IMG/VR virus record: IMGVR_UViG_3300017963_000705
Location: 1-25,598 of that record
Strand: one strand, 5' to 3'
Source: a virus
Length of the DNA stretch: 25,598 nucleotides
The position numbers and the translations under genes were made by a program. Below the pieces are notes generated by a model. The model did no database searches, had not been told where the DNA came from, and saw nothing but the letters and a program-made list of their open reading frames with translations. Positions 1 to 25,598 of the stretch are shown here, in pieces (position 1 is the first letter of the stretch; the number at the start of each line of letters is the position of its first letter).

Positions 1-1250
1 ACCTGCCGCAATGGATGCAGATTTCTGATATTACAGTAGATAACAGAACATCTTTTGAGCTTTCCAATGGTTCGCAGATCAAAGGTTCATCAACATCCGG
101 CGATGCTGGTCGTTCCGAGGCACTTTCGCTTCTAATCATTGATGAGGCTGCTCACGTTGAGAAACTAGAAGATCTATGGACCGCGCTTTACCCTACACTA
201 TCCACAGGTGGTCGCTGCATTGCACTATCCACTCCTAACGGTGTAGGTAACTGGTTCCACCAAAACTGTGTTGAAGCAGAAGCAGGTATAAATGATTTTC
301 ATATGACGACCCTTATGTGGGACGTTCACCCTGAGCGAGACAAGAAATGGTTTGAAAAAGAAACCAGAAACATGTCCAAGCGCCAGATCGCTCAGGAGTT
401 GGAGTGTAACTTCAATGTTTCTGGTGAAACTGTTATCCACCCAGACGATCTACAATGGTATTTGGAAAAAGCTTGCGCACCAGAGTATCGCACTGGTTTT
501 GATAGAAATTATTGGATTTGGAAACAATATAATCCAGAGAGCCATTATTTGATTGTTGCCGACGTTGCTCGTGGCGACGGCAAAGATAACAGCGCTTTTC
601 ATATTATAGAACTTGCAAGCCTTGAACAAGTCGCTGAATATGTGGGTAAGCCAACACCAGACGACTTTGCAGACATTCTTTCTAATGTAGCAGCTGAATA
701 CGGCAACCCTATGTTGGTGATAGAAAACAATAATATTGGCTTTGCTGTTCTTAAAAAGTTGATTGATAAAGGGTATCCTAATCTCTACTACACAACAAAG
801 GGAGATCACCAATATGTTGATCCCCTAACCGCACAATGGCAATCAAACGTAATACCCGGTTTTACAACTTCTTCCAAAACAAGACCTTTGATCGTTGCGA
901 AAATGGAAGAGTTTATGAGAAATAAACTAATTACGATTAACTCAAATCGTTTGCTTTCCGAAATGAAAACATTTATTTGGCATCACGGAAGACCGCAGGC
1001 GATGAGAAGCTACAACGACGATCTAACAATGTCGTTCGCTATTGGATGCTGGGTGAGAGATACCGTGATTATAGAAAGTCAAAAGAACGTAGAGTACAGC
1101 AAATCTTTCTTGTCTGCTATCAGCACGGCAAAAACATCTATTTCTACAACAATCCCTGGTATGCAGGGACATAAGATGACGAAAGAAACCGAGCGTATTG
1201 AAAAGGCGAAAAAGCTTCAATACCAATATATAGGATTACTAAAAGGCTAG
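1..1250 (+). CDS. terL: Terminase large subunit (gp17-like), 5' truncated
   Basis: This is the ATP-driven DNA-packaging motor and headful nuclease, acting at the portal vertex. The reading frame is open to the left edge (first whole codon at base 3), so the N-terminal Walker A part of the ATPase is missing and the ATG at 15 is internal. Counting from that Met, a Walker B motif LLIIDEAAHV has D43 and E44, and the ATPase coupling motif STPNG is at 72-76. The C-terminal RNase H-like nuclease shows three acidic sites in the expected order: D183 (VADVARGDGKDNS), E237 (LVIENNNIG) and D335/D336 (YNDDLT). The portal gene starts 8 bases after the stop, the usual terminase-portal pairing. Nothing suggests damage. 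Function is very likely; exact kinship to T4 gp17 is judged by eye. Confidence 0.95.
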   Translation, partial: LPQWMQISDITVDNRTSFELSNGSQIKGSSTSGDAGRSEALSLLIIDEAAHVEKLEDLWTALYPTLSTGGRCIALSTPNGVGNWFHQNCVEAEAGINDFHMTTLMWDVHPERDKKWFEKETRNMSKRQIAQELECNFNVSGETVIHPDDLQWYLEKACAPEYRTGFDRNYWIWKQYNPESHYLIVADVARGDGKDNSAFHIIELASLEQVAEYVGKPTPDDFADILSNVAAEYGNPMLVIENNNIGFAVLKKLIDKGYPNLYYTTKGDHQYVDPLTAQWQSNVIPGFTTSSKTRPLIVAKMEEFMRNKLITINSNRLLSEMKTFIWHHGRPQAMRSYNDDLTMSFAIGCWVRDTVIIESQKNVEYSKSFLSAISTAKTSISTTIPGMQGHKMTKETERIEKAKKLQYQYIGLLKG

Positions 1251-1258
1251 GATAGAAA

Positions 1259-3226
1259 ATGGCTAAGAAAGAGAACAACCCAAGAAATCCGGCATCGCCG
1301 TTATTCAAAAGACTAACCAGACTTCTATCTGGCCCGGTCGTTAACTACCGCACACAAGTTGGTAGACAAGAAAGAAGAGCAGATCTAGATAAATATCGTT
1401 ATCGTTTCCGTTCTATGTCTGGTCAGGAGTTTAAGAGACACGATTCTAACATGTCTCAGAACTACAACCTTTTTACATCAGCAGCATTCCGTAACCAAAA
1501 CAGAGCAGAGCGTTACATTGACTTTGAGCAAATGGAATACATGCCTGAGATTGCTACTGCTCTTGATATCTACGCTGACGAGATGACGACATCAAACGAG
1601 TATGATCGTCTTCTAAACATTGATTGTCTTAACCACGAAATCAAAACTATCCTTGAGTCTCTATTCTACGATGTTCTAAACATTGAGTTCAACTGCTTTG
1701 GTTGGGCACGCTCTATGTGTAAGTACGGTGACTTTTTCCTTTATATGGACATTGACGAGAAGTTAGGCATCACATCCCTTATTGGTATGCCGAACAACGA
1801 AGTAGAGCGTCTTGAAGGTCAGGACCAAACAAACCCTAACTACGTTCAGTATCAGTGGAATGGTGCCGGTATGACCTTTGAGAACTGGCAGGTTGCGCAC
1901 TTCCGCATTTTGGGCAACGATCGTTACTCGCCATACGGCACATCTGTTTTGGATCCTGCCCGACGTATTTGGCGACAACTTACACTTCTAGAAGATGCGA
2001 TGATTGCTTATCGCGTTGTTCGTGCGCCAGAACGCCGAGTATTCAAGATTGACGTAGGCAACATTCCACCACAAGACATTCCACAGTATATGGAAAAAGT
2101 CAAGTCGGAAATGAAGCGTAACTCTCTTGTAAATGCTTCAACTGGTCGTGTGGATCTTCGCTACAACCCGCTATCACTTGAAGAAGATTACTTTATTCCG
2201 ATGCGTGGTGGCGTTGGGTCGGAGATTACATCGCTCCCTGGCGCCAAGTCTTTGGACGACATTGAGGATGTTAAGTATCTTCGTGATAAGTTGTTCGCAG
2301 CAATTAAGATTCCACAGTCTTATCTAACCAACCTTGAAGGCGGTACAGAAGATAAAACTACCCTAGCACAGAAGGATATCCGTTTCGCAAGAACTATTCA
2401 TAGACTTCAAAGATCGTTGGTTTCCGAGTTGGAGAAGATGGCGATAGTGCATCTTTACACACTAGGCTTTAGAGGTCAAGACCTTTTAGGATTTAAGATT
2501 ACTTTGAACAACCCCTCGCGTCTTGCCGAGCTACAGCAGCTTGAATACATGAAGACAAAGTTCGAGACCGCCACATCAGTTCCAGAAGGCACATTCTCAA
2601 AGCGTTGGGTTGCAGCCAACATTCTTGGAATGTCCGATTCCGAGTTCCTTCGCAACCAGCGCGAAACTTTCTATGATCGTAAATATCAGCAGGCTCTTGA
2701 ATCGATTGTTGACGAAGGCGCTGAGCTTGGCGGCGCCGAAGGCGGTGGTCTCGGAGGAGACCTCGGTGGTGATTTAGGCGGCGACCTTGGTGGAGACTTG
2801 GGTGGCGACCTTGGCGGTGATCTGGATCTCGGTGGCGATGAAGGTGGAGAGGCGCCTGAAGGCGGCGGGGATGACGTTTTATTGGCAACCCCAGGTAGAC
2901 GGGAAGACAATCCTACAAAACACGAGGGAGCGGCTTACAAGCCCGTTGCTGTCGATAAAAGAAAAGGCTCTTCAACAAGACACTCGCAAGGTCCGATGAA
3001 GCGCGAAATCAAGCGAATGGTTCGCGGACCAGAGATGGGAACAACTTCTAGAACCGTGCATCCCGGTAAAGTAGGAGTTCCTGATATGAGAGCACTAGTT
3101 GGTCTAGAAGAGAATCTCAAGCCTACTTATACTAAAGATGAGCACACACTTTTTGAGAACACCAATAAAGTTCGTATGTTAGTAGAACAAATGGAGAGCA
3201 AAGAGGAAGAGAAAAATGAAGCATAA
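1259..3226 (+). CDS. gp20: Portal vertex protein (gp20-like)
   Basis: Twelve copies would form the DNA entry/exit ring of the capsid and dock the terminase. The 655-residue product is longer than T4 gp20 (524). Family-like stretches are FEQMEYMPEIATALDIYADE near residue 90 and the helical GGTEDKTTLAQKD...ARTIHRLQ region near 360-385, the latter a hallmark of T4-type portals. Residues about 490-537 form a low-complexity acidic tract of repeated GGDL units, followed by a basic, presumably flexible tail; this accounts for most of the extra length. It sits directly after the terminase, and its last 11 bases overlap the next gene, so the two are probably translationally coupled. The core assignment is firm; the function of the repeat is unknown. 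Confidence 0.93.
   Translation: MAKKENNPRNPASPLFKRLTRLLSGPVVNYRTQVGRQERRADLDKYRYRFRSMSGQEFKRHDSNMSQNYNLFTSAAFRNQNRAERYIDFEQMEYMPEIATALDIYADEMTTSNEYDRLLNIDCLNHEIKTILESLFYDVLNIEFNCFGWARSMCKYGDFFLYMDIDEKLGITSLIGMPNNEVERLEGQDQTNPNYVQYQWNGAGMTFENWQVAHFRILGNDRYSPYGTSVLDPARRIWRQLTLLEDAMIAYRVVRAPERRVFKIDVGNIPPQDIPQYMEKVKSEMKRNSLVNASTGRVDLRYNPLSLEEDYFIPMRGGVGSEITSLPGAKSLDDIEDVKYLRDKLFAAIKIPQSYLTNLEGGTEDKTTLAQKDIRFARTIHRLQRSLVSELEKMAIVHLYTLGFRGQDLLGFKITLNNPSRLAELQQLEYMKTKFETATSVPEGTFSKRWVAANILGMSDSEFLRNQRETFYDRKYQQALESIVDEGAELGGAEGGGLGGDLGGDLGGDLGGDLGGDLGGDLDLGGDEGGEAPEGGGDDVLLATPGRREDNPTKHEGAAYKPVAVDKRKGSSTRHSQGPMKREIKRMVRGPEMGTTSRTVHPGKVGVPDMRALVGLEENLKPTYTKDEHTLFENTNKVRMLVEQMESKEEEKNEA
2728..2871 (+). 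repeat. In-frame GGDL-type microsatellite in the portal gene
   Basis: Degenerate 12-base units encode Leu-Gly-Gly-Asp about six times in a row and then decay into Gly/Glu-rich sequence. Codon choice varies between units (ggt/ggc/gga, ctc/tta/ctt/ttg), so the amino-acid pattern is better conserved than the DNA. The period of 4 residues does not match the 9-residue calcium-binding RTX repeat. It probably forms a flexible acidic linker on the portal. Confidence 0.8.
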
Positions 3227-4028
3227 TAAAAAAAGAAATACAGCCTTTATTTATGAAACGCTTACAAGAGAACTAACAAAGGCAATCGTTGATAAGGATA
3301 GTAGTAGAAAAGAAACTGTTCTTGCGATCATCAAAGAAGGATTTGGTGGCGACTCAACATTAGCAAAAGAACTTTCTCTTTACAAGACTTTGCTTGAGAC
3401 AAAAAATATTCAACCCAATCTTGCCGAAAGAATGCTTCAAGAAACAAAGTTTGCTTATTCAAAGTTGGATTCCTCCGAGGTTTTTGACGCACAGTCTCGT
3501 ATAATTGCTGCTATCAACAAGCAGCTAGGACAGGATGTATGGTCTAACTTTGTTCCAAACTTTAAGTCTCTTGCTTCCGTAAATGCTATCTTCAACACAA
3601 AGACACCTGTAAAAAGTAAAGTTCTTTTTGAGCAGGCGATCGTAGATTCAATGAGCGCTGAACAACCTCTTACCGAGTCTAACAAAATGAAGTCTTTGGA
3701 CAACCTAACTTACAACTCTTTTATTAAGAAGTTTAACGAGAAGTACACCACCCTTCTTAAAGAGCAGAAAGATCTTCTTAATCGGTACATCACAAGTTTT
3801 GCAGATGACGGGTTCGAACTTCGTATTTACTTGAACGAAGAATTGGAAAGGCTTAAGAGCTTAATTAGTGACGCGAGTCAAAATACTGTCGAACCTCTCA
3901 TTTCGCAAAAACTAAACGAAGTGTCCGAGTATCTTGAGGAATTTCGTAAGCGCGAGTTTACAGATGACGATCTAAACAAGGTTCTCAAAACACAAGAACT
4001 TGTTCAGGAACTAACTCAAAATGATTAA
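3216..4028 (+). CDS. Unrecognised helical protein between portal and protease
   Basis: I do not recognise this 270-residue protein. It is rich in Lys, Glu and Leu, has no Cys or evident membrane segment, and looks almost wholly alpha-helical; the last third (about 180-265) has heptad-like spacing suggesting coiled coil. The start ATG lies inside the last codons of the portal gene (11-base overlap), and its own end overlaps the next gene by 8 bases, so it belongs to a tightly coupled head operon. T4 places small prohead-core genes 67 and 68 between genes 20 and 21, so a core or assembly role is a position-based guess only. It is not visibly similar to gp67 or gp68. Confidence 0.75.
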   Translation: MKHNKKRNTAFIYETLTRELTKAIVDKDSSRKETVLAIIKEGFGGDSTLAKELSLYKTLLETKNIQPNLAERMLQETKFAYSKLDSSEVFDAQSRIIAAINKQLGQDVWSNFVPNFKSLASVNAIFNTKTPVKSKVLFEQAIVDSMSAEQPLTESNKMKSLDNLTYNSFIKKFNEKYTTLLKEQKDLLNRYITSFADDGFELRIYLNEELERLKSLISDASQNTVEPLISQKLNEVSEYLEEFRKREFTDDDLNKVLKTQELVQELTQND

Positions 4029-4527
4029 GATCAAAGTCGGTGGACCACAGGCTACAGTAGAACTCAAAGCCCGCAGGGCTCTTGACGGTTCGCTTCTTAT
4101 TATGGACCATAACAAGATTGATATCGCCGTGATGCCAAAGCAAATGAAAGTCACTACAATGCCTAAGACCACTATCTCTGAGGACGTGTATGATTATCAA
4201 GATCGACTACTAGAGCTTCTGGCTGATAAGGGCATTGTTGATAGATCTTCTATCCAGGGTGGAAATGTCTTCCGTTCCCTAGAAGGCAAGTTGTTTGAGA
4301 ATGACGACATCAACGCCCTACAGGCTGCAACGTTTGTAATCGCAGAGTTTATTGAGTATGAAGCAGAACACGAAAGAATTGCCGACGAATACGAGAAGGA
4401 GTTGGAGGATATGTACACACGCCCATCCGATCGCGACTCCACCGAATACGGCGAAGTGCCACAGTATGCCGAGAAGGGCTCTATGCGCCCGGGCTACTAC
4501 TATTACCCACTAAGGAACAGGTATTAG
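4021..4527 (+). CDS. Unrecognised 168-residue head-operon protein
   Basis: I do not recognise this protein. The N-terminal half (MIKIKVGGPQATVELKARRAL) looks like beta-strands. The middle (about 85-130) is an acidic helical stretch, and the C-terminus is a charged tail ending in a Tyr-rich segment (GYYYYPLRNRY). The start overlaps the previous gene by 8 bases, and the next gene begins one base after its stop, so translation is coupled on both sides. Position between portal and prohead protease points to head assembly. No catalytic motif is evident. Confidence 0.72.
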   Translation: MIKIKVGGPQATVELKARRALDGSLLIMDHNKIDIAVMPKQMKVTTMPKTTISEDVYDYQDRLLELLADKGIVDRSSIQGGNVFRSLEGKLFENDDINALQAATFVIAEFIEYEAEHERIADEYEKELEDMYTRPSDRDSTEYGEVPQYAEKGSMRPGYYYYPLRNRY

Positions 4528-4528
4528 A

Positions 4529-4846
4529 TTGGAACTATTACATTTTATTCTTGCCGCTTACGGCATGACCTTCATTATTGTTCACGGACATATCTTCAAT
4601 AAAATACGACCAGCCTGCTCTGCTTGGGGTGGCTTTGGTCGTTTATTTCACTGCTGTTTGTGTATGGGATTTTGGGTTGGAGTATTTCTCTGGGGCATAA
4701 GTCCATATACAGAACTATTTAATTTTGATCGTACACTTGTAAATGCTTTTATTTGCGGGTGTATTAGCGCTGGAACATCATACTTGCTGAGTATGGTGGT
4801 AAATGATTTCGGGATCAAATTGGTCCATAAAGGAGGTGAATCATGA
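4529..4846 (+). CDS. Small Cys-rich membrane protein (DUF1360-like)
   Basis: A 105-residue protein, probably started at TTG 4529, one base after the previous stop and thus likely coupled to it. Three hydrophobic segments are visible at about 4-21, 44-60 and 72-91. Between the first and second lies a cluster around FHCCLCMGFWVG; a Cys-x-x-Cys followed by Gly-Phe-Trp-Val-Gly resembles the small DUF1360-type membrane proteins seen in phages and bacteria. That similarity is from memory and the role of the family is not established. A membrane protein inside a capsid operon is unusual. The stop overlaps the ATG of the following tiny ORF (ATGA). Confidence 0.65.
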   Translation: MELLHFILAAYGMTFIIVHGHIFNKIRPACSAWGGFGRLFHCCLCMGFWVGVFLWGISPYTELFNFDRTLVNAFICGCISAGTSYLLSMVVNDFGIKLVHKGGES

Positions 4847-4893
4847 AAAAGTGGCAAATCCAGCCTGTACGCCGCTGCTGCTCCGGTAGCTGA
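4843..4893 (+). CDS. Tiny ORF of 16 codons behind a perfect Shine-Dalgarno
   Basis: ATG 4843 overlaps the previous stop (ATGA) and is preceded by AGGAGGTGA at 4831-4839, one of the strongest ribosome sites in the window. The in-frame product is only MKKWQIQPVRRCCSGS. The +1 frame stays open from 4847 to the TGA at 4907 and reads KSGKSSLYAAAAPVAEFTWG, which looks more protein-like. Losing one A from the run of five at 4846-4850, or a +1 shift there, would give a 21-residue peptide starting MKSGKSS. The real product is therefore uncertain: a leader peptide, a sequencing indel or a frameshifted peptide are all possible. Confidence 0.35.
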   Translation: MKKWQIQPVRRCCSGS

Positions 4894-4897
4894 ATTT

Positions 4898-4932
4898 ACG
4901 TGGGGGTGAAAGCCCCCACGTTAAATCTTTTT
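4898..4932 (+). terminator. GC-rich hairpin with T-tract, probable intrinsic terminator
   Basis: A perfect 9-bp stem (acgtggggg at 4898-4906 with cccccacgt at 4913-4921) closes a 6-base loop. It is followed by an AT-rich stretch ending in six T. It lies between the tiny ORF and the prohead protease gene. No CTATTTAT-type box follows it, so the protease must depend on read-through or on an unrecognised promoter. Confidence 0.8.
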
Positions 4933-4945
4933 TGAGAGAATAACA

Positions 4946-5545
4946 ATGGCTAAACTACTACGAGAATTTTATGAACTATGCGAAGGTGGTGTCTGCCAAG
5001 ACCTTCTAACCGAATCTGAAAAGCAGTTTGTTCGCGACGGCGGAATGATGCTAACAGGCAAGCTACAAGAAGCAGAGGTTCAGAACGGAAACGGACGTGT
5101 ATATCCTCGCCGTATATTGGAAAGAGAAGTTAAGCGATACGCAAAGGTAGTTGAGGACCGCCGTGCTCTTGGCGAGTTGGATCATCCGGATTCTTCTATT
5201 ATTAATTTAGCCAACGTGTCCCATATGATTACGGAGGTTTGGATGGACGGGCCAGCCGTAATGGGTAAGTGTAAAGTTCTCGACACTCCATCCGGTCAGA
5301 TTCTACGTGCCCTTGTGGATTCGGGTGTCAAGATTGGTATCTCATCTCGTGGTATGGGATCTGTAAGCGAGAGAATGGGTAAGACCATCGTAGAAGATGA
5401 CTTTCAGTTGATTTGTTTTGACATTGTATCAGAGCCATCAACACCAAATGCTTTTATGGCTCTGTCCGAGGGGAAACTCGTAAATGAGCAAATTGAAAAA
5501 AATAATAAGATTATAAATCTTATGAATGAAATTATTGGAGATTAA
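4946..5545 (+). CDS. gp21: Prohead maturation protease (gp21-like)
   Basis: This serine protease is assembled in the prohead core, where it cleaves scaffold, capsid and internal proteins, in T4 after (L/I)-x-Glu. The 199 residues match T4 gp21 in size and layout. The glycine-rich N-terminal part has QNGNGRVYPRRILEREV near 46-62. The catalytic His is probably H80 in GELDHPDSS, and the nucleophile S133 or S134 in GISSRGMGS. A few residues near the N-terminus (LLTES, about 20-24) could be a self-cleavage site. It follows a terminator hairpin and is 3 bases from the next gene. Assignment is firm by motif. Confidence 0.93.
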   Translation: MAKLLREFYELCEGGVCQDLLTESEKQFVRDGGMMLTGKLQEAEVQNGNGRVYPRRILEREVKRYAKVVEDRRALGELDHPDSSIINLANVSHMITEVWMDGPAVMGKCKVLDTPSGQILRALVDSGVKIGISSRGMGSVSERMGKTIVEDDFQLICFDIVSEPSTPNAFMALSEGKLVNEQIEKNNKIINLMNEIIGD

Positions 5546-5548
5546 AAA

Positions 5549-7618
5549 ATGAAAATTTCAGAAGGAAGATTAAAAGAAATCATTAAAGAAGAATTATTAG
5601 TTATGAAGCTCAATAGAAAGATCGTGGTTGAGCACAAGAAACTTGCTTCTGAGAGAAAAGATTATCTCTCTATGATTGCTGAAGAATATGCAAAGCTAGA
5701 GCGCGGTGAAGATTTTGATGTTTCCACTCTAGAAGAAGGCATCTGGGACAGTATTAAATACTATGTTGGCAAGCTTGGCTCTTTGGAAAAGGGCGGTAAG
5801 ATATTTGGTGACAGAAAAATGCGCCATATTAAAGCCGTTGATAAGCTAGAGGCTGCAATTGAAAAAGCAGGCAGTTCTGTTATCAAAGATTTAAGAAAAA
5901 ATATTGAAGAAAAATACAAAGAATTTCCTAACATGAAGGACAAGCCAGAGTTTTTGAATGCACTTTATGAAATTGCTGCTTCATACGATGCGATTGACGA
6001 AGCAGTAAAAAAAGGCGAAATGACTGCCGATGCAGCCAATGGCGTTGTTGAGGCTTTAAGAGAATACGTCAAATACTTGCTTGATTATCAATTGGCTGAT
6101 GTCTACAAGCATTTCACTGAAGGCAAGGAGATAGAAGAAGAAGTTGGTAAAGGTGGTGCCCCCGTAGATGATGAGCTTGAGCAGGCTGCAAATCAAAAAA
6201 CTTTCACTAAACGCGGAGTAAAGGGTGATGCTGTAGACTCAGCGACACTTGATGGTCTTGCGAGCAATAAACTCCCCGCTATCCTTGGATTAACCGGCGC
6301 AGCGGCTGTATTGGCAGGTTTATTTGCAGCTTCCCCGCAGGCTCTGTCAGCCTTGAAACAGCTTAGAGGACTTAAAAATGCAGAACAAATAACCACAGGT
6401 ATGAAAAAAATAACAAAGACATTTGGACCTGCTGATGGCGAAGGCTTCGTACAAATGGTTGGCAGGCTTACAGCGGGCGATCCGGGCGCTTTTGGTCCAA
6501 ACACAGACCCGAATGTGTTTTTCAAGGCTGTTAAATCTTTGGGGATAGATCCAAACAATCCTACACAATTTTTCCAGCTTGGTGCTGATCAGGGTGCTTA
6601 CGCCCAAGCAGTAAAAAGTGGTGCTAAAACTCTTGGAGAAATGTTCCCTGCATCAAATAAAGATTTTTACTTGGACAAGGGCGCAAAAGCTACATCGCAG
6701 ATAGTCCAATCAGTAACCAAAAATCTTGGCACTCTCGGTGCTGGTGGTGGTGCGGCAGTTGCAGCAGGGCAGCTTGCAGCCGCAAGCACTCTCGCAACCA
6801 CACTTGGTATCGGGCTTGCCACTGCTGGCGCAGCAGTCAAGCTAATCAGAATGAAAGGGCAAAAGTCTTCCCGTGCTCAACTATTAAAAGATTTATCAAA
6901 GGAATTACAGCCATTTGAAAACACTGAGGTTGTTGAACCACCCGCAGAGACACCTCCTACAGATCCATCTCCTACAGATCCACGCGCAGGGGATCGATCT
7001 CGGGCGGCAGGTCCACCTCCTACAGATTCGCCTCCCACCGAACCCGTAAAATATGAGAAGCCTGAAAAGCCATACGAATTCCCACTCATGGATGTTGAGA
7101 ATGCTATTATCAAATTTACTAAAGACAACGGAATGGATATGGATGAATCCGATGTCGAAGACTTGGTAGGCAGAATTGAAAGTTGGATGCAAAGTGCTCG
7201 CGAGCGCGGCGCAGATTACTTTGATATTGATGATAGAGACTTTATGAGACTTGGAGAAGGAGAAACAATAGTACAGAAGGGTACCGGTCGCGCTAAACTA
7301 GCTGGCTCTAGACCGAAAAGAAGAAGATACAAGAACAAAGATCCAAGAATTGCAATCAAGAAGGGTGGCCGCTCACGTCGGTCCATGTCACTCTCACGCT
7401 ATCTACACAGACTTTTCTCTATTGGGAATGATCAGGGTCGCCCAGAGTTCTTAGCAGGTCTTGACAACAAACAGCTTAGAAAACTCAAAAATGCAATCGT
7501 CAATATGGTTTACAAAGAACTTAGTAAACAAGGTCCGTTGGTTAAACAAGAGGTACAAAATGAACCGCTTCTCGAACGTTGGCAAAAAATTGCCGGTATC
7601 AGCAAGAAGGTTCTATGA
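5549..7618 (+). CDS. Large putative internal head/virion protein
   Basis: A 689-residue protein of unrecognised family. The N-terminus (KISEGRLKEIIKEELL) is a short charged amphipathic helix like prohead-targeting sequences, and TLEEGIWDSIKYYVGKLG near 60-77 contains an L-x-E site suited to gp21 cleavage. Two hydrophobic Ala/Gly-rich stretches (about 244-262 and 400-430) could enter a membrane. A Pro/Thr/Asp-rich linker (about 468-500) is encoded by imperfectly repeated DNA (6952-7045). The region around 580-620 is strongly basic (RPKRRRYKNK, KKGGRSRRS), suggesting DNA contact. Together these fit a DNA-associated protein packed in the head and perhaps ejected, which is inference. It follows gp21 by 3 bases, and its stop overlaps the next start. 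Confidence 0.7.
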   Translation: MKISEGRLKEIIKEELLVMKLNRKIVVEHKKLASERKDYLSMIAEEYAKLERGEDFDVSTLEEGIWDSIKYYVGKLGSLEKGGKIFGDRKMRHIKAVDKLEAAIEKAGSSVIKDLRKNIEEKYKEFPNMKDKPEFLNALYEIAASYDAIDEAVKKGEMTADAANGVVEALREYVKYLLDYQLADVYKHFTEGKEIEEEVGKGGAPVDDELEQAANQKTFTKRGVKGDAVDSATLDGLASNKLPAILGLTGAAAVLAGLFAASPQALSALKQLRGLKNAEQITTGMKKITKTFGPADGEGFVQMVGRLTAGDPGAFGPNTDPNVFFKAVKSLGIDPNNPTQFFQLGADQGAYAQAVKSGAKTLGEMFPASNKDFYLDKGAKATSQIVQSVTKNLGTLGAGGGAAVAAGQLAAASTLATTLGIGLATAGAAVKLIRMKGQKSSRAQLLKDLSKELQPFENTEVVEPPAETPPTDPSPTDPRAGDRSRAAGPPPTDSPPTEPVKYEKPEKPYEFPLMDVENAIIKFTKDNGMDMDESDVEDLVGRIESWMQSARERGADYFDIDDRDFMRLGEGETIVQKGTGRAKLAGSRPKRRRYKNKDPRIAIKKGGRSRRSMSLSRYLHRLFSIGNDQGRPEFLAGLDNKQLRKLKNAIVNMVYKELSKQGPLVKQEVQNEPLLERWQKIAGISKKVL

Positions 7619-8064
7619 AAAAGTCAGAATTCAAAAAACTAATCAAACCTATTGTTCAAGAGTGTATTAAAGAGTCACTTCTTGAAGATGGTTTGATTTC
7701 CGGCATTATTGCCGAGGTTGTCAAGGGCATGTCTTCGCAAACTATTGTTGAGACAAAGGCGCCACAACCAAAAGTAGATCCTGTTATGGAAAGAATGAAA
7801 GCAAATGCTTTCAACAAAGAACAGTCCGGTAAACTAAAAGAGCATAAGAAAAAGCTTATGGCTGCTATTGGCGGTTCAGCTTACAACGGTGTTGATTTGT
7901 TTGAAGGAACAACTCCAGCACCAGCACAAGCGTCTCCATCTGCACAGGCTTCTCCAATGTCCGGACAAAGCCCAAGTGATCCAGGCGTAGATATCTCTAG
8001 TCTCTTCGGAGCAGTAGGCAGAAACTGGAACGCTCATATGAACGAAATGAAAGAAAGAGAGTAA
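7615..8064 (+). CDS. Small putative prohead/virion protein with targeting-like N-terminus
   Basis: A 149-residue protein of unknown family. I chose ATG 7615 rather than the in-frame ATG at 7579. It overlaps the previous stop as ATGA, has AGAAGG just upstream, and yields a clean N-terminus MKKSEFKKLIKPIVQE. This resembles the N-terminus of the preceding gene (charged helix of K, I, E, L), and a nearby SLLEDG offers an L-x-E site for gp21. The middle is basic and helical. About residues 99-125 form an Ala/Pro/Ser-rich linker, followed by a short C-terminal helix. An internal head component processed by gp21 is plausible but unproven. Confidence 0.68.
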   Translation: MKKSEFKKLIKPIVQECIKESLLEDGLISGIIAEVVKGMSSQTIVETKAPQPKVDPVMERMKANAFNKEQSGKLKEHKKKLMAAIGGSAYNGVDLFEGTTPAPAQASPSAQASPMSGQSPSDPGVDISSLFGAVGRNWNAHMNEMKERE

Positions 8065-8068
8065 CAAA

Positions 8069-8290
8069 ATGGCTGTTAACCTTAAGGTAGTCAAGAGACG
8101 CGGCGAGTCAGATGAGAAACTAATTCGTCGTTTTAACCGCAAATGCAAAAAGCAAAAGATTGTCCAAGAGTATAGAGAAAAAACTGATTACTATATCAAG
8201 CCGTCTATCACAAAAAGATTGAAAAAACAGAAAGCAATTCGCGAACAGCAGAAACAAATGCGAAAAGAACAAGATAATTTGTTTAGGTAA
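8069..8290 (+). CDS. rpsU: Ribosomal protein bS21 homologue
   Basis: In bacteria this small protein sits on the 30S platform next to the anti-Shine-Dalgarno and helps mRNA binding. The 73-residue product lines up with bS21 along its length: IRRFNRKCKKQKIVQEYREK against E. coli [20 protein letters not shown], then YYIKP against FYEKP, then a Lys/Arg-rich helix. Length fits (E. coli 71). It starts 4 bases after the previous stop and ends just before a hairpin and a CTATTTA box, so it is the last gene of the gp21 unit. Phage bS21 genes are known, especially in aquatic phages, and may recruit ribosomes to viral mRNA; that function is inference. A packaged basic protein is an alternative. Confidence 0.88.
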   Translation: MAVNLKVVKRRGESDEKLIRRFNRKCKKQKIVQEYREKTDYYIKPSITKRLKKQKAIREQQKQMRKEQDNLFR

Positions 8291-8299
8291 TCTTGTTTT
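8266..8299 (+). terminator. Hairpin at the end of the bS21 gene
   Basis: A 10-bp stem with one G-T pair (8266-8275 with 8290-8299), 14-base loop, overlaps the stop region of the bS21 gene. A CTATTTA box begins 6 bases after the stem. The stem is AT-rich and lacks a clean T-run, so it may be a weak terminator or an mRNA 3'-end protector. Confidence 0.45.
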
Positions 8300-8304
8300 A
8301 CTTT

Positions 8305-8314
8305 ACTATTTAAT
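8305..8314 (+). promoter_or_regulatory. Candidate late-promoter box ACTATTTAAT
   Basis: One of seven similar boxes between genes. Its C is 24 bases before ATG 8330, and it follows the hairpin at 8266-8299. Confidence 0.5.
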
Positions 8315-8329
8315 AACGGAGAATCATAA

Positions 8330-8731
8330 ATGTCAACGTATAATTACACACCAGGGCTCGGGAACGCAGCCTCATTTCAAGTATCAGGAGTTCCATATGT
8401 CACAGGGGCGCTCGACTTGTCAAGTGGTAATGTTTCCCTTACGTTTCCTTCTGTAACAAGTTGGATTTCTATTAGTGTTGCCGATAATGCTGTATGCCAT
8501 GTGGGCTTCTCGTTAAACGGCGTTCTAAATGCAAACAAGTTTACAATTCAAGGTGCCGTGGTAACCCCAAAATTTGACATTAAGGCTACACAACTGCATT
8601 TATCAGGAGCCTCTGGTGCTGTTTCAGTCATGGCTGGATTGACGCATATTCAAAATGAAAAAATTGACAATATTGCCGTCTCTCCTTCTGGCTCTAACTG
8701 GTCTGGCTCTCTAGCAGCTCTTGTGGGGTAA
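8330..8731 (+). CDS. Small beta-rich structural protein, unrecognised
   Basis: A 133-residue protein rich in Ser, Gly, Val and Ala with alternating hydrophobic residues, which predicts a beta-sandwich. It has no signal peptide or membrane segment. It contains one or two Cys and begins behind GGAG in acggagaatcat. It opens a new unit after the hairpin/box at 8266-8314 and is followed 6 bases later by a gp14-like neck gene. Its size and strand-rich composition would suit a capsid decoration or fibre-accessory protein, but I see no family motif and assign no function. Confidence 0.68.
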   Translation: MSTYNYTPGLGNAASFQVSGVPYVTGALDLSSGNVSLTFPSVTSWISISVADNAVCHVGFSLNGVLNANKFTIQGAVVTPKFDIKATQLHLSGASGAVSVMAGLTHIQNEKIDNIAVSPSGSNWSGSLAALVG

Positions 8732-8737
8732 TAACCC

Positions 8738-9247
8738 ATGTCTGATCCAAAGAACAAATGGACGCAACCTGATGCGCCACCCCCGCCAATGTTCTTTGGC
8801 CAAAAAGAGCGTGACCTTGTAAAACAAGTTAATGATGAGTTAGCTGAAAGAGTTGTTGGACAAACAGTTGCTTATTATCCTATAAGCATTGAGCACTCTA
8901 ATTTTAATAAAACATATGGAGAAGCAATAGACAAAGTTACGCTTCCGCCTGTTCGTGTGTTTGCTTACGTTGTTGTAGAGAATGAGCAAACAAACCAAAA
9001 GTATGGATACGAATACCAATCTAAACTAACAGTTAATTTTCATCGCCGCCGCCTAACAGAAGATCAAGATCTTTTTGTTCGTGCTGGTGATTTTGTTCAG
9101 TATGGTGATTTGTTTTACGAGATTGTAAAAACGTATAACGACACAAGATATTACTTTGGTCAAGTAGATCACAAGTTTCAGATAAGCGCCGAATGTGTAA
9201 GAGCACGAGAAGGAACTTTTAGAGTTATTGATAGTGTTGATAGATAA
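8738..9247 (+). CDS. gp14: Neck protein, gp14-like
   Basis: The T4 neck proteins gp13 and gp14 seal the filled head and create the tail-docking site. This 169-residue product is shorter than T4 gp14 (256), but its second half follows the gp14 pattern in order: a strand containing EYQSKLTVNFHRRRL, then RAGDFVQYGDLFYEIVKTYN (gp14: GDLIY...LFEI), then a YFGQ segment and a final strand KFQISAECVRAREG. The Pro-rich N-terminus (PDAPPPPMFFGQ) looks unstructured. It lies before the fibre genes, far from the gp13-like gene at 15.5 kb. The match is by pattern, so a generic head-closure/connector protein is the alternative. Confidence 0.55.
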   Translation: MSDPKNKWTQPDAPPPPMFFGQKERDLVKQVNDELAERVVGQTVAYYPISIEHSNFNKTYGEAIDKVTLPPVRVFAYVVVENEQTNQKYGYEYQSKLTVNFHRRRLTEDQDLFVRAGDFVQYGDLFYEIVKTYNDTRYYFGQVDHKFQISAECVRAREGTFRVIDSVDR

Positions 9248-9294
9248 ATCATCTAAGCCCAGACAGACTTGCTTTGAGTTTTTGACTTTGACCA

Positions 9295-9304
9295 ACTATT
9301 TATG
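9295..9304 (+). promoter_or_regulatory. Candidate late-promoter box ACTATTTATG
   Basis: In the 77-base gap before the fibre gene; its C is 29 bases before ATG 9325. I see no good hairpin directly upstream of this one. Confidence 0.5.
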
Positions 9305-9324
9305 AAAGCAGGAGAGATTTAAAT

Positions 9325-10878
9325 ATGTCATGGGTATTTGGACCGGGAAGCGGTGGCACCCCCGGAGGCGCAAATGGAGATATACAGTTTAACAGCAGCG
9401 GATCTTTTAGCGGATCTGCGTTATTAACTACAGACGGTGCAGGAAACTTATCAGCATCCGCAAACATATCAGCATCTGCCTTTTATGGCGACGGCTCTAA
9501 CCTAACTGGCGTCACAGCATCAGCAGTTCAAGTTGCTGACGGTCCAGAGTTCTCTCTGCAGTTTAGATTTGACTCTCCTGTATCTGGGGATCTAAGTGGA
9601 TCAGCTGATCTAACTTGGAATACGGGCTCGAACGATCTTTTAGTTACTGGTAACGTTCGCGTTCAGGAAGATTATGAGTTCTACGGCGACCTCCAAGGCG
9701 CCATTCGATTCCCGGCACAAGTAGATGAAGTTGGCGGCATCACTAGAGGTCAGGTAGTTTACATTAACGGTATTTCGGGTCAGACCCCAACAGTTGGTTT
9801 GGCTGCCTGTGACGATGCTAGCAAGATGCCTGCTTTTGGTCTAGCAGGAGAAACTGCCGCGAACAACAATGATATTCAGATTGTAACTTTTGGGTCTATC
9901 AAAAATCTGGACTTAACAAGCCTATATGACCAAACATTCGCGGTTGGTGATATTTTGTATGTTCAGACCGGTTCCGGCGGCAATGCGGGTAAACTAACAA
10001 ATGTCGCCCCCACTGGCTCGGGTAATCTCCTACAGAACATGGGTAAGGTTATGCGCAACGGCGGCGGTGGCGATGCGCAAATCAAAGTCGGTGGCGCCGG
10101 CAGAACAAACGCAACACCAAACTTGGATAAAGGATATATATTTGTCGGGAACGAAACAGACCAAGCAATCCAAGACAGCACAATCTTTGTTTCAGCCTCG
10201 GCCAATAGAGTTGGTATCAACAACACAAACCCAGACCATACTCTTACGGTAGGGGGCGATATCTCGGGCTCAGGGAACATCTCGGGATCAGGCTTGTACG
10301 TAGAAGACGCTTTTGTGTCTAGTGTGCCGGCAGACAGAGTATTGGTATCAACCACTAACGGTCAAATCACAAGTTACTCTCCATTCACATTTACTTCTGA
10401 TGTGTTGGCAGTTCCAACAATTACAGCATCTGTTGGAGTGATGGTAACATCTTCTACCAATGGGTCTATCAATATTGGCGAAGGAATAAGCTATGTATTT
10501 GATGGAGTTAATCGTCTTGATGTATTTGAAAATGAATTTAGGATAAACAAGACCAATTTCTATCAAGGTGTCTCTGGAGAACAGACAAGCAACTTTAATA
10601 TTCGCGATGCACAAGTTTTTCTTGTTGACACCAACAGTTCAGTTGTTACCGGCACACTTCCTGGCGTAAATTCTTCAGATGATTATGGTATTACATTTAT
10701 TATTAAAGACTCCGGAGGAAACGCTGGTACAAACGATATTGTTATTGAGCCATCTGGCTCACAAAATATTGATGGCGGTACCGCTGCTAAGATAGCGACA
10801 AACTATGGAGCTATGACTGTGGTGGCTATTTCGTCTTCAACAAACGGTCTCGGCTGGGCAATTGTTTCGGCAACATAA
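9325..10878 (+). CDS. Tail fibre / receptor-binding structural protein
   Basis: A 517-residue Gly/Ser/Thr/Asn-rich protein typical of trimeric beta-structured phage fibres. Near the N-terminus NGDIQFNSSGSFSGS and SASAFYGDGSNLTGV are motifs common in fibres of marine and other phages. A middle domain (about 125-250, with GGITRGQVVYINGISGQ) is probably a globular beta domain. Repeated SGSGNISGSG and NPDHTLTVGGDISG elements near 305-325 also suit fibre shafts. The C-terminus ends LGWAIVSAT; the DNA for this end is duplicated 865 bases downstream. ATG 9325 has GGAG 14 bases upstream. The receptor is unknown, and decoration on head or tail cannot be told apart from sequence. Confidence 0.75.
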   Translation: MSWVFGPGSGGTPGGANGDIQFNSSGSFSGSALLTTDGAGNLSASANISASAFYGDGSNLTGVTASAVQVADGPEFSLQFRFDSPVSGDLSGSADLTWNTGSNDLLVTGNVRVQEDYEFYGDLQGAIRFPAQVDEVGGITRGQVVYINGISGQTPTVGLAACDDASKMPAFGLAGETAANNNDIQIVTFGSIKNLDLTSLYDQTFAVGDILYVQTGSGGNAGKLTNVAPTGSGNLLQNMGKVMRNGGGGDAQIKVGGAGRTNATPNLDKGYIFVGNETDQAIQDSTIFVSASANRVGINNTNPDHTLTVGGDISGSGNISGSGLYVEDAFVSSVPADRVLVSTTNGQITSYSPFTFTSDVLAVPTITASVGVMVTSSTNGSINIGEGISYVFDGVNRLDVFENEFRINKTNFYQGVSGEQTSNFNIRDAQVFLVDTNSSVVTGTLPGVNSSDDYGITFIIKDSGGNAGTNDIVIEPSGSQNIDGGTAAKIATNYGAMTVVAISSSTNGLGWAIVSAT

Positions 10879-10933
10879 AAGGATTATAGAATGGGATTAG
10901 TATTAGAAAATGGTGTATGGCAATTACAGGCAG
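10848..10933 (+). repeat. Direct repeat copy 1: fibre end plus adhesin start
   Basis: 86 bases covering the last codons of the fibre gene (LGWAIVSAT, stop), the ribosome site AAAAGGAT and the first 14 codons of the next gene (MGLVLENGVWQLQA). It matches copy 2 at 11713-11797 with 5 substitutions and a 1-base gap by my alignment. The two copies flank the GC-rich gene body. Confidence 0.92.
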
Positions 10934-11688
10934 ACACCGCACGCTCGCTGCTCCTCGCAGACCTCAACTTTGCGGCGCTCGCCTCTGCATCGTGGTCTGA
11001 CGGGAAGCAGACCGTCGACGGCATCGACGTCGCCGTCATCAACACCGCGCGCATGGACACAATCGGGCCGAACGGCACGACCGGCGTGGTGATGGACAGC
11101 AAGACCGGTACCACGCACGAGGCGGACAACCGCGACACGGGTCGGCTTCACGTCGATCTCGCGGAGGTGTTCTCGGCCGGGGCGTGGTACCTCACCAAGC
11201 CCATGTGGGTCACGCTTGAGTTCGCCGCCGCGCTGGATCCCGGGACTACGATCACACGGCAACTGGATCTCGCGGCCGACACGGGTACGGGCTCGGGCGG
11301 CTCGGGGTCGTCCGCGACTCGGTTCTGCTCCGCGCAGCTCGTGGGGACCGCGTCCGGCGCGGGGGTTCGCGGCTTTCGGTCACAGGCTAGCGCCGGCGAT
11401 TTCGGCTCCGCCGCCGAGCTTATGCAGCCGTCGTGGATCGGCATGCTGATCGAGCCTGTCGCCGTGCAGGCTTTCGGCGGGACCGGCACCCCCCCCTCGG
11501 CGCCGTCGCTCGCGACTCACGCCAGCCCTTCGCCGTCGCTGAACGCCACGGGCGCACAGGACCCCGATTGGTTCACGCCGGAGGCGTTCGCGGCCAGCTC
11601 GCGGACGTTGTGCATCGCGGTGGCGGGGAAGTGGTCGACCGCGCCGATTCTGAAGCGACTGCGCTTCTACACGCTCGATCCGTCCTAG
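10891..11688 (+). CDS. Adhesin-like protein with foreign GC-rich body
   Basis: A 265-residue protein. The first 14 codons (MGLVLENGVWQLQA) are AT-rich like the phage and nearly identical to the start of the gene at 11755. From about base 10934 the coding DNA becomes GC-rich (I counted 45 of 60 G+C in 11281-11340). The body looks beta-rich, with DTGRLHVDLAEVF, WVTLEFAAAL, a Gly/Ser linker near 128-136, WIGMLIEP...GGTGTPP and a final RLRFYTLDPS. The W-I-G ... G-G-T order and the last strand also occur in the 11755 gene, so the two are probably distant homologues of one lectin-like fold. The ribosome site is AAAAGGAT. Position behind the fibre suggests a receptor-binding tip; that is inference. 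Confidence 0.72.
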   Translation: MGLVLENGVWQLQADTARSLLLADLNFAALASASWSDGKQTVDGIDVAVINTARMDTIGPNGTTGVVMDSKTGTTHEADNRDTGRLHVDLAEVFSAGAWYLTKPMWVTLEFAAALDPGTTITRQLDLAADTGTGSGGSGSSATRFCSAQLVGTASGAGVRGFRSQASAGDFGSAAELMQPSWIGMLIEPVAVQAFGGTGTPPSAPSLATHASPSPSLNATGAQDPDWFTPEAFAASSRTLCIAVAGKWSTAPILKRLRFYTLDPS

Positions 11689-11707
11689 ACAGCCGGGGGC
11701 CCGTAGA
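10934..11707 (+). mobile_element. GC-rich horizontally acquired segment
   Basis: Base composition switches abruptly at about 10934 and returns at about 11708, while both neighbours are AT-leaning (I counted 23 of 60 G+C in 12061-12120). The segment contains the body and stop of one adhesin gene plus about 19 bases. It has no transposase, recombinase or terminal inverted repeats; it is simply enclosed by direct repeats, which points to homologous recombination and not transposition. Confidence 0.8.
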
Positions 11708-11743
11708 AATGATCTCGGCTGGGCAATTGTTTCGGCAACATAA
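11708..11743 (+). pseudogene. Relic of a fibre gene 3' end
   Basis: This reads NDLGWAIVSAT and a stop in frame, the same as the fibre gene's last residues (GLGWAIVSAT). It has no coding body of its own; upstream lies the unrelated GC-rich segment. It is the scar left by duplication or by recombination with a related phage. Confidence 0.75.
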
Positions 11744-11797
11744 GAGATTATAAAATGGCATTAGTATTAGAAAATGGTGTATGGAAGTTACAGGCAG
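11713..11797 (+). repeat. Direct repeat copy 2: fibre-end relic plus adhesin start
   Basis: 85 bases matching copy 1 (10848-10933). It includes a relic of the fibre gene's last codons and the start of the second adhesin gene. One missing G changes the ribosome site from AAAAGGAT to TAAGAGAT, probably weakening it. Confidence 0.92.
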
Positions 11798-12504
11798 GCG
11801 GGAGCAATGTCACAACTGTTGCACAGACCTTGTCCCCCTCAGCTGGAACTCCATCTAGCATTGCAGATGGTGCTACATTAGATGCTGGGATGTTAAGTGG
11901 GTGGGAAGTTAAAGATCCAAATGGGGTTTTTAACGCCATAACAGATGATGGCTCCACATGCAATATTAAATTTGATCAGGGGACCGGTGGAACCTTCGCG
12001 CCGACCAACGGGAACGGATTTTTAACTAATGGGAAAATTCAATACCCCAATCTTCTTATGGGGGATTTTGATTTTGCCATATACACCGATAACCCAGGAA
12101 GTGTTGCGAATTTATATACAGAGATCGCTATAATGGCAGGCGGCGGCAACGCGGTTAATGAAGCGCACTGGCTAGGTCATAGGTACGGAAGATGGTCCAC
12201 GGCGAACGCCAAATACTATGGAATGGGCGCCTTCGCCTCCCGCGCACTTATACACAACGGAACTTCAAATTTAGCCAGAACCACAGCAAGATGGATTGGT
12301 ATTAAGCGTGTGAGCCAGACAGTTTCGTTCCGTGAAGGCGGCACAGCCGCAACGCCAAGTTGGACCGACACCGACGAGCTCTGGGACGCCGCCGGCGGTG
12401 CCGTCCGAATCGCAATATCATTTTATGCTGGCTCCGCAACTGAGGAGACTCACAGGCTTTATAAAGTTATTCTCAATGGCTTTGAGTACACGGCTACTCC
12501 ATAA
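11755..12504 (+). CDS. Adhesin-like protein, paralogue of the 10891 gene
   Basis: A 249-residue protein starting MALVLENGVWKLQA, shared with the previous gene, followed by an AT-rich body typical of the phage. It is rich in Gly, Thr, Ala and aromatic residues, predicting a beta-sandwich. WIGIKRVSQTVSFREGGTAA lines up with WIGMLIEPVAVQAFGGTGTP of the upstream protein, and both end in a strand of the type RLYKVILNG / RLRFYTL. No catalytic motif is seen. It is probably the resident adhesin or fibre tip, the GC-rich gene being the newcomer. The weak ribosome site (TAAGAGAT) may lower its expression. Alternatives are a virion decoration protein. Confidence 0.72.
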   Translation: MALVLENGVWKLQAGGSNVTTVAQTLSPSAGTPSSIADGATLDAGMLSGWEVKDPNGVFNAITDDGSTCNIKFDQGTGGTFAPTNGNGFLTNGKIQYPNLLMGDFDFAIYTDNPGSVANLYTEIAIMAGGGNAVNEAHWLGHRYGRWSTANAKYYGMGAFASRALIHNGTSNLARTTARWIGIKRVSQTVSFREGGTAATPSWTDTDELWDAAGGAVRIAISFYAGSATEETHRLYKVILNGFEYTATP

Positions 12505-12588
12505 TTAAACTTTTCATACTGTACAAACGAGTACCTTAACTTTACGCTTCTTAAATAAAACAGTTTTCGTCATTTAGAAAAATAAAAC

Positions 12589-12598
12589 ACTATTTATT
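12589..12598 (+). promoter_or_regulatory. Candidate late-promoter box ACTATTTATT
   Basis: In the 127-base gap before the scaffold gene; its C is 42 bases before ATG 12632. The box falls in an AT-only inverted repeat (12578-12586 with 12593-12601) that may be incidental. The rest of this gap (12505-12577) shows nothing I can name. Confidence 0.5.
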
Positions 12599-12631
12599 TT
12601 TGACGAGCTATCGTGTTTGGAGTTAATTTTT

Positions 12632-13681
12632 ATGTCTTCACTATTAGAAGAGGCGATCGTGGACGCCAAAGCCCTTAAGGAAGCAGCATTGAAGAATGCT
12701 GAAAACGTTGTATTGGAAAAGTATTCTGGTGAAGTTAAGAAAGCCTTAGATACTTTGCTAGAACAAGAAGAGCCCGCAGCCGAAGACGATACACTATCCG
12801 AGTTTACAAACGAAGTTCCTTACGCATTTCAGAACGAAGAGTTAGACGCTCCAGAAGATGATGAGATCGTTGAGATCGATTTTGATGCTCTCAAGGCTCG
12901 TTTAGAAAAGGAAGATGAAGTTGTTGAGGAAGAAGACCTTAACGATGCTCTAAAGATGGCTGACGATATGGTTGGTGGCGAGATGGCCCCAGAGCTTGAA
13001 GCTTCTGCCGAGGAAGATACTGCTGAACTAGGTGCAGAGCCAGTCGAGCCCCCAGAAGAAGACGATGATCTCAACTTGTCCGAAGACTTTATTAAAGAAC
13101 TAGTAGAAGAGCTTGTTGTTGATATGGATACATCACCAGCAGGTTTCTCTTCACTCGGTGGTGCTTACAATAGCGTGATGCAAGCAAATAATGATGCTAT
13201 TGCAGCTGCTAAGAAAGCACACCTTGAGGAAGAAGAGGAAGAGGAGATTGAAGAAGATACCGCACCAGATGTTGTGCCAGTAGAACTTCATGAAGCAAAG
13301 ATCTCCGAACTTACAGAATCTAACAGAGAGCTTCGTGCTCTCATTGTTGAAGCCAAGGATCAACTTACAAAGTTGAATCTTGATAACGCCAAGCTTGTTT
13401 ATCAAAACAAGGCTTTGAATAGCGCCTCCTTGAATGAGCGACAAAAAGCACAAATTGTCGAAGCTGTTCAATCTGCCAATTCTGTTGAAGAAGCAAGTAT
13501 GATTTTTGAAACAATTCAAAACGCAGTGGGGAACACTCCTGATCAGAGAAAACGTCCACAAACACTACGTGAAGCGGTTCAAAGACCTACGTCGCTTTTG
13601 ATCAATTCTAAGAGAAACAACGAGGCAACTAAGGATCCAGCAATGGGTCGTATGCTGCGTTTAGCAGGTTTGAATAAATAA
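12632..13681 (+). CDS. gp22: Prohead scaffolding core protein (gp22-like)
   Basis: The main core scaffold, on which gp23 assembles and which gp21 later degrades. The 349-residue product is extremely acidic and Glu/Leu/Ala-rich, with long helices. The C-terminal third (about 225-290) is a coiled coil containing ISELTESNRELRALIVEAKD, and the extreme C-terminus AMGRMLRLAGLNK resembles the gp22 end. It lies immediately before the major capsid gene, as in T4. I prefer ATG 12632, giving MSSLLEEAI with GGAG at 12619-12622, over the TTG at 12617 that would add five residues. Several L-x-E sites would allow gp21 digestion. Identity rests on composition, tail motif and synteny. Confidence 0.88.
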   Translation: MSSLLEEAIVDAKALKEAALKNAENVVLEKYSGEVKKALDTLLEQEEPAAEDDTLSEFTNEVPYAFQNEELDAPEDDEIVEIDFDALKARLEKEDEVVEEEDLNDALKMADDMVGGEMAPELEASAEEDTAELGAEPVEPPEEDDDLNLSEDFIKELVEELVVDMDTSPAGFSSLGGAYNSVMQANNDAIAAAKKAHLEEEEEEEIEEDTAPDVVPVELHEAKISELTESNRELRALIVEAKDQLTKLNLDNAKLVYQNKALNSASLNERQKAQIVEAVQSANSVEEASMIFETIQNAVGNTPDQRKRPQTLREAVQRPTSLLINSKRNNEATKDPAMGRMLRLAGLNK

Positions 13682-13708
13682 ACAATAACATTCAGGAGGT
13701 ATATAAAA

Positions 13709-15460
13709 ATGTCTATTGTACAAAGATTGACAGAGGGTATCGTCAATCGTGATCTCTCAGCCGAGGGTGCCGCACTTATCAACAAGTGGGAGCAGACCGG
13801 TCTTCTTGAGGGCATCTCTGATGATACACAGAGAAACGGTATGGCCCGTTTGCTTGAGAATCAGGCAAAGGAGCTTCTCCGTGAGTCTTCCAGCATGGCT
13901 GCTGGTGACGTAGAGGGCTTTGCCGCTGTTGCATTCCCACTTGTACGCCGTGTATTCGGTTCCTTGATCGCTAACGATCTCGTAAGCGTTCAGCCAATGA
14001 GCCTTCCATCAGGTCTCATTTTCTTCCTTGACTTCACCTTCTCTCAGGAGATTGGTGATGATCAGACAGCTGATAACCCACGTCTTGGTTACCAGACAAA
14101 CACATCACTCTACGGTGGTGGACGAGTTGGTTCCGAGATCACAGGTGGTGTTGACCTCGCGCAGGACAACGCCGAGCGTGGTCCTTACGCACTCAACAAC
14201 GGCTACTCCTCTCCAACAGGTTCCGTAAGCCTAAAGCCTACAATTGTTGCTTTCGGTATAGTTGGTACAGGTTCTGTTGTTGGCAACGGTTCATTCCCAA
14301 CCGCTGGCTACAACGTTGACCGTTTGCTGGAGTTCGATCCAGATCTTCCATCTGGCTCTTCATTCGCTGTTGGTACAATCAGCAAGGCTGCTGTTGATAC
14401 AGCCGCTGGTTCTGAATTGAACCCTAACAACTTCATTACTATTACTTACACAGGTTCTGCTAATGAAAACTTGGTTCGTCGTCTAACTCGTTTTGATGAC
14501 ATCGTTGCTGATGATGGTGATACAATCTTGCTAACACTCGTTTCTTACGATGCAGCTGCATCAGCCGGCGCCCTTTCCGCTTCACTCGCAAGTGGTTCTG
14601 GCGGTGGTACTGCTATCACATTCGCTATGGAAGACAACTTCGATCCCGGTGGTGCTCTCGGTTCCGTCCTTGGTCAGGCTGACTGGGGTCTAGAGGGCTC
14701 TGAGGATATCCCAGAGATCGACATCAAGGTCGATTCCGTAGCAGTCACAGCTGTAACCAAGAAGCTCAAGGCTAAGTGGACACCAGAGTTGGGTCAAGAC
14801 CTCAACGCTTACCACAACCTTGACGCCGAGGTTGAGCTTACACAGATCCTCTCTGAGCAGATTGCTCTTGAGATCGATCGCGAGATCCTTGAGGATCTTG
14901 TACGTGGTGCTACAGCTGGTGTTCGTTACTGGTCCCGTAACCCAGGTGAGTTCCTAAACCGAGAGACAGGTGCTGTTTTGGCTTCTGGTGTAGCTGACTT
15001 CACTGGTAACGTATCCGAGTGGTACGAGACACTCGTTGAGACAATCAACGACGTCTCCGCTCAGATCCACCGTAAGACTCTTCGCGGTGCTGCCAACTTC
15101 GTCGTCTGCGGACCAGAAGTTGCCAACATCCTTGAGTTCACAGCTGGCTTCCGTGCAAACGTTACAGCCGATGCTGACCGTGGTGATATCGGTGCTGTTC
15201 GCGTTGGTTCCCTCTCCAAGAAGTTTGATGTTATGGTTGACCCATACTTCCCACGTCAGTTGATCCTCGTTGGTCGACGTGGCTCCAGCTTCCTTGAGAG
15301 CGGTTATGTGTACGCACCTTACGTACCACTACAGACCACACCAACAATCTTCGGTGTAGAGGACTTCGTACCTCGTAAGGGTGTCATGACCCGTTACGCC
15401 AAGAAGATGGTCCGTCCAGACATGTACGGCTTGGTTGTCTGCCGAGGTCTCGTAGGCTAA
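13709..15460 (+). CDS. gp23: Major capsid protein (gp23-like)
   Basis: Precursor of the hexamer-forming shell subunit, with an HK97-type fold. The 583 residues compare with 521 in T4. Conserved parts include INKWEQTGLLEG near 24-35, FPLVRRVFGSLIANDLVSVQ around 76-95, and the C-terminal FVPRKGVMTRYAKKMVRPDMYGL region. The propeptide is probably removed by gp21 after E59 in LLRE-S, an L-x-E site; this would leave a mature chain starting at S60. A strong ribosome site AGGAGGT (13694-13700) lies 8 bases before ATG 13709, and codons are visibly more C-ending than in neighbours, both fitting very high expression. A hairpin follows the gene. Extra residues around 190-330 probably form a surface insertion domain. 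Confidence 0.96.
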   Translation: MSIVQRLTEGIVNRDLSAEGAALINKWEQTGLLEGISDDTQRNGMARLLENQAKELLRESSSMAAGDVEGFAAVAFPLVRRVFGSLIANDLVSVQPMSLPSGLIFFLDFTFSQEIGDDQTADNPRLGYQTNTSLYGGGRVGSEITGGVDLAQDNAERGPYALNNGYSSPTGSVSLKPTIVAFGIVGTGSVVGNGSFPTAGYNVDRLLEFDPDLPSGSSFAVGTISKAAVDTAAGSELNPNNFITITYTGSANENLVRRLTRFDDIVADDGDTILLTLVSYDAAASAGALSASLASGSGGGTAITFAMEDNFDPGGALGSVLGQADWGLEGSEDIPEIDIKVDSVAVTAVTKKLKAKWTPELGQDLNAYHNLDAEVELTQILSEQIALEIDREILEDLVRGATAGVRYWSRNPGEFLNRETGAVLASGVADFTGNVSEWYETLVETINDVSAQIHRKTLRGAANFVVCGPEVANILEFTAGFRANVTADADRGDIGAVRVGSLSKKFDVMVDPYFPRQLILVGRRGSSFLESGYVYAPYVPLQTTPTIFGVEDFVPRKGVMTRYAKKMVRPDMYGLVVCRGLVG

Positions 15461-15488
15461 CACTACCTGACTTAAGGTCAAAATAATG

Positions 15489-15520
15489 AAAGCCCTGCCT
15501 CTTTTGAGGTGGGGCTTTCT
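15489..15520 (+). terminator. Strong hairpin after the major capsid gene
   Basis: A 14-bp stem with two G-T pairs (15489-15502 with 15507-15520) closes a TTTT loop. The T-run after it is poor, but stem strength and position, 28 bases after the capsid stop, fit a terminator or an mRNA 3'-end stabiliser. The last base of the stem is the C of the next CTATTTAT box. Confidence 0.75.
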
Positions 15521-15528
15521 ATTTATTA
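15520..15528 (+). promoter_or_regulatory. Candidate late-promoter box CTATTTATT
   Basis: It abuts the capsid terminator hairpin; its C is 33 bases before ATG 15553 of the neck gene. Confidence 0.55.
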
Positions 15529-15552
15529 ATAGAGCAAAACGAGGATTCTTCT

Positions 15553-16821
15553 ATGGCAATTCCAAATTTAAACCCAGCATCAACTTCAAATGCAAATATA
15601 CTTCCGGTTACGGGAGCAGCAGGCAGTGTCGCAACAACATTACCTTTCGGCATCTACGCAGGCTCAACAGCGTTTTTATCTGGTGCAGCTGACCAAGTTG
15701 CTTATACTTACAAGAAGTTGGGTGGCGATGTTTTAGATATTGAGTTGGCAGAAGGAAATGTATACGCTGCTTATGAAGAAGCAGTTTTAGAATACTCTTA
15801 TTTGGTTAATCTATTCCAAACAAAGAACTCACTTTCTTCCTACCTTGGTGCTAGCACAGGCTCTTTCGATTCAGATGGACAAATAGTATCAGGCAGTTCT
15901 TTATCAGGATCTAACATTGCTTTGCGTTATCCAAGATTTGATTATGGTTATGTTCGTAGAATCTCAGAAGGTCTCGCAACCGAAGCAGGTTTTGGTGGCA
16001 CGACGCCAATATATTCAGCATCAGTTGATAGAGTAACAGGTCAGCAAGATTATAACTTACAAACAATCATTTCAGCTTCTTCTGCCAATAGTTCGTCTGT
16101 TCCTTTCTACCAACAGGTCGGAGACAAAAGAGTAACCATTAGAAAAGTATTCTTCAAGACACCACGAGCAATGTGGAGATTCTATGGTTACTACGGTGGT
16201 TTCTCTGTTGTCGGTAACTTAAGAACTTATGGCCAGTATGCTGATGATTCTACATTTGAGATTGTCCCAACTTGGCAGAACAAACTTCAAGCAATGGCTT
16301 ATGAAGATGCGCTTTGGACAAGAGTCTCACACTACTCTTATGAGATTCACGACAACAAGTTAAGGATTTTCCCAATACCTGATTCAACTTCGCCAGAAAA
16401 GTTCTGGGTTCAGTTTACAATTAACAACCAATATGATCCTTGGGACAACCAGCCCGGAGTAGATAACGGCGCTAAGGGTGTCAATAACATGAATACCCTT
16501 CCATTTGAGAACATTCCATATGAAAACATTAATGCCATAGGTAAGCAATGGATTCGTAGATTTGCTTTGGCACTAACAAAAGAGATTCTGGGACAAGTAA
16601 GAGGCAAGTTCTCTTCTGTTCCTATCCCTGGAGAGTCTGTAACTCTTAACGCATCGGATCTATTATCTCAAGCCAGAACTGAGATGGATCAATTGAGAGA
16701 GGAACTTAAAACTATTCTTGAGGAAACTACTTATGATAAGTTGGCTACTGTTGATTCTTCAATGCAAGACTCTGGTAGGAAGGTTCTTGAGAACATCCCA
16801 GCCGGCATTTACGTAGGATAA
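15553..16821 (+). CDS. gp13: Neck protein, gp13-like
   Basis: A head-completion protein thought to bind the portal after packaging. 422 residues against 309 in T4. The recognisable part is C-terminal: IRRFALALTKEILGQVRGKF, then PIPGESVTLNASDLLSQA and a helix with EMDQLREELKTILEE, the same order as in T4 gp13 (helix, short PGG loop, Asn-Gly turn, long helix). The N-terminal two thirds contain many aromatic strands and a Ser/Gly-rich segment near 100-118 and may carry an extra domain. It is the first gene after the capsid terminator and is 4 bases from the gp15-like gene. Assignment is good but by eye. Confidence 0.75.
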   Translation: MAIPNLNPASTSNANILPVTGAAGSVATTLPFGIYAGSTAFLSGAADQVAYTYKKLGGDVLDIELAEGNVYAAYEEAVLEYSYLVNLFQTKNSLSSYLGASTGSFDSDGQIVSGSSLSGSNIALRYPRFDYGYVRRISEGLATEAGFGGTTPIYSASVDRVTGQQDYNLQTIISASSANSSSVPFYQQVGDKRVTIRKVFFKTPRAMWRFYGYYGGFSVVGNLRTYGQYADDSTFEIVPTWQNKLQAMAYEDALWTRVSHYSYEIHDNKLRIFPIPDSTSPEKFWVQFTINNQYDPWDNQPGVDNGAKGVNNMNTLPFENIPYENINAIGKQWIRRFALALTKEILGQVRGKFSSVPIPGESVTLNASDLLSQARTEMDQLREELKTILEETTYDKLATVDSSMQDSGRKVLENIPAGIYVG

Positions 16822-16825
16822 ATAA

Positions 16826-17770
16826 ATGTCACGCAGCAAAAGAACTGAGAGACAAATAAAAGATAAGAGATCGCAACGTTTTGATTATGTTGGCGACAAA
16901 GAAGTTGCTGCTAAACTTCAAGAGATAGAGTTTATGCCTTCGTCTTTAGAGACGATAGATAAAGCTATGCTTCGTTTTATTGATGAAGAACTTAACCTTT
17001 TTGCCACAACAAATAATGGTTTTAAGAAAGTTCCAGTTCTGTGGGTTACAGCCGAGCGAGCCTTTCAGATAAAACACAACAAAGATCTGCGAGATAAAGA
17101 AGAAACTCTAATCCTTCCTTTGATTACAGTTAACAGATCTAACGTAACTAAAGAACAAAACTATCGAGGCACTGTGTTCGCGAACCTATACCCTGTTAAT
17201 GACGAGAAGGGTGGCACTATTACTGTTGCGAGACAAATAAATCAAAAGAAGACAGCAGAGTTTCAGAATGCACAGGCAAATAGAAAATACGGTGCGAATA
17301 AAGATGTTTCCAGCAAAATGCTAAACACAAACAAAAGAAACATGTCAACCGCAAAGACAGTGTATGAAACAATAACTATCCCAATCCCTACTTGGGTTAA
17401 AGTAATGTATGAGATTACCATTAGAACAGAGTATCAGCAGCAAATGAATGAGCTTATTCGTCCGTTCATTACAATTCCTGGGAACTCAAGAACTCCAAAG
17501 CGTATTGAGGCTGAGGGGCACTATTACGAAATCTTTATCGATGGCGGGTTTTCCAATAACTCCAATCAAGCCAATCTTGGTATGGAGCAAAGAAACTACG
17601 AAACCAATATCAATATTGAAACTCTTGGTTACCTTATTGGTGAGGGCGAAAACCAAGAAAGACCAAAGATTGTAAAGCGTGAAAACGCTGTTGATATCAA
17701 ACTCGGCAGAGAAAGAACCATAGTCGGAGATATCCCACAAAGCATTAAAGATGGTTTTTACAGAGAATAA
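16826..17770 (+). CDS. gp15: Tail completion / sheath stabiliser (gp15-like)
   Basis: gp15 forms the terminator ring on top of the tail tube and sheath and joins it to the neck. The 314-residue protein (T4: 272) shows the family layout. An N-terminal basic helix precedes IDKAMLRFIDEELNLFAT near 45-62. Then come a strand with KKVPVLWVTAERAFQI and ILPLITVNRSNV. The conserved core is IPTWVKVMYEITIRTEYQQQ, comparable to the MIYELSIFTRYEDD region of T4 gp15. The final third alternates strands (YYEIFIDGGFSN, NINIETLGYLI). It starts 4 bases after gp13 and is followed by the sheath gene, which fits a tail-end role. Confidence 0.78.
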   Translation: MSRSKRTERQIKDKRSQRFDYVGDKEVAAKLQEIEFMPSSLETIDKAMLRFIDEELNLFATTNNGFKKVPVLWVTAERAFQIKHNKDLRDKEETLILPLITVNRSNVTKEQNYRGTVFANLYPVNDEKGGTITVARQINQKKTAEFQNAQANRKYGANKDVSSKMLNTNKRNMSTAKTVYETITIPIPTWVKVMYEITIRTEYQQQMNELIRPFITIPGNSRTPKRIEAEGHYYEIFIDGGFSNNSNQANLGMEQRNYETNINIETLGYLIGEGENQERPKIVKRENAVDIKLGRERTIVGDIPQSIKDGFYRE

Positions 17771-17776
17771 TTCTCT
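17762..17776 (+). other. Short inverted repeat at the gp15 stop
   Basis: AGAGAAT and ATTCTCT flank one base and overlap the gp15 stop, giving at most a 5-bp stem with a 5-base loop. It is weak, but it sits between a gene end and the box at 17791, like the stronger hairpins elsewhere. Confidence 0.3.
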
Positions 17777-17790
17777 TCCTACTGTTTAAC

Positions 17791-17800
17791 ACTATTTACT
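17791..17800 (+). promoter_or_regulatory. Candidate late-promoter box ACTATTTACT
   Basis: In the 64-base gap before the sheath gene; its C is 43 bases before ATG 17835. Confidence 0.5.
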
Positions 17801-17834
17801 TTGAACATTTTCGCAATGTAGGAGAACCGAACGA

Positions 17835-20696
17835 ATGTCAGTTAAGAATTACCGATTTGTATCCCCAGGCGTTTTCGTCAACGAAATTGACAACTCCCAA
17901 CTTCCTGCTTCCCCAGCCGGAATTGGTCCAGTTATCATTGGTCGCGCCGAGAAGGGACCTGCCTTAAGACCAACAACAGTTAACTCTTTTGAAGAGTTTG
18001 TAAATGTTTTCGGCACCCCGAGCCCCGGTAGTACCGGTGGTGATGTGTGGCGACAGGGCGCCAACACGACAGCTACGACTTATGGCATGTATGCCGCACA
18101 AGCTTATCTCCGAAATAGCTCTCCTTTAACTTACATTCGTTTGCTTGGCGCTGAGTCGGACAACGTCACTGACGATCAGTCCGGTCTTGATGAAGCTGGC
18201 TGGACATTGGGAGGTGAAGCTTATGGATTGGTCCTCTTTACAAGAAACTCCTCCAGCGCTCCCGGCGCCCTTAGTGTTTCTGGTGCTTTGGCAGCTGTTT
18301 TTTACACAGATGCTGGAACAGATGTAAAATTAAGCGGCTCCATTGTTTCTTCATCAGCTGGTGCTGGAACCACAGGCAACACAGCATTTTCTAGTAGTGT
18401 TGATTCGCTTACGGGGTCCGACGCTTTGTTTACATCCGCAACTGGCGGAACAAACAAAGAGTTCACTGCATTGATCGTTTCAGGCTCGGGACAGGAAAAG
18501 ATTACATTCAACTTTACAAGAGGCGATTCGAAGTACATTCGTAAAGTATTTAACACAAACCCACAGCTAACAAATACTAGAATCACCGATGCTTCGCAAA
18601 GAAAGAGTTACTTCCTTGGTGAGACCTTTGACCAGCACATTGATGAGATTATCTCTACTCCTTCGAACGGTGTGGCTGCGGCAGTAGTCAAGGTCAGACT
18701 CCAAGGTGGCACCGTCACCGGCGATGATTTCAAGTATCAGCTGCAGCCAGCTGAAACACCATTCATTATTGCCTCAAAGTTGGATCCATCTGAAACTCCA
18801 AAGAAGTTGTTCAAGTTTGTTGCAAGAGGCGAAGCCGGTGATTGGACAAGCAGCAATCTCAAAATTTCCATTCAGGATATCAAGCGCTCTCCAAGCGAGG
18901 ATTCGGATTATGGTACTTTCTCTGTTGTAGTGCGACACATCTCCGACAGCGACAACGTTGTTCGTGTTGTTGAGCAGTTCAACAACTGTGATTTGAATCC
19001 TAACTCCCTCAACTACGTTGCGCGCAAGATTGGTGATAAGTACGAGTCTTGGGAAGAGTCAGACAGACTTTACAGAGAGTATGGTAACTATCCAAACAAT
19101 TCTGCTTACATTTACATTGTTATGAATTCCGATGTAGACGCTGGGTTCACAAACGCAGCACTTCTTCCTTTCGGTTTCGAAGGCATCGTAAAGTACACAG
19201 ATGAAGCTTCATTGGGTTCCGGCTCCGCTACTACAGAAGGTAATTGGATTACTGGAAGTATTGTCAACCCAATCAGAGATGGCGAGTACAGCTCGGTTGC
19301 AGATTACCAGTTGAATTCTCCGTTCATTATCTCTGGTTCTGGCTTGACTGCCTCTGTTGCTTACCCACGCCCACTACTGCGTGCTAACGCTACACAGGGC
19401 AACCTTGCAAACCCAACAGATGCTTACTTCGGCTTGCAGACTGCACGCGACGGTGGAAGCACAGTGTACGCTCGCTCGGTAGGCGATATTCTTCGTCCTC
19501 GCGGCGGGGTCGTTGGGCAGTTTACAGCAGACCCTGCTCTTAGCGCCTCGCTATCACCAACATTCACACTTGATGATATTTCAGGCTCTGGTGTTTGGTC
19601 CGAAGGCTCCTCTACTTCAAATTCATTGACATTCGTTAATGGAGCAATTTCTGGTGTACTCGACGCAGGTTATGATCGTTTCACAGTTCCGCTTTACGGT
19701 GGTTTCGACGGTCTTAACATTACTGAAATGGATCCTTTCACATCTGCAGCAATGCCTGGGGCTCCATCCGATACAACAAGCTACTCTTTCTTCTCTATCA
19801 GAAGAGCAATCGATTCTGTTGCAGACCCAGAGGTTGTTGAAATGAATTTGGCTGCCATTCCAGGTCAGACTCAGGATGGTCTCACAACTCACTTGGTAAG
19901 AACTTGTGAGGATCGTGCAGATGCTCTCGCAGTTATTGACCTTCCATCGGCATTCCAGCCGAGAGAAGATAGCACTTCGATTGATCGTCTAAACACGCCT
20001 TCTACCATTACGACATTGGTTAATGGTCTGCGCGATAGAAACCTCAACTCTTCTTACGGTTGTGCTTACTATCCATGGGTTAGAGCAAGAGACACAATCA
20101 ACGGTGCTTTTGTATGGCTTCCGCCATCCGTAGCAGCTATCGGTACATTCTCTAGCTCACAGCGTAGAACACAGGTTTGGTTCGCACCAGCTGGTTTCAA
20201 CCGTGGTGGACTAACAGAAGGCTCTGCCGGCATCCCAGTTATTGATGTAGCTCACCAGCTACGCCGCAAGGATCGTGACGATCTTTATGGGGCGAACATT
20301 AACCCAATCGCTAAGTTCCCAGCTGAGGGTGTTGTAATCTTCGGTCAGAAGACACTACAAGTTACGCCTTCTGCTTTGGATCGCATTAACGTCCGACGTC
20401 TAATGATCTTTGTCAAGAAGCGCATCTCCCAGATCGCTGCTGGCTTGCTCTTCGATCCAAACGTTCGGCAGACTTGGAAGCGATTCACAGCACAGGTTAA
20501 CCCATTCTTGGCTGACGTTAAGACAAACTTTGGTCTTTCCGATTACAGAGTTGTTCTTGATGACACAACCACAACTCCTGATCTTGTAGATAGAAACGTT
20601 CTATATGCGAAGATCTTCTTGAAGCCAACAAGAGCAATCGAGTTCATTGCGATTGATTTCAACATCACAAGAACAGGTGCATCGTTTGACGATTAA
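17835..20696 (+). CDS. gp18: Contractile tail sheath protein (gp18-like)
   Basis: Subunit of the sheath, whose contraction drives the tube into the cell. The N-terminus YRFVSPGVFVNEIDNS is the classic sheath start, followed by GPVIIGRAEKGP. The conserved C-terminal domain is complete: INVRRLMIFVKKRISQIAAG, then the WKRFTAQVNPFLADVKTN region, then a strand ending IEFIAIDFNITRTGASF. At 953 residues it is far longer than T4 gp18 (659). The extra length falls in the middle (about 110-680), in Ser/Gly-rich blocks that would be surface domains on the sheath. It ends just before a strong hairpin. Function is certain; the role of the extra domains is not. Confidence 0.95.
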   Translation: MSVKNYRFVSPGVFVNEIDNSQLPASPAGIGPVIIGRAEKGPALRPTTVNSFEEFVNVFGTPSPGSTGGDVWRQGANTTATTYGMYAAQAYLRNSSPLTYIRLLGAESDNVTDDQSGLDEAGWTLGGEAYGLVLFTRNSSSAPGALSVSGALAAVFYTDAGTDVKLSGSIVSSSAGAGTTGNTAFSSSVDSLTGSDALFTSATGGTNKEFTALIVSGSGQEKITFNFTRGDSKYIRKVFNTNPQLTNTRITDASQRKSYFLGETFDQHIDEIISTPSNGVAAAVVKVRLQGGTVTGDDFKYQLQPAETPFIIASKLDPSETPKKLFKFVARGEAGDWTSSNLKISIQDIKRSPSEDSDYGTFSVVVRHISDSDNVVRVVEQFNNCDLNPNSLNYVARKIGDKYESWEESDRLYREYGNYPNNSAYIYIVMNSDVDAGFTNAALLPFGFEGIVKYTDEASLGSGSATTEGNWITGSIVNPIRDGEYSSVADYQLNSPFIISGSGLTASVAYPRPLLRANATQGNLANPTDAYFGLQTARDGGSTVYARSVGDILRPRGGVVGQFTADPALSASLSPTFTLDDISGSGVWSEGSSTSNSLTFVNGAISGVLDAGYDRFTVPLYGGFDGLNITEMDPFTSAAMPGAPSDTTSYSFFSIRRAIDSVADPEVVEMNLAAIPGQTQDGLTTHLVRTCEDRADALAVIDLPSAFQPREDSTSIDRLNTPSTITTLVNGLRDRNLNSSYGCAYYPWVRARDTINGAFVWLPPSVAAIGTFSSSQRRTQVWFAPAGFNRGGLTEGSAGIPVIDVAHQLRRKDRDDLYGANINPIAKFPAEGVVIFGQKTLQVTPSALDRINVRRLMIFVKKRISQIAAGLLFDPNVRQTWKRFTAQVNPFLADVKTNFGLSDYRVVLDDTTTTPDLVDRNVLYAKIFLKPTRAIEFIAIDFNITRTGASFDD

Positions 20697-20701
20697 TAAA
20701 A

Positions 20702-20725
20702 TGCGGGGAGTTCCGGCTCCCCGCA
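20702..20725 (+). terminator. Strong hairpin after the tail sheath gene
   Basis: A perfect 9-bp GC-rich stem (tgcggggag at 20702-20710 with ctccccgca at 20717-20725) closes a TTCCGG loop. It begins 5 bases after the gp18 stop. CTATATAAT follows directly in place of a T-run. Confidence 0.8.
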
Positions 20726-20734
20726 CTATATAAT
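20725..20734 (+). promoter_or_regulatory. Candidate late-promoter box ACTATATAAT
   Basis: It abuts the sheath terminator; its C is 35 bases before ATG 20761. It is the most divergent of the seven boxes (CTATATA instead of CTATTTA). Confidence 0.45.
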
Positions 20735-20760
20735 AATAGGACTTACAGGAGACTAATTAA

Positions 20761-21336
20761 ATGCCATTTTGGACATCAGCATTATCAGAACCAAGAAGAG
20801 CACATCGATTTTTACTTACGTTGCCAAATTTGGCTTCTGTCGATGACGCTTTCAGATACGAACAGTACCTCGCCAAGGCGGTTAAAAAGCCATCTTACAC
20901 GGTATCTGACACCCCACACAAGTTTTTAGGAAACACTTACTATTACCCCGGTACCGTTACATGGGAGCCAGTTAATGCCACAATCGTTAATGCGGTTAAT
21001 CCAGATGGAAACAAGATTCTTTATGATGCTCTCGTAGGTTCCGGTTACCTTAAGCCTGATGTGCAGGAAGATGTTTTCTTCAACCCAGCACAGGATCCAG
21101 GCACTATAAACAAGTTTGATGCTGTTAACCAGTTAGGTAATGTTATTATTGAAGAGTTGAATGGCCAAGGTGGTTTAATTGGTACTTGGACACTTAACAA
21201 CGCTTTCATTACTTCTGCTACATTCGGTGATTTAAGTTACGAAAGTGATGATATCCTTAATATTGAAATTAATTTCCGCTATGATTGGGCCGATTATGTA
21301 TCAGGCGAAGCAGTAGCAGCAGTGACAGCATTATAG
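20761..21336 (+). CDS. gp19: Tail tube protein (gp19-like)
   Basis: Subunit of the rigid inner tail tube through which DNA passes. The 191 residues compare with 163 in T4. The family pattern is clear: ARRAH-like start (EPRRAHRFLLTLPNL), a helix with YLAKAVKKPSYTVSD, the YYPGTVTWEPVNATIVNAVN strand pair near 58-77, and the final WTLNNAFITSATFGDLSYES with DILNIEINFRYDWADY. The order sheath then tube is conserved in contractile phages. A weak purine-rich site (caggaga) precedes the start. Confidence 0.92.
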   Translation: MPFWTSALSEPRRAHRFLLTLPNLASVDDAFRYEQYLAKAVKKPSYTVSDTPHKFLGNTYYYPGTVTWEPVNATIVNAVNPDGNKILYDALVGSGYLKPDVQEDVFFNPAQDPGTINKFDAVNQLGNVIIEELNGQGGLIGTWTLNNAFITSATFGDLSYESDDILNIEINFRYDWADYVSGEAVAAVTAL

Positions 21337-21355
21337 TATAGAAAGAAGGTGATTT

Positions 21356-22198
21356 TTGTCACGCAGAAATAACTTAGAGCGGCTTGGCGCACCGCAACCC
21401 GACGCGCCAGCACCCCCCACATCAGAAGCAACAGACCTTTTTGCTTTCGTCAATCCAACAGAATTTGTTGAGTTGCCGAGTAAAGGTTTGTTTTACCCAG
21501 AAGGACACCCGCTTCACAATCAGACTGTTATTGAAATCAAACACATGACAGCAAAAGAGGAAGATATTCTGACTTCCGAGGCTTTGCTGAGCAACGAACT
21601 CGCAATAGATCGTTTGCTTGAGTCGGTGATTGTAAATAAAGATATTAGAGTTGATGATCTTCTTTTGGGAGACAAGAGCGCAATCCTCATTGCAACAAGA
21701 GTTACCGGATTCGGCCCTCACTACGAGGTTACAGTTACCTGCGGTACATGCACCGAAAAATCAAATCAAGTATTCAATCTAGATGATATTGAGCCAGTGA
21801 AGATCGATCTTCCTGATGGTGTAGAGAACGAAGGAGAAGGTGTATTCTCTTTTGATTTGCCTGTATCTAAGGTTCGCATATATGTTCGTCTTTTGACTTC
21901 TAGGAATGAAAAGTCAATTGCGAACAGCATAATCTCGAAAAACAATAAGACGATTCAAAACCCAATCACTGGCTTGATCAAGGGAATTGTTGTACAAGCT
22001 AATGAGCATACAGATAAAGATATGTTACATAAGTTTGTTGAAGCAATGCCTCTTCCAGATCTCAAGCTTCTTCGCAAGACATACGAAAAGATAAAGCCTG
22101 ATTTGGATTTGAACATGGATTATGTTTGTCCGCATTGTGGCAGTGAGGAGAAAGTGGGCATGCCGATGACGGCAGCCTTTTTTTGGCCTGACTCCTAA
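21356..22198 (+). CDS. gp26: Baseplate hub protein/chaperone (gp26-like), probable frameshift partner
   Basis: 280 residues from TTG 21356, preceded by AAGGTGAT. It resembles the T4 gp26 family: VELPSKGLFYPEGHPL near 39-54, then IEIKHMTAKEEDILTSEALL, then GDKSAILIATRVTGFGPHYE. Two CxxC pairs (CGTC near 126-129 and CPHC near 260-263) could bind zinc. The T4 protein belongs to the central baseplate hub and its assembly. The last codons read AAFFWPDS before TAA, and the Phe codons lie in a run of seven T (22178-22184). A conserved gp51-like sequence is continuous in another frame just beyond, so some ribosomes probably extend this protein. Confidence 0.85.
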   Translation: MSRRNNLERLGAPQPDAPAPPTSEATDLFAFVNPTEFVELPSKGLFYPEGHPLHNQTVIEIKHMTAKEEDILTSEALLSNELAIDRLLESVIVNKDIRVDDLLLGDKSAILIATRVTGFGPHYEVTVTCGTCTEKSNQVFNLDDIEPVKIDLPDGVENEGEGVFSFDLPVSKVRIYVRLLTSRNEKSIANSIISKNNKTIQNPITGLIKGIVVQANEHTDKDMLHKFVEAMPLPDLKLLRKTYEKIKPDLDLNMDYVCPHCGSEEKVGMPMTAAFFWPDS

Positions 22199-22379
22199 GT
22201 ATCAAGAAACAGTATACGAAGAATTCTTTTTACTTAAGCATCACGGCGGGTGGTCCTTCACCGAGCTTTATAACCTTCCCATTCCTTTGCGCCGCTGGTT
22301 CCTTGAGCGGCTCTCGGAAGAATTCAAGAGACAAAGAGAAAACTCTGAGGCGTCTTCCAAGAACGCAAGAAGAAAGTAA
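22170..22379 (+). CDS. gp51: gp51-like hub assembly chaperone, no start codon, reached by frameshift
   Basis: The frame open from 22170 to TAA 22377 reads GLTPKYQETVYEEFFLLKHH, GGWSFTELYNLPIPLRRWFL and ERLSEEFKRQRENSE onward, about 60 residues. The pattern (helix, GGWS, ELYNLP, LRxWFxERL, charged tail) is that of short gp51-like hub assembly proteins and of the second half of tail chaperone pairs. There is no ATG, GTG or TTG before the conserved part; the only near-start is CTG 22188, without a ribosome site. The frame overlaps the end of gp26 across a seven-T run. It is therefore most likely made as a gp26-gp51 fusion by ribosomal frameshifting. A one-base sequencing error joining the two genes is the alternative. 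Confidence 0.7.
   Translation, partial: RQPFFGLTPKYQETVYEEFFLLKHHGGWSFTELYNLPIPLRRWFLERLSEEFKRQRENSEASSKNARRK
22178..22184 (+). promoter_or_regulatory. Candidate frameshift site: run of seven T in gp26
   Basis: Zero frame reads TTT TTT TGG; the downstream gp51-like frame reads on from GGC at 22185. A +1 slip gives ...AAFFGLTPKYQ; a -2 slip gives one more Phe. A stop (22167-22169) closes the downstream frame just upstream, so entry must occur between 22170 and 22198. Confidence 0.6.
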
Positions 22380-22394
22380 ATTCTTTCTTTTTGC
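22365..22394 (+). terminator. Hairpin over the gp51 stop codon
   Basis: A 12-bp stem with one G-T pair (22365-22376 with 22383-22394) has a 6-base loop containing the TAA stop of the gp51-like frame. Two bases later the next box begins. It is AT-rich but long; a terminator or processing signal is likely. Confidence 0.6.
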
Positions 22395-22396
22395 AA

Positions 22397-22406
22397 ACTA
22401 TTTATA
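22397..22406 (+). promoter_or_regulatory. Candidate late-promoter box ACTATTTATA
   Basis: It directly follows the hairpin at 22365-22394; its C is 30 bases before ATG 22428. Confidence 0.55.
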
Positions 22407-22427
22407 TTTAAACAAGGACCTATATGC

Positions 22428-22757
22428 ATGAGTGATATTGTAAAAGATGTACTAAATTTAAACAACCTGGGCAAGCAACCTCTAAATGAAGTGGTGTATA
22501 GCAAGTTTGCCGGTCAGGTGCAAAGAATGTTGTTGGATCTATATTTTGGTGGTTTCGACGTGCCACTGCAGATCATGGGATCTACTTCACAAGTTGATTC
22601 ATTTATGCGAGCCCTCCGTAGTGAAAAGCGTTACATGGATTCATATATAAAAAACGGACTTAATGATCCGAAAACAATGAAATCAAAGTTTTCTCTATCA
22701 AAAGCTGTTCAAAAGTTTGAAAAAGAAACTGGCTTAAGGTGGCCGTTTAAAAACTAG
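22428..22757 (+). CDS. Small unrecognised tail-module protein
   Basis: A 109-residue, basic, mostly helical protein beginning MSDIVKDVLNLNNLGKQPLN. It has no membrane segment or Cys. I chose ATG 22428 because the ATG at 22424 runs into a stop after three codons; AAGGA lies upstream. It opens the last unit of the window and is 10 bases from the tape measure gene. Position between hub chaperone and tape measure suggests a tail assembly factor or a virion component that binds the tape measure. I see no family motif. Confidence 0.7.
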   Translation: MSDIVKDVLNLNNLGKQPLNEVVYSKFAGQVQRMLLDLYFGGFDVPLQIMGSTSQVDSFMRALRSEKRYMDSYIKNGLNDPKTMKSKFSLSKAVQKFEKETGLRWPFKN

Positions 22758-22767
22758 GAGTTTATAA

Positions 22768-24864
22768 ATGCCTACCCCAGAAGAGTTGGAAGCACTTAAA
22801 CGCGAAGCGCAGCTTAAACGAGAGATAGCAAATCTTACAGAAAGAATACGCGAAGCAAATTTACAGTCGGCCAAAGCCCTCGCGGACGCCACGGCCCAGA
22901 AGGGGCTATATTCTGAAGCAATTAAAGAAGAAATAGCTTCTGAAGAGCTTCGCCTTGAGGCGCTTAAAAAGAACCTTGAGGCAGCAGAGGCTGGTAGCCG
23001 CGCAGAGCAAAAATATAGAGTTAGAATTCAAAAGAAGATTAATAAACTAAAAGAACTTGCAGAGGTTGAAGGGCAAGTATCCGAACGTGAAAAAAAGGTT
23101 CAAGATGATTTTAAAGCCGGCGCCGGTATATACAAATCACAGCTTAATTCGTACTTAGGACTTACCGGTGGAATGAAAACCTTCGCCCAGGCTTTGGACG
23201 GAGGAACCAGCGGTCTTAAGGGATATGCCACCGCAGCTCTCGAATCAATTAAATCAGGCGAGCTGCTTAAAGGCGTTGCACTTAAGCTTGTCGATGTAAA
23301 TATACAATTCGCCCTAGAGCAAGACAAAGTTATTTCTAACTTTAGACAGCAAACAGGCGCTGGAACAGAATTCAATAATGTTATTCGCGATACAGAACGC
23401 GATACATTCGCTGCTGGTGTTACGCTAGAGGGCACAGCACAAGCTGTCACAGCGCTTAAGAATCAGTTTACAGACTTTACGTATCTCAACCAAGATACAC
23501 AAAAGGAGGTTACCAAGACTACGGCATTGCTAAACCAAATGGGCTTTGATTTTGGCACTCAAGCTAACATCATGCAAACTGCCACTCAAGCAATGGGAAT
23601 GTCTGTAGACCAATCTCAAGACCTTTTACTTGATTTGGCTTCCACAGCACGTTCGTTAGGAATAGATATTAACAAGCTTGGTGCCGATTTTGAGGCAAAC
23701 AAAGACTTTATTGTACGATTCGGTGATGATGGGCAAGAAGTATTCGAAGAGTTAGCAGTCCAAGCCAAGGCTCTAGGAATGGAACTCTCCGGTTTAATTG
23801 GCGTTGTAGAAAAATTCAAGACATTCGACAGTGCCGCCCAATCAGTTGGCCGTCTGAATGCTATCTTGGGTGGTCCGTTCTTGAATTCTATTGACATGCT
23901 TAACGCAGCTTACGAAGACCCAATCGAAGGTATCAGGATGCTTCGTGAAGGGTTTGATCAAGCTGGTGTTTCTATTGAGGATCTGTCTGGTGCAGAACTA
24001 GAAGCTTTCGCATCTGCCTTGGGCATGTCAACAACTGAGACAAAGAAGCTTCTTGGAGCCACAAACGAAGAACTTGAGATTCAGAGAATCAAGCAAGAAG
24101 AATTAGCTGAACAAGCAGCTGCTACTCAGGCCATTCAAGAGAAACTTAATAATGCGATGAAAGGCTTTTATGTCAATCTTGGCCCAATAGTCGATGGATT
24201 GACTCCGTTAATTGACAAACTTGGTGTTGCAGCCCAAGCCATGGGTGATTTTATCAATAGCGGCGCCGGAATTCCAATCTTTATGGGCCTGATAGGTGCT
24301 TTAGGTGGCGCCGGGATCGGCTTGGCTCTCGGATTATCTAAAGCACTCCAAGCAGCCACAGCGGCAATTCCTGTTGTAGGTCCTGCTTTGGCGCTAGCGC
24401 AAGCACAAATGGTAAATGCTTTTACTGGACAAGCTTTGGCGTTTGCTGGTATAGGCGCCCTTGCCGGCGGCGCGGTGGGTGGGCTTCTCGGAGTCGGCGT
24501 CAATGCAGCTGCTGGGGTTGGCGGATTCGGCAGCGGAAAAGAGGGCGGTGGTGTGCCTAAAGAATATGCTGGCAAATATGCAAACGGCGGTATTGTAGGC
24601 GGTCAAGGCACTGCAGTTGCGCTCGTGGGCGAAAGAGGGCCAGAGTTTGTTGAAATGCCCATGGGAACAAGGGTGGACACTGCACCAAAGACTGAAGCGC
24701 TAACAAAGAGCATAGAAACTTTGATAACTAAACTAGATAAGATGGGTTCTGGCACACAGCAGATCGCTGTTTATGTTGGCCAAGAAAAGATCGATAATAT
24801 TGTTGTTAAAGCGCTAGATAGTACAGCCGGGAGAAATACATTTAGCCCATTTACAAACGGCTAG
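22768..24864 (+). CDS. Tail tape measure protein
   Basis: It would fill the growing tube, set tail length and leave first during infection, the position occupied by gp29 in T4. The 698-residue chain starts with a long coiled coil (about 3-115), followed by Ala/Gln-rich helices. A hydrophobic Gly/Ala-rich zone lies near 500-590. The typical tape-measure end is present: YANGGIVGGQGTAVALVGER followed by GPEFVEMPMGTRV, near 605-640. T4 gp29 (590 residues) is shorter and lacks such an end, so this gene resembles tape measures of other tailed phages. It begins 10 bases after the small gene and ends 10 bases before the next. Function is secure from architecture. Confidence 0.9.
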   Translation: MPTPEELEALKREAQLKREIANLTERIREANLQSAKALADATAQKGLYSEAIKEEIASEELRLEALKKNLEAAEAGSRAEQKYRVRIQKKINKLKELAEVEGQVSEREKKVQDDFKAGAGIYKSQLNSYLGLTGGMKTFAQALDGGTSGLKGYATAALESIKSGELLKGVALKLVDVNIQFALEQDKVISNFRQQTGAGTEFNNVIRDTERDTFAAGVTLEGTAQAVTALKNQFTDFTYLNQDTQKEVTKTTALLNQMGFDFGTQANIMQTATQAMGMSVDQSQDLLLDLASTARSLGIDINKLGADFEANKDFIVRFGDDGQEVFEELAVQAKALGMELSGLIGVVEKFKTFDSAAQSVGRLNAILGGPFLNSIDMLNAAYEDPIEGIRMLREGFDQAGVSIEDLSGAELEAFASALGMSTTETKKLLGATNEELEIQRIKQEELAEQAAATQAIQEKLNNAMKGFYVNLGPIVDGLTPLIDKLGVAAQAMGDFINSGAGIPIFMGLIGALGGAGIGLALGLSKALQAATAAIPVVGPALALAQAQMVNAFTGQALAFAGIGALAGGAVGGLLGVGVNAAAGVGGFGSGKEGGGVPKEYAGKYANGGIVGGQGTAVALVGERGPEFVEMPMGTRVDTAPKTEALTKSIETLITKLDKMGSGTQQIAVYVGQEKIDNIVVKALDSTAGRNTFSPFTNG

Positions 24865-24874
24865 AGGAATATAA

Positions 24875-25598
24875 ATGCCAGAAGCACCATCATTAAGAAA
24901 AGATCCATTTTTTACGATCCATATTATGCACCTACCAACATCTGAAAGGGTGAGTTTTGAAGGCTGGGTTACCCAGTTTAGCGACTCTTTCAACTCCAAT
25001 TGGTCCTCAACTACTGTGTACGGACGAATGGATCCACTTCCAGCGTTTGAGAATACTCAAAGAACGATATCATTAGGGTTTGATGTAGTATCAGACAATA
25101 TGCAGCAAGCCATACAAAATCTTGTAAATGTAAATCAGTTGATAGAGTTTCTTTACCCAATGTACGAAGGAGACTCGCGTGCGGCCCAAAACACACTGAA
25201 AGCAGCTCCGCTGTTAGGGTTGAGGTGGACAAATTTAATAAGTAACGCAGCAGCAGAGGAGTACCTGTACGGTTATATACAGGGTGCAGTTAACTATGCT
25301 CCTGATATCGGTGAAGGGGGTTTTATAATTCGCAAGGGCGATACGACAAAGGTAACCATTCCCGGATCCGAAGCTAGTATTGGAACACTTTACGGCGAGG
25401 TCGATGTAGAAGACTCAGTGAGAGTTAAAGGATATGGTCCAGCTAATATGGTAGCTGACTACACGCCCGGTGGGACGGGCCCCATCGTTAACAACACGGT
25501 TACTAGGGAAGATTCTTATATACCAAAAAAACTTAGTCTTTCATTTACTTTTAATGTTCTACACACTCACTTAAATGGCTGGAGTAAAGATAAAAAGT
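24875..25598 (+). CDS. Baseplate / tail-tube cap or initiator protein (gp48/gp54-like), 3' truncated
   Basis: The frame is open from ATG 24875 (purines gaggaat upstream) to the window's end, 241 codons with no stop. Visible features: FEGWVTQFSDSFNSNWSSTT near 28-47, VYGRMDPLPAFENTQRTISL near 48-67, FDVVSDNMQQAIQNLVNVNQ with FLYPMYEG near 68-100, and PKKLSLSFTFNVLHTHLNGW at the end. A VYGRMDP-type loop, a helix ending in LYP and a late PKxLxLxF strand recall beta-barrel proteins at the junction of baseplate and tube. Location after the tape measure, as T4 genes 48 and 54 follow gene 29, supports this. Which of the two it matches cannot be told here. Confidence 0.6.
   Translation, partial: MPEAPSLRKDPFFTIHIMHLPTSERVSFEGWVTQFSDSFNSNWSSTTVYGRMDPLPAFENTQRTISLGFDVVSDNMQQAIQNLVNVNQLIEFLYPMYEGDSRAAQNTLKAAPLLGLRWTNLISNAAAEEYLYGYIQGAVNYAPDIGEGGFIIRKGDTTKVTIPGSEASIGTLYGEVDVEDSVRVKGYGPANMVADYTPGGTGPIVNNTVTREDSYIPKKLSLSFTFNVLHTHLNGWSKDKK

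Follow-up and report, generated by a model that had tools for sequence, protein, structure and literature searches.

The distal adhesin gp38 of T-even phages is encoded by a small, variable adhesin gene beside the fibre gene gp37. The locus described here has a similar layout, with a small anchored gene directly behind a fibre gene, but family scans revealed no sequence relation to gp38, and the bodies found here include a concanavalin-A-like sandwich. For E. coli O-antigen tailspikes, the consulted sections of PMC10408124 describe a conserved N-terminal part joined to a swapped C-terminal body, with transfer across genera and morphologies, and propose as a recombination hot spot a 44-nt DNA motif (mean identity 63%) at the end of the tailspike anchor. 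With the tailspikes as depicted in those sections, our locus shares the conserved N-terminus and the exchanged body; however, its conserved part consists of 14 residues at the start of a separate small gene following the fibre, and the donor-type phage lacks the motif. In the Alteromonas phages A5, V22 and P24, host-recognition genes are common to otherwise dissimilar phages of podo-, myo- and siphovirus morphology (PMC10579305, consulted parts). The shared unit there comprises about ten genes, whose proteins are ~41-96% similar, whereas here a single domain with 95% DNA identity stands behind a foreign anchor. A survey of reference phages (PMC10684548) reports, in its consulted parts, recent mosaicism between phage families or lifestyles only in receptor-binding proteins, and the present locus was not found in these parts. 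The locus is clearly a variant of this known receptor-binding-protein modularity.

The window, i.e. the whole stretch of 25,598 nucleotides of IMG/VR record IMGVR_UViG_3300017963_000705 that was analysed, belongs to a T4-like phage according to family scans (Gp23, 6e-72; Portal_T4, 9e-80; tail sheath PHROG, 3e-69). Its gp23 is nearest to those of an uncultured phage, Flavobacterium immuto phages, Microcystis Mel-JY01 and Rhodothermus RM378, with 41-49% identity, the alignments covering roughly two thirds of the query. These relations and the collinear, T4-like structural module resemble those of the Far-T4 phages, as presented in the consulted portion of PMC4360716; the main text of that paper does not use the word "fiber", so that it gives no account of the locus under that term. 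All features discussed below lie on the plus strand. A fibre-like protein of 517 aa (9325..10878), ending in GLGWAIVSAT, was labelled from its own repeats, its match to Chlorovi_GP_rpt being weak and below the cut-off. The last codons of this ORF begin a repeated segment, whose copy J1 (10842..10934) comprises the fibre end, a ribosome-binding site (AAAGGA, 10878-10883) and anchor 1 (10891..10932; 14 codons, MGLVLENGVWQLQA, 35.7% GC). The anchored gene A begins 12 nt past the fibre stop codon and continues into body A, a foreign GC-rich domain (10933..11688), which is followed by a spacer (11689..11706) and, at ~11703-11707, by the 3' junction with the fibre-end copy. Copy J2 (11707..11797) contains a non-coding fibre end, a ribosome-binding region and anchor 2 (11755..11796; 14 codons, MALVLENGVWKLQA), and leads into the resident, older body B (11797..12504). 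Both anchored ORFs are intact, with 265 aa for A and 249 aa for B. Neither body had any PHROG or Pfam match up to E = 1, and a chaperone-family match was absent for A, B and the further bodies scanned. The conserved gp22-like gene downstream (12638..13681), labelled from its position before gp23 and used as a landmark, has a product with no significant PHROG or Pfam match.

A survey based on gp22 confirmed at least 449 relatives, of which 80 were kept and 66 of those listed. In related T4-like phages, the anchor peptide M-A/G-LVLENG-V/I-W-x-LQ, together with close variants, heads several body classes; among the loci listed, the same anchor stands ahead of classes A/A', B, B', C, D and E. Profile comparison linked A with D (84-96%), C with D (93%) and E with D (84%), whereas B showed no similarity to A, C, D or E and A showed none to E directly (probabilities below 2%). 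The A-C link of 81% fell to 11% once two remote rows, L138 and L062, were dropped from the A profile, while A-D stayed at 84% and B remained apart from the other classes. These two rows are 18-20% identical to A, yet score 93-94% against the four-row A profile. Family F, one row of which has a stop codon in the chosen frame, was excluded from this comparison. Judged from these sequences, the position directly after the 14-codon anchor is a hot spot for body replacement.

The clearest replacement is seen in a sister phage, L019, in which B has been lost and the anchor is followed by another GC-rich body, A'. From the last base of the anchor onwards, L019 is 94.9% identical to contig L120 over 1,039 bp without gaps; the match extends into the next two donor genes, and a second piece of the L019 block matches the same contig at 90%. 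For A', the comparison gave dN 0.0145 and dS 0.107, and for the passenger gene 0.080 and 0.163. Since the donor-type protein of L120 lacks this anchor and the similarity starts at the anchor's last base, the body of L019 must have entered by a non-homologous join. The L120 contig has 67.5% GC and encodes proteins with matches to tape-measure and tail proteins and, weakly, to a terminase; because 12 of its 15 proteins scanned against PHROG had no match at all, we call it a GC-rich tailed phage and do not assign it to the siphoviruses. The stems 3300029258 and 3300032087, which we take to be sample numbers, occur in the names of both T4-like and GC-rich tailed-phage contigs. Collectively, these data suggest exchange of such parts between T4-like and GC-rich tailed phages. 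The locus thereby offers a natural experiment comprising a recipient, an empty site, a replaced site and a 95%-identical donor-type virus, spanning a difference of about 25 points in GC, and it hints at how small an anchor may suffice for the uptake of a foreign body by a phage.

Body A is homologous to C-terminal domains in the GC-rich phages L143/L144 and L120, and to the body of L019. Among the loci fetched, a small set, its best match outside the T4-like clade is L143 (31.6% over 247 aa, E 4e-22), situated in the same gene slot of the GC-rich group as in L120. No donor DNA closer than L143 was found in the searched viral contigs, genome contigs and phages collection, and the genome contigs contained neither body A nor its family. 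In the phages collection, there was no match for the fibre-A-B region at the DNA level, for body A, for the body of L019 or for the L120 capsid-like protein, "capsid-like" being a label without family match. Since the nearest outside match is so distant, we infer the donor of body A itself: body exchange between unrelated phages is seen for L019 and L120, whereas body A is connected by remote homology alone. An AlphaFold2 model of body A built from six sequences had a mean pLDDT of 35 and was used in no search.

By its composition, the block is foreign. A two-change-point fit places it at 10929-11703, with 69.4% GC inside against 42.0% in the flanks used, and its start falls in codons 13-14 of the gene at 10891. 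GC3 is 0.865 in body A (GC 0.69), compared with 0.21-0.47 in 14 other stretches measured; for the two anchors, of 14 codons each, the values are 0.21 and 0.29. These values confirm the preliminary description of a GC-rich block of about 770 bases placed directly after a 14-codon AT-rich gene start. The same description counted about 80 matches in 86 positions between the repeats, which was right in substance: 10842-10933 and 11707-11797 align over 92 columns with 84 identities, 7 mismatches and 1 gap (E = 8e-33 against the whole window). A fresh duplication giving rise to J1 and J2 was considered and dropped, since the two copies differ in 8 of 89 columns, as many as J1 and L011, while J1 and the L021 copy differ in 5. 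To account for this divergence, the duplication would have to be older, or the left flank would have to have been exchanged afterwards.

A sharp composition step flanked by repeats might be expected from a misassembly of AT-rich and GC-rich phage contigs. The preliminary description had argued from the mismatches that the repeats are no copy-paste assembly loop. The block occurs in four other IMG/VR contigs with different record names and the same structure; in three of them, identity to the window reaches at least 99.97% across the compared loci. The fourth, L018 (3300029258_000823), is a diverged relative, ~4-8% different from the window in other stretches, and its body A has its own in-frame 9-bp deletion. 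Furthermore, an event of this kind is seen again in L019 and L039, there with a different body. A chimera is thus extremely improbable. Direct repeats enclosing a block could also recall the insertion of a mobile element whose target duplication was exceptionally long; however, the repeat spans functional units, from the fibre end to the anchor end, no inverted repeat of at least 14 nt was listed at the block ends, and the block holds one long ORF, that of gene A, without Pfam or PHROG match, the ORFs in other frames (up to 113 aa) lying outside the scan. Such an insertion appears very improbable.

Two further readings concern the role of the anchor. The preliminary description had proposed a short conserved 5' anchor before different bodies, swapping of these bodies behind it, and a window caught with old and new bodies in tandem, the anchor serving as the crossover site. 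Several body classes behind VLENG-type starts, and the L019 body shared with L120, substantiate the first two proposals. The order of bodies is also upheld: B, which occurs in the window and in L021, L011 and L040, four contigs that share a clade of the gp22 tree, is the older and A the newer. Homologous crossover at the anchor between anchor-bearing phages, with the window as a two-body recombination intermediate, is nevertheless unlikely. Indeed, the anchor is a conserved island, with a median nucleotide identity of 76% against 36% for the bodies (55 pairs) and 56% for the 3' part of the fibre (45 pairs), and from 10717 to 12523 the window is nearly identical to L018 (2 substitutions and a 9-bp gap), beside a divergent fibre stretch (24 differences in 813 positions). 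But this tract starts ~125 bp ahead of the repeat, outside the anchor, and L120, the sole DNA-level donor-type relative found, is anchor-free. L096 and L104 are alike only from the anchor/body border onwards, as a crossover there might leave them; since the anchors of L104 and its allies differ from that of L096, this border does not reflect anchor homology. The proposed arrival of bodies by crossover at the anchor is accordingly not sustained for L019, and neither is the notion of a transitional state: the A+B pair is intact in all five contigs and looks stable, and two-gene arrays are known in two other lineages (D+B' in L042, C+C in L052). The anchor could, on the other hand, help later spread between relatives. 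Alternatively, it may be kept merely as an AT-rich, unstructured start that allows translation of a GC-rich insert, the peptide having no docking role. Anchors of 36% GC ahead of a body of 69% GC fit this idea, but the amino-acid pattern persists where the body itself has 44-50% GC (L052, L040, L044) and another class of fibre end pairs with another start peptide, which makes it quite improbable.

We consider it probable that the locus is an anchored adhesin-type gene with a swappable body, in which A was captured non-homologously from a GC-rich tailed phage and then spread. The block would represent the body of a small adhesin-type gene 3' of the fibre gene in a T4-like phage, with the 14-residue N-terminal anchor presumably docking the protein on the fibre tip or the virion. 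Body A would come from a tailed phage of high GC content, in which a protein of its own has such domains C-terminally, through a non-homologous join at the anchor end, as L019 shows for its own body. A return join ~35 nt ahead of the fibre stop codon would then have placed a second fibre end, ribosome site and anchor before B, possibly by template switching or repair with slip-back, leaving a phage that now codes for two anchored bodies. A single anchor with body B and no block is present in three sister contigs (L011, L012, L013). Later spread of the A+B cassette among related phages by ordinary recombination is supported by one mosaic comparison, that of the window and L018.

Fibre ends were compared with anchor types over 35 loci, including the window and L021; the window, L037 and L038 are near-identical. 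All 11 VLENG-type genes lying directly after a fibre follow an end of the type W-x-[IV]-x-[SF], with 9 distinct ends, and each of the 5 I-N/S-G-type genes stands behind a YF[ND]P..TY[VI]E end. Left out of the latter group were L115 (no ING motif) and L075 (ING late), both after the same kind of fibre end; tandem second genes, the second gene in L097 and the later gene of L050 were not counted. Since L092, L096 and L110 have W-x-[IV] fibre-like ends followed by further fibre-like genes and by no anchored gene, such an end alone does not call for an anchor. It is this pairing of anchor type and fibre end that points to a putative attachment to the virion by the N-terminus. Retention of the anchor probably reflects a role as docking peptide. 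The anchor was modelled as a β-hairpin at low confidence, its residues in the B model having a pLDDT of ~50. More speculatively, the 14-residue hairpin may be a universal plug for one class of fibre tip and the I-N/S-G start a plug for a second, with any lectin-type domain joined in frame giving a working adhesin, including foreign recruits and two at once; we regard this extension as tentative. If true, a T4-like lineage could recruit bodies from unrelated GC-rich phages through non-homologous joins and display two at a time. The locus provides defined short peptides and fibre ends for direct tests of docking.

A receptor-binding role of the bodies is plausible but putative. A profile of B gave no match among PDB sequences. 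The AlphaFold2 model of body B (pLDDT 75.5) is predicted to be a concanavalin-A-like sandwich of the lectin/glucanase type (Z 15.9), a shared fold that by itself shows no function. A relative of body B, at 50% identity, is present in L133, a phage with 67% GC.

The window, a 25.6 kb IMG/VR virus record, carries structural genes of the T4 type: family scans matched its portal (Portal_T4, 9e-80) and its major capsid protein Gp23 (6e-72), as well as a contractile sheath and a tape measure. The nearest relatives of Gp23 come from an uncultured phage, Flavobacterium immuto phages, Microcystis phage Mel-JY01 and Rhodothermus phage RM378 (41-49% identity, about two thirds of the query covered), which suggests that the phage belongs to the Far-T4 group. 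A fibre-like gene (9325-10878; "fibre" is our label) is located upstream of gp23 and of the gp22-like gene. Behind this fibre gene, one small gene starts at 10891 with MGLVLENGVWQLQA and another at 11755 with MALVLENGVWKLQA, nearly the same 14 residues. We refer to this start as the anchor and to the domains that follow as bodies A and B, respectively.

The composition of body A is foreign to the window. Indeed, the GC-rich block, best fitted at 10929-11703, has 69.4% GC against 42.0%, and the GC3 of body A is 0.865, compared with 0.21-0.47 in 14 other measured stretches. As proposed in the preliminary description, the block lies between direct repeats: the stretch from the fibre end over the ribosome site to the anchor is present twice, the copies agreeing at 84 of 92 columns (E = 8e-33). 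Its claim that these repeats are not an assembly artefact also holds, since a viral contig search located body A in four other contigs, one of them diverged. Over the loci compared, three are at least 99.97% identical to the window. L018 (3300029258_000823), the diverged one, shares 92-96% identity with the window in three aligned stretches, yet a single substitution and an in-frame deletion of 9 bp are all that separate its two anchored genes from those of the window. The near-identical tract covers 10717-12523 (two substitutions and a 9-bp gap), the immediately preceding fibre stretch differs at 24 of 813 positions, and 9000-9300 is again identical; the L018 contig stops at 12550. Since near-identical tract and identical stretch flank a more diverged one, the comparison is mosaic, and its simplest reading is a recent exchange of the whole A+B cassette.

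Sister T4-like phages present the same site in other states. In L011, L012/L020 and L013/L021 it is empty of the block, with the fibre end followed by a single anchor and a body B of 86% amino-acid identity to that of the window. In L019, where a single anchor (MALVLEDGVWKLQA) again follows the fibre end, GC-rich DNA then extends to the intergenic region in front of gp22, and body B is missing; a second contig of this kind, L039, is 99.85% identical. The gp22 tree places L019 together with L021 (support 99/95) and the window just outside. Because this sister carries body B, L019 most simply replaced it by a different body.

For L019, DNA of the donor type was found in L120 (3300034375_008236, 67.5% GC). 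This is a tailed-phage contig, with matches to tape-measure (1.8e-28), tail-protein (7.9e-7) and, weakly, terminase families; 12 of its 15 scanned proteins had no match in PHROGs. L019 3126-4164 and L120 4985-6023 are 94.9% identical over 1,039 bp without gaps. The match opens on the anchor's final base, spans the following gene and extends into one more. In L120, the captured domain forms the C-terminal half of a protein of 509 aa, whose N-terminal half resembles body B. Since this protein has no VLENG anchor, the body entered L019 by a non-homologous join. The captured body has dN 0.0145 and dS 0.107 between L019 and L120, and the passenger gene behind it 0.080 and 0.163; the body has therefore been selected for its protein in at least one of the two lineages. 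A further stretch of the block, L019 4194-4401, is about 90% identical to L120 some 10.8 kb further on; either a longer piece was captured and then trimmed or the true donor had another gene order. The protein at this stretch shares 40% identity over 87 aa (E 2e-17) with a protease-like protein of L143, another GC-rich phage. The latter (L143 6937-7461) is encoded directly behind the body gene and has a HEIGHNLGLGH metalloprotease motif and a matrixin match below the cut-off (PF00413, 2.3e-4). L019 4139-4453 is a shortened relative of this gene, carried as a passenger.

More generally, the site behind the fibre is a slot in which the short start is conserved and the bodies change. When viral_contigs was scanned for the anchor pattern, 15 contigs matched, five of them having two anchored genes by this pattern (four A+B, one C+C); L027/L042, where the first gene has a looser anchor, is a sixth such case, and a gp22 survey added further anchored forms among the matches listed. 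Across 11 loci, median nucleotide identity is 76% in the anchor and 36% in the body (55 pairs), compared with 56% in the fibre 3' part (45 pairs) and 54% in the 45 bp before the start. Six classes of body were distinguished: A/A' (A' being that of L019), B, B', C, D and E. Comparison of profiles links A to D (probability 84-96%), C to D (93%) and D to E (84%); for A and C the value is 81% or 11% according to the rows used, and it is less than 2% for A-E and for B against each of A, C, D and E. B' and B share 33-36% identity. E-type bodies follow a VLENG-type anchor in L096 and a very different INGVEMANIK-type start in L104, L069 and L085. L096 and L104 DNA is 85% identical from the anchor/body border on, with no match before it. 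VLENG-type starts directly follow W-x-[IV]-x-[SF] fibre ends in 11 of 11 loci (nine distinct ends), and I-N/S-G-type starts follow YF[ND]P..TY[VI]E ends in 5 of 5, a pattern rather than a test because the rows share ancestry. Genes behind YF[ND]P-type fibres in L075 and L115 fit the I-N/S-G pattern poorly or not at all, and behind the W-x-[IV] ends of L092, L096 and L110 come more fibre-like genes instead of an anchored one. The pairing of start with fibre-end types would be expected of a peptide that docks on the fibre tip.

Body B is predicted to be a concanavalin-A-like beta-sandwich (10 sequences, mean pLDDT 75.5, pTM 0.80). In second-look structure comparisons it came closest to sandwich domains from GH43 enzymes and GH16 laminarinases, with a best Z of 15.9 over 189 residues (3.3 Å, 7% identity); the top matches include the CBM2 module in the evolved Dit of phage J-1 (5ly8, Z 14.7). 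The anchor is modeled as a hairpin with strands 3-6 and 9-12 (pLDDT about 50). The closest anchor-free relative of body B, 50% identical, is in L133, another 67% GC phage; at 49.7% GC and GC3 0.46, body B would have arrived long ago if it derives from such a phage. Body A without its anchor aligns with the L019 body at 30-31% identity. Among the loci fetched outside the T4-like clade, its best match is the C-terminal domain encoded by the counterpart of that L120 gene in two other GC-rich phages, L143 and L144 (31.6% over 247 aa, E 4e-22 within this set). No donor of body A itself was found in viral_contigs, genome_contigs or phages, and we therefore infer a GC-rich phage source from its composition, its homologues and the case of L019. 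In two relatives of L120, L138 and L139, the slot holds a remote A-family member (for L138, 19% in the profile alignment, probability 93%), so it varies in the donor group too. In these GC-rich phages, a B-like domain is fused within one protein to a C-terminal domain differing among close relatives (L120 4209-5738, L138 3920-5413, L144 5198-6410).

Swaps of receptor-binding domains behind conserved N-terminal anchors are known across phage families (PMC10408124, PMC10684548, PMC10579305), and PMC10408124 also proposes that recombination is concentrated at conserved motifs next to the body. The preliminary description had likewise suggested the anchor as a crossover site; this was not borne out for L019, where the donor type lacks the motif. 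The present system differs from the known swaps in its small anchor, located in a separate gene after the fibre, in the pairing of fibre-end with start types, and in a donor-recipient pair of uncultivated GC-rich and T4-like phages, the donor without the motif. The anchor would dock the protein on the fibre and the bodies would bind surface sugars. Body A may have entered by the same kind of join as that of L019, with a second join about 35 nt before the fibre stop producing the repeat. Its copy before body A differs from that of L021 in 5 of 89 columns and from the copy before body B in 8 of 89, and the window and L021 share 95% identity in the fibre 3' part (window 10444-10935); the two copies could have drifted afterwards, or the left flank could have been exchanged.

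Other regions of the window also vary among relatives. The stretch 14227-14650, in the middle of gp23, has no blastn match in the spanning relatives L011, L012, L013, L014 and L019, and gp23 on both sides matches them at 80-92%; it is a variable insertion within the capsid protein. Near 13061, the gp22-like protein lacks about 75 residues (EEGKDRFIIMKSSRALDDG...) present in L021 and L011. Sheath gene positions 18158-18803 form a variable stretch, unmatched in L020 and L021 though both sides match. A 689-aa ORF (5549-7618) without Pfam match occupies about 2 kb (5563-7614). L018 joins 5562 straight to 7615, and about 390 bp of different DNA replaces the region in L012/L020 and L013/L021. Finally, a small gene starting M[ST]TYNY[TK]PGLGNAAS precedes the fibre gene in the window (8330-8731) but follows the anchored genes in L014/L052 (L014 7938-8339).

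Follow-up and report, generated by a model that had tools for sequence, protein, structure and literature searches.

A probable +1 frameshift linking gp26- and gp51-type tail-assembly chaperone domains in a T4-related myovirus

Chaperone pairs of long-tailed phages

In phage lambda, G coats the tape measure, while tube subunits are brought in by the T portion of GT; frameshifting of this kind has been described as conserved widely in long-tailed phages 'except T4' (PMC5009743). Among the hub assembly chaperones listed for T4 are gp26 and gp51, the latter being absent from the particle (PMC3004832). Papers that cite Vladimirov et al. 2022 (Virology 566:9-15) credit it with showing that some T4-like phages have a short gene plus a long, fused one (PMC10885494) and that TAC-N genes of T4-like phages contain poly-T signals for −1 shifting (PMC12846349). 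In the record of Acinetobacter phage Stupor, gp26, gp28 and gp51 are already annotated as tape-measure assembly chaperones. The concept of a frameshifted T4-like chaperone pair is therefore already published, and the locus described here, from a viral stretch of 25,598 nucleotides (IMGVR_UViG_3300017963_000705, hereafter the window), is ordinary in concept and a variant in direction and site. What it seems to add is that, in a T4-related group, the shift at UUU_UUU_UGG would run in the +1 direction. We found no description of such a +1 site in this group, or of its contrast with a −1 site T TTT TTC, in the sources consulted, among which Vladimirov et al. 2022 is represented by the papers citing it. 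We assign a probability of about 0.86 to the reading that this is a tail-assembly-chaperone locus of a T4-related myovirus whose long form is produced by +1 ribosomal frameshifting.

Gene order and protein families at the window locus

The gp26-like short form (TAC-N) is encoded on the plus strand at 21356–22198, from a TTG start to a TAA at 22196–22198, and comprises 280 residues ending ...AAFFWPDS. The gene closes with the codons ...ATG ACG GCA GCC TTT TTT TGG CCT GAC TCC TAA, within which lie the seven T (22178–22184) and the following GGCCT that make up the putative shift site TTT TTT TGG CCT (22178–22189); the stop codon is 11 nt past the T-run. A second frame of 69 codons, +1 relative to gp26, occupies 22170–22379 and begins RQPFFGLTPKYQETVYEEFFLLKHHGGWSFTELYNLPIPLRRWFLERL...; its overlap with the gp26 gene is TTTTTTTGG. 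Upstream it is shut by a TGA at 22167–22169 that is retained in most close relatives, and its first ATG, GTG or TTG is a TTG at 22287, already within the conserved domain. The sequence-only reading had described the frames, the stop at 22167, the overlap 22170–22198 and the T-run correctly at every coordinate. The −1 frame ends at a TGA at 22189–22191, and the domain is therefore reachable by a +1 (or −2) change only; the classical −1 arrangement, in which an X XXY YYZ heptamer precedes a −1-frame domain, is not the one seen here, the domain being in the +1 frame. Read after a +1 shift, the gp51-type C-terminal domain (TAC-C) would extend over 22185–22379 of the same strand and begin GLTPKYQETVYEEFFLLKHHGGWSFTELYNLPIPLRRWFLERL....

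Profile searches place a sheath gene at 17835, upstream of both tube and pair, a gp19-like tail tube gene directly upstream of gp26 (20761–21336, plus strand; phrog_4542 tail tube, E=2.9e-20) and a tape measure gene downstream (22768–24864, plus strand; phrog_167 tail length tape measure, E=7.3e-6). The order tube, pair, tape measure puts the pair in the position held by lambda G/GT. Between the pair and the tape measure gene lies a 109-aa ORF (22428–22757) with no family match in profile searches. Elsewhere in the window, the adjacent ORFs 10891–11688 and 11755–12504 have the N-terminal motif LVLENGVWxLQA in common and probably encode duplicated structural proteins, and tandem GGDLGGDL repeats occur at about 2770–2850, in the C-terminal portion of the protein encoded by a large structural ORF (1259–3226).

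The window gp26 matches PF12322 (T4_baseplate) with E=2e-19 and 70.6 bits against a curated cut-off of 24.5, and phrog_150 ('baseplate hub') with E=1e-21; its AlphaFold model (pLDDT 83) matches the hub protein of phage SP-15 (E=1e-17). An AlphaFold model of a T4-type gp51 (pLDDT 91) likewise retrieves gp26-type hub proteins, that of SP-15 included. Both T4 proteins belong to PF12322 (gp26, 8.8e-64; gp51, 3.9e-52) and to phrog_150, of whose 282 positions T4 gp26 covers 14–235 and T4 gp51 13–280, and their family profiles match each other at 99.3% (E=3e-20). Judged by these profiles T4 gp26 and gp51 are paralogues, one a short form and the other an in-frame long form. The gp51 of cyanophages consists of the C-terminal domain only (phrog_634 'baseplate hub assembly catalyst', 6e-28; phrog_150 positions 227–277, 3e-6). 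The cyanophage second frame matches the T4 gp51 C-terminus in profile comparison (E=6e-10, and E=1.8e-12 with an enlarged set), and the +1-type and −1-type domains are co-linear from the FF seam (profile match 95.5%, E=1.4e-8). Compared directly, the window-type domain and T4 gp51 match weakly (E=0.043), so the homology of the second frame to T4 gp51 runs through these intermediates; the 69-aa frame of the window alone reaches only E=0.14 against phrog_634. The gp51-like identity given to this frame from the sequence alone thus holds by way of intermediates, and the correspondence with T4 gp51 is limited to its C-terminal domain.

Other families come less close. Against DUF6760 (PF20546) the window domain scores 22.9 bits (E=8.9e-5), below the 27-bit cut-off, and it appears related to that family without being filed as a member; PF20546 matched none of 14 control genomes. 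No match of the window domain to Phage_P2_GpE (PF06528) was obtained up to E=10, and tblastn against E' of Xanthomonas FoX-type phages gave E=0.1–0.2 only.

The locus is regarded as a tail-assembly-chaperone pair because of its gene position, the homology of its two parts to gp26 and to the C-terminal region of gp51 in T4, and the existence of short and long paralogous forms. The partners had been called baseplate hub proteins; their membership of the T4 gp26/gp51 family (PF12322, phrog_150) bears this out as to kinship, and their role is better described as that of putative tape-measure or tail-assembly chaperones.

Conservation of the seven-T site and direction of the shift

Relatives of the 69-aa frame are encoded by 399 IMG/VR stretches, and in the best 80 the second ORF lies +1 over the same site without exception (80/80); these first 80 relatives, fetched by protein similarity, constitute the unbiased set. 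Across 136 distinct loci, part of which were fetched with the seven-T pattern itself, the site reads TTTTTTTGGCCT in 129, TTTTTTTGGACT in six and TTTCTTTGGCCT in one. Over 95 clusters with less than 85% identity the TTTTTTTGGCCT positions show essentially no variation, while flanking wobble positions vary; the sequence-only reading had proposed such a comparison to see whether relatives retain the T-run. Codon choice in 60 distinct gp26 genes is equally selective: the median majority-codon share of 21 invariant two-fold-degenerate columns is 0.62, and the only single-codon columns among them are the two slip Phe, TTT in 60/60 and 59/59, in genes where TTC accounts for 165 of all 735 Phe codons. 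In each of the 80 seven-T loci that were inspected, the gp26 frame closes 15–24 nt beyond the first T of the run. A Flavobacteriales MAG contig and the isolates Mel-JY01 and immuto have the same +1 relation; no relatives of the Mel-JY01 frame were found in IMG/VR. The central proposal made from the sequence alone, that gp26 and the gp51-type frame form a frameshifted short/long pair, is thus supported by the conservation of T-run, frame and junction, by gene position and by homology.

Homopolymers are error-prone in some sequencing technologies, and a true count of six T would turn the locus into one ordinary fused gene. A pattern scan of IMG/VR for the site and a downstream GGxGGxTGG, with an exact T count and the same spacing, returned at least 120 viral contigs with exactly seven T and none with exactly six, and isolates with other site sequences retain the same frame relation. 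The chance of an assembly or sequencing error is accordingly negligible, and the simple six-T fusion, which the sequence-only reading had named as potential counter-evidence to its own proposal, is ruled out by the same counts. The seven-T pattern is not due to chance, assembly error or a fused gene.

Alternatively, ribosomes might reinitiate once past the gp26 stop and translate the second frame into a small protein of its own. An ATG stands near that stop in 81 of 81 loci of the cyanophage type, and one located 25 nt downstream of the first T of the run, the commonest candidate start downstream of the site, occurs in 39 of the 136 window-type loci. This +25 ATG, however, lacks even a weak Shine–Dalgarno match in all but one of the 39, and 47 of the 136 distinct loci, the window included, have no ATG, GTG or TTG ahead of the GGW motif; no alternative start is conserved across the 136. 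Reinitiation would also leave unexplained both the invariant shift site and the in-frame long forms of T4 and Bacteroidota, and we consider it very unlikely. The absence of a start codon, advanced as a property of the second frame, is real in the window and is not a group-wide feature; it is the shift site that characterizes the group. Candidate starts of the kind that were to speak against frameshifting do exist in some relatives, but they are not conserved, no ribosome-binding site precedes them, and the relatives that have them retain the slippery run.

The direction of the shift can be judged from loci with the domain in the +1 frame behind differing sites: TTT TTT TGG in Mel-JY01, TTT CTT TGG in immuto, TTT TTT CAC in SP-15, TTT TTT AGT in LIS04, TTC TTT CGT in GXN1 and TTT CTA TTC in LR756508, with two further loci (L182 and L183) showing the same +1 architecture at non-identical sites. 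Slippage of RNA polymerase on the seven T is an unlikely alternative source of the fusion: the window does offer a homopolymer, and mRNAs with one U fewer would carry exactly the fused frame, yet the homologous sites TTTCTTTGG (L066–L068 and immuto), TTTTTTC (SP-15 and L182) and TTTCTATTC (LR756508) contain no long homopolymer. A ribosomal shift of −2, giving AAFFFGL, would arrive in the identical final frame, and tRNA-Phe can re-pair two bases back on TTTTTTT; by codon–anticodon rules such re-pairing is impossible in GXN1 and LR756508, where only +1 re-pairing is allowed, and a −2 shift is on this ground quite unlikely. Re-pairing of tRNA-Phe in +1 is possible at every +1-type site, non-homopolymer ones included. 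Because it fits all of these sites and −2 does not, +1 ribosomal slippage is favoured over both −2 and transcriptional slippage. The '+1/−2' frame of the sequence-only reading is confirmed as a frame and refined to a probable +1 shift.

We infer both that frameshifting occurs at this site and that its efficiency would be such that most ribosomes read gp26 only and yield the 280-aa TAC-N. In a minority, tRNA-Phe in the P site on UUU would slip +1 within UUU UUU UGG; reading would resume at GGC CUG ACU, and the gp51-type domain of 64 residues added in this way would bring the long form, TAC-NC, to 340 residues, with the junction ...AAFFGLTPK.... If the roles are analogous to those in lambda G/GT, the tape-measure protein would be coated by the short form and tube subunits recruited by the extra domain. 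No conserved downstream RNA structure was detected by RNAalifold in 95 representatives, the hairpin-like fold of the window itself not being conserved, and no Shine–Dalgarno-like stimulator was obvious in the window group. To our knowledge the best-known +1 sites do not include UUU_UGG.

Comparison with known chaperone junctions

The gp26 and gp51 of T4 are members of the same PF12322/phrog_150 family as the window pair, the short form likewise ending at the FF junction and the long form carrying a homologous C-terminal domain. In T4, however, these are two separate paralogous genes on opposite strands, whereas the window has one gene and a change of frame. T4 gene 26 ends GAG TTC TTT GAG and lacks a T-run, and no second domain follows it.

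A closer arrangement is found in loci of the cyanophage type (Sf-FS3; also phiAS5, IC12 and RL38J1), where, as in the window, a short gp26 is followed by the homologous domain out of frame across the same Phe-Phe junction. Here the domain lies in the −1 frame behind T TTT TTC (T TTT TTG in RL38J1), in contrast to the startless +1 frame behind TTT TTT TGG of the window. Three features recur in 81 of 81 cyanophage-type loci (L101–L180 and L091; for example L091, 3660–3700): the heptamer T TTT TTC is invariant, a GAGGG stands exactly 9 nt upstream of it as a possible Shine–Dalgarno-like stimulator, and an ATG lies 5 nt past the start of the gp26 stop codon. The GAGGG is reminiscent of the dnaX stimulator.

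A third arrangement occurs in two contractile-injection-like loci of Bacteroidota (L431 and L432, each at 859–1623), which adjoin sheath-like and tube-like genes. A DUF6760 (PF20546) domain there follows the gp26-like part directly across an SFF junction (...QSFFMLRL... and ...QSFFMARL... respectively), the two being, unlike those of the window, in one open frame. This suggests that DUF6760 is the chaperone C-terminal domain in these loci. In another Bacteroidota genome (L430, reverse strand, 1115–1665) a short gp26-like ORF beside a tube gene overlaps a −1-frame DUF6760 ORF that has no obvious ATG, GTG or TTG near its beginning, and a frameshift or a rare start is possible.

Outside this family, lambda G/GT and P2 E/E' have the gene position and short/long logic of the window. 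In P2 the shift is −1, at the T TTT TTG of ...GFLSP, while the window would shift +1, and the window gp26 is a 280-aa PF12322 protein, unlike the ~90-aa gpE. Tail-chaperone frameshifts of +1 are found in SPP1 and PSA; the chaperones of these phages and of HSTV-2 belong to other protein families than that of the window, and their slippery sequences differ as far as is known. The HSTV-2 tail chaperone, like that of the window, involves a +1 frameshift (PMC5009743).

Annotation has followed these arrangements unevenly, some records missing the long form or calling a fragment a separate hypothetical gene. SP-15 (SP15_046, L086:3758–3877) and immuto (KNV73_gp038, L083:3833–3943) each carry a tiny annotated hypothetical gene that corresponds to only the 3' part of the frameshifted domain, and these annotations therefore truncate it.

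The window group would extend the rule of frameshifted tail chaperones to a large environmental T4-related group with the opposite direction of shift, and would supply a naturally occurring +1 site that has been conserved between genomes of high divergence. Taken with the other systems, it makes it likely that a homologous chaperone junction is decoded in either direction according to lineage, +1 at UUU UUU UGG in the window group and −1 at U UUU UUC in the cyanophage type, and that it gave way to gene duplication in T4 phages and to in-frame fusion in some injection-system-like loci, the Phe-Phe seam or its equivalent always being kept. If so, the direction of recoding would be an evolvable trait and the ratio of short to long form a conserved one, and the panel of +1, −1, duplicated and fused arrangements allows one to ask whether selection preserves that ratio.
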